Source: Nevskia sp. | GTDB lineage: Bacteria; Pseudomonadota; Gammaproteobacteria; Nevskiales; Nevskiaceae | Assembly: GCF_021732705.1 (NCBI RefSeq) | Contig: NZ_JAKFUM010000004.1 | Coordinates: forward strand, 1-64,000 | Reading direction: 5' to 3' | DNA length: 64,000 bases | Shown here: positions 1 through 64,000 of the stretch, in pieces | How the letters are laid out: every line of letters starts with the position of its first letter | Numbering within the stretch: position 1 is the first letter of the stretch | Program-made: the position numbers and the translations under genes | The notes under the pieces: generated by a model | Seen by the model: only the letters and a program-made list of their open reading frames with translations | What the model was told of the DNA's origin: nothing | Databases searched by the model: none

Positions 1-126
1 CGCAATCTCGTCGAACGGGTTCACGCTGTGCTTCACACCGTCCACCACCACACCCGATCCGTCAGGCTTCACCTGAATCCGGACGTTGTAGTCGATCACT
101 CTCTTGACGCTGACCAGTGCTTTCAT
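1..126 (-). CDS. etfB: Electron transfer flavoprotein beta subunit, N-terminal fragment
   Basis: Only the first 42 codons are inside the window; the gene runs off the left edge. The N-terminus [17 protein letters not shown] and the later VNPFDEIA match the conserved start of EtfB, the AMP-binding subunit of the ETF heterodimer. ETF collects electrons from acyl-CoA and other flavin dehydrogenases in the cytoplasm. The start ATG is preceded by a purine-rich AGAGAAGAG ribosome binding site. It lies 46 bp downstream of the carbonic anhydrase gene and in the same direction as ETF-ubiquinone oxidoreductase. ETF and its membrane acceptor are therefore probably one transcription unit, with etfA expected just outside the window. 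Confidence 0.9.
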
Positions 127-172
127 CTCTTCTCTCTAGCAGACCACAGTGATTGAAATTCGGACGGATGCT

Positions 173-820
173 TCAGGCGGCGGAGCCGAACAGTCCATTC
201 CGTCGCAGCATGTTCAGTTCGGCGAGGCCCCCGATGCTGACGCCGGTTTCCTTGATCAGGCCGTCCTTCAGGCCATAGACCCAGGCGTGCACCGTCAACG
301 GCTGGCCGCGATCCCAGGCATCGCGGACGATGGTCGTTTCGCAGACATGGCCGGCCTGCGAGATCGCGTTGAACTCGCACAGCAGGTCGCCACGCTTGAC
401 CGGATCGGGCTCGGCGTCGAGCTTCTCGTGAAAGCGCTCGATGACATCGCGAACGTGCTGCAGCCAGTTGTCGACCAGCCCGACGCGCGCGCCGTTCATC
501 GCCGCCAGCACGCCACCGCAGCCGTAGTGGCCGACGACCAGCACGTGCTTCACCTTGAGCACGTCGATCGCGTACTGCATCACCGACAGGCAGTTCAGAT
601 CGGTATGCACCACGACGTTGGCGATGTTGCGATGAACGAACACGCCGCCCGGCGGCAGGCCGACGATCTCGTTGGCCGGCACCCGGCTGTCGGAACAGCC
701 GATCCACAGATACTCCGGGGCCTGCTGCTTCGACAGTTCGGCAAAGAATCCGGGGTGCCGCTGCTCGACGCCGGCAGCCCAGGCCTTGTTGCTGTCCAGC
801 AGCGGTTTGAGTTCGGACAT
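173..820 (-). CDS. can: Beta-class carbonic anhydrase
   Basis: A 215-aa cytoplasmic zinc enzyme that interconverts CO2 and bicarbonate. The family signature is complete: CSDSR at residues 42-46 gives the zinc ligand Cys42 and the Asp44/Arg46 dyad, and HYGCGG supplies His98 and Cys101. Length is normal for the Can/CynT group. It sits between the ETF-ubiquinone oxidoreductase gene (35 bp upstream) and etfB (46 bp downstream), all on one strand, so it is probably cotranscribed with the ETF system. Bicarbonate for acyl-CoA carboxylases is a possible link, but that is inference. Confidence 0.95.
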   Translation of the reverse strand: MSELKPLLDSNKAWAAGVEQRHPGFFAELSKQQAPEYLWIGCSDSRVPANEIVGLPPGGVFVHRNIANVVVHTDLNCLSVMQYAIDVLKVKHVLVVGHYGCGGVLAAMNGARVGLVDNWLQHVRDVIERFHEKLDAEPDPVKRGDLLCEFNAISQAGHVCETTIVRDAWDRGQPLTVHAWVYGLKDGLIKETGVSIGGLAELNMLRRNGLFGSAA

Positions 821-855
821 GACGGCGTCTCGCAGTGGCTTCGGGGGCCGTCAGA

Positions 856-2505
856 TTACATCGTGGCGTAGTTCGGGCCGCCCGAGCCTTCCGGTGCGAT
901 CCAGTTGATGTTCTGCGAAGGGTCCTTGATGTCGCAGGTCTTGCAGTGCACGCAGTTCTGGGCGTTGATCTGGAAACGCTTGGAATCGCCGCTGGCGATC
1001 ACTTCGTAGACACCGGCCGGGCAGTAGCGCTGCGCCGGTTCGTCGTACAGCGGCAGGTTCTTGGAAATCGGGATCGTCGCGTCGAGCAGGGTCAGGTGAA
1101 CCGGCTGCTCTTCCTCGTGATTGGTCGACGACAGGAACACCGACGACAGCTTGTCGAAGCTCAACTTGCCGTCCGGCTTCGGGTAGTCGATCTTCGTGCT
1201 CTGCGCCGCCGGCTTCAGCGTCAGATAGTCCGGCGTGGTGTCGTGCAGCGTGACCGGAATCTTGCCGCCGAACAGGTTCTGGTCGACCCAGTTGAACGCG
1301 CCGCCGAAGAAGGTGCCGAACTTGTGGATCGCCGGGCCGAAGTTGCGGCTGCGATACAGCTCGTCGTGCAGCCAGCTGGCCTGGAAATCGGCCGGGAAGC
1401 CGACCAGTTCGTCGCCACCGACCGCGCCGGCCAGCAGCACCTTGGCTGCGGCGTCGGCCGCAAGCATGCCGCACTTCATCGCCGTGTGGCTGCCCTTGAT
1501 CTTCGAGAAGTTCATCGTGCCGAGGTCGCAGCCGACCAGCGCGCCGCCCGGGAACACCATCTTCGGCAGCGAGTTGAAACCGCCCTTGGCGATGGCGCGC
1601 GCGCCGTACGAGATGCGGGTGCCGCCTTCCAGATACTGCGAAATCACCGGGTGGTGCTTGAAGCGCTGGAACTCGTCGAACGGAGACAGGTAAGGATTCG
1701 AGTACGACAGGTCGACGATCAGGCCGACGGCGACGAGATTGTCTTCGAGGTGATACAGGAACGAGCCGCCGGTGGCATCGGTCAGCGGCCAGCCGGCGCC
1801 GTGAACGACGAGGCCCGGCTGATGCTTTGCGGCATCGACCTTCCACAGTTCCTTGATGCCGATGCCGTAGTGCTGCGGGTCCACGCCCTTGTCGAGCGCG
1901 AAATCCTTCAGCAGACGCTTGCCGATGTGACCGCGGCAGCCTTCGGCGAAGAACGTGTACTTGGCGCGGATTTCCGGGCCCGGCGCGAAGTTGTCGGTGG
2001 GATTGCCGTGGCGATCGACACCCTTGTCGCCGATGGTGATGCCCTTGACCACGCCGGCTTCGATGATGACGTCCTGCGCGGCGAATTCCGGAATGATGTC
2101 GACGCCCAGACCTTCCGCCTGCGCACCCAGCCAGCGCACCAGTTTCCCGAGGGAAATGATGTAGTTGCCTTCGTTGTGCATGGTCTTCGGCACGAACAGG
2201 CCGGGCAGCTTGACGGCGCTGGTGGCGCTGCGGAACAGATAGATGTCGTCGCGCTTGACCTCGGTTTCGAGCGGGGCGCCGAGTTCCTTCCAGTTCGGGA
2301 ACAGCTCGTTCAGCGCGCGCGGCTCGAACACGGCACCGGACAGGATGTGCGCGCCGACTTCCGAGCCTTTCTCGACCACGCAGACGCTGATGTCGCCGCC
2401 GGCTTCGGCTGCTTTCTGTTTCAGACGGCAGGCAGCGGACAGCCCGGCAGGGCCGGCACCGACGATGACAACGTCATACTCCATCACATCGCGTTCAACG
2501 GACAT
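856..2505 (-). CDS. Electron transfer flavoprotein-ubiquinone oxidoreductase
   Basis: A 549-aa membrane-associated flavo-iron-sulfur protein that oxidises reduced ETF and passes electrons to ubiquinone. The N-terminal FAD-binding motif GAGPAG is at residues 16-21. Four cysteines ligate the C-terminal 4Fe-4S cluster: Cys495 in YCPAGVYEV, and Cys518, Cys521 and Cys524 in NCVHCKTCDIKDP. Length matches bacterial and mitochondrial ETF-QO. The ATG at 2505 gives MSVERDVMEYD; Met8 is an alternative start. It heads a same-strand run with carbonic anhydrase and etfB, placing the acceptor next to its electron donor. Confidence 0.95.
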   Translation of the reverse strand: MSVERDVMEYDVVIVGAGPAGLSAACRLKQKAAEAGGDISVCVVEKGSEVGAHILSGAVFEPRALNELFPNWKELGAPLETEVKRDDIYLFRSATSAVKLPGLFVPKTMHNEGNYIISLGKLVRWLGAQAEGLGVDIIPEFAAQDVIIEAGVVKGITIGDKGVDRHGNPTDNFAPGPEIRAKYTFFAEGCRGHIGKRLLKDFALDKGVDPQHYGIGIKELWKVDAAKHQPGLVVHGAGWPLTDATGGSFLYHLEDNLVAVGLIVDLSYSNPYLSPFDEFQRFKHHPVISQYLEGGTRISYGARAIAKGGFNSLPKMVFPGGALVGCDLGTMNFSKIKGSHTAMKCGMLAADAAAKVLLAGAVGGDELVGFPADFQASWLHDELYRSRNFGPAIHKFGTFFGGAFNWVDQNLFGGKIPVTLHDTTPDYLTLKPAAQSTKIDYPKPDGKLSFDKLSSVFLSSTNHEEEQPVHLTLLDATIPISKNLPLYDEPAQRYCPAGVYEVIASGDSKRFQINAQNCVHCKTCDIKDPSQNINWIAPEGSGGPNYATM

Positions 2506-2549
2506 GGCGCACTCGATTGGCTAAGGGAAACTGTTGAATAAAGTTGCAC

Positions 2550-2555
2550 ATTGTA
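2550..2555 (-). promoter_or_regulatory. Possible -10 element for the ETF-QO gene
   Basis: TACAAT on the minus strand, about 45 bp before the ETF-QO start and within the 120-bp gap after the AtuA-like gene. I see no convincing -35 at 16-18 bp spacing, so this is only a candidate. Confidence 0.3.
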
Positions 2556-2625
2556 CCGTGCCTGCCGCACTGCACCATCCCTGAAACCGCCAAAACCACC
2601 ATTTTCAATACGGAACAGTATGGTT

Positions 2626-4437
2626 TCACGACGCGAGCAGCGCGCGCGGAACCGGGATCGGGCAGTCGAGCAGCATCTGGGCAAAGGCCTTGCCTTGCGG
2701 ATCGGTGCGCAGACTGGCGGCACCGCCACCGCCAAGTGCATGACGCAGAAGGAAATTCAGGCTCATCGATGCCGGCAGGTCCCAGCGCTCGACGGTCGAA
2801 TCCGGCCGCAGCAGATGCTGGAACCAGCCGCGCACGCGCTCGGCAGACAGCTCGGCACGGATGTACGGCAGGAAGCGCGCCTCTCGGGCGGCGACGCCGA
2901 TGTTGGCGTGATCGCCCTTGTCGCCGGACCGTGCGACGGCCAGCCGGATCAGCGGAACGGTGACGATCTCGCCGTCAAACGCCGGCAACGCGCCGTCATC
3001 TGAAGCCTTCGGCGCGGGAATGTGGCCGCCGGCCGTCGGCACCGGCACCGGGAACCGCCGGTCTCCGACGACGACCTCGATCGCGACCCGATCCTTCGCG
3101 ATCAGGGTCGAGAACAGCTTCGGAATCATGTTCGCTTCCGGTCGCCCGGCCCCGAAATAACCGGTGTAGCCCGGTGCCATCGCGGTGGCCGCCTGCGCGA
3201 TCTCGCGCGAGAACAGCTTCATGGCCCGGGCACTCGGATGCTGGACGGCGATCTTGACCACGACTTCGCGCGTCGCCGCCGCACCCGGCCGGGCGTGCGG
3301 GCCGTAGCTTTCCTCGGCACCGATGCAGTGGATGTCGACGCCGGTGAAATCGCCGAGGCCCTGCTCGCGCAGCTGGCGCTGCACCTTGTCGATGATCGCC
3401 GTGGCCGAGGCCCTGCCCTTCTTCGCCGCGTCGATCCCGCCGATCATGAACAGCGCCGCACAGCGCATGCCGGCCGGGAACGTCGCGCTGGCCTTGTACT
3501 GCGCCGTCGGCGCCGTGCCGCGAGCGCCGGTGACCCGCACGCGATGGTCGCCGATGGCTTCGAGCCGCACGCCGGTGAAGTCGCAGGTGACGTCGGGCAG
3601 CAGGTAGGCGCGCGGATCGCCGATCTCGTACAGCATCTGCTCGAGCACCGTCAGCACCGACACGACGCCGCCGGTGCCGTCCGGCTTGGTCACGACGAAG
3701 CTGCCATCGGCCGAGCATTCCACGATCGGAAATCCCATGTCGGCAAAGCCGGGCTGCACCGATTCCCAATCGGTGAAATTGCCGCCGTTGCACTGCGTGC
3801 CGCACTCGACGATATGGCCGGCGACGCTGCCGGCGGCAAGCCGGTCGTAGTCGTCCGCGGCCCAGCCGAACGCGTGCATCAGCGGTCCGAGCACCACGGC
3901 CGAATCGACGCAGCGGCCGGTGATGACGATGTCGGCGCCCGCGGCCAGCGCCTGCGCGATCGGAATCGCACCGAGGTAGACGTTCAGCGACAGCAGATTG
4001 GCCGGTGCCGGCGCGCCGGTTTCCCAGTCGACCAGATCGGAAAACTCGGCCCGGCGCGGAATCAGGTCGTCACCGAGCACGACCGCCACCGTCAGCTCGA
4101 CACCCGCCTTCGCGGCAGCGGCCTCGAGTGCGGCCTTGCAGGCCAGCGGATTGACGCCGCCGGCGTTGGCCACGACCTTCACGCCCTGCCGACGAATCTC
4201 CGGCAGCAGTGGCTCCATCACGTGTTCGACAAAATCGTTGGCATAGCCCTCGTTCGGATCCTTCAGACGCTTGGCCGCGAGGATCGACATCGTGATCTCG
4301 GCCAGATAGTCGAAGACCAGATAATCGAGCTTACCGAGCTGCAGCAGCTGGGCCGCTGCCGTGTTGGTGTCGCCCCAGAACGCGGAGGCGCAGCCGATGC
4401 GGACTTTGCGGGCATTCGGATCGGTTTTCATCGGCAA
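2626..4437 (-). CDS. AtuA family protein (DUF1446 plus C-terminal AtuA-like domain)
   Basis: A 603-aa cytoplasmic protein of the acyclic terpene utilisation AtuA / DUF1446 family. The start RIGCASAFWGDT and the block VANAGGVNPLAC are typical of the large N-terminal domain, about residues 10-455. A second, ferredoxin-fold AtuA-like domain follows, with the motif ARSGDKGDHANIG near residue 495. The two domains are separate genes in some organisms and fused here. AtuA is required for citronellol/geraniol catabolism in pseudomonads, but its reaction is not established and no other atu/liu genes are visible. Other homologues lie beside acyl-CoA degradation genes, which suits the ETF neighbours. 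I give the family only. Confidence 0.8.
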   Translation of the reverse strand: MPMKTDPNARKVRIGCASAFWGDTNTAAAQLLQLGKLDYLVFDYLAEITMSILAAKRLKDPNEGYANDFVEHVMEPLLPEIRRQGVKVVANAGGVNPLACKAALEAAAAKAGVELTVAVVLGDDLIPRRAEFSDLVDWETGAPAPANLLSLNVYLGAIPIAQALAAGADIVITGRCVDSAVVLGPLMHAFGWAADDYDRLAAGSVAGHIVECGTQCNGGNFTDWESVQPGFADMGFPIVECSADGSFVVTKPDGTGGVVSVLTVLEQMLYEIGDPRAYLLPDVTCDFTGVRLEAIGDHRVRVTGARGTAPTAQYKASATFPAGMRCAALFMIGGIDAAKKGRASATAIIDKVQRQLREQGLGDFTGVDIHCIGAEESYGPHARPGAAATREVVVKIAVQHPSARAMKLFSREIAQAATAMAPGYTGYFGAGRPEANMIPKLFSTLIAKDRVAIEVVVGDRRFPVPVPTAGGHIPAPKASDDGALPAFDGEIVTVPLIRLAVARSGDKGDHANIGVAAREARFLPYIRAELSAERVRGWFQHLLRPDSTVERWDLPASMSLNFLLRHALGGGGAASLRTDPQGKAFAQMLLDCPIPVPRALLAS

Positions 4438-4525
4438 TGACGGCGGCGGCGGGGGCCGTCAATCTGCCGGATGGCGGCGGCGATTGCCAGAACAACGGGG
4501 CTTACCAGGTCGGCGCGGCGCGCGG

Positions 4526-5131
4526 CTAGCCCAGCAGCACGAGGCCACCCCACAGCACGGCGGCCGCGAAGACGCCAGCCACCAGATCGTCGACCATGAT
4601 TCCGACGCCGCCGTCGAGGCGAGCATCGAGCCAGCCGATCGGCCATGGCTTCCAGATATCGAAGGTCCGGAACAGCACGAAGGCCGCGGCCAGCCCGGCG
4701 ACCAGTCCATGGCGATTCAGGGCGAACATCGGCAACAGCGGCATTGCCGCGATGACATAGCCGACGATCTCGTCGAAGACGATGCCGCCGTAGTCGTGCA
4801 CGCCGAGTCGTCGCGCGCTTTCGCCGCACAGCCAGCAGCCGAAGATCGAAAGTGCCGCAGTCACTGCGATGAACGCCGGCAGCGACAGCGCCATCATCGC
4901 CAGGAACAGCGGAATGCCGACCACGGTGCCGGCCGTGCCGGGTCCCTTCGGCACGAGCCCGGTACCGAGTCCGAAAGCCAGCAGATGCACTGGCGAGCCG
5001 AGAATCTGCCCGGGCGAAGGACGCCAGGCCGTGCGGGCGGATCGAGCGGAAGACTTGATGGCGAGGCTCCGGGGTCGGCTGGCGCGGATCAGGCGTCGCG
5101 CATGAAAAAGGCCGGGTGAGCCTGCACTCAC
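4526..5131 (-). CDS. pgpA: Phosphatidylglycerophosphatase A, start uncertain
   Basis: Inner-membrane phosphatase that converts phosphatidylglycerophosphate to phosphatidylglycerol. The conserved N-terminal segment SPVHLLAFGLGTGLVPKGPG, the motif FDEIVGYVIA, KPWPIGWLD and the closing DDLVAGVFAA with hydrophobic helices identify PgpA. The start is a problem. No ATG, GTG or TTG lies in frame close to the conserved region. The only canonical in-frame codon nearby is the GTG at 5131, which sits inside a terminator hairpin; a CTG at 5092 is the alternative. An ATG at 5103 is out of frame and stops after four codons. pgpA usually follows thiL directly; here murI and a lipoprotein gene intervene. Confidence 0.8.
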   Translation of the reverse strand: MSAGSPGLFHARRLIRASRPRSLAIKSSARSARTAWRPSPGQILGSPVHLLAFGLGTGLVPKGPGTAGTVVGIPLFLAMMALSLPAFIAVTAALSIFGCWLCGESARRLGVHDYGGIVFDEIVGYVIAAMPLLPMFALNRHGLVAGLAAAFVLFRTFDIWKPWPIGWLDARLDGGVGIMVDDLVAGVFAAAVLWGGLVLLG

Positions 5132-5136
5132 CCGGC
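5103..5136 (-). terminator. Rho-independent terminator after the esterase gene
   Basis: On the minus strand an 11-bp stem, GGCCGGGTGAG pairing with CTCACCCGGCC, has a short loop and is followed by CTTTTTC. It lies 21 bp past the esterase stop codon and just before pgpA. It should end the upstream transcript, so pgpA needs its own promoter or read-through. Confidence 0.85.
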
Positions 5137-5156
5137 CCGTCGCGCAATCCGCTCGC

Positions 5157-6197
5157 TTAGCGCCGGTAGCCGCGGGCGAACAGCCAGAGCAGACCGGTGG
5201 CCGCGATGTCCTGCGTGGCCTGACCGACGAACGAGGGATCGCCACCCGGCCAGGCGTGGCCGCCGTTGTAGATGGTGTACAGCTGCAGCGCGGTGCCGTT
5301 GCCGCAGCCGGTGTATTCGTCGCGCTGCACGGTGGTGCCGTCGTTCGCGCGGTTCGGCAGGGTGGTCGACACGATGCCGCCGCAGCCCTGCTGCTGACGC
5401 CAGAACTGCAGGGTGTCCGCCGCGGAATACAGGCCGTTCGGGGTGCCACTGAACACGCCGTTGTACGCGACGATGGCATCGGACGTGCCGAGGAAATAAA
5501 CCTTCGGACGCCGCACGGCCGGCACGCAGACCGAGGCCTGCGAGCCGCGCAGCGTGGCCGATGCAATCGCGAATGCGGCAATCCGCGGCGACAGTTCGCA
5601 GGCCATGCGTTCGGTCATGAAGCCGCCGCTGGAAAAGCCGGTGGCGTAGATGCGGGTGTCGTCGATTGCAGGATCGGCGTACAGGCGATCGAGCAGCGCA
5701 TTCATGAACGGAATGTCGAGGTTCGCGAAGCTGGACGGATCATCGTCCCAGGTGCCCCCGATCGCCTGCGGCAGCACCGCCCAGAAGCCCTGCGTCAGCA
5801 CGTAATCCGACACGTTGGCCAGGTTCGCCATCGTTTCCGGCGTCGTCGCCGTCGGGTGCAGCATCAGCAGCACCGGCACGTTCGGAGCCGAATTCACCGG
5901 CCGGATCACCACGTAACGGCGTTCGCGCGTGTCGACGGTGATCGTGAACGAGGTCGCCGTCGTGCCATCGGCAATCAGCACGAAACCGGCACCGTCATTG
6001 ACCGTGCTGCGCGTGATCGGCGGATTGGTGGTCTGGAAGCCATTGACCGGGTCGATGCCGGTAGCGCCTGACGGCGGCGTGCCCGGGGAAGGCCCGGCCG
6101 GTGCCGGCGATGGCGGCGTGTCCGTAGAACCCTGCTCGCAGGCCGCGAGCGAGATGGCCAAGGCGAGCGTCAGCAACGTGTTTCTGATCGTGTTCAC
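5157..6197 (-). CDS. PHB depolymerase/feruloyl esterase-like lipoprotein
   Basis: A 346-aa exported alpha/beta-hydrolase. A lipoprotein signal peptide ends in LAAC with the lipidated cysteine at residue 20. A low-complexity Pro/Ser/Thr linker follows, then the catalytic domain. The nucleophile elbow is GFSSGG, the acid is probably the Asp in GTSDAIV, and the histidine is in NGGHAWPGG, as in the LpqC/extracellular polyhydroxybutyrate depolymerase family. The substrate (PHB, feruloyl ester or another polyester) cannot be read from sequence. It has its own terminator and separates murI from pgpA, so it looks like an insertion into an otherwise conserved gene string. Confidence 0.8.
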   Translation of the reverse strand: MNTIRNTLLTLALAISLAACEQGSTDTPPSPAPAGPSPGTPPSGATGIDPVNGFQTTNPPITRSTVNDGAGFVLIADGTTATSFTITVDTRERRYVVIRPVNSAPNVPVLLMLHPTATTPETMANLANVSDYVLTQGFWAVLPQAIGGTWDDDPSSFANLDIPFMNALLDRLYADPAIDDTRIYATGFSSGGFMTERMACELSPRIAAFAIASATLRGSQASVCVPAVRRPKVYFLGTSDAIVAYNGVFSGTPNGLYSAADTLQFWRQQQGCGGIVSTTLPNRANDGTTVQRDEYTGCGNGTALQLYTIYNGGHAWPGGDPSFVGQATQDIAATGLLWLFARGYRR

Positions 6198-6334
6198 TGC
6201 AAGTCCCGTGGTGACCCGTCGGCCCGCATCATCTCCGGACTGTACGCGTCAAGATTCTGGCGGATGCGCAAGCGGTGGCGAAGTCGCGATGATGGGCGAT
6301 CCGCGGACGATGATCCCCATTCTCCTGACCGGCT

Positions 6335-7135
6335 TCAAGGCGCTTCCGGCATCGCGTCGACCTTGATCGCCTGCCCCCACAGCCGACCGCCGACTGCGGC
6401 CGTGGCCGCCGGATCGCCGGTCGAGTACCAGCGCAGCGGGCCGCGCACATCGGCTGTCGGCACCGCTGGCAGCAGGCTGGCCACGCGCCGCGCGACCGCT
6501 TCGCCGGTATCGAGCAGGGTGATGCCCGGCCCCGCGATCTCGGCCAGTGCCGCCCGCAGGAACGGGTAGTGGGTGCAGCCGAGCACGAGCGTGTCGGCGC
6601 CGGCGGCGATCAGCGGCTCGGCGTAGCGCGTCAGCAGCGCGCGGGTTTCCGGGCCATCGAGATCGCCCCGCTCCACCTGCTCGACCAGCCCCGGGCACGG
6701 CTGCGTGATCACCCGCACTTCGCCGCGATGACGATCGATCAGCCGGTGCAGCTTGTCGCCGGCCAGCGCCGCGCCGGTGGCCAGCACGCCGATGACGCCG
6801 GTTCTCGTCGCCGCCACCGCCGGCTTCACCGCCGGCTCCATGCCGACGAAGGGCACCGAGTAGTTCGCGCGCAGGTATTCGACAGCCGCGATCGTCGCCG
6901 TGTTGCAGGCCACCACGATCAGCTGCGCGCCCTGCCCGAGCAGGAAATCGGTGATCGCAGTCGCGCGTTCGATGATCTGGTCGGCCGACTTCGCACCGTA
7001 GGGGCAGTGGCCGGAATCGGCGACATAGATCGCCGGCAGATCGGGCCGTTTCGCGACGATCTCGCGCAGCACCGACAGGCCGCCGAGGCCGGAGTCGAAC
7101 ACGCCGATCGGTGCCATCGAAGGAGAATCAGTCAT
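6335..7135 (-). CDS. murI: Glutamate racemase
   Basis: A 266-aa cytoplasmic, cofactor-independent racemase that makes D-glutamate for peptidoglycan. The motif FDSGLGG is at residues 13-19. The two catalytic cysteines are Cys77 in VACNTAT and Cys187 in LGCTHYP. Length is standard. Its start overlaps the end of thiL by 8 bp, indicating translational coupling at the distal end of the rib/nusB/thiL operon. Confidence 0.96.
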   Translation of the reverse strand: MTDSPSMAPIGVFDSGLGGLSVLREIVAKRPDLPAIYVADSGHCPYGAKSADQIIERATAITDFLLGQGAQLIVVACNTATIAAVEYLRANYSVPFVGMEPAVKPAVAATRTGVIGVLATGAALAGDKLHRLIDRHRGEVRVITQPCPGLVEQVERGDLDGPETRALLTRYAEPLIAAGADTLVLGCTHYPFLRAALAEIAGPGITLLDTGEAVARRVASLLPAVPTADVRGPLRWYSTGDPAATAAVGGRLWGQAIKVDAMPEAP

Positions 7136-8126
7136 GAAAATGCTGGTAGCCGCTCAGGTTCATCGTGATCGCTTCACCCGATGCGGCGCGCCAGCGCAGC
7201 CCCGGCTCGGCCGTGATGCGACCGATGACGGTCAAGGTCACGCCGGCATCCCGGCAGGCGGCTGTCGCCGCGGCGAGCGCCGACTCCGGCAGGCAGACAC
7301 ACAATTCGTAGTCGTCGCCCCCGGCGGCCTGCAGCGCCAGCCGATCCGCGTCCGGTGCCTGCCGCGCGAATGCCGCCGACATCGGCAGGCTCGCCGCGTC
7401 GATCTCCGCGCCCACGCCGCTCGCGGCGAGCACATGCTGCAGATCGCCGGCAAGGCCGTCGGACAGGTCCAGTGCCGCATGCGCGAGTCCGCGCAGCGCC
7501 AGGCCTGCGGCGAGACGCGGGATCGGTCGATCGAGCCGGGCCCGCAGCTCGGCATCGTCGATCAAGCGCTGTGCGCACGGCGAGCGCGCATCAGCCGCAC
7601 CACCGGCGATGAACCCGCCGCGCATCAGGGCCAGCGCGGCATCGCCGAGCGTGCCGGTGACGCAAACGTGATCGCCGGGGCGGGCCCCCGAGCGCCGCAG
7701 CGCGGCGCCGACCGGTGCCGCGCCGACAGCCGTGATCGTGATCGACAGCGGCCCGCGCGTGGTGTCGCCGCCGACCAGGGCAACCCGATGCTGCGCGGCC
7801 AGTTGCGACAGCCCGGCCGTGAAGCCGGACAGCCACGCCTCATCGGCCGTCGGCAGGGTCAGCGCCAGCAGGCACCACAGCGGCTCGGCCCCCATCGCCG
7901 CGAGGTCGGACAGGTTCACCGCGAGCGACTTCCAGCCGATGTCGAACGCCGCGGTCTGCAGCGGAAAGTGCCGGCCGGCGACGAGCGTGTCGGTCGTCAT
8001 CAGCAGCTCATGGCCCGGCGGCGGCTTGAGGATCGCGGCATCGTCGCCGATGCCGAGCGTGACGCCGCGGGTGCTGGCCGGCGTCAGCGACGCGAAATGA
8101 CGGCGGATGAGCGCGAACTCATCCAA
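7128..8126 (-). CDS. thiL: Thiamine-monophosphate kinase
   Basis: A 332-aa ATP-dependent kinase that converts thiamine monophosphate to the active diphosphate. The N-terminal FALIRRHF, the metal-binding GIGDDAA near residue 27, TTDTLVAGRHF and ALVGGDTTRGP are characteristic of ThiL. It begins 3 bp after the nusB stop and overlaps murI by 8 bp. The nusB-thiL order is widely conserved in gammaproteobacteria, but pgpA, the usual next gene, is displaced here. Confidence 0.96.
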   Translation of the reverse strand: MDEFALIRRHFASLTPASTRGVTLGIGDDAAILKPPPGHELLMTTDTLVAGRHFPLQTAAFDIGWKSLAVNLSDLAAMGAEPLWCLLALTLPTADEAWLSGFTAGLSQLAAQHRVALVGGDTTRGPLSITITAVGAAPVGAALRRSGARPGDHVCVTGTLGDAALALMRGGFIAGGAADARSPCAQRLIDDAELRARLDRPIPRLAAGLALRGLAHAALDLSDGLAGDLQHVLAASGVGAEIDAASLPMSAAFARQAPDADRLALQAAGGDDYELCVCLPESALAAATAACRDAGVTLTVIGRITAEPGLRWRAASGEAITMNLSGYQHFHD

Positions 8127-8129
8127 GCG

Positions 8130-8627
8130 TCAGTGCCCGGCCTGGATCTCGACGGCCCGCGCCGTGCGCGCCATCTTGTCGAGCACGCCGTTGACGAACT
8201 TGTAGCCGTCCTCGGCACCAAACACCTTGGCCAGATTCACGGCTTCGTTGACCACAACTTTGTACGGCACTTCCGGCCGATGGTTCAGCTCGAATGCCGC
8301 CATCAGCAGCACCGAGTATTCGACCGGATCGAGCTGGTTCAGCGGCCGATCGAGGTGCGGCACGATCTGCGTGGTCAGCACGGCCGCCTCGTTGACCGTG
8401 CCGTGCAGCAGTTCGCTGAAGTAGATCGGATCGGCGCGGCCGAGGCCATCCGGCATCTCGCGGAATTCCTTGATCAAGGTGTCCGGTGCGGTCTGGTTCA
8501 GGATCCACTGGTAGACCGCCTGCACCGTCAGCCGCCGGGCCAGACCGCGCCGGCTGGTCGGATTGACGCCCAGTGCGGCCGACTGGGCGGCAGACGACGC
8601 GCCGTCCTGCTTGCCCGACTCAGACAT
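8130..8627 (-). CDS. nusB: Transcription antitermination factor NusB
   Basis: A 165-aa all-helical RNA-binding protein that, with NusE (S10), binds boxA in rRNA leaders and supports antitermination. The motifs ARRLTVQAVYQW, DPVEYSVLLMAAFEL and VPYKVVVNEAVNLAKVFG with the following DGYKFVNGVLD are conserved NusB blocks. A polar extension of about 25 residues precedes the domain. It overlaps ribH by 8 bp, and thiL follows after 3 bp, so all three are probably translationally coupled. Confidence 0.96.
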   Translation of the reverse strand: MSESGKQDGASSAAQSAALGVNPTSRRGLARRLTVQAVYQWILNQTAPDTLIKEFREMPDGLGRADPIYFSELLHGTVNEAAVLTTQIVPHLDRPLNQLDPVEYSVLLMAAFELNHRPEVPYKVVVNEAVNLAKVFGAEDGYKFVNGVLDKMARTARAVEIQAGH

Positions 8628-9156
8628 CGAGCGAACCCACCAGACGGATCATTTCGAGCATGGCGGCCGCCGCCTCGTAACCCTTGTTTTCCTTGCCCGG
8701 CTTGCAGCGCTCGAAGGCCTGCTCGGCGGTGTTGACCGTCAGCACCCCGAAACCCAGCGGCGTGCCGAAAATCTGCGAAGCCTCGCGCAGGCCGCGGGAG
8801 CATTCGCCGGCGACGAAATCGAAATGCGGCGTGTCGCCGCGGATCACCGCACCGAGCGCGACCACACCGTCGAAGCGGCCGGTCTTCATCAGCGCCGACA
8901 CCGCCAGCGGCAGCTCGAACGCACCCGGGGCGAGGAAGGATTCGACATTCCGCGCCGGCACGCCCCAGTCCTTCAGGCACTTGTGAACGCCAGCCGTCAG
9001 CGCTTCCACCACCTCGACATTCCAGCGCGTCGCGATCACCGCGATGCGGCGATCCTTGAACTCACCCTTCTCGGGCTTCGGCGGCGCGGCGTAGCCGCTC
9101 TTGTGGGCAGCGGCTGCAGCGGCGATTTTCGACGACTTCGGGGCGGCTTTCGGCAC
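8620..9156 (-). CDS. ribH: 6,7-dimethyl-8-ribityllumazine synthase
   Basis: A 178-aa enzyme that condenses the DHBP and pyrimidine intermediates to lumazine, the penultimate riboflavin step; it usually assembles as an oligomeric shell. The conserved PGAFELPL begins at residue 77 and GAVIRGDTPHFDFV places the catalytic His at 111. An Ala/Lys-rich extension of about 33 residues precedes the core, making it longer than the typical 155 residues. It lies 19 bp after the RibB-type gene and overlaps nusB. Confidence 0.96.
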   Translation of the reverse strand: MPKAAPKSSKIAAAAAAHKSGYAAPPKPEKGEFKDRRIAVIATRWNVEVVEALTAGVHKCLKDWGVPARNVESFLAPGAFELPLAVSALMKTGRFDGVVALGAVIRGDTPHFDFVAGECSRGLREASQIFGTPLGFGVLTVNTAEQAFERCKPGKENKGYEAAAAMLEMIRLVGSLDV

Positions 9157-9175
9157 GTAAGGGCTCTTGTGGGTG

Positions 9176-10336
9176 TTACTGGGTCTGAACGTATTCGACG
9201 ACTTCGAGACCGAAGCCGGACAGCGCCTGCATGCGGTACGACGATCCCGACAGCACGCGCATCCGGCGCACGCCGAGATCGATCAGGATCTGGGCGCCGA
9301 TGCCGTAGGTGCGCAAGGATTGGGCGTCGTCACCGCTCGGTGCCGGCGCCTGTGCCTGTGCCGCGTGCGGTGTCGACAGCGCGATGATCTGCTTGACCAG
9401 GTCGCGCGGCGATGCGGTCTTGCGCAGCAACACGACAACGCCGCTGCCTTCCTCGGCGACGCGCTGCAGGGCCTTGCGCAGCGGCCACGAGAATTCCGGG
9501 TGCTCGACGCACAGCACGTCGGACAGCAGGTTGCCGACATGGACGCGGACCAGTGTCGGCTGGGCGGCGTCGATGTTGCCGCGCACCAGCGCCAGATGCA
9601 GCGTGTTCTCGACGGCGTCCTGATACGTCACCAGCCGGAAATCGCCGAACTCGGTGCGCACCGTGGTTTCGGCGACGCGCTCGATGGTGTGCTCGTGATG
9701 CAGGCGGTAGCGGATCAGGTCGGCAATCGTGCCGATCTTGAGCCCATGCGTCCGCGCGAACACCTCGAGATCCGGACGGCGCGCCATCGTGCCGTCGTCA
9801 TTGAGGATTTCGACGATCACCGACGCCGGCTCGACGCCGGCCAGACGGGCCAGATCGCAGCCCGCCTCGGTATGGCCGGCACGGGTCAGCACGCCGCCCG
9901 GCTGGGCCATCAGCGGGAAGATATGGCCCGGCTGCACCAGGTCTTCCGGACGGGCATCGGACTTGACCGCAGCCTGCACGGTGGCGGCGCGATCATGCGC
10001 CGAGATGCCGGTGGTGACGCCCTGCGAGGCTTCGATCGACACCGTGAACGCGGTCTGATGCAGGTCGTCGCCGTAGGCCACCATTGGCGGCAGGCGCAGC
10101 TGGCGGCAGCGTTCGGCGGTCAGGGTCAGGCAGATCAGGCCGCGGCCGAAGCGGGCCATGAAGTTGATGTCCTCCGGCCGGCAGTGCACCGCCGCCATGA
10201 TCAGATCGCCTTCGTTCTCGCGATCCTCGTCATCCATGACGACGACCATCTTGCCGGCCTTGATGTCGGCAATGATGTCTTCGATCGAGTCGAGGCTGCG
10301 GCCCTTGGCCTCGGAAATCGGATGCACGTTACTCAT
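9176..10336 (-). CDS. ribB: 3,4-dihydroxy-2-butanone-4-phosphate synthase fused to a degenerate GTP cyclohydrolase II-like domain
   Basis: 386 aa. The N-terminal half (about 1-210) is a complete RibB domain that makes DHBP from ribulose 5-phosphate: [29 protein letters not shown] and [16 protein letters not shown] are all present. The C-terminal half resembles GTP cyclohydrolase II in outline and ends with a recognisable YGIGAQIL segment. The zinc-binding cysteine cluster expected after VRVH is missing; the sequence there reads [15 protein letters not shown]. The second activity is therefore probably lost, as in the RibBX variant known from Proteobacteria, and a separate ribA is expected elsewhere. 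It overlaps ribE by 4 bp. Confidence 0.92.
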
Positions 10337-10941
10337 GATGCGGACTCACTGCGGGCCTCCAGCAGGCGTTCGAGGTAGCGGGCGATCAGGTCGACTTCGA
10401 GATTGACCGCGCCGCCCGGCTCGAGACCGCCCAGAGTCGTGTTTTCCCAGGTGTGCGGCACGATGTTGACCTCGAACCGGCATTTGTCGACCGCGTTGAC
10501 CGTCAAGCTTACTCCGTCGATCGCCACCGAGCCCTTGCGGGCGATGTAGCGGGCGATGGCCGGCGGTGCTTCGAAGGTCAGGCGCCACGAGCGGGCATCG
10601 ACGTGTTTCTCGACCAGATGGCCGACGCCATCGACATGGCCGGACATCATGTGGCCGCCGAGCGGCTTGTGCGGCGTCAGCGCCCGTTCCAGGTTCAGCC
10701 GGGTGCCGACCTGCCAGTGCCGCGCGGTGGTGGCATCGAGCGTTTCGACCGAGACATCGGCGACGAAGCCTTGCGGCGGCAGCGCGACGGCCGTCAGGCA
10801 GACGCCATTGCTGGCGATCGAGTCGCCGAGATTGACGCCGTCCAGATAATGGCCGTCGGTCGCGATGGTCAGGCGGACATCGCCGCCCACCTGTTCGATC
10901 TGCTCGACGCGTCCGAGCGCCTCGACGATTCCCGTGAACAT
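10333..10941 (-). CDS. ribE: Riboflavin synthase alpha subunit
   Basis: A 202-aa enzyme that dismutates two lumazines to riboflavin. It starts [12 protein letters not shown] as nearly all family members do, and has two lumazine-binding repeats, about residues 1-97 and 98-200. SNGVCLTAV marks the first and [10 protein letters not shown] the second; [10 protein letters not shown] lies between them. It starts 11 bp after ribD and overlaps the RibB-type gene by 4 bp. In Pseudomonas-style naming this is ribC. Confidence 0.95.
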
Positions 10942-10952
10942 TGCTGCGGCTC

Positions 10953-12047
10953 CTAAGCCCTTGGTCGGGCTGTGATTTTGAGATCGGTACCGAGGAATTC
11001 AACCCCGGTGAATTCGAGCGCGACATGGTCGGCCAGGCGCTCGAGCCCCGGCAGGCGAACCAGTCCGCGGGCGTCGTCGCCGAGCAGCTTCGGCGCGGCG
11101 TAGACCAGCAGTTCGTCGACCAGCCGCTCGCGCAGCAGCGCACCGGCGAGGCGCGGGCCGCACTCGGCGAACACTTCATTGATGTCGCGTGCGGCGAGGT
11201 AGCGCAGTGCCGCCGGCAGCGACAGATGCCCGCTCAGATCGCGCAGCAGCACGGTCGATTCGACCTCGGCCGGTGCCGTCGCCGCCACCGCCGTCAGCCA
11301 GAAGCGCCGCGCGCCGGGGTTCCAGACCTTCGCGGTCGCCGGCACCCGGGCCGAGGTGTCGAGCACGATGCGGTCCGGCTGTCGCCAGCCTTCGTCGGCC
11401 GCGCGCGGCAGGCGCACGGTCAGTTCCGGATCATCGGCCAGCACCGTGTCGCTGCTGGTCAGCACGGCACCGGCCTCGGCGCGCAGGCGGTGCACATCTT
11501 CGCGCGCGGCATCGCCGGTGATCCAGCGGCTTTCCCCGGTCGCCATCGCGGTGCGGCCGTCGAGGCTCATCGCGAGCTTCAGGGTCAGCCACGGCCGGCG
11601 CCGCTCGATGCGCGACAGGAAACCGCGGCACAGCGCCCGCGCCTCGGCTTCCAGCAGACCCGCCGTGCATTCGATGCCGGCCGCGCGCAACTTCGCGAAG
11701 CCCTGCCCGGCCACTTGCGGAAACGGATCGCCGATCGCCGCGAACACCCGGCGCACGCCGGCGGCGATCAGCGCATCGGCGCACGGCGGCGTGCGACCGT
11801 GATGGGCGCAGGGTTCGAGCGTGACGTAGACATCGGCGCCGCGCGCCCGCGCGCCGGCCGCGCGCAGGGCAAAGACTTCGGCATGCGGTTCGCCGGCCCG
11901 CTGATGCCAGCCTTCGCCGACGATGCGCGGACCCTCGCCATCATCGCGAACGATGACGCAGCCGACTCGGGGGTTCGGATGGGTGGTCGCGCGGCCGTTC
12001 GCGGCCAGCGCGAGCGCGCGACGCATCCAGATGGCGGGATCGCTCAC
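10953..12047 (-). CDS. ribD: Bifunctional pyrimidine deaminase/reductase
   Basis: A 364-aa two-domain enzyme that deaminates and then reduces the ring-opened product of GTP cyclohydrolase II. The N-terminal zinc deaminase domain (about 1-145) has HAE (His55, Glu57) and [11 protein letters not shown] (Cys80, Cys89). The C-terminal reductase domain begins around [16 protein letters not shown] and contains the substrate-binding SRWITG. It overlaps nrdR by 4 bp. No FMN riboswitch is visible upstream. Confidence 0.96.
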
Positions 12048-12634
12048 TTGACCCGCTTGCTGGTCTTGGCGGGCTTGGCGTGCTCGGCGGCCTGACGCTT
12101 GGCGGTGGCCAGCGCAATGGCCGCATTGGCGGCCGGTTCGGAGTCGATCAGCAGCATCTGGCTGCGCCGCGCCTCGGCGGTGGGCAGCTGTTCGAGTCGC
12201 GCGATTTCCTCGCGGAACGCGTTGACGTCCTCGAAGCTCCGGTAGATCGACGCGAAGCGGACATAGGCGACGTGATCGAGATCGCGCAGCTCATCCATCA
12301 CCCACTCGCCGATGCGCATCGACGGCACTTCGCGCTCGTTGACCGCCCGCAGCTTGCGGATGACGTTCTCGATCGCGTGATCGACCTTGTCGGGTGGCAC
12401 CGGCCGCTTGAAGATCGCGTGCTCGATGCCGCGGCGGAGCTTGTCCTCGTCAAACGGTTCCGGCGTGCCGCTGCGCTTGAGCACGTACGGCATCTGCAGT
12501 TGCGAGCGCTCGAACGTGGTGAAGCGGGCATCGCAGGCGGGGCACTCGCGCCGTCGACGCACCTGCGTGCCGTCCTCGAACAGGCGCGAGTCGATCACGC
12601 GCGTGTCCGGTGCTTTGCAGAACGGGCATTGCAC
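12044..12634 (-). CDS. nrdR: Transcriptional repressor NrdR
   Basis: A 196-aa zinc-ribbon/ATP-cone regulator that represses ribonucleotide reductase genes when dATP is high. Zinc ligands are Cys3, Cys6, Cys31 and Cys34; [17 protein letters not shown] is typical. The ATP-cone follows (about 47-137, PYVLKRSG to [10 protein letters not shown]). A C-terminal tail of about 45 Ala/Lys-rich residues is longer than usual. It leads the riboflavin operon, downstream of glyA, an arrangement common in gammaproteobacteria. Confidence 0.96.
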
Positions 12635-12650
12635 GGGCTAAGCCCTCGCG

Positions 12651-12801
12651 AGGCGAGAGGCGGGAAGCGGGCGGCGGGACGACGACAGCAGGCGCGCAGC
12701 CACTGAAGCGCGCGCTGCACACCGCTTTTCCGCCTCACCGTTCACGCCTGACGCCTCACGGTAGTCGCCTCACCCCTCACGTCTAACAGTCGCACGCCTC
12801 A
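12651..12801. repeat. Intergenic CGCCTCAC-type repeat, locus 1
   Basis: The 164-bp gap between glyA and nrdR is filled with degenerate copies of CGCCTCAC/CACGCCTCA on the right and GAGGCG-type copies (the reverse complement) on the left. The 16-mer CGCCTCACCCCTCACG (12766-12781) and the 12-mer AGGCGGGAAGCG (12658-12669) both recur exactly in the acnD-prpC gap. The last copy runs into the glyA stop codon. It could fold into a long hairpin. Confidence 0.75.
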
Positions 12802-14070
12802 CGACCGATAGACCGGGAAGCGCGCCGTCAGCTTTGCCACCTCGCCGCTGACGCGGGCGACGACGGCATCGACATCGCCACCGGCCGACATGGCATCGAC
12901 GATATCGGCAATCCAGGTGGCCACCTGCGCCATCTCCGCTTCCTTGAAGCCGCGGGTGGTCGAGGCCGGCGAGCCGAGGCGCAGGCCCGAGGTCACGAAC
13001 GCCGACTTCGGATCGTTCGGCACCGAGTTCTTGTTGGCGGTGATGTGGGCGCGGCCGAGCGCGGCTTCCGCGTCCTTGCCGGTGACGTTCTTGGCGACCA
13101 GATCGAGCAGAAACAGATGGTTGTCGGTGCCGCCCGAGACCACCTTGTAGCCGCGATCGAGGAAGACCTTGGCCATCGCGCGAGCGTTGGCGATGACCTG
13201 CTGCTGGTAGATCTTGAACGACGGATCGAGCGCTTCCTTGAACGCCACGGCCTTGGCCGCGATCACGTGCATCAGCGGGCCGCCCTGGATGCCCGGGAAC
13301 ACCGCCGAGTTCAGCTTCTTGTAGAAATCCTCGCCCTGGCCGTTGGCGATGATGATGCCGCCGCGTGGGCCTCTGAGAGTCTTGTGCGTGGTCGAGGTCA
13401 CGACATGCGCGTGCGGCACCGGGCTCGGGTATTCACCGGCCGCGATCAGGCCGGAGACGTGCGCCATGTCGACCCAGAAATAGGCGCCGACCTTGTCCGC
13501 GATGGCCCGCATCCGCGCCCAGTCCTTGACCCGCGAATACGCCGAGAAGCCACCGATCAGCAGCTTCGGCTTGTGCTCCAGCGCCAGCCGCTCCATCTCG
13601 TCGTAGTTGATCAGGCCGGTTTCCGGGTCCAGACCGTACGGCACGATCTTGTACTGCTTGCCGGAAAAATTCGCCGGATGGCCGTGCGTCAGGTGACCGC
13701 CCTGCGCGAGGTTCATGCCCATCACCACATCGCCCGGATTGACCAGGGTCAGGAAGATCGCGGCATTCGCCTGCGCGCCCGAGTGCGGCTGCACGTTGGC
13801 GTAATCGCAGTTGTAGAGCTGCTTCAGGCGATCGATCGCCAACTGTTCGGCGATGTCGACGAACTCGCAGCCGCCGTAGTAGCGCTTGCCTGGATAACCC
13901 TCGGCGTACTTGTTCGTCAGCTGGCCACCCTGCGCTTCCATCACTGCCGGGCTGGCGTAGTTTTCCGACGCAATCAGCTCGATGTGCGCTTCCTGGCGGC
14001 CGGATTCGGCGACCAGCGCGGCGTTGAGTTCGGGATCGGCGACAGCGAGCGACGGAGCGTTGGTGAACAT
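12799..14070 (-). CDS. glyA: Serine hydroxymethyltransferase
   Basis: A 423-aa PLP enzyme that interconverts serine and glycine with tetrahydrofolate, the main source of one-carbon units. Landmarks are [40 protein letters not shown], and [15 protein letters not shown] with the PLP-binding lysine. Length is normal. It lies 54 bp after nadA and upstream of nrdR on the same strand, separated from nrdR by the repeat element. Confidence 0.97.
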
Positions 14071-14124
14071 GGTCGTCTTCGGGGGCGTGATGGAAGGGAA
14101 TTCGGGAGCAGTGCGCGGTGCGGC

Positions 14125-15222
14125 TCAATCAACCACTTCAAGCATCAGGTCCAGCGCCCGGCGCGCCGGCACGGCGACGTCCTTCGGCACCTGAATGCGG
14201 TTGACGACGGTGCCGGCGACCAGATTGTCGAGCACCCAGGCCAGGTGCTGCGGATCGGTGCGGAACATCGTCGAGCACATGCACACCATCGGCGACATGA
14301 ACTGGACGGTCACATTCTTCGGCTTCATCTCGTCGCGCAGCCGGTTGACCAGATTCAGCTCGGTGCCGACCAGCCAGTGCGAACCGGGCTCAGCCGCGCG
14401 CACCACGCGCAGAATGTATTCGGTGGAGCCGACGAAATCCGAAGCCTGGCAGACCTCGTAGCTGTTTTCCGGATGGCTGATGACGTGGCCGTTCGGCACT
14501 TCGCGGCGGAATTTCTCGATCTGCGCCGGGTGGAACATCTGGTGCACCGAGCAGAAACCCTTCCACAGGATGATCTTGGCCTGCCGTATCTCGTCGACGG
14601 TCAGGCCACCCTGCGGCTTCGTGAAGTCCCAGGTAACCATCTGCTCCAGCGGAATCCCCATCGTCAGGCCGGTGTTGCGGCCGAGATGCTGGTCCGGGAA
14701 GAACAGCACCTTCTCGCGCCGGCCGAATGACCATTCGAGCACCGCGCGGGCATTGCTCGACGTGCAGACGATGCCGCCGTGGTTGCCGCAGAACGCCTTC
14801 AGGTCGGCGGCAGAATTGATGTACGTGACCGGGGTGACTTTCTCGTCCGGATCCAGGATCTGCGACAGCTCTTCCCAGCACTTGCGGACCTTGACCAGAT
14901 TGGCCATGTCGGCCATCGAGCAGCCGGCGGCGAGGTCCGGCAGGATCACCTGACGTTCACCGTTGGTGACGATATCCGCCACTTCAGCCATGAAGTGGAC
15001 GCCGCAGAACACGATGTATTCGGCGGAAGTCTTCGCCGCCAGCTGCGACAGCTTCAGCGAGTCGCCCGAGAAATGGGCGTGCTTGAATACCTCGTCGCGC
15101 TGATAGTGGTGGCCGAGGATCGCGAGGCGATCTCCGAGAATCTGCTTGGCCGCGATGATGCGGGCATCGCAGGAGTCGTCGTCCAGCAGGTTGAACTGAT
15201 CGATTTTCAGAGCGGCAGCCAT
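14125..15222 (-). CDS. nadA: Quinolinate synthase A
   Basis: A 4Fe-4S enzyme that condenses iminoaspartate with dihydroxyacetone phosphate to quinolinate in NAD synthesis. ILGHHYQRDEVFKHAHFSGDSL, FCGVHFMAEVADI, DLAAGCSMAD and MVCMCSTMFRTD carry conserved residues and cluster cysteines. I place the start at the ATG at 15222 (MAAALKIDQFN, 365 aa). It is preceded by a strong AAGGAGG, whereas the upstream in-frame ATG would begin inside the likely promoter and add 16 non-conserved residues. Confidence 0.95.
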   Translation of the reverse strand: MAAALKIDQFNLLDDDSCDARIIAAKQILGDRLAILGHHYQRDEVFKHAHFSGDSLKLSQLAAKTSAEYIVFCGVHFMAEVADIVTNGERQVILPDLAAGCSMADMANLVKVRKCWEELSQILDPDEKVTPVTYINSAADLKAFCGNHGGIVCTSSNARAVLEWSFGRREKVLFFPDQHLGRNTGLTMGIPLEQMVTWDFTKPQGGLTVDEIRQAKIILWKGFCSVHQMFHPAQIEKFRREVPNGHVISHPENSYEVCQASDFVGSTEYILRVVRAAEPGSHWLVGTELNLVNRLRDEMKPKNVTVQFMSPMVCMCSTMFRTDPQHLAWVLDNLVAGTVVNRIQVPKDVAVPARRALDLMLEVVD

Positions 15223-15268
15223 GACGGCCTCCTTCAAGTGCCGCAGAGCATGTCCGCGACATCGCATC

Positions 15269-15274
15269 ATTTTA
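15269..15274 (-). promoter_or_regulatory. Possible -10 element for nadA
   Basis: TAAAAT on the minus strand about 47 bp before the nadA start, in an otherwise GC-rich leader. A TTGAAC upstream is too far away (about 21 bp) to be a standard -35, so support is weak. Confidence 0.3.
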
Positions 15275-15382
15275 GCCGAACGGGTCGGCTACTGCGTTCA
15301 ACGTCGCGAATCCGGCCGGCAGTGGCCATGGCGGCCCTGCTCGCACCGGACACCCGCCGCGGTCATCGAACGCATTCGACCG

Positions 15383-15400
15383 CGCTCGCCGTGGCGAGCG
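15383..15400 (-). terminator. Hairpin just after the Ig-repeat lipoprotein
   Basis: CGCTCGCC and GGCGAGCG form an 8-bp stem with a 2-base loop, 11 bp beyond the stop codon. There is no T tract, so it may be a weak terminator or an mRNA-stabilising structure. Confidence 0.35.
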
Positions 15401-15410
15401 GTGCCGACCG

Positions 15411-16760
15411 TCAGGGCGTCGGCGCCACCGTGGTGTAGGTCGCAGTCGCCGTCGGCGCCGGCGTCACGCCGGACGAGGTCGCCGTGCCCGTGATCGTCGT
15501 GGTTCCCGGCGTCAGGCTGCCCGGCGTCACCTGTCCGGCCGTCTGCAGCGCGCCACTGACGATGCCGGCGACCGGATTGCTGGACGTGAACGAGACCTGA
15601 CGGGTCACTTCCTGCGTGATGCCGCCGGTATAGGTGCCGATCGCGCGGAACTCGGTGATCAGGCTGCTGCCGGCAATGCTGGTCGCGGTGGCTGGCGTCA
15701 GCGCAATGCTCTGCAGGGTCCCGGCGACGGTGCTGACCTGGATCGGCGGGGCGGCAATCGCGGTGCCGGCGCTGGTGAACGTGGCCGAAATGGTGACCGG
15801 TCCGCCGGCGGTCAGCGCCGACAGCACATTGGTCAGGCCCGGAATGACATTGATGCCGGCGACGGTCGGGGCGCTGGAGGTGAACACGGTCTGCGTGCTG
15901 ATGTCCTGCTCCGGACCATTGCCGAAGTCCGCCATCGCGGTGATGCGTTCGTTGTTGCCGACGACCAGCGGCACCGGCGTGAAATCCGGCGCGCCGCTGT
16001 TGAACTCCGGCCGCAGCGAGATCGCGGTGATCGGCGCCACGGTGACGGTGGCCGCCGCCGACATCGTGCACGGCGCGAACCGGGCGCGTGCCGTCAAGGT
16101 GCCCGGCGCCACCGCCGCGATCAGTCCGCTGGTCGGGTCGATCGTGGCCACGGCCGTGTTCGGCACGTCAAATGCCCAGGTCGCGGCGACATCGACCGTG
16201 CTCGGAATGCCGTCGACGACCGCCAGTACCGACAGATCCGCAACCGTCGTCGGGCCGATGCGCAGCGTGTTGTTGACCAGCGACTGCGGAATCAGCGTCT
16301 GCGGATTGGTCTGCTGGATCGTCAGGCTGGTCGGCGTGGCGACGGTCAGGTTGATCGTGTCCGAGAACGAACTGAAGCTTGCGGTGACCGTCGCGTTGCC
16401 CGGTGCCACCGGCGTGACCGTGCCCGGCGCGAAGTTGCCGACGGTCGGCGCCGGCAGCGGCTCGTCGCCATTGCTGACGCGCAGCGCCGCCGTGTTGCTG
16501 CTGGACCAGCGCACGCGGTTGGTGAAATCGGCTGCCGAACCGTCGCTGAAGAACAGCGTTGCGGTGATCGGCGTGCGCAGGCACTCGTAAACCCGGCCGG
16601 TGGCCGCATCAAGCACGGCGCCCGGGCCATTGACCACGAGACGTGTCGGACCGATGCCCTCGCCTACCGGGTTGCAGGCCGTCAGGCCGAACAGGGTGGC
16701 GCCGATCGCGACCGACGGAATGGCGCGAACGAGCATCGGGCGAATCTTCATCATGAGCAT
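15411..16760 (-). CDS. Bacterial Ig-like (Big_2-type) repeat lipoprotein
   Basis: 449 aa. The signal peptide ends in FGLTAC, with the lipidated cysteine at residue 29, so the protein is anchored in a membrane facing the periplasm or surface. The rest is a chain of about four Ig-like modules. Each carries patterns such as VRWSSSNTAALRVSNG or VATIDPTSGLIAAVAPGT, the signature of Big_2-like domains, and no catalytic motif is visible. The first ATG overlaps the aspS stop by one base (TGATG), so translation is probably coupled to aspS; further ATGs follow at codons 3 and 4. Its role is unknown; adhesion or surface structure is possible. Confidence 0.75.
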   Translation of the reverse strand: MLMMKIRPMLVRAIPSVAIGATLFGLTACNPVGEGIGPTRLVVNGPGAVLDAATGRVYECLRTPITATLFFSDGSAADFTNRVRWSSSNTAALRVSNGDEPLPAPTVGNFAPGTVTPVAPGNATVTASFSSFSDTINLTVATPTSLTIQQTNPQTLIPQSLVNNTLRIGPTTVADLSVLAVVDGIPSTVDVAATWAFDVPNTAVATIDPTSGLIAAVAPGTLTARARFAPCTMSAAATVTVAPITAISLRPEFNSGAPDFTPVPLVVGNNERITAMADFGNGPEQDISTQTVFTSSAPTVAGINVIPGLTNVLSALTAGGPVTISATFTSAGTAIAAPPIQVSTVAGTLQSIALTPATATSIAGSSLITEFRAIGTYTGGITQEVTRQVSFTSSNPVAGIVSGALQTAGQVTPGSLTPGTTTITGTATSSGVTPAPTATATYTTVAPTP

Positions 16761-18571
16761 CAGGCCTCGGCGGCGGTCGAGCGCGGCGCGGGAGCGGCAG
16801 CCGGCGGTGCAACGGTGGAACGGATCGACAGCTCGCGCAGTTGCTTGCCGTCGACCGTGCCGGGGGCGTTGGTCAGCGGGCAGTGGGCGGTCTGGGTCTT
16901 CGGGAACGCGATCACTTCGCGGATCGACTGCGCGCCGGTCATCAGCATCACCAGACGATCGAGGCCGAGCGCGATGCCGCCGTGCGGCGGTGCGCCGAAC
17001 TTCAGCGCGTCGAGCAGGAAGCCGAACTTCTCGCGGGCTTCCTCGTCGCTGATGCCGAGCAGGCGAAACACCGCGCTCTGGACGTCGGCACGATGGATGC
17101 GCACCGAGCCGCCGCCGACTTCGACACCGTTCAGCACGAGGTCATAGCCCTGCGACAGCACGGTGCCCGGGTTGGCTTCGATGTCGGCGACATCGAACAC
17201 CTTCGGCGCAGTGAACGGATGGTGCAGCGCGACCCAGCGGCCTTCGTCCTCCTCGAACATCGGCCAGTCGATGACCCACAGCGCGCGCCAAGTGCCGGTC
17301 GCGGTGAAGCCGTGATCGAGGCCGACCTTGATGCGCAGCGCGCCCATGGCATCGCAGACCACCTTGAACTTGTCGGCGCCGAAGAACAGCAGGTCGCCGT
17401 CGGTGGCACCCGTGCGCTCGATGATGCCGGCGAGCGCGGCATCGGACAGGTTCTTGACGATCGGCGACTGCAGGCCGTCACGGCCCTTCGTCGACCACTC
17501 GTTGACCTTGATCCAGGCCAGACCGCGGGCGCCGTACTGGCCGACCATCTTGGTGTAGTCGTCGATCTGCGAACGCGGAATCTTGCCGCCGCCGGGCACG
17601 CGCATCACCACCACGCGGCTCTTGGGGTCAGCGGCGGGTGCTGCGAACACCTTGAACTCGCTGTCGGCGACGAGATCCTTGATCTCGACCAGCTCCAGCG
17701 GGTTGCGCAGGTCCGGCTTGTCCGAGCCGTAACGGCCCATCGCCTCGGCGTAGCTCATGTGCGGCAGCTGGCCGAGATCGACATTCATGACCGTGTTGAA
17801 CAGGTCGACGAACATGGTCTCGATCAGCGCCATGATCTCTTCCATCGACAGGAACGAGGTCTCGACGTCGAGCTGGGTGAATTCCGGCTGGCGATCGGCG
17901 CGCAGGTCTTCGTCGCGGAAGCAGCGGGCGATCTGGTAGTAGCGATCCAGCCCGCCCATCATCAGCAGCTGCTTGAACAGCTGCGGGGACTGCGGCAGCG
18001 CGAAGAACTTGCCTTCGTGGGTGCGGCTCGGCACCAGGTAGTCGCGCGCGCCTTCCGGCGTGGCGCGGGTCAGGATCGGGGTCTCGACGTCGATGAAGCC
18101 GAGCTCATCCATCTTGTTGCGGATGCGCCGGATCACGTCGTGGCGCAGGCGCAGGTTCTTCTGCATCAGCGGCCGGCGCAGGTCGACATAGCGGTACTTC
18201 AGGCGGGTTTCCTCGCCGACCGTGTCGTCATCGAGCTGGAACGGCGGTGTTTCCGCCTTGTTCAGCACTTCGACCGAGCGGCCGAGCACTTCGATGCGGC
18301 CGGTCGGCAGGTTGGCGTTCACCGTGCCTTCCGGGCGAGCGCGGACCACACCGGTGATCTGCACGACGTATTCGCTGCGCAGGCGTTCGGCGGCGGCGAA
18401 GGTTTCGGCATTGTCGGGATCGAACACGATCTGCAGCAGGCCTTCGCGGTCGCGCAGGTCGATGAAGATGACGCCGCCATGGTCACGACGGCGCTGAACC
18501 CAGCCGCACACCTGGACGGTCTGGCCGGTCAGCGCTTCGGTGACCTGGCCGCAGTAATGGGAACGCATCAT
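16760..18571 (-). CDS. aspS: Aspartyl-tRNA synthetase
   Basis: A 603-aa class II synthetase of the bacterial type. It has an N-terminal OB-fold anticodon-binding domain (about 1-110), the catalytic core with [20 protein letters not shown] (motif 2), a GAD insertion around residues 280-420, and motif 3 in [15 protein letters not shown]. Many organisms of this type use a non-discriminating AspRS that also charges tRNA-Asn; I cannot decide that from sequence alone. The C-terminus has an Ala/Pro-rich tail of about 20 residues. It is the third gene after fmdB and DUF502, a conserved proteobacterial trio. Confidence 0.97.
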
Positions 18572-18638
18572 CGGAAATCACGCAGCGAGAAGGGCAAGAC
18601 AGCGATTGTAACGTCCGACACCCGAAGCGTGTGGAGGT

Positions 18639-19304
18639 TCAGCGCGGCGCGGACGGGATGATCGGTGCCGAGGCGCCCGGCGCCACCACCCCCAGCGAGA
18701 TGATGTAGCGCATGCCGTCCTCGACCGACACATCGAGGAATTTCAGCTGATCGGCCGGCACCTGCATGATGAAACCACCGGTCGGATTCGGCGTGGTCGG
18801 CACGAATACCGGAATCAGTTCCTGCCCGGTGACCTCGGTCACCACCCGCAGCGGATCACCGGCCTGAAACCCGACCGTCCACAGGCCGGGCCGCGGCCAT
18901 TCGATCAGCACCACGCGCTTGAACGCGGTGGATTCCTGAGAAAACAGCGTCTCGGCGAGCTTCTTGACGCCGCCGTACAGCGTGCGGACCAGCGGAATTC
19001 GGAACAGCAGTTCCTCCGCCCAGTTCAACATCCGGCTGCCGAGGAAATTCGCCGCCAGCGCGCCGGTGCCGAGCACCAGCGCCACGCTGAGCACCACGCC
19101 CAAGCCCGGAAAATCCGGCCGGATCGATGGCGGAATCAGCAGCAGGCTGGTGTCCAGCAGGCCGACGAGAAAACGGATGACCAGCAGCGTTGCCGCCAGC
19201 GGCACCCAGATCAGCAGGCCGGCGAAGAACCACTGCCGCAGCAGGCGTGGCGCTGCGGCGGGCGGCGGCGACTCCGGCGCCCCGGTCGAGTCCGGATCGG
19301 TCAC
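18639..19304 (-). CDS. DUF502 family membrane protein
   Basis: 221 aa from a GTG start at 19304, which lies 4 bp after the fmdB stop. A hydrophilic N-terminus is followed by two transmembrane segments (LLIWVPLAATLLVIRFLVGL and VVLSVALVLGTGALAANFLG). A conserved soluble part follows, with RIPLVRTLYGGVKKLAETLF, VVLIEWPRPGLWTVGF and VPTTPNPTGGF, the hallmarks of DUF502. Function is unknown. The fmdB-DUF502-aspS order recurs across Proteobacteria, so the link with aspS is positional. An upstream in-frame ATG would run through fmdB and is rejected. Confidence 0.88.
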   Translation of the reverse strand: MTDPDSTGAPESPPPAAAPRLLRQWFFAGLLIWVPLAATLLVIRFLVGLLDTSLLLIPPSIRPDFPGLGVVLSVALVLGTGALAANFLGSRMLNWAEELLFRIPLVRTLYGGVKKLAETLFSQESTAFKRVVLIEWPRPGLWTVGFQAGDPLRVVTEVTGQELIPVFVPTTPNPTGGFIMQVPADQLKFLDVSVEDGMRYIISLGVVAPGASAPIIPSAPR

Positions 19305-19308
19305 CCGC

Positions 19309-19617
19309 TCAGGCAGCCGGCGTCGTGCTGGCTGCAGCCGGGGCCGGCGCAGCAGCGGCGGCCGTGCTCGTCGACTCGGACTTGGTCGTGCTGCCGGTCG
19401 AGCCCTCGCCCGCCAGATTGCGCTTGGTGTCGGAACCGGACTTGAAGTCGGTTTCGTACCAGCCGCCACCCTTCAGCCGGAAGCCGGCCGCCGAAATCTG
19501 CTTGGTCAGGTTCGGCGTATGGCAGGACGGGCAATCAGTCGCCGGCGCATCCGACATCTTCTGCAGGATCGTGGTCGACTTGCCGCAGTGGGTGCAGGCG
19601 TATTCGTAAAACGGCAT
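19309..19617 (-). CDS. FmdB family zinc-ribbon protein
   Basis: A 102-aa protein. The N-terminal MPFYEYACTHCG and the later DCPSCHTP give two CxxC pairs (Cys8/Cys11 and a pair near residue 30), a putative regulatory zinc ribbon of the FmdB/CxxC_CXXC_SSSS type. GWYETDF is also conserved in the family. The C-terminal half is a low-complexity Ala/Ser/Thr tail. It opens the fmdB-DUF502-aspS unit. Biochemical function is not established. Confidence 0.88.
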   Translation of the reverse strand: MPFYEYACTHCGKSTTILQKMSDAPATDCPSCHTPNLTKQISAAGFRLKGGGWYETDFKSGSDTKRNLAGEGSTGSTTKSESTSTAAAAAPAPAAASTTPAA

Positions 19618-19728
19618 GGCTTCACCTCGAAAACGTGATTCTAGTCCGAGTACCGACGAATGGGCCCGCCAACTTGGTTTTCAAGCAGGCCCCGTACCCC
19701 GACGACTGTGCCTGCCGGGTCGGTCCGC

Positions 19729-20916
19729 TCAGAACGAATCCCCCGGCACCCGCACCCAGCCTTCCATCAGGATGCGTGCGGAGCGCGACATGATCGCCTT
19801 CTTGACCACCCACTGACCGTTCTCCTGCGCCGCCGCCGCGCCGACGCGCAGGCTGCCGCTCGGATGGCCGAAGCGCACGGCCTCGCGCGCGCCGCCGCCC
19901 GCCGCCAGATTGACCAGCGTGCCGGGAATCGCCGCCGCGGTGCCGATCGCCACGGCCGCCGTGCCCATCATCGCGTGGTGCAGCTTGCCCATCGACAGCG
20001 CACGGACATTCAGATCGATCTCGTCGGCCTTGATCAGTTTGCCGCTCGACGCGGTGTAGTCCTGCGGCGGCGACACGAACGCGATCTTCGGCGTGTGCTG
20101 GCGCTTGGCCGCTTCCTCCGGCGTCTTGATCAGGCCCATGCGCAGCGCACCGGCGACGCGAATCGCCTCGAACTTCGCGAGCGCCTCGGGCTTGGTATTG
20201 ATCGCTTCGCGCAGCTCGGTACCGGTGTAGCCGATCTCGGCGGCGTTGACGAACACGGTCGGAATGCCGGCGGTGATCATCGTGGCCTTGAGCGTGCCGA
20301 TGCCCGGCACGTCGAGATCGTCGACCAGATTGCCGGTCGGAAACATCGACCCGCCCTCATCGCCGTCGTCCGACGGGTCCATGAACTCGAGGACGATCTC
20401 GGCGGCCGGGAAGGTCACGCCGTCCAGCTCGAAGTCACCGGTCTCCTGCACCTGACCGTTGCTGACCGGCACATGGGCGATGATGGTTTTCCGGATGTTG
20501 GCCTGCCAGATGCGCACGACACAGGTGCCGTTTTCCGGCACGCGCGCCGGATCGATCAGGCCGGCGTGGATCGCGAACGCGCCGGCTGCGGTCGACAGGT
20601 TGCCGCAGTTGCCGCTCCAGTCGACGAAGGCCTTGTCGATCGAGATCTGGCCGTAGAGATAGTCCACATCGTGACCGGGCTGCGTGCTTTTCGACAGCAT
20701 CACGCACTTGGACGTGCTGGACGTAGCACCTCCCATGCCGTCGATGTGCGCCGCATACGGGTCCGGGCTGCCGATCACGCGCAGCAGCAGCTTGTCACGC
20801 GCCTCGCCCGGCACCTGGCAGCGCTCGGGCAGATCGGCGAGCTTGAAGAACACGCCCTTGGACGTGCCGCCGCGGATGTAGGTGGCGGGAATCTTGATTT
20901 GGGGAACGTGGGACAT
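19729..20916 (-). CDS. prpF: 2-methylaconitate cis-trans isomerase
   Basis: 395 aa from the ATG at 20916 (MSHVPQIKIPATYIRGGTS). PrpF isomerises the product of AcnD so that ordinary aconitase can finish the methylcitrate cycle. IRGGTSKGVFF, DGMGGATSSTSKCVML, GNCGNLSTAAGAFA and a conserved HAMMGTAA near the C-terminus identify the diaminopimelate-epimerase-like PrpF fold. It is the last gene of prpB-prpC-acnD-(SRPBCC)-prpF. In-frame codons upstream of 20916 overlap the SRPBCC gene and lack conservation. Confidence 0.94.
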   Translation of the reverse strand: MSHVPQIKIPATYIRGGTSKGVFFKLADLPERCQVPGEARDKLLLRVIGSPDPYAAHIDGMGGATSSTSKCVMLSKSTQPGHDVDYLYGQISIDKAFVDWSGNCGNLSTAAGAFAIHAGLIDPARVPENGTCVVRIWQANIRKTIIAHVPVSNGQVQETGDFELDGVTFPAAEIVLEFMDPSDDGDEGGSMFPTGNLVDDLDVPGIGTLKATMITAGIPTVFVNAAEIGYTGTELREAINTKPEALAKFEAIRVAGALRMGLIKTPEEAAKRQHTPKIAFVSPPQDYTASSGKLIKADEIDLNVRALSMGKLHHAMMGTAAVAIGTAAAIPGTLVNLAAGGGAREAVRFGHPSGSLRVGAAAAQENGQWVVKKAIMSRSARILMEGWVRVPGDSF

Positions 20917-20975
20917 GGCGTTCAGATGCGTCGATGAAAAGGATGGGATGGCCGAGCCGCGAATCGTCGCGTCCG

Positions 20976-21431
20976 TCAGCCTTCGTCGGGAATGGAGGGC
21001 TCGACCAGTTGCGCGAGCATCGTCAGCGACTCCTGCCAGCCGAGATAGCACATCTCCGGCGGAATCGCGTCGGGGATGCCGCCCTGTTCGATGCTGAGCT
21101 CGGTACCGCAGAGCACGGCCTTGAGCGACACCGTCACGCTCATCTCGCCCGGCAGGTTCGCATCGTCGAACTGATCGACGTAGCGCAGCCGCTCGCCCGG
21201 CACCAGCTCCAGATACCGGCACGCGAAAGCGTGGCGCTTGCCGGTGCCGAAATTGGTGAAGGACATGCGATAGCCGCCGCCAACCCGAATGTCGGTGGCA
21301 TGGACCGTCGCGGTAAAGCCATGCGGAGGGAGCCACTTCACTAGGGCCGCGGGGTCGATGAATGCCCGGTACACGCGCTCCGGCGGCGCCTTGAGGATGC
21401 GGTGGAAGCGGACGGTACCGGGCATGGTCAT
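20976..21431 (-). CDS. SRPBCC / AHSA1-type domain protein
   Basis: 151 aa from the ATG at 21431, preceded by GGAG. The pattern VRFHRILKAPPERVYRAFIDPAALVKWLPP near the start, GGGYRMSF in the middle, and YLGWQESLTMLAQLVEP at the end is typical of Activator-of-Hsp90-ATPase-like START-fold proteins, which have a hydrophobic ligand pocket. It sits between acnD and prpF in the same direction, 91 bp after acnD and 59 bp before prpF. It is not a known component of the methylcitrate cycle, and its ligand and role here are unknown. Confidence 0.85.
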   Translation of the reverse strand: MTMPGTVRFHRILKAPPERVYRAFIDPAALVKWLPPHGFTATVHATDIRVGGGYRMSFTNFGTGKRHAFACRYLELVPGERLRYVDQFDDANLPGEMSVTVSLKAVLCGTELSIEQGGIPDAIPPEMCYLGWQESLTMLAQLVEPSIPDEG

Positions 21432-21522
21432 TGCTCCAGGAGTGAGGCGGGACAGGGCGATGCCATCGGCACCGCCCTGTCCGGACGACGCATGAGCGGC
21501 TTCGAAATCGACAGCCCGATTT

Positions 21523-24120
21523 TCAGGCGGCCTGGGTCTGCGCCAGGAAATCCACCGCAAACCGCTGCAGCACGCCGCCCGCTTCGTAGACCAGCACTTC
21601 CTCGTCGGAATCGAGACGGCAGGTCATCGGCACTTCGACGCGCTCCCCGTTCTTCCGCGTGATCACCAGCGTCAAGGTCGTGCGCGGTGCCAGCTTGCCC
21701 TCGACGTCGTAAGTCTCGGTGCCGTCGATGCCCAAGGTCAGTCGCGTCGTGCCCGGCTTGAACTCCAGCGGCAGCACGCCCATACCGATCAGATTCGTCC
21801 GGTGGATGCGCTCGAAGCCTTCGGCGGCGATCACTTCGACACCGGCCAGACGCACGCCCTTGGCGGCCCAGTCACGCGAGCTGCCCTGACCGTAGTCGGC
21901 ACCGGCGACGATGATCAGCGGCTGCTTGCGTTCCATGTAGGTCTCGATCGCTTCCCACATGCGCACGACCTTGCCGTCCGGCTCGATGCGCGCCAGCGAA
22001 CCCTTCTTGACCTTGCCATCGACGATCGCCATTTCGTTGACCAGCTGCGGGTTGGCGAAGGTCGCGCGCTGCGCGGTCAGATGGTCGCCGCGATGCGTGG
22101 CGTACGAATTGAAGTCCTCTTCCGGCACGCCCATCTTGTGCAGGTATTCGCCTGCGGCGCTGTCCATCATGATCGCGTTCGAGGGCGAGAGATGGTCGGT
22201 GGTGATGTTGTCCGGCAGCACCGCCAGCGGGCGCAGGCCCTTCAAGGTGCGGGCACCGGCCAGCGCACCTTCCCAGTACGGCGGACGGCGGATGTAGGTG
22301 CTCATCTCGCGCCAGGCATACAGCGGGCTGATCGACTTGCCGTCATCGGCTTCCTTCCTGAACATCGGCTCGTAGACGGCCCGGAACTGCGTGGGGTTCA
22401 CGCTCTTCGCGACCACCGCGTCGATCTCGGCATCGGTCGGCCAGATGTCCTTGAGCGTGACTGGCTTGCCGTCCTTGTCCAGACCGAGCACGTCCTTCTC
22501 GATGTCGAAACGCACCGTGCCGGCGATCGCATAGGCGACGACCAGCGGCGGGCTGGCGAGGAAGGCCTGCTTCGCATACGGATGGATGCGGCCATCGAAG
22601 TTGCGGTTGCCGGACAGCACGGCGGTCGCGTACAGGTCACGGTCGATGATTTCCTGCTGGATCTTCGGATCGAGCGCGCCGCTCATGCCGTTGCAGGTGG
22701 TGCAGGCGAACGCGACGATGCCGAAGCCAAGCGCTTCGAGTTCGCTGAGCAGCTGCGCGTCCTTCAGATAGCTTTCGACGACCTTCGAGCCGGGCGCCAG
22801 CGATGACTTCACCCACGGCTTGCGGGTCAGGCCGGCCTTGTTCGCGTTGCGGGCCAGCAGGCCGGCGGCGATCACGTTGCGCGGGTTCGAGGTGTTGGTG
22901 CAACTGGTGATCGCGGCGATGATCACCGCGCCATCCGGCATCTTGCCGTCCGCCGGCAACTCCCACGGGGCCGCGATGCCACGCTCGGCGAGGGCCGACG
23001 TCGGCAGGCGCTTGTGCGGGTTGCTCGGGCCGGCCATGTTGCGGACCACGGTACCGAGATCGAAGGTCAGCACGCGCTCGTACTGGGCGGTCTTCAGATC
23101 ATCGGCCCACAGGCCGCAGTGCTTGGCATAGGTCTCGACCAGCTTGACCTGCTCGTCCGAGCGGCCGGTGAGCTTGAGGTAGTCGATGGTGTTCTGGTCG
23201 ATGAAGAACATCGCCGCCGTGGCGCCGTATTCGGGTGCCATGTTGGAAATGGTCGCGCGATCGCCCAAGGTCAGCGCGGCAGCGCCCGGACCGCGGAATT
23301 CCAGATAGTGGCCAACGACCTTTTCCTTGCGCAGGAATTCGGTCAGCGCCAGCACCACGTCGGTGGCGGTGATGCCCGGACCCGGCTTGCCGGTCAGTTC
23401 GACACCGGTGATGTCCGGCAGGCGCATCCACGAGGCGCGGCCCAGCATCACGTTCTCGGCTTCCAGGCCGCCGACGCCGATGGCGATGACGCCGAGCGCA
23501 TCGACGTGCGGCGTGTGGCTGTCGGTGCCGACGCAGGTGTCCGGGAACGCGACGCCATCCTGCGTGTAGATCACCGGGCTCATTCGCTCCAGGTTGATCT
23601 GATGCATGATCCCGTTGCCCGGCGGGATCACTTCCATGTTCTTGAACGCCTTCTTGGTCCAGTCGATGAAGTGGAAGCGATCATCGTTGCGGCGATCTTC
23701 CACCGCACGGTTCTTCGCGAACGCATCGCGGTCATAGCCGCCGTACTCCACCGCCAGCGAGTGGTCGACGATCAGCTGCACCGGCACCACCGGATTCACT
23801 TTTGCTGGGTCGCCGCCCATGTCAGCGATCGCGTCACGCAGACCGGCGAGATCGACCAGTGCGGTCTGACCGAGGATGTCGTGGCAGACCACGCGCACCG
23901 GGAACCACGGGAAATCGAGATCGCGCTTGCGCTCGATCAGCTGACCCAGATAGGCCGCGACCTTTTCCGGCTCGCCCTTGCGCACCAGATTCTCGGCGTG
24001 CACGCGTGCGGTGTACGGCAAGGTCGCGTAGGCACCGGGCTTGATGGCATCGACTGCGGCGCGGGCGTCGAAATAGTCGAGCGAGGTGCCGGGAAGGTTC
24101 TTACGGTAGGCGGTGTTCAT
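21523..24120 (-). CDS. acnD: Fe/S-dependent 2-methylcitrate dehydratase
   Basis: 865 aa. An aconitase-superfamily enzyme that dehydrates 2-methylcitrate, replacing the iron-free PrpD. The start YRKNLPGTSLDYFDAR, the cluster-binding cysteines in TSCTNTSNP and ACTTCNGMSG, and VGTDSHTPHVDALG are present; length matches AcnD rather than the roughly 890-residue AcnA. Its neighbours prpC and prpF support the AcnD call. The C-terminal swivel domain contains ADYGQGSSRDWAAKG. The gap upstream holds the second copy of the intergenic repeat. Confidence 0.95.
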   Translation of the reverse strand: MNTAYRKNLPGTSLDYFDARAAVDAIKPGAYATLPYTARVHAENLVRKGEPEKVAAYLGQLIERKRDLDFPWFPVRVVCHDILGQTALVDLAGLRDAIADMGGDPAKVNPVVPVQLIVDHSLAVEYGGYDRDAFAKNRAVEDRRNDDRFHFIDWTKKAFKNMEVIPPGNGIMHQINLERMSPVIYTQDGVAFPDTCVGTDSHTPHVDALGVIAIGVGGLEAENVMLGRASWMRLPDITGVELTGKPGPGITATDVVLALTEFLRKEKVVGHYLEFRGPGAAALTLGDRATISNMAPEYGATAAMFFIDQNTIDYLKLTGRSDEQVKLVETYAKHCGLWADDLKTAQYERVLTFDLGTVVRNMAGPSNPHKRLPTSALAERGIAAPWELPADGKMPDGAVIIAAITSCTNTSNPRNVIAAGLLARNANKAGLTRKPWVKSSLAPGSKVVESYLKDAQLLSELEALGFGIVAFACTTCNGMSGALDPKIQQEIIDRDLYATAVLSGNRNFDGRIHPYAKQAFLASPPLVVAYAIAGTVRFDIEKDVLGLDKDGKPVTLKDIWPTDAEIDAVVAKSVNPTQFRAVYEPMFRKEADDGKSISPLYAWREMSTYIRRPPYWEGALAGARTLKGLRPLAVLPDNITTDHLSPSNAIMMDSAAGEYLHKMGVPEEDFNSYATHRGDHLTAQRATFANPQLVNEMAIVDGKVKKGSLARIEPDGKVVRMWEAIETYMERKQPLIIVAGADYGQGSSRDWAAKGVRLAGVEVIAAEGFERIHRTNLIGMGVLPLEFKPGTTRLTLGIDGTETYDVEGKLAPRTTLTLVITRKNGERVEVPMTCRLDSDEEVLVYEAGGVLQRFAVDFLAQTQAA

Positions 24121-24126
24121 GGGGGC

Positions 24127-24228
24127 GTCAGGCGGGAAGCGTGAGGGGTGAGGCGGAACGCCGGTGAGGCATGAGGGGCGACAGGGGCTTTCACGCCTCC
24201 CGCCTCACCCCTCACGCCTCGCGGAAGC
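24127..24228. repeat. Intergenic CGCCTCAC-type repeat, locus 2
   Basis: The 111-bp gap between prpC and acnD contains a left arm rich in GGCGGGAAGCGTGAGGGGTG and a right arm CCGCCTCACCCCTCACGCCT, together a strong imperfect hairpin. It shares an exact 16-mer (24201-24216) and an exact 12-mer (24130-24141) with the glyA-nrdR gap. In the prp transcript it could act as a processing or partial termination site. Confidence 0.75.
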
Positions 24229-24231
24229 GCG

Positions 24232-25389
24232 TTACTTGCGCTCGGCCAGCGGCACGAACGTCAGGTCTTCCGGGCCGACGTAGTTCGCGCTCGGACGGAT
24301 GATCTTGCCGTCGATGCGCTGCTCGATGACGTGCGCGCTCCAGCCGCTGGTGCGGGCGATCACGAACAGCGGCGTGAACATCGCGGTCGGCACGCCCATC
24401 ACGTGATAGCTGACGGCCGAGAACCAGTCGAGGTTCGGGAACATCTTCTTGATGTCCCACATCACCGTTTCCAGACGCTCGGCGATGTCGAACATCTTGG
24501 TGCTGCCGGCTTCGATCGACAGGTCCTTGGCCACCTGCTTGATCACCTTGTTGCGCGGATCGCTGACCGTGTACACCGGGTGGCCGAAACCGATGACGAC
24601 TTCCTTCTTCTCGACGCGGGCCTTGATGTCGGCTTCCGCCTCATCCGGGTTGTCGTAGCGCTTCTGGATCTCGAACGCCACTTCGTTGGCACCGCCGTGC
24701 TTCGGGCCACGCAGGGCGCCGATGCCGCCGGCAATGCACGAATACAGGTCCGAACCGGTGCCGGCGACCACGCGGCTGGTGAACGTCGAGGCGTTGAACT
24801 CGTGCTCTGCGTACAGCACCAGCGAGGTGTGCATCGCCTTGACCCAGCTGTCGCGCGGCTTTTCGCCGTGCAGCAGGTGCAGGAAGTGACCGCCGATGGA
24901 GTCGTCGTCGGTCTCGACGTCGATGATGTTGCCGTTGTGGCTGTAGTGGTACCAGTACAGCAGCATCGAGCCCAAGCTCGCCATCAGCTTGTCGGCGATG
25001 TCGCGGGCGCCCGGATGGTTGTGGTCGTCCTTCTCCGGCAGCACGCAGCCGAGGGCCGAGACGCCCGTGCGCATGACATCCATCGGATGCGAGGCCGCCG
25101 GCAGCTGTTCCAGCACGCTCTTGACCGCCGCCGGCAGGCCGCGCAACGACTTCAGCTTGGCCTTGTACGCCTTCAGTTCGGACACGTTCGGCAGCTTGCC
25201 GTGGACCAGCAGGTGTGCGATCTCCTCAAACTCGCAGGCGGCGGCGACATCGAGGATGTCGTAGCCGCGGTAGTGCAGGTCGTTGCCGGTGCGGCCGACG
25301 GTGCACAGCGCGGTGTTGCCGGCGGCGGTGCCGCTCAGGGCGACGGACTTCTTCGGCTTGAAGCCGGGGGCGGCGGTGGTTTCGCTCAT
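24232..25389 (-). CDS. prpC: 2-methylcitrate synthase
   Basis: A 385-aa citrate-synthase-family enzyme that condenses propionyl-CoA with oxaloacetate. [40 protein letters not shown] (catalytic His) and [13 protein letters not shown] are conserved. The closing Gly/His-containing [17 protein letters not shown] is typical of 2-methylcitrate synthases. It lies 55 bp after prpB. Confidence 0.96.
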
Positions 25390-25444
25390 GGTGTCTCCTG
25401 GTTGTTCGTGGGGTGCAGTCGACGCGGGCTGGAGCCCGCTGGGC

Positions 25445-26335
25445 TTACTTCTTCTTCGCGGCGAACAGCGCGTCGAGACGGTTCTCGAACGCGTGATAGC
25501 CGATGCGGTCGTACAGCTCGGCGCGGGTCTGCATCAGCTCGACCACGTCCTTCTGGTGGCCGTTGGCGCGCACCGAGGTATAGACCGCTTCCGCCGCCTT
25601 GTTGGCCGCGCGGAACGCGCTCAGCGGGAACAGCTGGATGGCGACGCCGACGGAGGCCAGTTCGTCACGCGTGAACAGCGGCGTGGCGCCGAACTCGGTG
25701 ATGTTGGCCAGCACCGGCACCTTCACGGCGTCGACGAAACGCTGGTAGGTCGCGAGGTCGTAGGCGGCCTCGGCGAAGATGCCGTCGGCGCCGGCTTCAA
25801 CACAGGCGATCGAGCGCTCGATTGCCGCATCGACGCCTTCGGCCTGGATCGCGTCGGTGCGGGCGATGATGAAGAAGTCGGCATCGGTCTTGGCATCGGC
25901 GGCCGCCTTGACGCGGTCGACCATCTCGTCCTTCGGCACGATTTCCTTGCCCGGGCGATGGCCGCAGCGCTTCGCCCCCACCTGATCCTCGATGTGGCAG
26001 GCCGCGGCGCCGGCCTTGATCAGCGACTTCACGGTGCGCTCGATGTTGAAGGCGCTGGCGCCGAAGCCGGTGTCGATGTCGACCAAGAGCGGCAGGTCGC
26101 AGACGTCGGTGATGCGGCGGGTGTCGGTCAGCACGTCGTCCATCGTGTTGATGCCGAGGTCCGGCATGCCGAGGGAACCGGCGGCGACACCGCCACCCGA
26201 CAGGTAGATCGCCTTGAAGCCGGCGCGCTTGGCCAGCAGCGCGTGGTTGGCGTTGATGGCGCCGATCACCTGCAGCGGCTTTTCGGCAGCGAGAGCGGCG
26301 CGGAAACGGGCACCGGCGGAAGACGTCATGAGCAA
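25445..26335 (-). CDS. prpB: Methylisocitrate lyase
   Basis: A 296-aa Mg-dependent lyase that splits 2-methylisocitrate into pyruvate and succinate. The catalytic motif KRCGH is at residues 122-126 (Cys124); [17 protein letters not shown] and [14 protein letters not shown] are family signatures. The start at 26335 gives MLMTSSAG; Met3 is an alternative. As the first gene of the prp operon it is preceded by a sigma-54-type promoter and transcribed divergently from prpR. Confidence 0.96.
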
Positions 26336-26415
26336 CTCCTTGATGATCGGGCGGGCGACGGAGGCAGGACTTCGGCGCTCCAGCGGCCCGACGGCGGTGA
26401 CGGGCGTGTCCCATA

Positions 26416-26431
26416 CTCAAGACGCGTGCCA
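26416..26431 (-). promoter_or_regulatory. Sigma-54 (-24/-12) promoter for prpB
   Basis: TGGCACGCGTCTTGAG on the minus strand matches the -24 TGGCACG exactly. It has TTGA instead of TTGC at -12, with correct spacing. It predicts a start about 70 nt before prpB. The divergent activator prpR is of the sigma-54-dependent class, which strongly supports it. Confidence 0.75.
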
Positions 26432-26551
26432 TCTGGAAACACGGTCGGAATGGTGCTTGACCTTGATTGCAAGCTGTTGAATGGTCGACGTTTATCGGAA
26501 TTCACAGCGTGCCGCGACCGTCCGGCATCTCGACCCGGACCCGCCAGGGCA

Positions 26552-26586
26552 CGTTCCATGCAACATCTGAAACGTTGCATGGAACG
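26552..26586. promoter_or_regulatory. PrpR operator/upstream activating palindrome
   Basis: A perfect inverted repeat with 13-bp arms, CGTTCCATGCAAC (26552-26564) and GTTGCATGGAACG (26574-26586), around a 9-bp spacer. Its centre is about 164 bp upstream of the predicted prpB start, a usual distance for a sigma-54 enhancer site. It also covers the likely -35 of prpR, so it can serve both activation of prpBC and control of prpR. Confidence 0.75.
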
Positions 26587-26602
26587 GGCGCTGAGACATA
26601 AT
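26575..26602 (+). promoter_or_regulatory. prpR promoter, probably leaderless
   Basis: TTGCAT (26575-26580) and CATAAT (26597-26602), separated by 16 bp, form a plausible sigma-70 promoter. Transcription would begin within a base of the prpR ATG at 26610, and no Shine-Dalgarno is present. The -35 lies inside the palindrome's right arm. Confidence 0.55.
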
Positions 26603-26609
26603 CCGCAGC

Positions 26610-28202
26610 ATGCAGAACACCGAAACCAGCCTGCCCGCGATCTGGACCGTCAGCGTCACCCGCCTGTCGCGGCTGATGCAGGAAGTGACGCCGGAATTCG
26701 ACGGCCGTGCCGTGATCGACACGATCGATCTCGGCTTCGAGGAAGCCGTCACCCACCTACGCGAGCGGCTGCGCGAGGAAGACTGCGACGTCGTGCTGTC
26801 GGCCGGCTCGAACGGCGAATACCTGCGCAACCGCATCGACAAGCCGATCGTCCTCGTCCGCCCGGACGGCTTCGATCTGATGCTGGCGCTGACCCGCGCC
26901 CGCCGGCATTCCAGCCGCATCGGCATCATCAGCTACGGCGACGAGTTGCCGGCCTTCAGCGGCTTCAAGCAGGAGTTCGGCCTGAGCATCGAGCAGCGCG
27001 CATATACCCACACCGAGGACGCGCGCGATCACGTGGCTGAACTGGTGTCGCTCGGCTGCGGCGCCATCGTCGGCACCGGCTATGTCACCGAACTGGCGGA
27101 CCGCGCCGGCGTCGTCGGCATCCTGATGTATTCGCCGGAATCGATCCGCCGCGCGTTCGAGCAGGCGATCGACCTCGCCCGGATGCTGACCAACGCCCGC
27201 AGCGGCCTGCGCCGCGCGCCGAGCACGCCGGACTCCCGCTACAGCCTGCGGCGGCTGATCGGCAACAGCGAGACGATGGTGGCGCTGCGCGATCAGGTGC
27301 GGCTGTACGGCGCCAGCGACCGCACCGTGCTGATCACCGGCGAGACCGGCACCGGCAAGGAACTGGTCGCGCAGGCGTTGCACGGCGCCAGCCCACGCCG
27401 CAGTGCCGCGTTCGTGGCGATCAACTGCGGGGCGATTGCCGAATCGCTGCTGGAGTCGGAGCTGTTCGGCTACGCCGACGGCGCGTTCACCGGCTCGCGT
27501 CGCGGCGGCCGCGCCGGGCTGATCGAGGCCGCGAACGGCGGCACGTTGTTTCTCGACGAAATCGGCGAAATGCCGCTGGCGCTGCAGACGCGGCTGCTGC
27601 GGGTGCTGGAGGAACGCGAGGTGCTTCGGGTCGGCAGCGTGCGGGCCACGCCGGTCGACGTGCGCGTGATCGCGGCGACGCACTGCGAACTGGATCAGTT
27701 GGTGCGCGAAGGCCGCTTCCGGCGCGATCTGTACTACCGGCTGAACGTGCTGCGCATGGTGCTGCCGCCGCTGCGCGAGCATGCCGACGACGTGCCGCTG
27801 CTGCTGATGAGCTTCCTGCGCGCGGTCGGCGGCGGCGCGATGGTCATCGACGGCCCGGCACAGGCCGCGCTGCTGGCGCACGACTGGCCCGGCAACATCC
27901 GCGAGTTGCGCAATCTGGCCGAACGCATCGCCGTCCTCGGCCCCGCCGAGTCGCCGCTCGCGGCGCTGACCCGGCCGTTGCTGGCACGCTGCGCGCCGGA
28001 GATGTTTGCCGAGGCAAGGCCGAGTCCCCTGCCTGCGCCGGCCGCGGTTCGCGCGGATGACGCGGCGATGCCGTCGCGCCAGCGCCCGGACCCGGCCGAG
28101 CTGCAGGCGCTGCTGCTGCAGCATCGCGGTCAGCGTGCGGCGGTGGCGGCCACGCTCGGCGTGTCGCGCAGCACGCTGTGGCGCTGGCTGCAGGACGCCT
28201 AG
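26610..28202 (+). CDS. prpR: Sigma-54-dependent propionate catabolism activator
   Basis: 530 aa. The N-terminal PrpR sensor domain (about 1-195) binds 2-methylcitrate in characterised homologues. The AAA+ domain follows, with Walker A GETGTGKE near 243-250, GAFTG at 291-295 (sigma-54 contact) and the Walker B block [10 protein letters not shown]. The C-terminal Fis-type helix-turn-helix [19 protein letters not shown] ends the protein. It is divergent from prpB, with the palindrome and -24/-12 promoter between. It should switch on prpB-prpF when propionate is metabolised. Confidence 0.95.
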
Positions 28203-28291
28203 TCCCCACGTCGCCGCCGCCGACCGCACCGACAAGCAACCCGCGGCACGCCGCGTGCGAACATCCGTCATCCAACGAACCGTCCGTTCCC

Positions 28292-28864
28292 ATGGCGAAG
28301 CTGTACTTCCGATACGCGGCGATGAATGCCGGCAAGTCCACGGCCTTGCTGCAGGTGGCGCACAACTACGAGGAGCGCGATCAGCGCGTCGATCTGTACA
28401 CCTCCGCGCTCGACGTGCGCTCCGGCTACGGCCGCATCGCGTCGCGACTGGGCGTGACGCGCGAGGCCGAGGCCTATGCCGGCAGCACCGATTTCGAGAC
28501 GATCTACACCTTCCGCCCCGCACCGGCTTGCATCCTGATCGACGAGGCGCAGTTCCTGAGCGAGGCGCAGGTGATCCAGCTGCACCGCATCGCCCATCTG
28601 CGCGGCATTCCGGTGATCTGCTACGGCATCCGCAGCGATTTCCGAGGCGATGCCTTTCCCGGCTCGCGCGCGCTGCTGACGCTGGCCGACGATCTCGAGG
28701 AGATGAAGACGGTCTGCCGCTGCGGACGGAAGGCGACGATGAACCTGCGCTTCGATGCCAGCGGCCAGCAGACCCTGTTCGGCGAACAGGTCGAAATCGG
28801 CGGCGAGGATCGCTACGAGGCGGTCTGCGCGCGGCGCTTCTACACCGGCACCTGCAGCGGTTGA
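28292..28864 (+). CDS. tdk: Thymidine kinase
   Basis: 190 aa from the ATG at 28292 (MAKLYFRYAAMNAGKST). A type II, homotetrameric kinase for thymidine salvage. The P-loop is at residues 9-17, and LIDEAQFL carries the Walker B acid. Zinc-site cysteines lie in VCRCGRKA and AVCARRFY (the second pair is usually CRKHY), and YGIRSDFRGDAFPGS is conserved. An in-frame ATG 114 bp upstream would overlap prpR and is rejected. It follows prpR by 89 bp without obvious functional connection. Confidence 0.95.
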   Translation: MAKLYFRYAAMNAGKSTALLQVAHNYEERDQRVDLYTSALDVRSGYGRIASRLGVTREAEAYAGSTDFETIYTFRPAPACILIDEAQFLSEAQVIQLHRIAHLRGIPVICYGIRSDFRGDAFPGSRALLTLADDLEEMKTVCRCGRKATMNLRFDASGQQTLFGEQVEIGGEDRYEAVCARRFYTGTCSG

Positions 28865-29066
28865 CGCTGGTCGATCGATCGAACGGTCGGAACCGCGCCA
28901 TCTGCCGCCAGAAAGCGTCGACTGCGGGTGATCATCGACGGAAGCCGATGCGAAGCCCAGCCGCTGATGACCGTGCGGAGCGCGCGCCAGCGCTGACATC
29001 GACGGCCTCTGGCGTCATTGCATTCGCCCCCCTAGTCTGCGCTTTCGCCCCTACAGGACTTGCCCG

Positions 29067-29921
29067 ATGCGCTCGATCGTCGTCACCGGAGTTTCCACCG
29101 GCATCGGCCACAGCACCGCCACGCAACTCGCCGCCAGCGGCTTCCACGTGTTCGGCAGCGTGCGCAAGGCGGCCGATGGCGAGCGCCTGAAGCGTGCGCT
29201 GGGCGATCGTTTCACGGCGCTTCATTTCGACGTGATCGACGAGCAGGCGGTCGCCGCCGCTGCCGCACAGGTGCGCGAGGCGCTGGCCGGCGAAACGCTG
29301 GCCGGGCTCGTCAACAACGCCGGCATCGCCGTCGCCGGCCCGCTGTCGCACATTCCGCTGGCCGACTATCGGCGCCAGCTCGAGGTCAACCTGGTCGGCC
29401 CGCTGATCGTCACGCAGGCGTTTCTGCCGCAGCTCGGCATGGACCCGGCGCTGCGCGGCGACAAGGGCCGGATCGTCAACATCAGCTCGGTCGGCGGCAA
29501 GCTCGCGTTCCCGTTCCTTGGGCCGTACTGCGCGTCGAAGTTCGGCCTTGAAGGTCTGTCCGAAAGCTGGCGCCGCGAGCTGATGCTGCACGGCATCAAG
29601 GTCGTCGTCATCGGGCCGGGCAGCGTGGTGACACCGATCTGGGACAAGGCCGAGCAGCTGGATGAGGCGCCGTACGCCCAGCTCGCGATCGCGCCGGCGC
29701 TGCGCAAGTTCCAGCAGATGTTCATCAGCGAAGGCCGGCAGGGCCACCCGCCGGAAGCTGTTGCGGCGACCATCCACCATGCGTTGACCACGGCGTCGCC
29801 GAAGGTGCGCTACGCCGTGGTCCGCGGCCGGTTCAAGAACTGGACCCTGCCGTCATCGCTGCCGCCGGCGGTGCTCGATGGGCTGGTCGCTGGCCAGCTG
29901 GGTCTGAAGCCGAAGGCCTGA
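29067..29921 (+). CDS. Short-chain dehydrogenase/reductase
   Basis: A 284-aa classical SDR. The cofactor motif TGVSTGIG is at residues 7-14, followed by NNAG, the active-site Ser in NISSVGG and YCASK with the catalytic Tyr/Lys. The Arg/Lys in VRKAAD after the second strand suggests NADP preference. The C-terminal extension resembles human 17-beta-HSD/retinol-dehydrogenase-like SDRs, but the substrate is unknown. It is convergent with the TetR gene at 29973-30593. Confidence 0.85.
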   Translation: MRSIVVTGVSTGIGHSTATQLAASGFHVFGSVRKAADGERLKRALGDRFTALHFDVIDEQAVAAAAAQVREALAGETLAGLVNNAGIAVAGPLSHIPLADYRRQLEVNLVGPLIVTQAFLPQLGMDPALRGDKGRIVNISSVGGKLAFPFLGPYCASKFGLEGLSESWRRELMLHGIKVVVIGPGSVVTPIWDKAEQLDEAPYAQLAIAPALRKFQQMFISEGRQGHPPEAVAATIHHALTTASPKVRYAVVRGRFKNWTLPSSLPPAVLDGLVAGQLGLKPKA

Positions 29922-29972
29922 CGCCATCGCGATGGCGGCCGGCGGCGCAGCCGCTCGCCGCCGCGTCGCGCC

Positions 29973-30593
29973 TCAGCGCTGGTGTGCGTCCATCAGCGTG
30001 CGGGCGGCCTTCAGCGCGCTGGTGACGGGGCCGCCGTGCGCGCAGCTCTGGCCGAAGGTCAGCCGCGCCAGATAACCACCTTCCATCAGCAGCATCAGGG
30101 CATCGCCGAGCTGGTCCGGATCGCGCGCAGACATCGCCGCCGCCAAGGTCCGGAAACGGCGGCGGATCTCGCTCTTGTGGGCCACGATGACGCTGCGCGC
30201 CGGGTGCTCGTCCTCGACGATCTCGACCGCGGCGTTGGCCAGCCCGCAGCCACGCGATTCCTTCGAGCAGGTCTTGTTGACGTGCGCCTCGAAGATCGCC
30301 TCGACCTGCGCCCGCGGGTTGCCCGCATGCGGCGCGACGACCGCATCCCACCACTGCCAGAAGCAGCGATCGCGGCTCCGCAGGTACTCCGCCACCAGCT
30401 CATCCTTGCTGGCGAAGCTGCGGTAGAAGCTCATCTTGTTGGTGCCGGCTTCGCCGACGATGGCATCGACGCCGACGGCGCGGATGCCCTGCCGGTAGAA
30501 CAGGTCGCAGGCGGTCTCGAAGATGCGGTCGCGCACACGCGGCTTGCCGGGCAGTTCCGGCGCAACGCTGGCCTCGGACTTCGCGGGATTCAT
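29973..30593 (-). CDS. TetR family transcriptional regulator
   Basis: 206 aa. The N-terminal helix-turn-helix (about 18-65) reads RDRIFETACDLFYRQGIRAV followed by VDAIVGEAGTNKMSFYRSFASKDEL, a classic TetR DNA-binding domain. The C-terminal ligand domain has the conserved SRGCGLANAAVEI cysteine segment. It is divergent from the SDR gene at 30764 and should bind the two GTTAC palindromes between them, repressing the SDR and probably itself. Confidence 0.9.
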   Translation of the reverse strand: MNPAKSEASVAPELPGKPRVRDRIFETACDLFYRQGIRAVGVDAIVGEAGTNKMSFYRSFASKDELVAEYLRSRDRCFWQWWDAVVAPHAGNPRAQVEAIFEAHVNKTCSKESRGCGLANAAVEIVEDEHPARSVIVAHKSEIRRRFRTLAAAMSARDPDQLGDALMLLMEGGYLARLTFGQSCAHGGPVTSALKAARTLMDAHQR

Positions 30594-30641
30594 GGAACCA
30601 TCCTGAACGGCGGCAGCCGAAGATCGGGTGCCGGAAGACGC

Positions 30642-30670
30642 TTGACAGTCATGTTACCGGTCGGTAACGT
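30642..30670 (+). promoter_or_regulatory. Promoter for the divergent SDR
   Basis: A consensus -35 TTGACA (30642-30647) is followed at 17 bp by TAACGT (30665-30670) as a weak -10. The -10 lies within the first TetR operator, so repressor binding would block it. Confidence 0.5.
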
Positions 30671-30695
30671 ATCGCCACTGTTACTGATCGGTAAC
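30653..30695. promoter_or_regulatory. Tandem TetR operators
   Basis: Two 16-bp palindromes: GTTACCGGTCGGTAAC (30653-30668, perfect) and GTTACTGATCGGTAAC (30680-30695, one mismatch between its arms). Centres are 27 bp apart. They occupy the middle of the tetR-SDR intergenic region and are the likely sites for the adjacent TetR repressor. Confidence 0.8.
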
Positions 30696-30763
30696 ACCCG
30701 CCTAGCGTTGCGAGATTGCGGCTTGATGTCAAGCCAGCGCGCAACCCCACAGAGGATTTCACC

Positions 30764-31495
30764 ATGACGACCAGGAAAGTCGCGCTGATCACCGGCGCCA
30801 ACAAGGGAATCGGTTTCGAGACCGCGCGGCAGCTCGGTCAGGCCGGGGTTCACGTGCTGCTCGCCGCGCGCGATGCCGACAAGGCCGCAAAGGCCGCCGC
30901 GACGCTGGCGGCCGAAGGCCTGCCGGTCGAAGCGCTGGTGCTCGATGTCACCGACTCCGCCAGCATCGCGGCCGCCGCGGCGGCCGTGACCACGCGCTTC
31001 GGCCATCTCGACATCCTGGTCAACAACGCCGGCGTCATGCTCGACGATGGCAGCCGCAAGGTCAGCGAGCAGTCGCTGGACATCTGGCGCAACACCTTCG
31101 ACACCAATCTCTTCGGCGTGATCGCCGTGACCCAGGCCTTTCTGCCGCTGCTCGCGAAGTCGCCGGCCGGCCGCATCGTCAACCTGTCGAGCGTGCTCGG
31201 CTCGAACACCCTGCATTCCACACCGGGCTCGCCGATCTACGACTACAAGGTGCCGGCCTACAACGTCTCGAAAACCGCATTGAACGGCTGGACCGTGCAG
31301 CTGGCCTACGAACTGCGCGACAGCTCGATCAAGGTCAATGCCGCGCACCCCGGCCACGTCCAGACCGACATGGGCGGCGCCAGCGCGCCGATGGCCATCC
31401 CGGATGGCGCGAAGACCAGCGTGCAGCTGGCGCTGCTGCCGGCCGACGGTCCCAATGGCGGTTATTTCCACATGGGCGCGACGCTGCCTTGGTAA
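30764..31495 (+). CDS. SDR family oxidoreductase (carbonyl-reductase-like)
   Basis: 243 aa from the ATG at 30764, preceded by AGAGGA. TGANKGIGFETARQLG, NNAGVM, a Ser in NLSSVLGS and YNVSKTALN give a complete classical SDR active site; the longer TGANKGIG form resembles carbonyl reductases of the CBR1/YwfD group. VNAAHPGHVQTDMGG follows. TetR control through the tandem operators suggests induction by a xenobiotic or reactive carbonyl. The Old Yellow Enzyme downstream may belong to the same response. Confidence 0.88.
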   Translation: MTTRKVALITGANKGIGFETARQLGQAGVHVLLAARDADKAAKAAATLAAEGLPVEALVLDVTDSASIAAAAAAVTTRFGHLDILVNNAGVMLDDGSRKVSEQSLDIWRNTFDTNLFGVIAVTQAFLPLLAKSPAGRIVNLSSVLGSNTLHSTPGSPIYDYKVPAYNVSKTALNGWTVQLAYELRDSSIKVNAAHPGHVQTDMGGASAPMAIPDGAKTSVQLALLPADGPNGGYFHMGATLPW

Positions 31496-31526
31496 CGGGA
31501 TGCTCGGCACACCGATAACCGCAACC

Positions 31527-31650
31527 GTTAAACGCAAAGGCGCGAAGGTAAAAGAAAGAACGCAAAGAACAACTCAGTAAAAAGTTGAGCAGTGTTCGGC
31601 TTTTCCTTTGCGTCCTTTCTTGGCTGTTCCTTTGCGTCTTTGCGATTAAC
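31527..31650. repeat. 124-bp inverted-repeat element (MITE-like)
   Basis: An AT-rich island between the SDR and the ene-reductase. Its ends are 13-bp inverted repeats with one mismatch, GTTAAACGCAAAG and CTTTGCGATTAAC. Internal CGCAAAG/CTTTGCG copies on both sides allow an almost full-length hairpin centred near 31585. Composition differs sharply from the flanking genes. Elements with CGCAAAG/CTTTGCG arms occur in many bacterial genomes. No coding sequence is inside. Confidence 0.7.
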
Positions 31651-31697
31651 TTATGATTTTCTTCAAGATTTCGAACTCGAACACCGGAGATGAACGC

Positions 31698-32786
<1,089 letters not shown>

Positions 32787-32812
32787 GGTTTCAGGCACCG
32801 CGGCAACACGCC

Positions 32813-32844
32813 AAGGCCTTGATCGCGTCCCGATCAGGGCCTTT
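32813..32844 (+). terminator. Hairpin terminator candidate after the ene-reductase
   Basis: AAGGCCTTGATCG and CGATCAGGGCCTT pair with one mismatch around a 5-base loop. Only a short T run follows, so termination may be partial. Confidence 0.5.
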
Positions 32845-32915
32845 CGCGTTGTCGGCGCGCACTGCCGCGCCAAGTGCCCAATGTCCTGTCTTCCGTTCCG
32901 ATCGAGTACCGACCG

Positions 32916-33911
32916 ATGATCGACCACGACCCGGCATTGCCACCGCACCGCAACGCCCGCGGCTTTCACAATCCGGCCGGCAGTCCGCAAGCGCGCGGTA
33001 CCACGGCCGACTGGCTGCGCTTCCTGCGCGATGTCAGCTTCGGCCCGAAGTCGCTGCGCCAGCCGGCCGTGCCTGCCGGACACGTGCTCGATGAAGCGAC
33101 GGCGCTTGCCCAGCTCGCGTCGTTCGGCGAACAGGACACGCTGACCTGGCTCGGCCATGCCTGCTTCCTGATCCGCATCGACGGCCGCACCGTGCTGACC
33201 GATCCCTACCTCAGCCCGTATGCGGCACCGATACCCGGCATCGGTCCGAAGCGCTTTGCCGGCACCGGCATCAACATCGACCGGCTGCCGAAACTCGATG
33301 CCATCCTGCTGTCGCACAACCATTACGACCATCTCGATGCCGTCGCACTTCGGCAGCTGTCGGCGCGCAATCGCGACTGCGCGTTCGTGGTGCCGCTGGG
33401 CCTCGCACCGATCATCCGCCGGCTCGGCTTCCGCCGCATTCACGAGCTCGATTGGGGCGAAACCCACGCCGACAGCGGCCTGACCGTCACGGCGCTGCCT
33501 GCGGTGCATTTCTCGTCACGCACGCCGTTCGATCGAAACCGCACGCTGTGGTGCGGCTTCGCGCTGACATCGACGCGACAACGCGTTTTCTTTGCCGGCG
33601 ATACCGGCTGGGGCCCGGTGTTCGAGGCCGTCGGCGAGCGCTTCGGCCCGTTCGATCTCGGCCTGGTGCCGATCGGCGCCTACGAACCGCGTGCCTTGAT
33701 GCGCGCCGTCCACGCCGATCCGGAGGAAGCGGTGCGCATCGGCCGCGCGATGCGCGCGCGGCGTGTCGTTGCCATGCACTGGGGCACGATCGCGCTGACC
33801 ACCGAGCCAGCGTTCGAGCCGCCAGCACGCTTCACGGCGGCGGCAGCGAAGGCCGGCTACACCGCGGACCATGCCTGGGTGATGAAGATCGGCGAAACCC
33901 GCGCCCTCTGA
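32916..33911 (+). CDS. Metallo-beta-lactamase-fold hydrolase (NAPE-PLD/UlaG-like)
   Basis: About 331 aa from the ATG at 32916; a GTG at 32874 would add 14 residues. The zinc-binding SHNHYDHLD, the metal Asp in FAGDTGW, HADPEEAVRIG and the closing VAMHWGTIAL match the NAPE-PLD/UlaG branch of the MBL superfamily. The N-terminal HRNARGFHNPAG is also common in that branch. The substrate may be a phosphodiester or lactone. No signal peptide is seen, so it is probably cytoplasmic. Convergent with the thioesterase gene. Confidence 0.85.
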   Translation: MIDHDPALPPHRNARGFHNPAGSPQARGTTADWLRFLRDVSFGPKSLRQPAVPAGHVLDEATALAQLASFGEQDTLTWLGHACFLIRIDGRTVLTDPYLSPYAAPIPGIGPKRFAGTGINIDRLPKLDAILLSHNHYDHLDAVALRQLSARNRDCAFVVPLGLAPIIRRLGFRRIHELDWGETHADSGLTVTALPAVHFSSRTPFDRNRTLWCGFALTSTRQRVFFAGDTGWGPVFEAVGERFGPFDLGLVPIGAYEPRALMRAVHADPEEAVRIGRAMRARRVVAMHWGTIALTTEPAFEPPARFTAAAAKAGYTADHAWVMKIGETRAL

Positions 33912-33977
33912 GCGTTACCGTGCCGCAGGCCACCGCAGGTCGGCGGCGAACTGCTGCCCCGCGCCCGCGTGGCGACG

Positions 33978-34397
33978 CTAGGCCAGCACCATCTGCGTGC
34001 AGCGGAATGACGCGATCAGCTTGCCGGCGTCGTTGGTCACTTCCGAATCCCAGACCTGCGTCGTGCGGCCGCGATGCTTCGACGTCGTCGTGCAGTGAAT
34101 GTAACCCTCTAGCGCGGTGCCGAAGAAATTGGTCTTCAGCTCGATGGTGGTGAAGCCTTTGGCAGCCTTCGGCAGATGCGCCACCGTGGCGTAGCCGGCG
34201 CAGGTATCGGCCACCATCACGACACTGGCCGCGTGCAGGAAACCGTTCGGGGCGTAGTGCTTGCGCTCGACCTTCATCCGGCCCTTCAGCAGCCCTTCCC
34301 CGACCTCGACAATTTCGAGCCCGAGCAGGTCCGGCAGGGTGCCGGGCTGCAGCTTCATGAAGAAATCGATGCCGAATTCCGGACGCAGGTCGCTCAT
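33978..34397 (-). CDS. PaaI/hotdog-fold thioesterase
   Basis: 139 aa from the ATG at 34397 (MSDLRPEFGIDFF). The segments NGFLHAASVVMVADTCAGYA and the VWDSEVTND/IASFRCTQMVL ending belong to hotdog thioesterases that hydrolyse aryl- or acyl-CoA thioesters; the usual catalytic Asp/Glu appears as ADTC. It is divergent from a TetR regulator with an AT-rich palindrome between, so it is probably that regulator's target. The in-frame extension upstream runs through the operator and is rejected. Confidence 0.85.
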   Translation of the reverse strand: MSDLRPEFGIDFFMKLQPGTLPDLLGLEIVEVGEGLLKGRMKVERKHYAPNGFLHAASVVMVADTCAGYATVAHLPKAAKGFTTIELKTNFFGTALEGYIHCTTTSKHRGRTTQVWDSEVTNDAGKLIASFRCTQMVLA

Positions 34398-34445
34398 GGG
34401 ACTTTCCAGTGGATGGGTCGTGGTCGACGTCGGCCTCGACGTCAT

Positions 34446-34465
34446 AATATGATGATCATCATATT
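34446..34465. promoter_or_regulatory. 20-bp perfect palindrome, TetR operator candidate
   Basis: AATATGATGATCATCATATT is a perfect 20-bp palindrome, strikingly AT-rich for this genome. It lies 49 bp before the thioesterase ATG and 109 bp before the tetR ATG, in the divergent control region. Confidence 0.75.
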
Positions 34466-34573
34466 TTTGATCATGCGCAAGTGCCTTGCCGTGGGTACGG
34501 CCGTCGACGCCCCCGCGCCTCGGCATCGCCTTGCCCTCTCGCTGCGCCAACGCCGATCCGCCCGGAGCCGCCG

Positions 34574-35164
34574 ATGACCCGAACCCCTGGCAGCAAGAAA
34601 GCCGAGACCCACGCCGGCATCGTCAAGACTGCCGCGCGCGCCCTGCGCCGCAGCGGCGCAGCCGGTGTGGCAGTGGCCGATGTCATGCAGCAGGCCGGTC
34701 TGACGCATGGCGGCTTCTACGCCCACTTCGCCTCGCGTGACGCGATGCTGGCCGAGGCCGCGGAGCAGGCGGCCGGCGAGTCGCTGGCATCGCTGACCCG
34801 TGCCGTCGAGCGCCGCCCGCACCCGCAGACGCCGCTGCAGGCGCTGGTGCAGGCCTATCTGTCCGAGCGTCATCTCCAGACACCGGATCGCGGCTGCCTG
34901 CTGGCCGCGATGGGTACCGACCTGCAGCGCGCCAGCCCGGCGCTGCGACAGGTTGCCACTGCGCAGATCCGGCAGATGCTCGAGACCGTCCGCGCGCAGC
35001 TGCCGCCGGGCGATCGCGCCGAACGGGACGCGGCTGCCGTGATGACGCTGTCGGCCATGGTCGGCGCGATGGTCATCGCGCGCGCCGTCGATGACGACGC
35101 CTTCGCTGCGCAGGTGCTCGCCGACACGCGCGAGCGACTCGCCGCGAACGCGGCGCCGCCCTGA
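34574..35164 (+). CDS. TetR/AcrR family transcriptional regulator
   Basis: 196 aa from the ATG at 34574 (GGAG upstream). The helix-turn-helix spans about residues 14-60: IVKTAARALRRSGAAGVAVA, then QQAGLTHGGFYAHFASRDAML. The C-terminal part has the conserved GCLLAAMGTDL segment found in AcrR-type repressors whose ligands include electrophiles. It is divergent from the hotdog thioesterase with the 20-bp palindrome between them. Confidence 0.9.
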   Translation: MTRTPGSKKAETHAGIVKTAARALRRSGAAGVAVADVMQQAGLTHGGFYAHFASRDAMLAEAAEQAAGESLASLTRAVERRPHPQTPLQALVQAYLSERHLQTPDRGCLLAAMGTDLQRASPALRQVATAQIRQMLETVRAQLPPGDRAERDAAAVMTLSAMVGAMVIARAVDDDAFAAQVLADTRERLAANAAPP

Positions 35165-35195
35165 CTGCCGCCCGCAAGCTCGACTAGCGCCCACG

Positions 35196-35226
35196 AAAAA
35201 GCCGGAGCCCGTTTCCGGACTCCGGC
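35196..35226 (-). terminator. Terminator of the secreted nuclease gene
   Basis: On the minus strand GCCGGAG pairs with CTCCGGC and is followed by TTTTT. Two more hairpins lie between it and the stop codon: GACGACC/GGTCGTC around 35233-35249 and CCGGCCC/GGGCCGG at about 35259-35281. The convergent tetR gene ends 31 bp away. Confidence 0.75.
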
Positions 35227-35294
35227 TCGATGACGACCGTTGGGTCGTCGAACCCGACCCGGCCCTGTCAACCGGGCCGGGGTGATTCAGAGGC

Positions 35295-38200
35295 TCAGCG
35301 CTGCAGCACCGGATAACGGTCGAGCAGGCCCGGGGCCAGCTCGATGTCCGCCTCGCCGCCCTGCCCGCCGAAGCCGGCGAACAGGCGACGGGTGGTCACG
35401 TTGAACGAGCCGCTGACGCCGCCGATGGTCAGGGTCGTCGTCGTCGTCGTGTTGAAGCGACGCGACGAGGTCTGGCGCACGACCACCGAAGCGCCGTTGC
35501 TGACGGTGCCCGGCGTGGTCACGAACGGACCGCCGTTGATGCTGTAGCTGCCGCCGGTGACGCTGATCGCGGCCGGCGAATTGATGCCGGCGACCGTGAT
35601 CGCATCCGACGTCTGCACCGTGTTCCGCAGCACGCCGGTCCGCGGCGCGAAGCTGAACGCGTTCGGCACGGTGTCCTCGGCTTCGGTGGCGACGCTGAAG
35701 TTGGCCGAGAAGGCGTCGATGGTCAGCACCGCGTTGACGGCCGACGTGAACTGCGCCGGCGACAGCACGCGCACGCGCACCGAGTCACCGTTGTTGACGA
35801 CACCGCCGACGAAGCTGGTGAAGGTGCCGCCGTTCACCGAGAACTCGCCGCCGGCAATGCTGATGCTGGCCGGCGCTTCGATGCCGGTCACCACGATGCT
35901 CTGCGACACGATCAGCGTGTTGCGCGGGGCATTCGTCACCGGCGGGAAGCTGAACGGCGTCGGGAACGTGTTGGCGTTGCGGGTGGTGACGTTGAACGCC
36001 GCCGAGACGCCGCCGATGCTCAGCGTCGCCGTCGTGGTGTTGGCGAAGTTGCTCGCCGACAGCACCTTCACCGCCACCGTGTCGCCGTTGCTGACCGTGC
36101 CGGCCGCACTGACGAACGCGCCGCCGTTGACGCTGTAGCTGCCGTTGGCGATCGAGATCGAGGTCGGTGCAGTGATGCCGCCCACGGTGATCGTGTTGCT
36201 GGTGGTCAGCGTGTTGCGCTCGGCATTGACGACGGCCGTGAACGCGAAGGCGTTCGGCACCGTGTCGTTCACCGTCACCGCGACCGACGCCGTGGCGCTG
36301 CCGCCGCGACCGTCGACGATCGAGTAGGTGAACGAATCGTTGCCGCTGAAGCCGGCATTCGGCGTGTAGCGAATCAGCGAGCCATCGATCACGGCCGTGC
36401 CGAAGCCCGGTGCGCCGACTTCGCTGATGGTCAGCGTGTCGCCATCGCCGTCGGTGTCGTTGGCCAGCACGTCGACGGTGGCCGCGGTGTCCTGATCCAG
36501 CGTCAGCACGTCATCGACCGCAACCGGCGGCCGGTTGGCCGGGTTGATCCGGACCGACACGGTGGCCACACCGGTGGCCTGCTCGTTGTCGGTGACGGTC
36601 AGCGTGAAGGTCACGGTGATCGTTTCGCGCACCGCCGGTGCCACGAAGCTGGCGGTGGCGGTGTCGGCGTTCAGCAGCGAAATGGTCGGACCGCCGCTCT
36701 GCACCCACGCATAGCTCGCGATCGTGCCGTCGCTGTCGGTGCTGCCGGTGCCGTCAAGCGTCACCGTCTGGCCACCGATGGCCACGGCCGGCACGGCCAC
36801 CGCAACCGCCGTTGGCGCGACATTGGCTGGCAGCAGGTACGACGACAGCAGAGGCTCGTGATCGCTGAGCTGCACCGCGTACTCGGCGTTCAGGCGAATG
36901 GCTTCGTACTGCGCATTGGCCGCCAGCAGCGACGGCGTCGCGAGGATGTGATCGAGTTCCTGCGCGTTGCCTTCGAAGGTGTAGCTGTAGCGTTCGGCCG
37001 GATCGGCGATCAGCTCGGTGCCGAGGTTGCGCAGCGTGTCCAGCGTGCCATTCACGCCGGTCCGCAGGATGCGCAGCGGCGGGCTGAAGTCGAAATCGTT
37101 CAGGTCGCCGAGAACGATGACGCGCGCCGCGGGATCGAGCGACTGAACGCTGCTGACGAAGTTGTTCACCAGCGTGGCCTGATTGATGCGCTGCGCCTCG
37201 CTGCTCAGGATCGGCGGCTGGTTGACGCCCAGCAGCGGCTCGTCGCCACCCTTCGAGTTGAAGTGGTTGTTGACGATGACCACGCGACGACCGTTGAAGT
37301 CGTAGGTCGCCGCGAGCGGCTTGCGGCTGGAGTTGAACGCGGTGTTGGTCGGCGAGATGCGGCCCGGCGACAGGGTCAGGGCCACGCGGCCGTTGACCAG
37401 CGTCGGCGCCGTGGCGTCCAGCGAACCACCGGCACCGGCGGTGCCCGGCACGAAGCTGACGCGCAACGGGTTGTAGAACTGCACGAGACGGATGTTGCCG
37501 CCAGGCTCGCCGCCGTCCTGGTTGTTGACCGGGTCGACCGTGACGAAGCTGTAGCGCGGGCCACCGGCCGCGACGATGGCGTCGATCAGCAGCTGGATCG
37601 TCTGGCTCGCCGAGACGATGCCGTTGTTGGTCGCACCGTTGTTGTCCTGGACTTCGCTCAGCGCGAGGATGTCCGGCGCGCCGAGCGCATTGGCGATCTG
37701 CTGGCCGAAGGCGGTGAACGTGGTGTCGCCCGGATCGAGGTTTTCGACGTTGTAGGCACCGACGCTCAGACGATCGCCGCCGAACGCGATGGTGCGCACG
37801 CCGGTCGGCAGCGGATTGGAGGTCAGCGTCGGTGTTGCCGTCAGCAGCACTTCGTAGTTGCCGAACGAATAGGTCGCAACGCCGGTGACATCACCGAGGA
37901 AGTCGCCGGTGTTGACGCCCTGCGGCATCACGACACCGTTCAGGCCGTCATCGAGCTGGATGCGCTCCGGGTTGTAGTCGACACCGGTCGAACGCTCGAC
38001 CAGCGTGATGCCGCCGCGGGCGTTGGCGCCCGTGGCGTTGGCACCGAGATCGCCGACGACCCAGACTTCGCCGAAATTGTTGCGCGGGCCGGTGGCGCGG
38101 GTGCCGTTGATGCGCACCAGCATGCCTTCGAGCGACTCGTGGAAATCCAGGCCGTCCTGCGCCGGATCGAACTGCGTGGTCAGGCTGGTCTCGACATTGC

Positions 38201-39602
38201 CGAGCGAGTCGTTGTCGATGATGTCGGCGGGCGGAATGCGGCCGCCGTTGCCGAGCACCGTCGGGGTGATGACGGTGTTCAGGAACAGCGCGTTGCCGAC
38301 ATACGGGGTGACCGTCGGAACGCCGATCTGGGTGACCGTCAGGTTGTCGGCGTCGTTGCCCGGACGATTTTCCTGCACGGTGCCGGAGACCAGCACCTGC
38401 GAGCCGACCGACGCTGCCGCCGGCGGCGCCGTCGAGGTGAACACGAAGATGCCGTCGGAGGTGGCGTCGATGCCGTCGCCATCACCGTCCTGCATGTAGA
38501 AACCGTTGCCGGCACGGGCGGTGACGATGCCCGGGACGTTGGTCACGGTCTGGCCGACCATCGGCGAGCGGTGCTGCGCGCCCTGGATCTGATAGATGCG
38601 CGTGCCGACCTGCGGTGGCGGCGACGGATCGTTGTCGAGAATCGTGGCGGTGACGGTGTTCGGCGTGCCGGCGGTGGCCCCGCTGAGCGTGCCGAGTGAT
38701 GCGATGACGGTTTCATCGCCCTCGAACACCGCATCTTCGATCGCGCTGACCGTCAGGCTGGCGCTGGTGGCGCCGGTCGGGATCGTCAGCGTCGTGGTCG
38801 ACGCGGTGTAGTCCGTGTTGATCGTCGCGGAGCCGCCGAACACGACATTCACCGTGACCGGCGAGGTGTACGCGGCCGACAGGGTCGCCGTGACCGAGGC
38901 ACTGCCGCCGCCTTCGCTGAACGAGGCCGGCGTGACGCTGAGGCTGACCGATGGCAAGCCGCCACCGCCGCCGCCATTGGCCGGGCTCAGGCTGTTGCGC
39001 GGCGCGCCGGGACCGGCGGCCGGGAAATCGGTGGCGTTGTTGTTGGCGTCCTGAACCACGCCGCCGACGGTGCTGCGCAGGAACGCGGTGTTGATGCCGT
39101 TGGCCGTCGGGGTGACGATGCCGGTGCCTTCACGGCAGGGGCTCGCGCCGCTGCCGACGCCATCGACGGCGACGCCGGTCAGCGCCGTGCTGTTGCTCGG
39201 CACGATGCGGATGCCGGAGAAGCCGGCCGTGCTGAAATCGGTGACGCCGACTGTATAGGTCGAATCCGGTGCGACGCCCAGCGAGTAGCTGGTGGTCGTC
39301 GGGGCGACGGTGTTCGCGAACAGGTAGTAGCGGCCGGGCAGCAGCGTGGTGCCGGCCGGCACCGTTGCGCGCACCGACGGCGTGCCCGGCGTGCCGTTCT
39401 GGCAGCCCTGCAGCGTCCAGCCGCCGATCGACACCGGGGCGGAACTGGCGTTGTAGATCTCGACGAACTCGTCGTTACCGCCAACGGGACCGCGGACCGC
39501 GAACTGCGAGATGACGACACCGCTTGCCTGCTGGGCAAACGCCGGTGCCGCGAGCATCGATAACGGCAACAACGCTGCCGCCACCTGCCTGATTAATTTC
39601 AT
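35295..39602 (-). CDS. ExeM/NucH-type extracellular endonuclease with lamin-tail, Calx-beta and C-terminal repeats
   Basis: 1435 aa from the ATG at 39602 (GGGAG upstream). A Sec signal peptide (MKLIRQ to AFAQQ) is followed in order by a lamin-tail domain (about 26-150, NDEFVEIYN and GGWTLQG), a Calx-beta domain (about 215-325) and an OB-fold region (about 330-560, GFYMQDGDGDG). The nuclease domain (about 620-940) has YNVENL, LSEVQDN, VNNHFNSKGGDE, GDLNDFD, ELDHIL and SDHEPL. A PKD/VCBS-like pair (about 945-1125) and three roughly 98-aa repeats follow. No membrane anchor is visible at the C-terminus. Likely roles are extracellular DNA degradation and phosphate scavenging. Confidence 0.88.
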   Translation of the reverse strand: MKLIRQVAAALLPLSMLAAPAFAQQASGVVISQFAVRGPVGGNDEFVEIYNASSAPVSIGGWTLQGCQNGTPGTPSVRATVPAGTTLLPGRYYLFANTVAPTTTSYSLGVAPDSTYTVGVTDFSTAGFSGIRIVPSNSTALTGVAVDGVGSGASPCREGTGIVTPTANGINTAFLRSTVGGVVQDANNNATDFPAAGPGAPRNSLSPANGGGGGGLPSVSLSVTPASFSEGGGSASVTATLSAAYTSPVTVNVVFGGSATINTDYTASTTTLTIPTGATSASLTVSAIEDAVFEGDETVIASLGTLSGATAGTPNTVTATILDNDPSPPPQVGTRIYQIQGAQHRSPMVGQTVTNVPGIVTARAGNGFYMQDGDGDGIDATSDGIFVFTSTAPPAAASVGSQVLVSGTVQENRPGNDADNLTVTQIGVPTVTPYVGNALFLNTVITPTVLGNGGRIPPADIIDNDSLGNVETSLTTQFDPAQDGLDFHESLEGMLVRINGTRATGPRNNFGEVWVVGDLGANATGANARGGITLVERSTGVDYNPERIQLDDGLNGVVMPQGVNTGDFLGDVTGVATYSFGNYEVLLTATPTLTSNPLPTGVRTIAFGGDRLSVGAYNVENLDPGDTTFTAFGQQIANALGAPDILALSEVQDNNGATNNGIVSASQTIQLLIDAIVAAGGPRYSFVTVDPVNNQDGGEPGGNIRLVQFYNPLRVSFVPGTAGAGGSLDATAPTLVNGRVALTLSPGRISPTNTAFNSSRKPLAATYDFNGRRVVIVNNHFNSKGGDEPLLGVNQPPILSSEAQRINQATLVNNFVSSVQSLDPAARVIVLGDLNDFDFSPPLRILRTGVNGTLDTLRNLGTELIADPAERYSYTFEGNAQELDHILATPSLLAANAQYEAIRLNAEYAVQLSDHEPLLSSYLLPANVAPTAVAVAVPAVAIGGQTVTLDGTGSTDSDGTIASYAWVQSGGPTISLLNADTATASFVAPAVRETITVTFTLTVTDNEQATGVATVSVRINPANRPPVAVDDVLTLDQDTAATVDVLANDTDGDGDTLTISEVGAPGFGTAVIDGSLIRYTPNAGFSGNDSFTYSIVDGRGGSATASVAVTVNDTVPNAFAFTAVVNAERNTLTTSNTITVGGITAPTSISIANGSYSVNGGAFVSAAGTVSNGDTVAVKVLSASNFANTTTATLSIGGVSAAFNVTTRNANTFPTPFSFPPVTNAPRNTLIVSQSIVVTGIEAPASISIAGGEFSVNGGTFTSFVGGVVNNGDSVRVRVLSPAQFTSAVNAVLTIDAFSANFSVATEAEDTVPNAFSFAPRTGVLRNTVQTSDAITVAGINSPAAISVTGGSYSINGGPFVTTPGTVSNGASVVVRQTSSRRFNTTTTTTLTIGGVSGSFNVTTRRLFAGFGGQGGEADIELAPGLLDRYPVLQR

Positions 39603-39879
39603 GCCGAGAATCTCCCGTTGACCACTCTGATTTTGTTGAACTGTGGGCATCGACCGAACGGCCGGACGCCAGACCCCGATGACACGTACCCCGATGCCAC
39701 GCGCACACGTTCCCCGATCATGCCAAGGACATGTGTCAAAGCTGCGATGCCGTATCAAGATCGGCATGGCAAAAACGAACTAGACCATCGAACAGAATTC
39801 CCCGTCGGCACGTTGGCCCCGATGGCGGCACAACTGCTGCGTCTGCCGGCCGAGAAATCCTGCCGCTACACTCGTCGGC

Positions 39880-41124
39880 ATGAGCCTTCCGACCGCTGCC
39901 GCCACCGACCGCGCCACCATCGCCGCACTGCTTGCCGGCATCGACCCTGACGCGCTGCCGCTGCGCGACACGCTGATTGAGCTGTCGAACCTGAACTCCG
40001 GAACCTTCAATGCCGCTGGCGTCGATGCCACCGGCAGCCGACTGATCGAGCTGTTCGCCGGTCTCGACGCGACGGTCGAGCACATTGCGGTCGCGCCGTA
40101 TCGCAGCACCGGTGACCGCGGCGAGCAGTTGCTGCGTCCCCTTGGTCAGGCGATACGGCTGCGCAAGCGTCCGGATGCAGCGCTGCGAATATTCCTGTGC
40201 GGCCACCTCGACACCGTATTCGCAAGCGGTCATCCGTTTCAAAAAGCGCGCCAGATTTCGGATGACGTGCTGAACGGCCCCGGCGTCGCCGATCTCAAGG
40301 GTGGCCTGCTGGTCATGCTGCTGGCGCTGACCGCGCTGGAGCGCAGCCCGTGGGCCGATCGCATCGGCTGGGAAGTGCTGTTCAATCCGGACGAGGAAAT
40401 CGGCAGTCAGGGCTCCGCTCCGCTGTTGCTGGAAGCCGCGTCGCGCAACGATTTCGGCCTGATCTTCGAACCCGCGTACAGCGATGGCGGTCTGGCGTCC
40501 GAGCGCAAGGGCAGCGGCAATTTCGATCTGGTGATCGAAGGCCGCGCCGCCCATGCCGGGCGCAACCCCGAAGACGGTCGCAACGCCATCGCACTGGCCG
40601 CCGAACTGGCGCTGTCGCTGCACCGCCTCAATGGCCAGCGCCCCGGTTTGACGCTGAACCTCGGCTACACGCACGGCGGTGGTGCACTGAACATCGTCCC
40701 GGATCGCGCCGTGCTCAAGTTCAATGTGCGTACCTCGCAGCCGTCGGACGAATGCTGGCTTGAGGAGCAGCTCGATCTGATGCTGACCCGCGCCAACGAC
40801 CGCGACGGCTTCAAGGTCGAACGCTTCGGCGGCTTCACCCGGCCCCCGAAGATCATCTCGGCCGGCACTGCCCGCCTGCAAAGCCTGCTCGGCGACTGCG
40901 GCCGCGACCTCGGCCTCGACCTGCAATTCCGCCCGACCGGTGGCTGCTGCGATGGCAACAACCTTGCCGCGGCAGGGCTGGCCAATGTCGACAACCTCGG
41001 CGTGGTCGGCGGCGACATCCATTCCGATCGCGAATGGATGCGCCTGTCCAGCCTCGCCGAACGCGCCAAACTCAACGCCGGGCTGATGCTGAAGCTGGCG
41101 AGTGGCGCGGTCAGCTGGGCCTGA
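39880..41124 (+). CDS. M20-family metallohydrolase
   Basis: A 414-aa di-zinc amidohydrolase of the acetylornithine deacetylase/carboxypeptidase G2 family. GHLDTVF, GPGVADLKGGL and FNPDEEIGSQGS supply the metal ligands and catalytic Glu, and RAAHAGRNPEDGRNAI is the dimerisation-domain signature. No signal peptide. The gene is just upstream of the ast genes. One speculation is that it removes an acyl group from a glutamate/arginine derivative, since astE is not seen in the window; nothing in the sequence proves this. A TACACT -10 ends 7 nt before the ATG and no ribosome binding site is visible. Confidence 0.85.
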   Translation: MSLPTAAATDRATIAALLAGIDPDALPLRDTLIELSNLNSGTFNAAGVDATGSRLIELFAGLDATVEHIAVAPYRSTGDRGEQLLRPLGQAIRLRKRPDAALRIFLCGHLDTVFASGHPFQKARQISDDVLNGPGVADLKGGLLVMLLALTALERSPWADRIGWEVLFNPDEEIGSQGSAPLLLEAASRNDFGLIFEPAYSDGGLASERKGSGNFDLVIEGRAAHAGRNPEDGRNAIALAAELALSLHRLNGQRPGLTLNLGYTHGGGALNIVPDRAVLKFNVRTSQPSDECWLEEQLDLMLTRANDRDGFKVERFGGFTRPPKIISAGTARLQSLLGDCGRDLGLDLQFRPTGGCCDGNNLAAAGLANVDNLGVVGGDIHSDREWMRLSSLAERAKLNAGLMLKLASGAVSWA

Positions 41125-41128
41125 CGGC

Positions 41129-41482
41129 GTGAACGACCACTCGAACGTCGCTGCAACCATCCCGCCGGAGACCTTCTTCGCCTGCGACCTGCGCGTGGCA
41201 ACGGTGATCGCTTGCGTACCGAACGCGAAGGCGCGCAAGCCGGCGTACAAGCTGACCCTGGATTTCGGCGCGCTCGGCATCAAGACCAGCAGCGCGCAGA
41301 TCACCGAGCGCTACGCGCCGGAAGACCTGATCGGCAAGCAGGTGATCGCGGTCGTGAACTTCGCGCCGCGGCAGGTGGCCAGCGTGCTCAGCGAGTGCCT
41401 GGTGCTAGCGGTCGACTCCCCGACCGGACTGGTGACCTTGAGCGTCGATCAGCCGGTTGAAAACGGGATGCGCGTGTACTGA
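41129..41482 (+). CDS. CsaA/YgjH-like tRNA-binding domain protein
   Basis: 117 aa from a GTG at 41129, which lies 4 bp after the M20 hydrolase stop; an in-frame ATG at 41102 would overlap that gene. FFACDLRVATVIACVPNAKARKPAYKLTLDFG, then ITERYAPEDLIGKQVIAVVNF, is the OB-fold of the tRNA-binding (EMAP/Trbp111) family, at normal CsaA length. CsaA has been linked to chaperone-like and export functions in Bacillus; the role in gammaproteobacteria is not settled. Confidence 0.88.
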   Translation: MNDHSNVAATIPPETFFACDLRVATVIACVPNAKARKPAYKLTLDFGALGIKTSSAQITERYAPEDLIGKQVIAVVNFAPRQVASVLSECLVLAVDSPTGLVTLSVDQPVENGMRVY

Positions 41483-41594
41483 CCGTCTCCGGCGGCATCC
41501 CGGGATCAGCCACGACGCCGATTGCCCAAGAAGCCATGCCGCCCTGCCGCGAGACGCCTGCGCTTTGAACCGACTGCGACGATGACGGCGACGG

Positions 41595-43061
41595 CTACGG
41601 GGCCCGATACTGGCGCAACCGCGCGGTCCGGGGCTCGGACGTGGTCCAGACCAGTGACAGCGCGCCGTCAGGCACCAGCGCCACGGCTGGCTCCAGCAGC
41701 CGCTGCCCGGGCACGGTTGCCACGTCGACCACAGGACCGAGGGGCTCGCCGTTGCCGGCATAGACCCGGCTGCGGACGGCGCCGGCATCCGGCTGCGGCG
41801 CATTGGCGATCGAATCGGTCCAGGCCAAGGCATAACGGCCATCGCCAAGGCCCGTGATCGCGACGCGCGGGGTCGAACAGTCGAACGCCACGGGGATGCT
41901 GGCGCGATCCACCGCCAGACCCGTCTGCGGCGGGACCTGCCGAACCCGAATCCGCGTTCCGAGCCCTTGCGATTCGCACCAGGACACCGTGGCCAAGCCA
42001 TCGTTGGCCAGCGCGACCACCGGCAACGACAACTGACCACCGGCGACACTGCCGCCCGGGGCGCGGATCAGGACCGGCGCGGAATCCAGCGGCTGGCCGG
42101 TACTCGTAAACCGGCGCAACTGAAGCGTCACCGCCTGCGGCGCGCTGAAAACCCGGGTGCCCGTCGACAGCGGCACCGGAACGCCCGCGTACAACTGAGG
42201 CGTCAGCGATTCGCGCCAGGTCATGACGAAGTCGCCGTCGTCATCCGTCGCGACATCGACGCCATCGATCTCCTGCGTCACCCGGACCACGGCGGTTGCG
42301 GCGATGGACGCCACGACGCCGGTGGCATCCCGCTCGGCGCGACGCGCCACGTCGACCCGCTCACCGATCGGCCGGCCGTTGCGGTCAAACCGCCGGGCGA
42401 CGATGCGCCGCTCGTCGAGGCTGCCGCGAACGGCCCCGCCAGCGAAGATGATGAAGGCGTAGCGATTTTCCCCGAAGCGCACCCGCGACGACGACCAGCC
42501 GACGATCGTGTCGCCATCGCGATCGATCGCCACCGATGGGATCGAGGCGATGCTGTCCGCGTCGTTCGCGACCTCGATCATCTCGCCGATCGGCACGCCG
42601 TCGGCGGCGTAGCGCCGCATCAGCACCGACGTCGCGATCGTGAATGGCTGCGGGAAGTCGACTCGCGACACCGACCAGACCACGGCGAACGAGCCATCGG
42701 CTGCTACTGCGAGGTCGCTGACGACGCGCAAATCCTGGAAAGGCGCGCCGACGACGGCGATGACGAAGCCATCGTCCAGCGGGCTGCCGTCAGCCGCAAA
42801 GCGTCGGCCGCGAATCGACTGCAGTCCCCGCCCTGCCGACTGTTCCCAGACGACGACGGTGGTGCCATCGGTGGCACGGCCCACGCGCGGGGACGTTTGT
42901 GCGACACCAGCGGTCGCGTCGATGTCGACCGCGGGCCCCGCCGGCGCACCCGGTGCCGCAGCGCTGCTGCCGGATGCGAACGCGAGCAAGGCAACGGTGA
43001 TGGCGGACGCAGGACGTCGTCGCGGGGGCGGAACCCGCGGGGGCGCGGCATGGTGATTCAT
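41595..43061 (-). CDS. Secreted seven-repeat protein, paralogue 1 (predicted beta-propeller)
   Basis: 488 aa. The N-terminus is Arg/Pro-rich, followed by a hydrophobic signal segment (ITVALLAFASGSSAAA). The mature part contains seven repeats of about 60 aa, each with a DGxxxVxW strand and ending in a motif like RRFAADGSPLD, MRRYAADGVPIG or ARRFDRNGRPIG. The last repeat stops at the C-terminus as LRQYRAP. Seven such units, closing at the end, suggest a seven-bladed propeller (inference). No enzyme motif is seen. Two paralogues lie at 43175-44593 and 45896-47269. Function unknown. Confidence 0.7.
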   Translation of the reverse strand: MNHHAAPPRVPPPRRRPASAITVALLAFASGSSAAAPGAPAGPAVDIDATAGVAQTSPRVGRATDGTTVVVWEQSAGRGLQSIRGRRFAADGSPLDDGFVIAVVGAPFQDLRVVSDLAVAADGSFAVVWSVSRVDFPQPFTIATSVLMRRYAADGVPIGEMIEVANDADSIASIPSVAIDRDGDTIVGWSSSRVRFGENRYAFIIFAGGAVRGSLDERRIVARRFDRNGRPIGERVDVARRAERDATGVVASIAATAVVRVTQEIDGVDVATDDDGDFVMTWRESLTPQLYAGVPVPLSTGTRVFSAPQAVTLQLRRFTSTGQPLDSAPVLIRAPGGSVAGGQLSLPVVALANDGLATVSWCESQGLGTRIRVRQVPPQTGLAVDRASIPVAFDCSTPRVAITGLGDGRYALAWTDSIANAPQPDAGAVRSRVYAGNGEPLGPVVDVATVPGQRLLEPAVALVPDGALSLVWTTSEPRTARLRQYRAP

Positions 43062-43174
43062 GAAGGAGCGGCCTATGGTGATGAGCGGAATGGTCGAAGT
43101 GGCAACAAGAATTCAGCGGCGTCCAGAACGGCCGGCCCGAGCGACGGCCGCGGCCGGGATTGACGGTCCTGCGC

Positions 43175-44593
43175 TCAAGGCCCGGCCAGCAGCCGGGCGC
43201 GAACGGTCTGGCCGGCGTTGGCGAAGCCGGTGCCACGGGTCCAGGTGACGGCGATCGTGCCGCTGCGGCCGATGGCCACGTCGGGGCTGGACAGCACGTC
43301 GGACGACGCCCGCGGCGACACCAGCACCCGGTCGGACAGCGGCTCGCCGCCGGCGGCGACTACCCGGGCGGCGATGCCGGCCCCTTCGTTCCAGGTCAGC
43401 ACGAACGTGCCATCGGCGGCCATCGCCACCGCCGCGCGATCCGCCAGCAGCGCATCGTCGAAGCTCGCATACGCGCGTTCCGCCGAGCGCGCGCTGCCAT
43501 CGGCCGCGTACAGCCGCGCGTTGATCGTCGTGGCGAACGAACTGCGGGACGACTCGCTCCAGGCCACGACATGGTCGCCGTTGGCGGCCATCGCGATGCT
43601 GGGTGCGCGGAAGATCGAACTGCCGGACGAGGGCCCGCTGGCCGGCCCGAAATAGCGCGCCGTGGTCACGCGCTGCACCGGCCCGCGCGCGGCACCGGCG
43701 GCCGTGTATCGGCGAACCTTGATGACATCGCTCGCCTGGGTCTGAACCCGCGTGAACAGCGGGTACTGGCGCAAGCTGCTCTCGCTCGCGGCCTGCTCGA
43801 CCCAGGCCAGCGCCAGATCGCCGTCATCATCCATCGCGACGTCGACTTCGGACCCGGTGAAGGTCTGCAGGTCGATGCCGCCATTGAAGAAGAAGCCGCC
43901 GACGGTGCCATCGAACGCCGTGGCCACGCGGCTGTCGGCCGTGATCAGCGCGCCCTGAGCCGTACCGTCGCGGCCGTAGCGCTGTGCGACGGAATCCTCC
44001 CGGGTCACGGTCAGACGATTCGACGCGATGCGCGCGAAACCGCGCTTGAACGACACCGCGAAGTCACCGTCGGCATCGATCGCCACCGCGGGCACCGAAT
44101 GGGTGGCGGTCGGATCGGCAGCATCGGGCGTCAGCAGCGCGCCAGCCGGCACGCCATCGGCGGTGTAGCGGCGCCCCTGCACACGGGACGGGCGGCGATT
44201 CGGCACGTCGGCGTCGCGGGCATCGCTCAGCAGCCAGAACACGACGACGTTGCCGGCAGCATCGATCGCGACATCCGGCGCGGCAACCACGGTGACCGTC
44301 GGCACGGCGCTGGCGATGACGAAACCGTTGTCGAGCGGTGCGCCGTTGACGGCCAAGCGTCGGCCGACGATCGCGTTGCTCGCGGCATCGCGCCAGACGA
44401 TCACCGTGCCGGCCACCGAACGCGCCACGGCCGGCCCGACCTGCGACGACGCCGACTCCGGCCGGACATCGAACGCCGGACCGACCGGTGTGCCCGGTGC
44501 CGATTGCGCGAGTGCTGCGAGCGGCAGACCCGCGAATGCCAAGGCAACGGCGACGGCAACGGTGATTCGCGAGCGATGCAAAGCAGTGACCAT
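43175..44593 (-). CDS. Secreted seven-repeat protein, paralogue 2 (predicted beta-propeller)
   Basis: 472 aa. The signal peptide (ITVAVAVALAFAGLPLAALA) is followed by GTPVGPAFDV, which parallels the mature start of paralogue 1. Seven repeats end in GRRLAVNGAPLD, GRRYTADGVPAG, AQRYGRDGTAQG, VRRYTAAGAARG, ARLYAADGSARS, ARVVAAGGEPLS and, at the C-terminus, ARLLAGP. Asp-rich DxDGDxA turns recur and could bind calcium. It lies 113 bp upstream of paralogue 1 in the same direction and is divergent from astA. Confidence 0.7.
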   Translation of the reverse strand: MVTALHRSRITVAVAVALAFAGLPLAALAQSAPGTPVGPAFDVRPESASSQVGPAVARSVAGTVIVWRDAASNAIVGRRLAVNGAPLDNGFVIASAVPTVTVVAAPDVAIDAAGNVVVFWLLSDARDADVPNRRPSRVQGRRYTADGVPAGALLTPDAADPTATHSVPAVAIDADGDFAVSFKRGFARIASNRLTVTREDSVAQRYGRDGTAQGALITADSRVATAFDGTVGGFFFNGGIDLQTFTGSEVDVAMDDDGDLALAWVEQAASESSLRQYPLFTRVQTQASDVIKVRRYTAAGAARGPVQRVTTARYFGPASGPSSGSSIFRAPSIAMAANGDHVVAWSESSRSSFATTINARLYAADGSARSAERAYASFDDALLADRAAVAMAADGTFVLTWNEGAGIAARVVAAGGEPLSDRVLVSPRASSDVLSSPDVAIGRSGTIAVTWTRGTGFANAGQTVRARLLAGP

Positions 44594-44839
44594 GGGATCT
44601 CACAGGTCGAACGGCGGCGCCGGCGTCGTACGCTGCCGAGATTGATGCAAGGCTAGCGCCCGTGGTGAACCGGTCGTCATTGATTTCGATCATTGATCAC
44701 GAAGACACGCGGGCGGCCGCCCCGCGTCGGGAAGTCTTAAGCTTGCGGCATTCATCGCTGGCGTCGTCCGGACCCGGCTCCAACCTCACGGATCGCGAGG
44801 CCGCCGGTTGCGCGCCCGATCCGCCTTGTCGACGTCATC

Positions 44840-45871
44840 ATGAAAATCATCCGACCGATCCGCGCCGATGACCTGCCGGCCCTCGTCCACATGGCCGAGA
44901 CCGCCGGCGCCGGCTTCACCTCGCTGCCGCCGGTGCCGGAATTCCTCGCGCAGAAGATCGCGTTGAGCGAAGCCTCGTTCGCCGCCGCCATCGCCACGCC
45001 GGGTCACGAGCGCTACCTGTTCGTGATGGAGGAATCCGACACCGGCGAGATTGGCGCCTGCTGCGCGATCGAGGCCGCCTGCGGGCTGGACGAGGCGTTC
45101 TACAACTACCGCGTGGGCCTTGCCGTGCATGCCTCGCGCGAGCTCGGCATCTACAACAGCGTGCCGACCCTGTATCTGTCGAACGATCTGACCGGCACCA
45201 GCGTGCTGTGCTCGCTGTACATGAAGCCGGGCTTTCGCGGTGCCGGGGCCGGCAAGCTGCTGTCGAAATGCCGCTTCCTGTTCATGGCCTGCCATCCGCA
45301 GCGCTTCGCGAAGAAGGTGATCGCGGAGATGCGCGGCGTGTCCGACGAGCACGGCCACTCGCCGTTCTGGGAAGGGCTGGGCCGGCATTTCTTCACGGTG
45401 GACTACGACCGCGCCGAGCACATCGTCGGCACCGGCAACAAGGCCTTCATCGCCGAGCTGATGCCGCCGCATCCGATCTACACCGTGCTGCTGCCGCAGT
45501 CGGCGCGCGAGGTGATGGGCCAGGTCCATCCGCAGACGGTGCCGGCGCTGCATCTGCTGGAGCAGGAAGGCTTCCGCTATCAGGGCTACATCGACATCTT
45601 CGACGGCGGGCCGAGCGTCGAGGCGCCGCTCGACGAAATCCGCAGCATCCGTCGCGCGCAGTCGCTGACGGCGGTGGTCGGCGCGGTCGCGGCAGGTGAT
45701 GACGACCCGCTGTGCCTGGTCTCGAACACCGGCATCGGCGGCTTCCGCTGCCTCGCCACGCGGCTCGATCCGGCAGCGTGGGCCGACGGCCGGGCGCCGC
45801 TGTCGCCGGCGGTTGCCGCCGCGCTGGGCGTCGCCGACGGCGAGCCGGTGAAGCTCAGCCCGCTCGACTGA
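44840..45871 (+). CDS. astA: Arginine N-succinyltransferase
   Basis: 343 aa. A GNAT-fold enzyme that transfers succinyl from succinyl-CoA to arginine, the first Ast pathway step. IIRPIRADDLPALVHMAETAG at the start, FYNYRVGLAVHASRELGIYN, LFMACHPQRFAKKVIAEMRG and SPFWEGLGRHFF are conserved AstA blocks. Only one astA copy is seen, so this is not the AruF/AruG pair of pseudomonads. It lies between two of the seven-repeat genes and is separated from astD by the third. No clear ribosome binding site precedes the ATG. Confidence 0.95.
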   Translation: MKIIRPIRADDLPALVHMAETAGAGFTSLPPVPEFLAQKIALSEASFAAAIATPGHERYLFVMEESDTGEIGACCAIEAACGLDEAFYNYRVGLAVHASRELGIYNSVPTLYLSNDLTGTSVLCSLYMKPGFRGAGAGKLLSKCRFLFMACHPQRFAKKVIAEMRGVSDEHGHSPFWEGLGRHFFTVDYDRAEHIVGTGNKAFIAELMPPHPIYTVLLPQSAREVMGQVHPQTVPALHLLEQEGFRYQGYIDIFDGGPSVEAPLDEIRSIRRAQSLTAVVGAVAAGDDDPLCLVSNTGIGGFRCLATRLDPAAWADGRAPLSPAVAAALGVADGEPVKLSPLD

Positions 45872-45895
45872 GGTCCCGCGACGCGCGGCGGGCGC

Positions 45896-47269
45896 TCACG
45901 GCCTTCCGAAGCGCCGCATCATCAGGCTGCCGCCCTCGGCGGTCCAGACGATCAGATGCGCGCCGTCGGGCTGCGCCGCGACCGCCGGCAGACCGCTGAT
46001 CCTCGGCAACGGCGAGACCTGCAGCGGCGCGCCGGCGCTGCGGCCGTTGGCGCCGATGGTCTGCGCCACCAGTTCCAGCGTGCCGCCCTGGGTCAGCACG
46101 GCGACACTGCGGCCGGCGTCGAGCGGTGCCAGCACCGGCGGCAGCGGAATGAAGCCCGGCGTCGAGCCAATCGCGCTGCGCAGCGACAGGCCGTTCGCGG
46201 CAATGCGCTTGACGTAGGCCGTGCCCTGCGGAAACGCGATCGTCCGGGCATCGGTCCAGCCGATCGTCATCGTGCCGGCATCGTCGAGCGCGATGCGCGG
46301 CGCGGTACGTTCGTCGGCGATGCGGCTGGCCGAGGCCAGCGTGGCCACGGTTTCAGCCTCGCCGGCCGCGCTGCCGTCGGCGCGATAGCGGCGCGCGTGG
46401 AAATCGACGACGCGCGCACCGAGGGGCGTCGGCACGGGCCTTACGTACAGGCCGACCGTGAAGTAGTCCTCGTCGGACCAGGTCACGGCGGCGTCGCCGG
46501 AGGCGTTCATCGCCACGTCATAGCCGCGGAAGCCGCGGGTGCTGTCGAAATCGGCCTGCACGCCGTCGACGGCGAATGCGGCATCGCGATCGACCGTGCC
46601 GCGCGTGCCCACGGTCTGGCGCTCGCCGCGGCGGCCGCCGTCGGCCGCGAACTGGTCGATGACGATTTCGCTGATGCCGCGAACGATGTCGTTGCGGTAG
46701 TAGCGCGGCAGGATCACCGCGCCGTTGCGCAGCGTGATCGTGAATCGCGACCAGACCACGGACTGCCGGCCCTGGCCGTCACCGGCGATGACGGGCGCGC
46801 CCAGCGCCTGGAAGCGCTGCGCCTCGACCAGCACGTCGGCCTCGCCGAGCGGCTCGCCATCGGCGCCGAAGCGGCGGATCACGTTCTGCGTGGCCGACGA
46901 CAGGCCCGGCACCGATACCGCGACTTCGCGCTGCCACGTGACGGTGAACGCGCCGCTGTCGCTGATCGCGACATTCGGTGCCGCATCGCTGCCGTTGCCC
47001 GGCCGCGCGCTGACCGCGATCACCGGGCCGAGCGCGTGGCCATCGGCGGCGAAGCGGCGCGCCTCGATGACGCCGGCCGCCTGATCGCGCCAGACGACGA
47101 CACTGACGCCGGCGGCATTGACCGCCACCGCGGGATCGACCCGCGTGGCCGCCACTTCCGGAACGACCGGCGTTTCCGGCCCGAGCGGCGCGGCATCGAT
47201 CGCCAGCGCGGTCATCGTCACCAGCAGGGCGGCCAGCAGGCGGGCCACGCGATGTGCCTCTCGAAACAT
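45896..47269 (-). CDS. Secreted seven-repeat protein, paralogue 3 (predicted beta-propeller)
   Basis: 457 aa from the ATG at 47269 (MFREAHRVARLLAALLV). A signal peptide is followed by AAPLGPETPVV and AVAVNAAGVSVVVWRDQAAG. Seven repeats end in ARRFAADGHALG, IRRFGADGEPLG, IDQFAADGGRRG, ARRYRADGSAAG, VKRIAANGLSLR, AQTIGANGRSAG and, at the C-terminus, MRRFGRP. The opening VVVWRDQAAGVIEARRFA closely parallels VIVWRDAASNAIVGRRLA of paralogue 2. It is convergent with astA and divergent from astD. In-frame sequence further upstream shows no coding character. Confidence 0.7.
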   Translation of the reverse strand: MFREAHRVARLLAALLVTMTALAIDAAPLGPETPVVPEVAATRVDPAVAVNAAGVSVVVWRDQAAGVIEARRFAADGHALGPVIAVSARPGNGSDAAPNVAISDSGAFTVTWQREVAVSVPGLSSATQNVIRRFGADGEPLGEADVLVEAQRFQALGAPVIAGDGQGRQSVVWSRFTITLRNGAVILPRYYRNDIVRGISEIVIDQFAADGGRRGERQTVGTRGTVDRDAAFAVDGVQADFDSTRGFRGYDVAMNASGDAAVTWSDEDYFTVGLYVRPVPTPLGARVVDFHARRYRADGSAAGEAETVATLASASRIADERTAPRIALDDAGTMTIGWTDARTIAFPQGTAYVKRIAANGLSLRSAIGSTPGFIPLPPVLAPLDAGRSVAVLTQGGTLELVAQTIGANGRSAGAPLQVSPLPRISGLPAVAAQPDGAHLIVWTAEGGSLMMRRFGRP

Positions 47270-47480
47270 TCCGATGGTTCCCGGATTCAGACGCCCGGAC
47301 GGCGCAACGAAACCCTGCCAGCATCGCCGGGCGCGGACAAGCCCGTGCAAACGCCCATGCGAAACGGCGCGACGCCCGGGCGGCAGCGGCGTGCGCGCCG
47401 CGTCCGCCACGTGCGTTCGATCAATGCCGGACGCGCCGGGCCCGGCGGCCGGCACCGGCCTGCGAGCCGCTCCGACATAA

Positions 47481-50154
<2,674 letters not shown>

Positions 50155-50158
<4 letters not shown>

Positions 50159-51531
50159 GCGCGATGACACCGCCGGAGTCGTCCGCGCCGGCCAAGCCGC
50201 GCGCGGTCGAAGCGAACTTCGATGGGCTGGTCGGCCCGACGCACAACTACGCCGGTCTTGCGCAAGGCAACGTCGCGTCGGCCAAGAACGCGGAGGCGCC
50301 ATCGAACCCGCGCGAAGCGGCGCTGCAAGGCCTGCGCAAGATGCGGGCGCTGGCCGCGATGGGCCTCGCGCAAGGGGTATTGCCGCCGCAGGAACGCCCG
50401 CACATCCCGACCTTGAAGCGACTCGGCTTCAGCGGCCGCGATGCCGACGTGCTGAAGCAGGTGCATCGCGATGCGCCGGGACTGCTGGCGGCGATGTCGT
50501 CGGCCTCGTCGATGTGGACGGCGAACGCCGCCACGGTGTCGCCGGGTGCCGATACCGCCGACGGCCGCGTGCACTTCACGCCGGCCAACCTCGCCACGCA
50601 CCTGCATCGCTCGATCGAGCCGGTGGTCACCGGCCGCGCGCTCGCCGCGATCTTCCGCGACGAGAAATGCTTCGCGCATCACGCCGCCCTGCCGGCGACG
50701 CCGCAGATGGGTGACGAGGGTGCCGCCAACCACACGCGCTTCTGCGCCGAGCACGGCGAACCGGGGCTGGAACTGTTCGTCTACGGCGCCGCGGGCGAGA
50801 AGGACCCGAAGCCGGCGCTGCATCCGGCGCGGCAGAACCGTGCGGCCGGCGAAGCCGTGGCGCGCCTGCATCGGCTCGATCCCGATTACGTCCACCACGC
50901 GCAGCAGAAGCCGGACGCGATCGACGCCGGCGTCTTCCACAACGATGTCATCGCCGTCGGCAACGGCCACGTGCTGCTGCACCACGCGCAGGCCTTCGTC
51001 GACACGAAGGCGGTGCGGGACTGGATCAAGCGCCGCCTGCGCGGCCGCGATCCGGTGTTCATCGAGATCGACGATCGCGAGCTGAGCGTCGCGGATGCCG
51101 TCGGCAGCTATCTGTTCAACAGCCAGCTGCTGACGATGCCGGACGGCACGATGACCTTGGTCTGCGCCCATGAATGCCAGGACAACGAGCGGGTCTGGAA
51201 CGCGATCCGGCGCATCGTCGACGACCGCGAGAACCCGATCGCCGAAGCCAGGGTGTTCGACCTGCGCCAGAGCATGCGCAACGGCGGCGGGCCGGCCTGC
51301 CTGCGGCTGCGCGTGGTGCTCGATCCGGCGCAGCGCGCGGCGGTCAACCCGAAGGTCTGGATCGATGACGCGCTGGCGTCACGGCTCGAAGCCTGGGTCA
51401 ACCAGCACTACCGGGATCGCCTGGTGCTGGCCGATCTGGCCGATCCGCAGTTGCTGGACGAATCGCGCAGCGCGCTCGACCAGCTGACCCAGATCCTCGG
51501 CCTCGGCAGCCTGTACGACTTCCAGCGCTGA
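50155..51531 (+). CDS. astB: N-succinylarginine dihydrolase
   Basis: 458 aa. Converts N-succinylarginine to N-succinylornithine, CO2 and ammonia. [50 protein letters not shown] (catalytic His) and [16 protein letters not shown] (catalytic Cys) are conserved AstB blocks of the guanidine-modifying superfamily. A short Ala/Pro extension precedes the usual start. It is the last gene of the coupled astD-ltaE-astB unit. AstC and AstE are not in the window. Confidence 0.96.
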
Positions 51532-51545
51532 GTGCGTGGCGCGCG

Positions 51546-51569
51546 GCCCGGTCGTTCGCGCGACCGGGC
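51546..51569. terminator. Hairpin between convergent astB and the SPOR gene
   Basis: GCCCGGTCG and CGACCGGGC form a 9-bp perfect stem around TTCGCG. There is no T tract on either side, but the convergent position suggests a bidirectional stop or 3'-end stabiliser. Confidence 0.45.
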
Positions 51570-51574
51570 GTCGA

Positions 51575-52726
51575 TCACTGCAGATGGACGACGCGCACCG
51601 TGCTGAAGCCGAGCCGGCCGCGCACGTCCTCAGCCTTCGCCTCGGCGACCTCGCGCGACGGAAAACCGCGCACCTGCACGCTGTGCCAGGTCCTGCCGTC
51701 GACCTGCTTGACCCGGGTGAATGGCACGTAGCCGCTGGCGCGCAGCTTGTCTTCGACCTGCGCGGCATTGACCGGGCTGGCGAACGAGCCGATCAGCAAG
51801 GTCCAGCCGGCGACCGATGCCGGATCGCCTGCGCCGACGCTGGCCGGGGTGCCGGGCGCGGGCGCCGGTGTCGGCGCAGGGGTGCCGGTCAGGACACCGG
51901 TCGAGAGCGCCGCCGGGATCGACACCGGCGCATCGCCGCCGGCCGCCGGGAGCGCCGGCAGTGCCGCGGCAAGGGCATCGGCCTCCGGCACCGCGACCGG
52001 CGGCGGCTCCAGCGTTGCCCACTGCACCGTATCCGGCGCGCCGGTCGGGTCCAGCCGGAACTCGCGGCGCATCGCCTCCCAGGTCTCGGCCTTGCGCGGC
52101 TTGGCGATCGCGGCTTCGGCCACGCGCAGGTCGTAGCAGGCGCCGGGCCGCAGCGTCTCGACGCCATCGCCCGCGATGGCCGTCATCGTCAGGCGGCCGC
52201 TGGCCACGCAGCCGCGAATCGACTCGTGGCCGCGCTCGAAGAAGTATTCGCCCGGCACCAGCCCCGACCGCTGGCCGCCGAAGTACAGGTAGAACGGCCA
52301 GACCGCGGACTTCGGCGGCGGCGACCACTGCACGCGCAGATAGCCCTTCAGCAGGCTGACGATGCTGCGACGATCGTTCGCCGTCGCCGACGGCGGCAGC
52401 TTCTCGATCGCCAGCGACGCCTCGGGGCCGAGTTCCAGCGCGCCCTCGCTGGCGAAGCGCAGCTTGAGCCGGCCGCCGCCCGCGGTCGACAGCACTTCGC
52501 GCTCATTGATGACATCGCCCGGCGCGAGCTTGCGAACGTCGCCGAGATGCTCGGCGCTGGCGCTGCCGGCCACCGCTTCCACCGTCAGCACCGGTGCCGC
52601 GACGGGCGCCACGGCCGGAGATGACGCGGTCGTCGCGACCGGACTCGCCGTCGCCCCCGCCGCCATCGTCAGGCCCAGGATCGTCAGCAGCGTGCCGGTC
52701 AGGCGCAGGGTGCAAGCGTTGATCAC
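51575..52726 (-). CDS. FecR-domain and SPOR-domain exported protein
   Basis: 383 aa from a GTG at 52726, chosen because it puts a good signal peptide at the N-terminus (LTGTLLTILGLTMAAGATAS). A FecR-like beta-rich domain follows (about 50-190), with the pattern GDVINEREVLSTAGGGRLKL, then LELGPEASLAI. A Pro/Ala-rich linker leads to a C-terminal SPOR domain (about 305-383, GWTLLIGSFASPVNAAQVED), which binds denuded septal peptidoglycan in known cases. The combination suggests a periplasmic, cell-wall-associated protein. Its function is otherwise unknown. Confidence 0.75.
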   Translation of the reverse strand: MINACTLRLTGTLLTILGLTMAAGATASPVATTASSPAVAPVAAPVLTVEAVAGSASAEHLGDVRKLAPGDVINEREVLSTAGGGRLKLRFASEGALELGPEASLAIEKLPPSATANDRRSIVSLLKGYLRVQWSPPPKSAVWPFYLYFGGQRSGLVPGEYFFERGHESIRGCVASGRLTMTAIAGDGVETLRPGACYDLRVAEAAIAKPRKAETWEAMRREFRLDPTGAPDTVQWATLEPPPVAVPEADALAAALPALPAAGGDAPVSIPAALSTGVLTGTPAPTPAPAPGTPASVGAGDPASVAGWTLLIGSFASPVNAAQVEDKLRASGYVPFTRVKQVDGRTWHSVQVRGFPSREVAEAKAEDVRGRLGFSTVRVVHLQ

Positions 52727-52839
52727 GTCGAAAGCGGTGTCGTCGGCAGGAGAGATTCCGAACGGCCCTGAGGCCGCGCGGGACCGATATGGAAGATCAC
52801 GGTGATGCAGGAATCGGACGCGGCGGCAAACCGACGCCT

Positions 52840-53637
52840 TCAGCCCGGCACGTCGAGTTCCGGCAGCGCCCGTTCGAGGATCGCCCGGACCTTGGCCATG
52901 CTCAAGGCCAGCCAGTGCTCGATCTGGCCGTGGATGTCGCCGCTGCCGATGCCCGGCGCCCAGTTCACGCTGACCGCGAGGCAGGCGTAACGCAGGCCCA
53001 GTTCCGCGGCAAGGCCGGCCTCCGGCATGCTCGTCATGCCGACCATGTCGCAGCCGTCCTGCTTCAGGCGGCGGATCTCGCCCGGCGATTCCAGACGCGG
53101 CCCCTGGGTGACCGCCATCACGGCGCCATCGCGCAACTCGATCTGGGCCGCCTTCGCCGCCTTCAGCAGCGCCTCGCGCACGATCGGCGCGTACGGCACG
53201 TTGAATTCGATGTGCTTCAGCCCGCTGCCCGGGCGGCCGTCGAAATAGGTGTGCTCGCGGCCCGAGGTGTAGTCGATCAGATCGTCCGGCAGCGCCAGAC
53301 CGCCCGGCGCGAACCAGCCGGCGATGGCACCAACGGCACCGATGGCGATGACGTATTCGACGCCCGCCTCCTTCAGCGCCCACAGGTTGGCGCGGTAGTT
53401 GATGGCATGCGGCGGAATCTTGTGGCCCTCGCCGTGGCGCGCGAGGAAGATCGCGTCGACACCGGCCACGCGGCCGACCACCAGCGGCGCCGACGGCGCC
53501 CCGAACGGCGTGTCGACCTTCATCGAATCGAGGATTTCGAGGCCCGGCCACTGATTCATGCCGGTGCCGCCGATGACGGCAACCTTGGGACGGTGGGGCG
53601 TGAGCTGCGCTGCGTCAGAGTTCGACATGTCCATCAA
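52840..53637 (-). CDS. S-methyl-5'-thioinosine/thioadenosine phosphorylase
   Basis: A 265-aa purine nucleoside phosphorylase-family enzyme of the MTAP branch. AVIGGTGMNQWPG, HGEGHKIPPHAINYRANLWAL, TQGPRLESPGEIRRL and MVGMTSMPEAGLAAELGL are characteristic. In Pseudomonas the equivalent gene, next to nagZ, acts on methylthioinosine; the same neighbourhood (hpt, nagZ) supports that reading here, though methylthioadenosine cannot be excluded. It recycles the by-product of polyamine and homoserine-lactone synthesis. Confidence 0.88.
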   Translation of the reverse strand: MMDMSNSDAAQLTPHRPKVAVIGGTGMNQWPGLEILDSMKVDTPFGAPSAPLVVGRVAGVDAIFLARHGEGHKIPPHAINYRANLWALKEAGVEYVIAIGAVGAIAGWFAPGGLALPDDLIDYTSGREHTYFDGRPGSGLKHIEFNVPYAPIVREALLKAAKAAQIELRDGAVMAVTQGPRLESPGEIRRLKQDGCDMVGMTSMPEAGLAAELGLRYACLAVSVNWAPGIGSGDIHGQIEHWLALSMAKVRAILERALPELDVPG

Positions 53638-53790
53638 TGTCCTGAATGTTGCGATTTCGATTCGGGGCCGCCGCGCCGGGCCGGGCGACGCTCGCGGATG
53701 CGTCCGCTTCCGGGCGACTCGGCGGCTCGAGCGCCGCCATCATGCCGGCACGCGCGCGCCGCGACATCGCCCCGCCTGCGGTCGCGCCGA

Positions 53791-54345
53791 TCACGCGCCC
53801 TTCAGCGCGTAGATCGCAGGCAACTGCCGCCAGCATTCCTTGTAATCCATGCCGCAGCCGAAGACGTAGCGGTCGATCACGGCAAGCCCGATGAACTCGG
53901 CATGCGCGCCGTCGGCGCGGCGGTCGTGACGCTTCTCGCACAGCACCGCAACCTTGAGGCTGACCGGCGCGAATTCTCCGAGCGCCTTGCGGATCGCGAC
54001 AAGGGTGTGGCCTTCGTCGAGAATGTCGTCGATCACCAGCACATGGCGGCCGTCGAGGATCGCCGGCGGCTGGCGCTTCCAGATCAGGCCGCCGCCCGTG
54101 GTCGCGCCGCGGTAGCGGGTGGCGTGCAGGTAGTCCATCTGGAACGGGAAGCTCAGCCGGCGCGTGATCTCGGCCGTGGTCACGAGCCCGCCGTTCATCA
54201 CGCACAGGATCAGCGGCGACTTGTCCGCGTATTCGGCCGTGATCGCGGCCGCCAGCCGGTCGTACGCGGCCGCGACCTCGGCGGCGTCGTGCAGGCAGTC
54301 CGCTTCGTTCAGGGCCTTCAGGGCGTCGGCAGCGTCAATGCTCAT
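53791..54345 (-). CDS. hpt: Hypoxanthine-guanine phosphoribosyltransferase
   Basis: A 184-aa type I PRTase for purine salvage. The PRPP-binding loop VLVIDDILDEGHTL is clear, and VMNGGLVTTAEITRRL and DRYVFGCGMDYKE match the HPRT group. It lies between nagZ and the MTI phosphorylase in one direction. The MTI phosphorylase releases hypoxanthine, the substrate of this enzyme, which makes the pairing metabolically sensible. Confidence 0.93.
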   Translation of the reverse strand: MSIDAADALKALNEADCLHDAAEVAAAYDRLAAAITAEYADKSPLILCVMNGGLVTTAEITRRLSFPFQMDYLHATRYRGATTGGGLIWKRQPPAILDGRHVLVIDDILDEGHTLVAIRKALGEFAPVSLKVAVLCEKRHDRRADGAHAEFIGLAVIDRYVFGCGMDYKECWRQLPAIYALKGA

Positions 54346-54435
54346 GGTTCGTCGCGGTCCGGAGAGAGGGAATGAGGCGGGGGTGATGCTGCAAGCCCGG
54401 TACCGGGCCGCGGTTCGGGGATGCGCCGATCGGGA

Positions 54436-55386
54436 TCACGGCACCGCGCGGTACAGCGCCTTCAGGCGCGCGCTCGACAGGCGACGCTCCTTGACCGGCA
54501 GCGCATCGAGCAGCCGGGCGACCTGCGCGCGGTCGTTGCAGACCGGCAGCATGTCGCAGCCGGCCTGCAGCGCGACGTTCGCGCGCTCGACGATGTCGCC
54601 GATGACGACCGCGCCCTGCATGCACAGGTCATCGCAGAAGATCGCGCCGTTGTACTTGTGCTGCGTGCGGATCAGGCCGCGAATCCACTTGCGCGAGAAC
54701 GACGCCGGCAGGTCGTCGTAGGCGCTGTAGCGGACGTGGGCCATCATCAGGCTTTCGATGCCATCGGCCATCAAGGCCGTGAACGGCACGAGGTCCCTGG
54801 CTTCGATGTCGGCGAACGGCCGGCGGTCGATCGGCAATTCCAGATGCGAATCCGCTGCCACCGCGCCGTGCCCCGGATAGTGCTTGCCGGTGGCCTTCAA
54901 GCCCGCGGCATTCAGGCCGGCGCGGAACGCGCGCGCCAGCTTGATGATGATCTGGGTATCGGTGGAAAAGGCACGGTCGCCGATCACGGTGGAGACGCCG
55001 CAGTCGCGGTCGAGCACCGGCGCGAAGCACAGGTCGATGCCGAAGCTCGCCAGCTCGCGACCGATGGTCTCGCCGTGCTGCTTCGCTTCGTCCGCGGCGC
55101 GCAGGCCGGATTCCTCGTGCAGGCGACCGAGCGTGCCCATCGCCGGAATGCGGGTGAAGCCGACGCGGAAGCGCTGCACCCGCCCGCCTTCGTGATCGAC
55201 CGCGATCAGCAGCCGCGGCGACTTGATCGCCAGCAGCTCGGTGCACAGCGCGCGCAGCTGCTCGGGATCCGAGTAGTTGCGCGCGAACAGGATCACGCCG
55301 CCGACCAGCGGATGCGCCAGCACCTCGCGGTCTTCGGCAGTCAGGCTCAGGCCGGCAACGTCGGCCATGATCGGTCCCAGAGTCAT
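54436..55386 (-). CDS. nagZ: Beta-N-acetylhexosaminidase
   Basis: A 316-aa cytoplasmic family 3 glycoside hydrolase that removes GlcNAc from anhydromuropeptides in cell-wall recycling. VGGVILFARNYSDPEQL, AVDHEGGRVQRFRVGFTRIP and KHYPGHGAVAADSHLELP (catalytic His/Asp loop) are diagnostic. The nucleophile Asp is in FCDDLCMQG. The ATG at 55386 gives MTLGPIMADVAG; Met7 is an alternative start. Confidence 0.95.
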   Translation of the reverse strand: MTLGPIMADVAGLSLTAEDREVLAHPLVGGVILFARNYSDPEQLRALCTELLAIKSPRLLIAVDHEGGRVQRFRVGFTRIPAMGTLGRLHEESGLRAADEAKQHGETIGRELASFGIDLCFAPVLDRDCGVSTVIGDRAFSTDTQIIIKLARAFRAGLNAAGLKATGKHYPGHGAVAADSHLELPIDRRPFADIEARDLVPFTALMADGIESLMMAHVRYSAYDDLPASFSRKWIRGLIRTQHKYNGAIFCDDLCMQGAVVIGDIVERANVALQAGCDMLPVCNDRAQVARLLDALPVKERRLSSARLKALYRAVP

Positions 55387-55432
55387 GCGGGCTCGCGGTG
55401 GTTCAGCGGTGGTGCTTCAAGGGGCCGAGGGC

Positions 55433-55945
55433 TCAGCGCGGGCCGCTCTGCGGATCGTTCTCGGGCCAGTCGCGCCAAGGATGCAGCGCGAGACTGTGAT
55501 TGTAATAGCGCCGGTCGTCGGTCACTTCGCGACCCAGCCAGGCCGGCGTGTCGATCGCCTGATCGTCGCGCTTCAGCTCCACTTCCGCGACGACGAGGCC
55601 GGCGTTGGCGCCACCGAATTCGTCGATCTCCCAGACCAGCGGCTGACCGTCCGGGCCGACCGTGTCGATGTAGTGGCGCACCTTGTCGACGAGGCCGACG
55701 CAGAGCGTGTCGAGGATCTCGTGCGCGTCCTTCACCGGCACTTCGTAGTCGTACTCGGCGCGGGCGCGGCCGACGACGGCAGCCTTGATGTTCATCCGCG
55801 CCTCGACGCCCTGCAGCCGCACGCGGATCGAGCTCTTGCCGTTGTCCTCGGTCAGATAGCCCTGCCGCATCGGCACGCGCTTGGTGGCCTGCGCGCGCCA
55901 GTCGTCGCCGACGACGAGGAACTTGCGCTCGATTTCAATTGCCAT
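55433..55945 (-). CDS. CYTH domain protein
   Basis: A 170-aa member of the CyaB/thiamine triphosphatase superfamily. The metal-binding EIERKF is at residues 4-9, followed by RQGYLTEDNGKSSIRVRLQG, EYDYEVPVKDA, and WEIDEFGGANAGLVVAEVEL, the acidic-basic tunnel of CYTH proteins. Bacterial members hydrolyse inorganic triphosphate or act as class IV cyclases; this short form is most like the NygIF/tripolyphosphatase group. It lies between rlmD and nagZ. Confidence 0.88.
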   Translation of the reverse strand: MAIEIERKFLVVGDDWRAQATKRVPMRQGYLTEDNGKSSIRVRLQGVEARMNIKAAVVGRARAEYDYEVPVKDAHEILDTLCVGLVDKVRHYIDTVGPDGQPLVWEIDEFGGANAGLVVAEVELKRDDQAIDTPAWLGREVTDDRRYYNHSLALHPWRDWPENDPQSGPR

Positions 55946-56045
55946 GGTTCAGGTCTTCTTTTCATTGGGGAAACGGGGGGAGCGTCGGCTTCATCGGCTG
56001 CGGCTGCGCGCCACGCGGCGCTGCGCAGTCCGGATGACGCCGGAC

Positions 56046-57362
56046 CTACGGGCGCTCGAACAGCGCCATCGACTCGACGTGGGTCGTGTGCGGAAACATG
56101 TCCAGCACCCCGGCTCGCGTCAGGCGGTAGCCATGGGTGTTGACCAGTTCGCCGGCATCGCGCGCCAGGGTGCCCGGGTGGCACGACACGTAGACGATAC
56201 GCTTCGCCCGCGTGGCCGCGAGCATCGGCAGGATTTCCTTGGCGCCACTGCGCGGCGGATCGATCAGCGCCAGGTCGTAGCGATGTTTCAGCCACTCGGC
56301 CTTCGGATCGGGCTTGAACAGGTCGGCGCGGAAGTAGCGACCATCGAACCCGTTGCGCTGCAGGTTCTCGCGGCCGCGCGCCACCAGCCCGGCTTCGCCT
56401 TCCACCGCCGTGACCTTGGCGCCGCGCGCCGCCAGCGGCAGGGTGAAGTTGCCGAGGCCGGCGAACAGTTCCAGCACTTCGTCACCGGGCGCTGGGGCCA
56501 GCCAGTCCAGCGCCTGAACGACCATGCGCTGGCTGACATCCGAGTTGATCTGGATGAAATCGGCCGGCTGGAAGTGCAGCCGCAGCGCGCTGCCATCCGG
56601 CGAGTAGTCCAGCGTGCGCACGGCAGCCAGCGGCACCAGCGTGTCCGGCCCGCCCGGCTGCAGGTAGAAGTCGTAGTCATGCTCGGCGGCGAAGGCCAGC
56701 AGCTTCGCGCGATCCTCGTCCGTCGGCAGGGCCAGCACCCGGATCGTCACCGCCACATGCTCGGCGGCCGAGACCTCGATCTGCGGAATCTGCGCCGCGA
56801 TGCTCAGGCTTTCGAACAGTGCGCCGATCAGGCGCAGCCTGGCGCCGAGCCGCGGATCGACCACTTCGCAGCGGTTCAGGATCGCCAGCGCGTTGGCATC
56901 GCGCTCGCGGAAGCCGACCAGCACCCCGCCCTTCTTGTTGACCAGCTTCACGCCCATCCGCGCACGGCGGCGATAGGCCCAGACCGGGCCGAGCACCGGC
57001 TCGACCACGGTGTCCGGCACGACCCCACCGATGCGGCGCAGCGCTTCGAGCATCGCGTTCTGCTTGAACGCGATCTGCGCTGCCGGCGCCAGATGCTGCA
57101 GCGAGCAGCCGCCGCAGGTGCCGAAATGCGCGCAGCCCGGCGTGACCCGATCCGGCGACGGCACGTCGATCGCGGTGACTTCGGCCTCGTCCAGCGCGCG
57201 CGTCACGCGCAGCAGCTTGTAGCGGACGGTTTCGCCGGGCAGCGCGCCGAAGATGAAGGTGACCTTGCCGTCGACCCGGGCCACGCCGCGGCCATCGTGA
57301 TCGAGATCGGTGACGGTGGCGGTGAACTCGGTGTCCGGAACCGGCTTGCGTTTGCGCGTCAC
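56046..57362 (-). CDS. rlmD: 23S rRNA (uracil(1939)-C5)-methyltransferase
   Basis: 438 aa. An N-terminal TRAM domain (about 8-67) is followed by a 4Fe-4S cluster site with Cys77, Cys83 and Cys86 in GCAHFGTCGGCSLQH plus a Cys near residue 160. A SAM-dependent methyltransferase domain follows (ELFAGLGNFTLPLA, DPPRSGAKEIL, VYVSCHPGTLARD with the catalytic Cys). Its ATG overlaps the cysM stop by 4 bp. Confidence 0.95.
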   Translation of the reverse strand: MTRKRKPVPDTEFTATVTDLDHDGRGVARVDGKVTFIFGALPGETVRYKLLRVTRALDEAEVTAIDVPSPDRVTPGCAHFGTCGGCSLQHLAPAAQIAFKQNAMLEALRRIGGVVPDTVVEPVLGPVWAYRRRARMGVKLVNKKGGVLVGFRERDANALAILNRCEVVDPRLGARLRLIGALFESLSIAAQIPQIEVSAAEHVAVTIRVLALPTDEDRAKLLAFAAEHDYDFYLQPGGPDTLVPLAAVRTLDYSPDGSALRLHFQPADFIQINSDVSQRMVVQALDWLAPAPGDEVLELFAGLGNFTLPLAARGAKVTAVEGEAGLVARGRENLQRNGFDGRYFRADLFKPDPKAEWLKHRYDLALIDPPRSGAKEILPMLAATRAKRIVYVSCHPGTLARDAGELVNTHGYRLTRAGVLDMFPHTTHVESMALFERP

Positions 57363-58261
57363 TCGGGGAATACGCCGGTCGAGATGTAGCGGTCGCCGCG
57401 GTCACAGATGATCGCGGCGATCGTCGCGCCGTCGAGTTCCCGGCACAGCTGCAGCGCGGTCCAGACCGAGCCGCCGGACGACGGGCCGCAGAACACGCCC
57501 TCGATCCGGGCCAGGTCGCGCATCGTGTCCTCGGCCTGCTTCGTCGACACCTCGACCACGCGATCGACCCGCGAACGGTCGAAGATCGTCGGCAGGTAGG
57601 CTTCCGGCCACTTGCGGATGCCGGGGATCGACGATTCGCCGTCCGGCTGCACGCCGGTGATGGTGATCGCGGGGTTCACTTCCTTGAAGTAGCGGGAGCA
57701 GCCCATGATCGTGCCGGTGGTGCCCATGGTCGCGACGAAATGGGTCAGCGTGCCATTCAGCGCGGTCCAGATTTCCGGTGCCGTGCCTTCGTAATGCGCC
57801 CGCGGATTGTCCGGATTCCCGAACTGATTCAGCACCTTGCCCTTGCCCTCGCGCTCCATCTGCAGCGCCAGGTCGCGGGCACCTTCCATGCCGGTTTCCT
57901 TCGAAACCAGAATCAGCTCCGCGCCGAACGCCTTCATCACCGCCCGACGCTCGACCGACAGGTGGGCCGGCATGATCAGCACCATGCGAAAACCGCGCAT
58001 CGCCGCCGCCATCGCAAGCGCAATTCCGGTGTTGCCGGACGTCGCTTCGATCAAGGTATCGCCCGGCTTGATCTCGCCGCGCTCTTCGGCACGGCGGATC
58101 ATCGAATACGCCGGCCGATCCTTGACCGAGCCCGCCGGATTGTTGCCTTCCAGCTTCAGGAACAGCCGGTTGTTGCCGATGCCCGGCAGCCGGGTGACTT
58201 GCACCAGCGGCGTGTTGCCGATGGTGTCGGGGAGCGTGAGTGCCGTCATCGTCGCGTTCAT
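57359..58261 (-). CDS. cysM: Cysteine synthase B
   Basis: A 300-aa PLP enzyme that makes cysteine from O-acetylserine and sulfide or thiosulfate. IGNTPLVQVTRLPG, the PLP lysine Lys47 in NPAGSVKDR, TSGNTGIALA and FCGPSSGGSVW match CysM, and the IKPGDTLIEATSGNTG block is conserved. It overlaps acpS upstream and rlmD downstream by 4 bp each, so three proteins are translationally coupled. Confidence 0.94.
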   Translation of the reverse strand: MNATMTALTLPDTIGNTPLVQVTRLPGIGNNRLFLKLEGNNPAGSVKDRPAYSMIRRAEERGEIKPGDTLIEATSGNTGIALAMAAAMRGFRMVLIMPAHLSVERRAVMKAFGAELILVSKETGMEGARDLALQMEREGKGKVLNQFGNPDNPRAHYEGTAPEIWTALNGTLTHFVATMGTTGTIMGCSRYFKEVNPAITITGVQPDGESSIPGIRKWPEAYLPTIFDRSRVDRVVEVSTKQAEDTMRDLARIEGVFCGPSSGGSVWTALQLCRELDGATIAAIICDRGDRYISTGVFPE

Positions 58262-58668
58262 CCCCGCATTTTACGGGACACGGCTTCGGCACCGCCGGTT
58301 TCCAGCACCACGAACGCGAAGATCATCCCTGCTTCGTCGGTGAACGACAGGTGCGCCGCGCCGATGCCCAGTGTTTCCAGTCGCGTCTGCATGGCAGCGC
58401 TGAAGATCAGCCGCGGTCGGGCCCTGGGCTCGCGCACGGCGCCGACATCCTGATAGCTGACGCCGTGGAAGCCGGTACCGAGCGCCTTGACGAAGGCTTC
58501 CTTCGCGGCGAAGGCGCGGGCAATGCCGTAGCCGATGCTCTTGGCTTCCGGCAGCCGCGCGCGTTCTTCGGGCATCAGCAGCTTGTCGATCGCCCGCTGG
58601 CCCTGCCGTGCGTAGAGCTCCTCGCAGCGGTCGATGCGCAGCAGGTCGGTGCCGATGCCGTAGATCAA
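58258..58668 (-). CDS. acpS: Holo-[acyl-carrier-protein] synthase
   Basis: A 136-aa phosphopantetheinyl transferase that activates ACP. MIYGIGTDLLRIDR places the Mg-binding Asp at residue 8; RAFAAKEAFVKALGTGFHGVSYQDV carries the second acid and catalytic Lys. Length is typical. It follows pdxJ by 10 bp and overlaps cysM by 4 bp, part of the conserved pdxJ-acpS block. Confidence 0.95.
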   Translation of the reverse strand: MIYGIGTDLLRIDRCEELYARQGQRAIDKLLMPEERARLPEAKSIGYGIARAFAAKEAFVKALGTGFHGVSYQDVGAVREPRARPRLIFSAAMQTRLETLGIGAAHLSFTDEAGMIFAFVVLETGGAEAVSRKMRG

Positions 58669-58678
58669 GCGCGAGGCT

Positions 58679-59413
58679 TCAGGCAGCGCGGCGCGCGAGC
58701 GTCATCGCGGCGCGGATCTCGGCGATCGCCGCCGGCAGGCCGATGAACAGGGACCGCGCGATGATCGCGTGGCCGATGTTCAGCTCGACGATTTCCGGAA
58801 TCGCCGCGATCGGCCCGACGTTGCAGGCGTTCAGGCCGTGGCCGGCGTGCACTTCGAAGCCCATCGCGTGAGCGTCGCGAGCAAATGCGGCGATGCGCGC
58901 GAGTTCCGCCGCCTGCTCGGCGCCGTCGGTGTCGGCGTAATGACCGGTGTGGATTTCGAGCTGCGGCGCGCCGCTGGCCTTGGCCGCGGCGAGCTGCGCT
59001 GCATCGGCCGCGATGAACAGCGCGACGATCGACCCGGCCGCGGCCAGCCGTTCGCAGGCTTCACGGACCGCCGGCAGGTTGCCGGCGACATCGAGCCCGC
59101 CTTCGGTGGTGCGCTCCTCGCGCCGCTCCGGCACCAGACAGACGTACTTCGGCCGCGCCGCGACGCCGATGTCGACCATCGCCGGGGTCACCGCCATCTC
59201 CAGGTTGATCGGCACCGGGCAGACCGGCGTCAGGCGCGCCAGATCGTGGTCCTGAATGTGCCGGCGATCTTCGCGCAGGTGGATGGTGATGCTGTCGGCA
59301 CCGCTGGCAGCGGCCAGCAGCGCGCCTTCGACCGGATCCGGGTACGGCGTGCCGCGCGCCTGCCGGACGGTGGCGATGTGGTCGATGTTGACGCCGAGAC
59401 GAAGCGGAAGCAT
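58679..59413 (-). CDS. pdxJ: Pyridoxine 5'-phosphate synthase
   Basis: 244 aa from the ATG at 59413 (MLPLRLGVNIDHIATVRQ), which matches the usual PdxJ start; an in-frame ATG at 59446 would add 11 residues. It makes PNP from aminoacetone phosphate and deoxyxylulose phosphate. TIHLREDRRHIQDHD, EVHAGHGLNACNV and ELNIGHAIIARSLFIGL are diagnostic. It heads pdxJ-acpS-cysM-rlmD. Confidence 0.96.
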   Translation of the reverse strand: MLPLRLGVNIDHIATVRQARGTPYPDPVEGALLAAASGADSITIHLREDRRHIQDHDLARLTPVCPVPINLEMAVTPAMVDIGVAARPKYVCLVPERREERTTEGGLDVAGNLPAVREACERLAAAGSIVALFIAADAAQLAAAKASGAPQLEIHTGHYADTDGAEQAAELARIAAFARDAHAMGFEVHAGHGLNACNVGPIAAIPEIVELNIGHAIIARSLFIGLPAAIAEIRAAMTLARRAA

Positions 59414-59835
59414 GGGATGGGCAAGGGTCTGAAAGTGGTCGCGCATTGTATTCGCCGGGGCGGCGGCACTGCTGACCAGCGTTTGGCGCGACCGCTTGAA
59501 CGACGGCCTCGGCTGTCCTTCACCGGCTGTCGTCGGCCTGACGGATTGGGTTCCGAGTAACCGGGGTCAGTAATCGGGGTCTGACCCCCATTTTCTCGCG
59601 TCAGCCAATGGGGGTCTGACCCCAATTCTCGCGCCAACGCTTGCGCGCTGGCGGATGACGTTGTGCTGACATCCGCTGTGATCTGCATCACGTTGCGGGC
59701 GCGGTGTTTCCGGCGAAAGGCGATCTGCGGCCATTCGTTAGGATTCCGTTTGAATTCCGATGGGACTTCTTGCCGCTTCGACGGCGGAATGGGCGAGCCT
59801 CCAGACAGGGGGTACCTCGCTCAAGGACCCACTCC
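59414..59835. other. Non-coding gap between divergent pdxJ and the 1054-aa lipoprotein
   Basis: No gene is supported in these 422 bp. The notable content is a cluster of GGGGTCTGACCCC palindromes in the middle. The right part must hold the promoter of the lipoprotein; I see no convincing -35/-10 pair. Confidence 0.6.
59563..59623. repeat. GGGGTCTGACCCC palindromic repeats
   Basis: Two perfect copies of the 13-mer GGGGTCTGACCCC (59576-59588 and 59611-59623) and a half copy GGGGTCAG (59563-59570). The two full copies share flanking AAT/ATTTTCTCGCG-like sequence. Similar GGGGTCAGACCCC motifs occur near REP-associated transposase remnants in other genomes; no transposase is present here. Confidence 0.7.
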
Positions 59836-62800
59836 ATGAACACCCTGCAAATCGCGCGACGGCTGCTGTTGGGCCTGACGCTGACGGGCGCGCTGTCCGC
59901 GTGCAACCCCGACGACGGTGGCGACGCGCCGCCCGCTCCGCCAACGCCGGCCCCGACGGTATCGCTGGCGGCGGCACCCGCCAGCCTGACCCTCGGCGCC
60001 AACGCAACCCTGACCTGGTCGTCGACCAATGCCACGGCCTGCACCGCGTCCGGTGCCTGGAGCGGCAGCCGCGCGACGTCCGGCAGCGAAGCGAATACGC
60101 CAGCAGCGACCGGCACTGCGACCTACACGCTGACCTGCACCGGTACCGGCGGCAGCGGCAGCGCCACGGCCACCGTCACGGTCGTTGCACCGCCCGCGCC
60201 GACCGTTTCGCTGACCGCCGTACCGAGTTCGATCATCCAGGGCGCGGCCACCAACCTCACCTGGTCCTCGACCAACGCCACGGCCTGCACCGCATCCGGC
60301 AACTGGACCGGCAGCCGCGGCCCGTCCGGCACCGAGGCGAACACCCCGACGGCCGCCGGTCCCGCGAGCTACACCTTGACCTGCACCGGCCCCGGCGGCA
60401 GCGGCAGCGCCACGGCGGCGGTCACGGTCAATGCGCCGTCGACCGTCTCGATCAGCGCCGCGCCGACGACGATCACGCTCGGCAGCGCCTCGACCCTGAC
60501 CTGGACATCCACCAGCACCTCGACCTGCACCGCCAGCGGCGACTGGTCCGGCACACGCGCGACGAGCGGCAGCGAAGCCGTCACGCCGACCGCCACCGGC
60601 CTGCGCAACTACACGCTGACCTGCACCGGCGCCGGCGGCAGCGCCACCGGCACCGCCAGCGTCCAGGTCAATCCGATCCCGACAGTCAGTCTCGGCGCGA
60701 ACCCGGCGACGATCATCATCGGCGCCAGTTCGACGCTGACCTGGTCGTCGACCAATGCGACGAGCTGCAACGCGACGGGCGCCTGGACCGGCAGCCGCGG
60801 CACCAGCGGCAGCGAAACGGTGACCCCGACCACCACCGGCCAGTCGGTCTACGGCTTGTCGTGCACCGGCGCCGGCGGCACCGTCACCCAGACCGCGACC
60901 GTGCAGGTCAACCCGGTCCCGACCGCGACGCTGACCTTCAATGGCCGCGCGGTCAGCGGCGGCAACACGGTGGCCGGCCAGACCGACAACGGCGGCATCA
61001 ACGATGCTGCGATCACGATTACGGTCGGCAACCGCAGCTTCACCGGCACGGCGAATGCCGATGGCAATTTCTCGATTCCGGTCACCATCCCGCAGTCGGA
61101 AACGGCCAGCTTCGTCAGAATTCGCGCGCTCGGCGGCAGCAATCAGCCGGCTGTGCGCTTCTTGAGCCTGCTCGGCACCTTTGCCGCCTTGCAGACCGCT
61201 GCCGGCGCCGATGCCGTGCTGACGCGCGACGAGGCGTTCAGGGTCAACGTCACCAACATCTCGACTGCCGAAGCCGCGCTGGCCTCCGAGGCGAGTGATG
61301 CGATGGTGCCCGGCGTTCGCGCCAATCATCGCGATGCCCGTTCGAGTGGCGAGCAGTTGGTGACCACCGATGCCGAATTGACGGCCCTGTTGATGGCGGT
61401 GAATTACGACGAAGTGATCGACATCGCGCAGTCGATCGCACTGATCTTGGATCGCGGTTATGCGCTGCCGGGCACAATCAGCAACACCTTGGAGTTCGCG
61501 CAGGCACGCGATGCTCGCCGGCAGTTCCTGGCCGATGCCCGTGCACTGTCGAGCACCATCGATGAGGACACGCTTCGAGACCTGCTGAACGATCGCGAGG
61601 TCGTGCAGGGCGTGACCGCTGCAAGCCTGCCGCCGCTGGCCTACGTCGCGACGTCGGCGGCCAGCACCGAGGAGAACCTCATTGGCAACGGTGCATCGCC
61701 GGCGGGCTCGCGCCTCGAGTTCAACACGGACGGCACCGGGCGATTTTCAAACAACGAGTTCGATACGCGGATGAACTGGACGCTCGGCACCGGTGCCACT
61801 GGCGTCGCCGGCACGGTGCTTGTGCGGTTTGCCAGCAACCCGTCCTATCCCTATCCGCGGACCGTTTCCGATCCCAACGATCCGGACACGATCATCACGA
61901 TTACCTGCATTCGGGAACTTGAGCGCGTCGATCTGCTGCTGTTGTCGACATCCGCCGTCCAGCAGCGCGTCTCGATCCGCGAAGTCTGTCCGGTGGAGTC
62001 GGAAAGCAGCACCGGGGAGGTGATCCGCACGGCGATGTTCCTGCAACCCTCGCAGTTTGCTGCGCTGACAGCGGCTGATGTCTCGGGCCAGTCGTTCACG
62101 CTGACGACGCGCAACGCGGCCGCGGCGACCATCGACCTTGACAACCCGAACTACGAGGACGACCTGCTGACGCTCAATGTCGACGGCACTGGCACCACGT
62201 TCCTCGGGCGTACCGTGACCTGGACCGTCAACAGCGATGCTTCCGTCAGCCTGACCTTGTCGAACGACACCCGCATTCGCTACCGGCTGCTGCGACCGCT
62301 GTTCGGCAATGCGGCCGTGCTGGTGCTCAGCGAATACGAGACACCGGCAGGCACCTACGTGGTCGTGTCTCCGAGCTATCGCAACAACGGCACGCTGACC
62401 TTCAGCACCGCCACACAGGCCGGCGTGTTCTATGCGTCCGGTGTCGGCGAAATTACCGAGTTCACCGGCGCCCGGTCTGAAGCGGAAGCGCGTCTGCTGA
62501 AGGGCTTTGCGATCGAACTGTTCCCAACCGGCGGATTCTCCCAGGTGGGGGATTTCCTCCAATTCAATGATGACGGCACCGCGACGAGGCGGTTCTCGCC
62601 GTCGAATGACGATCCAAGGCGGCGCTGGGCCATCCGCAGCAACGGTGTCCTGGTCACGCAGTCGTTCATATTCGATCGGGGTTGCGTGATCGACACCACG
62701 GATCCGAACTGCACTTTGCTGACGATGCGCGAGTCCGTGCCGCTGTCGCGTCTCGGCAATCGCCAGGTCCGTTACGAGCGGCAGACGTTCTTCGGTCGCG

Positions 62801-63000
62801 GTGCCAACGGCGGCAATCTTGTGCAGCACGTCAGCCGCTTCTACGACCAGTTCCCGAATGGCGACTGGGCCCAGCCGCGCAACAGCAACCTGCATGACGC
62901 CGAGCGCCCGGCGGTCCCGACCCGTCATGCGAATCCGCATCGTCCGGCCGCCGTACCGCCTGCATCCACCCAACGTGGCATCACCGGCGTCCACGACTGA
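59836..63000 (+). CDS. Large lipoprotein with four Ig-like repeats and an unknown C-terminal region
   Basis: 1054 aa from the ATG at 59836. The signal peptide ends in GALSAC, with the lipidated Cys at residue 23. Residues about 37-365 are four tandem repeats of about 82 aa. Each has TLTWSSTNATACTASG-like and YTLTCTGxGGS-like strands with two conserved cysteines, probably a disulfide in each Ig-like fold. A further beta domain follows (about 368-460). The remaining roughly 590 residues match nothing I recognise but contain three NxDGTGxF-like motifs (FNTDGTGRF, LNVDGTGTTF, FNDDGTATRRF), suggesting a repeated beta-sheet module. Probably surface-exposed. Confidence 0.75.
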   Translation: MNTLQIARRLLLGLTLTGALSACNPDDGGDAPPAPPTPAPTVSLAAAPASLTLGANATLTWSSTNATACTASGAWSGSRATSGSEANTPAATGTATYTLTCTGTGGSGSATATVTVVAPPAPTVSLTAVPSSIIQGAATNLTWSSTNATACTASGNWTGSRGPSGTEANTPTAAGPASYTLTCTGPGGSGSATAAVTVNAPSTVSISAAPTTITLGSASTLTWTSTSTSTCTASGDWSGTRATSGSEAVTPTATGLRNYTLTCTGAGGSATGTASVQVNPIPTVSLGANPATIIIGASSTLTWSSTNATSCNATGAWTGSRGTSGSETVTPTTTGQSVYGLSCTGAGGTVTQTATVQVNPVPTATLTFNGRAVSGGNTVAGQTDNGGINDAAITITVGNRSFTGTANADGNFSIPVTIPQSETASFVRIRALGGSNQPAVRFLSLLGTFAALQTAAGADAVLTRDEAFRVNVTNISTAEAALASEASDAMVPGVRANHRDARSSGEQLVTTDAELTALLMAVNYDEVIDIAQSIALILDRGYALPGTISNTLEFAQARDARRQFLADARALSSTIDEDTLRDLLNDREVVQGVTAASLPPLAYVATSAASTEENLIGNGASPAGSRLEFNTDGTGRFSNNEFDTRMNWTLGTGATGVAGTVLVRFASNPSYPYPRTVSDPNDPDTIITITCIRELERVDLLLLSTSAVQQRVSIREVCPVESESSTGEVIRTAMFLQPSQFAALTAADVSGQSFTLTTRNAAAATIDLDNPNYEDDLLTLNVDGTGTTFLGRTVTWTVNSDASVSLTLSNDTRIRYRLLRPLFGNAAVLVLSEYETPAGTYVVVSPSYRNNGTLTFSTATQAGVFYASGVGEITEFTGARSEAEARLLKGFAIELFPTGGFSQVGDFLQFNDDGTATRRFSPSNDDPRRRWAIRSNGVLVTQSFIFDRGCVIDTTDPNCTLLTMRESVPLSRLGNRQVRYERQTFFGRGANGGNLVQHVSRFYDQFPNGDWAQPRNSNLHDAERPAVPTRHANPHRPAAVPPASTQRGITGVHD

Positions 63001-63019
63001 TCGAATGCGCCAGTGCGGC

Positions 63020-63077
63020 CACACCTCAGAATTTTAACGAGGTGTGACTTTCGGGGGCGCGCAAGCGCCCCTTTTTT
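63020..63077 (+). terminator. Rho-independent terminator of the lipoprotein gene
   Basis: GGGGCGC, loop GCAA, GCGCCCC, then TTTTTT (63054-63077) is a textbook terminator. A preceding hairpin, CACACCTC/GAGGTGTG (63020-63046), lies between it and the stop codon. Confidence 0.92.
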
Positions 63078-63408
63078 GTGTTGCCGACACGACCTCATGC
63101 GCACGCTGCGAAATGTAAAGCTCGGGCGAAACTGGCGACACCGTCACATCGTGCCGGTAATTTGACGCGCTGGTGACAAACGGACCGGACGACCGCTCTA
63201 AGATGGCGGTTCGCCGCGACAAGCGCATTCGCGCTCAGGGGAACGGGACCAGGGAAGTCCGACGTTCGCGGCACAAGTGAAGTCAGGATCGCCCCGAGAG
63301 GCGCATCGGATCGGCTGTGGCGGAGAGCTGCGAGGGACTGCGGCTTCCGCCCCAGATTTTTTCAGCCTTGAACGTGACCGGCCGCGCCGGATGGCGGCAA
63401 ATCCGCAT
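63078..63408. other. Non-coding gap before the rcnA 3' end
   Basis: 331 bp with no supported gene, riboswitch or repeat. Short open frames here lack similarity and ribosome binding sites. It lies between the ends of convergent genes, which usually means little regulatory content. Confidence 0.5.
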
Positions 63409-64000
63409 TCAAGGCTGCTGCAGGCCATCCCATCCGAGCTGGATGCTGACGAGCCCGATCACGATGATCAGCGCCGACGACAGGTACGGCGCCCGCCGCG
63501 CCCACTTGCCGAAGCCACCGAAGCGCTTCGACACCGCCCGCACGCTCAACGCCGCCAGCGCGCCGCTGACCACCATCGTCAAGGCCAGACCGACGCTGAA
63601 ACCCAGCACCAAGGTCAGGCCCAGCGAATACTTCTTCAGCTGCAGGCACAGCAGCAGCACCGTGATCGACGCGGGACACGGCACCAGCCCGCCGGTGAGC
63701 CCGAACATCACGATCTGCCCGGTGCTCGGGCTGCGATTGGCGAAGCGGCGCTCGATGTCCGCCGCGTGGGCGCGCTCGTGAGCGTCCTGATACTCGGTGT
63801 CGTCCGCGTGCGCGTGATCATGATCGTGGTGATGGTCGTGACCGTGTCCATGCCCGTGATCATGTCCATGTGCGTGTCCATGACCATGCCGATGATCATG
63901 CCCGTGGTGATGATGGGCATGGGCATCGGCCGCCCGCTGCTCGGCCTGAAGCCGCAGCATCATCCACAGCGCGATCGCGATGATCAGCACGCCGGAGGCG
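63409..64000 (-). CDS. rcnA: Nickel/cobalt efflux protein RcnA, C-terminal part
   Basis: The frame is open to the right window edge, so the N-terminal part is missing. Visible are a transmembrane segment (LIIAIALWMMLRLQ), a His/Asp/Gly-rich cytoplasmic loop of about 40 residues that would bind metal, then EYQDAHERAHAADIERRF and FGLTGGLVPCPASITVLLLC. Two or three further membrane helices complete it. The EYQDAH...DI..RF and LTGGLVPCPA blocks match Escherichia coli RcnA closely. It exports Ni/Co across the inner membrane. Confidence 0.93.
   Translation of the reverse strand, partial: ASGVLIIAIALWMMLRLQAEQRAADAHAHHHHGHDHRHGHGHAHGHDHGHGHGHDHHHDHDHAHADDTEYQDAHERAHAADIERRFANRSPSTGQIVMFGLTGGLVPCPASITVLLLCLQLKKYSLGLTLVLGFSVGLALTMVVSGALAALSVRAVSKRFGGFGKWARRAPYLSSALIIVIGLVSIQLGWDGLQQP

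What the first reader, a model, noticed from the sequence alone, without database searches (positions are those of the whole stretch)
41595..47269. Three paralogous secreted seven-repeat proteins interleaved with the ast genes
Three genes (41595-43061, 43175-44593, 45896-47269) encode signal-peptide proteins of 457-488 aa. Each has exactly seven repeats of about 60 aa ending in an RRFxADGxPLG-like motif, the last repeat closing at the C-terminus. Seven in all three is hard to explain except as a seven-bladed beta-propeller. They flank astA on the opposite strand. No function is known to me. A secreted binding or scaffold family that expanded locally is the simplest idea; a link with arginine or peptide use is speculation.
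Basis: partly seen in the sequence, partly recalled or inferred. Interest (0 to 1): 0.72.

Follow-up and report, generated by a model that had tools for sequence, protein, structure and literature searches.

The report
Three fast-evolving secreted propeller proteins
Three neighbouring bacterial genes encode exported proteins built of seven similar blades, very probably ring-shaped binding proteins of a large family without a name, and they sit among arginine-degradation genes apparently only in one small lineage, where they have changed much faster than their neighbours.

Summary
Three minus-strand genes (488, 472, 457 aa) each carry seven repeats. A repeat model trained on other genomes finds 7, 7 and 7; 1,500 shuffles give at most one, the reversed proteins none. 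Repeat order, an N-terminal strand that completes the truncated last repeat, and profile matches to solved NHL-repeat propellers (best E 7e-4; single blades weaker; none from the eight closest proteins alone) support a closed seven-bladed beta-propeller. The genome, a relative of Nevskia sp. D1_Bin_22, holds at least 11 such loci; 40 of 58 family genomes have matches. The ast link is not conserved: 16 of 18 same-genus genomes have M20 and astA genes without a propeller in the flanks held. Only one close relative has propellers in matching places; these counterparts are 27-38% identical, M20 and astA 76-81%. Loops of one face vary most in four of seven pairs. Best reading: secreted, non-enzymatic, fast-diverging binding propellers; a role in arginine use is not supported. 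New member of a known kind.

The parts
41595..43061 (-). Secreted seven-blade protein 1 (P0001, 488 aa; tandem with protein 2)
   Evidence: Open frame; seven blades at residues 55-101,116-165,175-239,268-326,345-375,396-448,457-487 with a model trained on other genomes
43175..44593 (-). Secreted seven-blade protein 2 (P0002, 472 aa; first of the tandem pair)
   Evidence: Open frame; blades at residues 53-94,105-152,167-220,249-309,329-372,385-426,435-467
45896..47269 (-). Secreted seven-blade protein 3 (P0003, 457 aa)
   Evidence: Open frame; blades at residues 45-87,97-144,158-220,251-309,323-361,385-419,427-455
39880..41124 (+). Context: M20-family hydrolase, found in the held stretch around astA in all 17 relatives looked at
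   Evidence: PF01546/PF07687; NF005602 500.7 bits over cut-off 357; matched in 17 of 17 relative loci
44840..45871 (+). Context: astA, arginine N-succinyltransferase
   Evidence: TIGR03244 420.5 bits over cut-off 391
47511..48998 (+). Context: astD, succinylglutamate-semialdehyde dehydrogenase
   Evidence: TIGR03240 760.6 bits over cut-off 579.3
48995..50158 (+). Context: threonine-aldolase-like PLP enzyme between astD and astB
   Evidence: NF041359 and NF007825 over cut-off
50155..51531 (+). Context: astB, succinylarginine dihydrolase
   Evidence: PF04996 674 bits, TIGR03241 over cut-off
44594..44839 (.). Spacer between the divergent genes protein 2 and astA (possible shared promoter region, not tested)
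   Evidence: Coordinates
47270..47510 (.). Spacer between the divergent genes protein 3 and astD (possible shared promoter region, not tested)
   Evidence: Coordinates

Best explanation
The three genes encode exported, non-enzymatic binding proteins with a closed seven-bladed beta-propeller of an NHL-like blade layout (strand a PxVA, tight DG turn, strand b VVxW, variable loop, strand c IxARRF, tight ADGxPxG turn, strand d). After export by Sec the ring is closed because an N-terminal strand d completes the last blade, which has only strands a-c. The loops b-c and d-a, which by propeller convention lie on one face, carry most of the length variation and, in several pairs, most of the sequence change; that face is the likely ligand site (glycan or protein of the cell surface or surroundings). 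The proteins belong to a scattered, fast-diverging gene family of the Nevskia/Solimonas group. They were placed between M20 and astA and next to the other side of astA in the ancestor of this species and one close relative, with a later duplication giving proteins 1 and 2, and do not serve arginine catabolism. Shown: repeat count, clade of slot 1, absence of propellers by astA in 16 of 18 genomes, divergence against flanks. Inferred: fold, export route, gain rather than repeated loss, binding function.
For: Seven blades in each with an outside-trained model; shuffled maximum one, reversed none. Family profile against solved structures: 8 of 10 listed sequences are NHL-repeat propellers (TRIM2/3/71, Thin; E 7.4e-4 to 0.012); single-blade profile: TRIM71, TRIM2 and eIF3B, 9 of 12 listed (best E 0.026, weak, three non-propellers at E 0.051, 0.07 and 0.43 ranked among them), reversed control 6 listed, none that I recall as a propeller. 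Over 263 blades the a-b and c-d segments have near-constant length (medians 15 and 19, IQR 14.5-15 and 18-19), loops b-c and d-a do not (IQR 7-12 each, d-a up to 67). Loop face less identical than tight turns and strands in P1-A, P2-A, P1-P2 and the C4 pair. Three of ten relatives scanned carry extracellular-type domains over cut-off (DUF11 twice, SdrD_B once), a fourth has near misses of LapA, Calx-beta and DUF11. GspD over cut-off in the genome. Propellers by astA in 2 of 18 genus genomes; slot-1 clade 99/94; counterpart identities 37.9, 35.6, 27.3% by global alignment against 75.7-81.2% for M20 and 79-80% for astA.
Against: No structure model could be made. The profile of the closest eight proteins alone found no propeller (best hit a chitinase, E 0.039), and the Tako8 match of protein 1 is a sum of seven weak hits to identical blades (6.3-6.9 bits each). 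No Pfam propeller family matches the three proteins up to E 10. No ligand, expression or location data. The loop-face bias is slight or reversed in three of seven pairs (P3-B 21 v 27% turns; C15 pair 71 v 74%; Solimonas pair 79 v 67%), and unassigned residues were counted as loop, which inflates it. Of 41 distinct frames outside this genome only 19 show exactly seven stretches over 5 bits with the first blade model, 15 show six, 2 eight and 5 fewer, so seven is the commonest but not the only count seen at that threshold. The nuclease beside the M20 gene is 79.9% identical over 996 residues but 57.0% over another 200, so not all flanking sequence is slow.
Confidence: 0.68

Rival explanations
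1. The proteins are secreted propeller enzymes (for example polysaccharide-cleaving or lactone-cleaving), with an active site on the loop face or in the central channel.
For: Many exported bacterial propellers are enzymes (established knowledge); an endo-arabinase chain is among the weak profile hits (E 0.26); a relative in this genome lies beside an esterase-like gene (recognised by eye).
Against: No enzyme family of NCBIfam matches and the only Pfam listing is a chance-level acyl-CoA dehydrogenase hit for protein 1 (E 0.14, under cut-off); the invariant and nearly invariant columns over 27 family members are all G or W; the loop face, where an active site would be expected, is the least conserved part in P1-A, P2-A, P3-B and P1-P2.
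Confidence: 0.13
2. The proteins take part in arginine or peptide use, for example as periplasmic capture proteins co-expressed with the divergent ast genes.
For: Proteins 2 and 3 start 246 and 241 bases from astA and astD and are divergently transcribed; propellers on both sides of astA are shared with relative G016.
Against: 16 of 18 same-genus genomes have astA with no propeller in the flanks held (stretches of 7-19 kb); two Solimonas astA loci have none within 1.5 kb; at least eight other family loci of this genome lie on other contigs than the single astA.
Confidence: 0.06
3. Seven repeats form an open solenoid or a surface-layer-like array rather than a closed ring.
For: Repeats with variable insertions can also build solenoids (general knowledge); no model was obtained.
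Against: Six to eight stretches in 36 of 41 distinct frames of other genomes, seven being the commonest (19); the last repeat lacks precisely the strand that the N-terminus supplies; the structural matches are to propellers.
Confidence: 0.05
4. The proteins are periplasmic assembly or scaffold factors (working like BamB or YncE, recalled) rather than binders of outside ligands.
For: Sec-type start, no lipobox or anchor seen by eye; propellers serve such roles (established knowledge).
Against: Scaffold factors are usually conserved in copy number and sequence; here counterparts by astA are 27-38% identical while M20 and astA are 76-81%, and 18 of 58 family genomes have no match.
Confidence: 0.08

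Closest known systems
NHL-repeat beta-propellers (TRIM2, TRIM3, TRIM71, Thin)
   Same: Blade layout VAvD-x-dG-x-vvV ... F-x-x-x-G aligns in register; best solved matches of the family profile
   Different: No NHL match in Pfam for the three proteins; seven blades (NHL rings are mostly six, recalled); conserved W and ARR; long b-c and d-a loops; exported
NF053835 PDIAV motif-containing lipoprotein (NCBIfam)
   Same: Weak match of protein 2 (E 1.2e-4, 21.7 bits), protein 3 (E 0.33) and 5 of 10 relatives scanned
   Different: Far under the cut-off of 90 bits; no lipobox seen by eye in the three proteins
delta-60 repeat (TIGR02608; DUF5122 propeller, the latter name recalled)
   Same: Weak match of two relatives, L033 (E 6.4e-6) and L006 (0.0021)
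   Different: Below cut-off 76.5 bits; in this genome only the C4 locus, not these three genes, is listed (E 0.94)
Recently amplified WD40/WRAP and RCC1/BLIP-II type bacterial propellers (PMC9218822, section 12 read)
   Same: Bacterial propellers used for macromolecular binding; BLIP-II is described there as a secreted binder
   Different: Here blades are strongly diverged within each protein, so the amplification is old; the diversification is between paralogs and between species

Membership tests
Seven-bladed beta-propeller (fold) | Seven sequence repeats of blade length | tested here: met
   7, 7, 7 stretches over 5 bits; shuffles at most 1
Seven-bladed beta-propeller (fold) | Closure of the ring by a split blade | tested here: inconclusive
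   Sequence agrees: last repeat ends at strand c, N-terminus holds a strand-d-like segment; not seen in three dimensions
Seven-bladed beta-propeller (fold) | Four-stranded blades in a closed ring in three dimensions | not testable with these tools
NHL repeat (Pfam PF01436, accession recalled) | Match to the Pfam family | tested here: not met
   No NHL match up to E 10 for the three proteins
NHL repeat (Pfam PF01436, accession recalled) | Similarity of the wider family's profile to solved NHL propellers | tested here: met
   E 7.4e-4 to 0.012 for 8 sequences; not seen with the profile of the eight closest proteins
delta-60 repeat (TIGR02608) | Score over the curated cut-off | tested here: not met
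   No match of the three proteins
PDIAV_lipo (NF053835) | Score over the curated cut-off of 90 bits | tested here: not met
   21.7 and 10.3 bits for proteins 2 and 3, none listed for protein 1
PDIAV_lipo (NF053835) | Lipoprotein signal | tested here: inconclusive
   No lipobox cysteine seen by eye at the N-termini; no prediction program used
Parts of the AST arginine pathway | Conserved linkage with ast genes across relatives | tested here: not met
   Propellers beside astA in 2 of 18 genus genomes

The most novel reading that the evidence does not exclude
The family is a repertoire of secreted recognition proteins under diversifying selection: a constant seven-bladed frame with one hypervariable face, kept in gene slots that are refilled or rewritten between species, so that counterparts beside astA fall to 27-38% identity while M20 and astA stay near 80%. 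Such a repertoire would serve recognition of phage, predator, kin or host surfaces and could be a natural library of propeller binders.
Probability: 0.17. Interest if true: 0.68.

Novelty: new member of a known kind. Interest (0 to 1): 0.36.

Why it matters
No Pfam or NCBIfam family reaches its cut-off on the three proteins, although 40 of 58 genomes of this bacterial family hold matches. If the fast divergence is adaptive, it gives a bacterial example of a binding scaffold with one variable face, testable with ordinary genetics and structures. It also shows that co-location with a metabolic cluster can be a lineage accident.

Tried and rejected
Single-protein search of solved structures gave Tako8 (an artificial eight-bladed propeller) at E 6.5e-11, but this is the sum of seven hits of 6.3-6.9 bits to identical blades; I give it little weight. 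The profile of the eight closest proteins found no propeller. A role in arginine use was tested through synteny and rejected as the main reading. Shared neighbours of the paralogs were sought: ten proteins were scanned in Pfam, six of them neighbours at four of the eight other loci, with unrelated functions. Repeats across 41000-47700 were looked for; 20 of 23 direct families were shown, and no duplicated spacer stood out among the blade-like and short GC-rich matches. One orthology claim is unsettled: protein 3 and G016-B join at 99/36 in one tree and are unresolved in another (AU p 0.514; one clade of all five ast-linked proteins not rejected, p 0.191). The tree had one row in a wrong frame and was rebuilt without that fault and with one Solimonas and one further row fewer. 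One alignment had a row in a wrong frame and another had rows shifted by one blade; both were replaced. Literature searches on Tako8, WRAP propellers, Nevskia genomes, delta-60, fast-evolving secreted propellers, bacterial NHL, PDIAV, and Nevskia plus propeller listed no paper whose title or abstract start describes this family; the lists were capped (for example 8 of 14,670). Passages of PMC6327176 and outline, abstract and section 12 of PMC9218822 were seen, all others only as listings.

Full report
Observation. The three genes exist at the stated coordinates on the minus strand. All three proteins start with a basic and hydrophobic stretch ending in an AxA-like site, which I read by eye as Sec signal peptides. 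A blade model was first built from repeats of these proteins and one paralog; to avoid circularity a second model was built from 106 blades of 32 loci that lie outside this genome and outside relative G016. It finds seven stretches over 5 bits in each of the three proteins, at most one in any of 1,500 shuffles, and none in the reversed proteins. The count of seven therefore holds. The repeat motif is more degenerate than described, and the last repeat lacks the ADGxPLG part.

Fold. The unit reads PxVAxxxDGxFVVxW - loop - IxARRFxADGxPxGxxFxV - loop. The last unit stops after the IxARRF-like strand and the chain ends there; the N-terminus of each mature protein begins with a segment like the missing part (GPAVDI and the like). 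This is what a propeller with a split closing blade would show. A profile of 27 family members matches NHL-repeat propellers of known structure: eight of the ten listed sequences are TRIM2, TRIM3, TRIM71 or Thin chains (E 7.4e-4 to 0.012); the other two are FAP90 (0.1) and an endo-arabinase (0.26), which I recall as a propeller. A single-blade profile lists 12 sequences, nine of them TRIM71, TRIM2 or eIF3B (best E only 0.026), with three non-propellers between them (E 0.051, 0.07, 0.43), while the reversed profile lists six, none a propeller as far as I recall. I put the closed seven-bladed ring at above 0.9.

Family. In the fetched loci of this genome 12 open frames at 11 loci match the outside-trained model: seven frames with seven stretches, two with six, one with four, and one locus split over two frames; 11 is a lower bound, since only loci brought in by earlier searches were scanned. 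With the first blade model, 41 distinct frames of other genomes show seven stretches in 19 cases, six in 15, eight in 2 and fewer in 5. In the bacterial family 40 of 58 genomes, this one included, have a match to the profile of the three proteins (E up to 0.001, 10 of 12 genera); 11 of 21 relatives match the wider profile at 1e-5; in the phylum 30 of 299 genomes including this one match it at 1e-10, often inside larger open frames. The one scan of the named collection gave seven loci: Nevskia, two Solimonas, Microvirga, a planctomycete, Tenacibaculum and a thermoanaerobaculian. Ten relatives were scanned in Pfam: DUF11 reached cut-off in two, SdrD_B in one, and LapA, Calx-beta and DUF11 were near misses in a fourth; the other six gave nothing of the kind. 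Such partners are typical of extracellular proteins.

The ast neighbourhood. All 18 genomes of the genus have astA. In all 17 relatives an M20 match lies on the same strand as astA in the stretch held, in five of them 32-116 bases away, at most about 4.4 kb. A blade search of those stretches (7-19 kb) finds propellers only in G016 (1.5 kb flanks of all 18 genomes gave the window and G016). Two Solimonas astA loci have none within 1.5 kb. In G016 one propeller lies between the M20 gene and astA and one on the other side of astA, followed there by genes other than astD. Six neighbours of four other family loci in this genome have unrelated functions. The linkage is thus a property of a small lineage; that it is a gain and not sixteen-fold loss is inferred by parsimony.

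Fast divergence. Proteins 1 and 2 form a clade with G016-A, the protein of the same slot (99/94). Protein 3 and G016-B lie on the other side of astA; they join in one tree (99/36) and are unresolved in the other, on long branches. Global identities are 37.9 (P1-A), 35.6 (P2-A) and 27.3% (P3-B); local matches give 30.2 and 30.0% for the first two. M20 is 75.7-81.2% and astA 79-80% identical; the nuclease beyond is 79.9% over 996 residues and 57.0% over a further 200. Two other family members have closer counterparts among the five G016 stretches compared (61.0 and 74.3%); for the remaining paralogs no close counterpart was seen there, and not all G016 members were fetched. One of the two shows movement: the G016 place that corresponds by its neighbours to locus C2 of this genome holds the counterpart of locus C15 (74.3% against 37.1%).

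Where the change lies. Over 263 blades of 53 frames the a-b and c-d segments keep their length and the b-c and d-a loops do not (local alignment produced some zero lengths). In seven pairs compared, loop identity against tight-turn identity was 26/46 (P1-A), 20/48 (P2-A), 20/50 (P1-P2), 54/73 (C4 pair), 21/27 (P3-B), 71/74 (C15 pair) and 79/67 (Solimonas pair). Four pairs show a clear bias, two a slight one, one the reverse; residues not assigned to a blade were counted as loop, which favours the bias. In propellers these loops lie on one face (established knowledge).

Function. No catalytic family reached cut-off, and the invariant columns are G and W. Export, a constant frame, one variable face, variable copy number and the company of extracellular domains in some relatives point to binding of outside or surface ligands. 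GspD is present over cut-off, so passage through the outer membrane by type II secretion is possible. This step is inference; I give the whole explanation 0.68.

Novelty. The fold is known and the use of secreted propellers as binders is known; the family has no name in the libraries used. I call it a new member of a known kind. The most novel reading, a diversifying recognition repertoire, is open to a direct test with strain sequences.

Noticed in passing
39880-41124: An M20 hydrolase (NF005602) lies near astA here and in 17 of 17 relatives of the genus, while none of the 18 genomes has AstE over cut-off (TIGR03242; one weak hit, E 9.8e-4, in G021; the control search rings in E. coli). It may replace the missing succinylglutamate desuccinylase.
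   Followed up: partly
L085 500-9265, L086 880-9355, L088 6848-15362, L090 660-9407; also after astA in L087: In near relatives an about 8 kb block lies between astA and astD (in L087 it follows astA and astD is not in the stretch), with genes read by eye as TonB-dependent receptor, hydroxylase, ExbB, ExbD and ApbE; the window has protein 3 in that place instead.
   Followed up: no
L061 and L057: The G016 place corresponding to locus C2 holds the counterpart of locus C15, a sign that propeller genes move between places or were lost reciprocally.
   Followed up: partly
L053:5991-7503: A further propeller of this genome is split over two overlapping frames, broken gene or sequence error.
   Followed up: no
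35295-39767: A 1490-aa protein related to ExeM/NucH extracellular nucleases (NF033681 139 bits, under cut-off 300) has a match beside the M20 gene in 8 of 17 relative stretches.
   Followed up: no
L010, L011 and L006: A canonical family member lies beside an esterase-like gene in this genome and, by a shifted-frame reading, in two Solimonas genomes; recognised by eye only.
   Followed up: no
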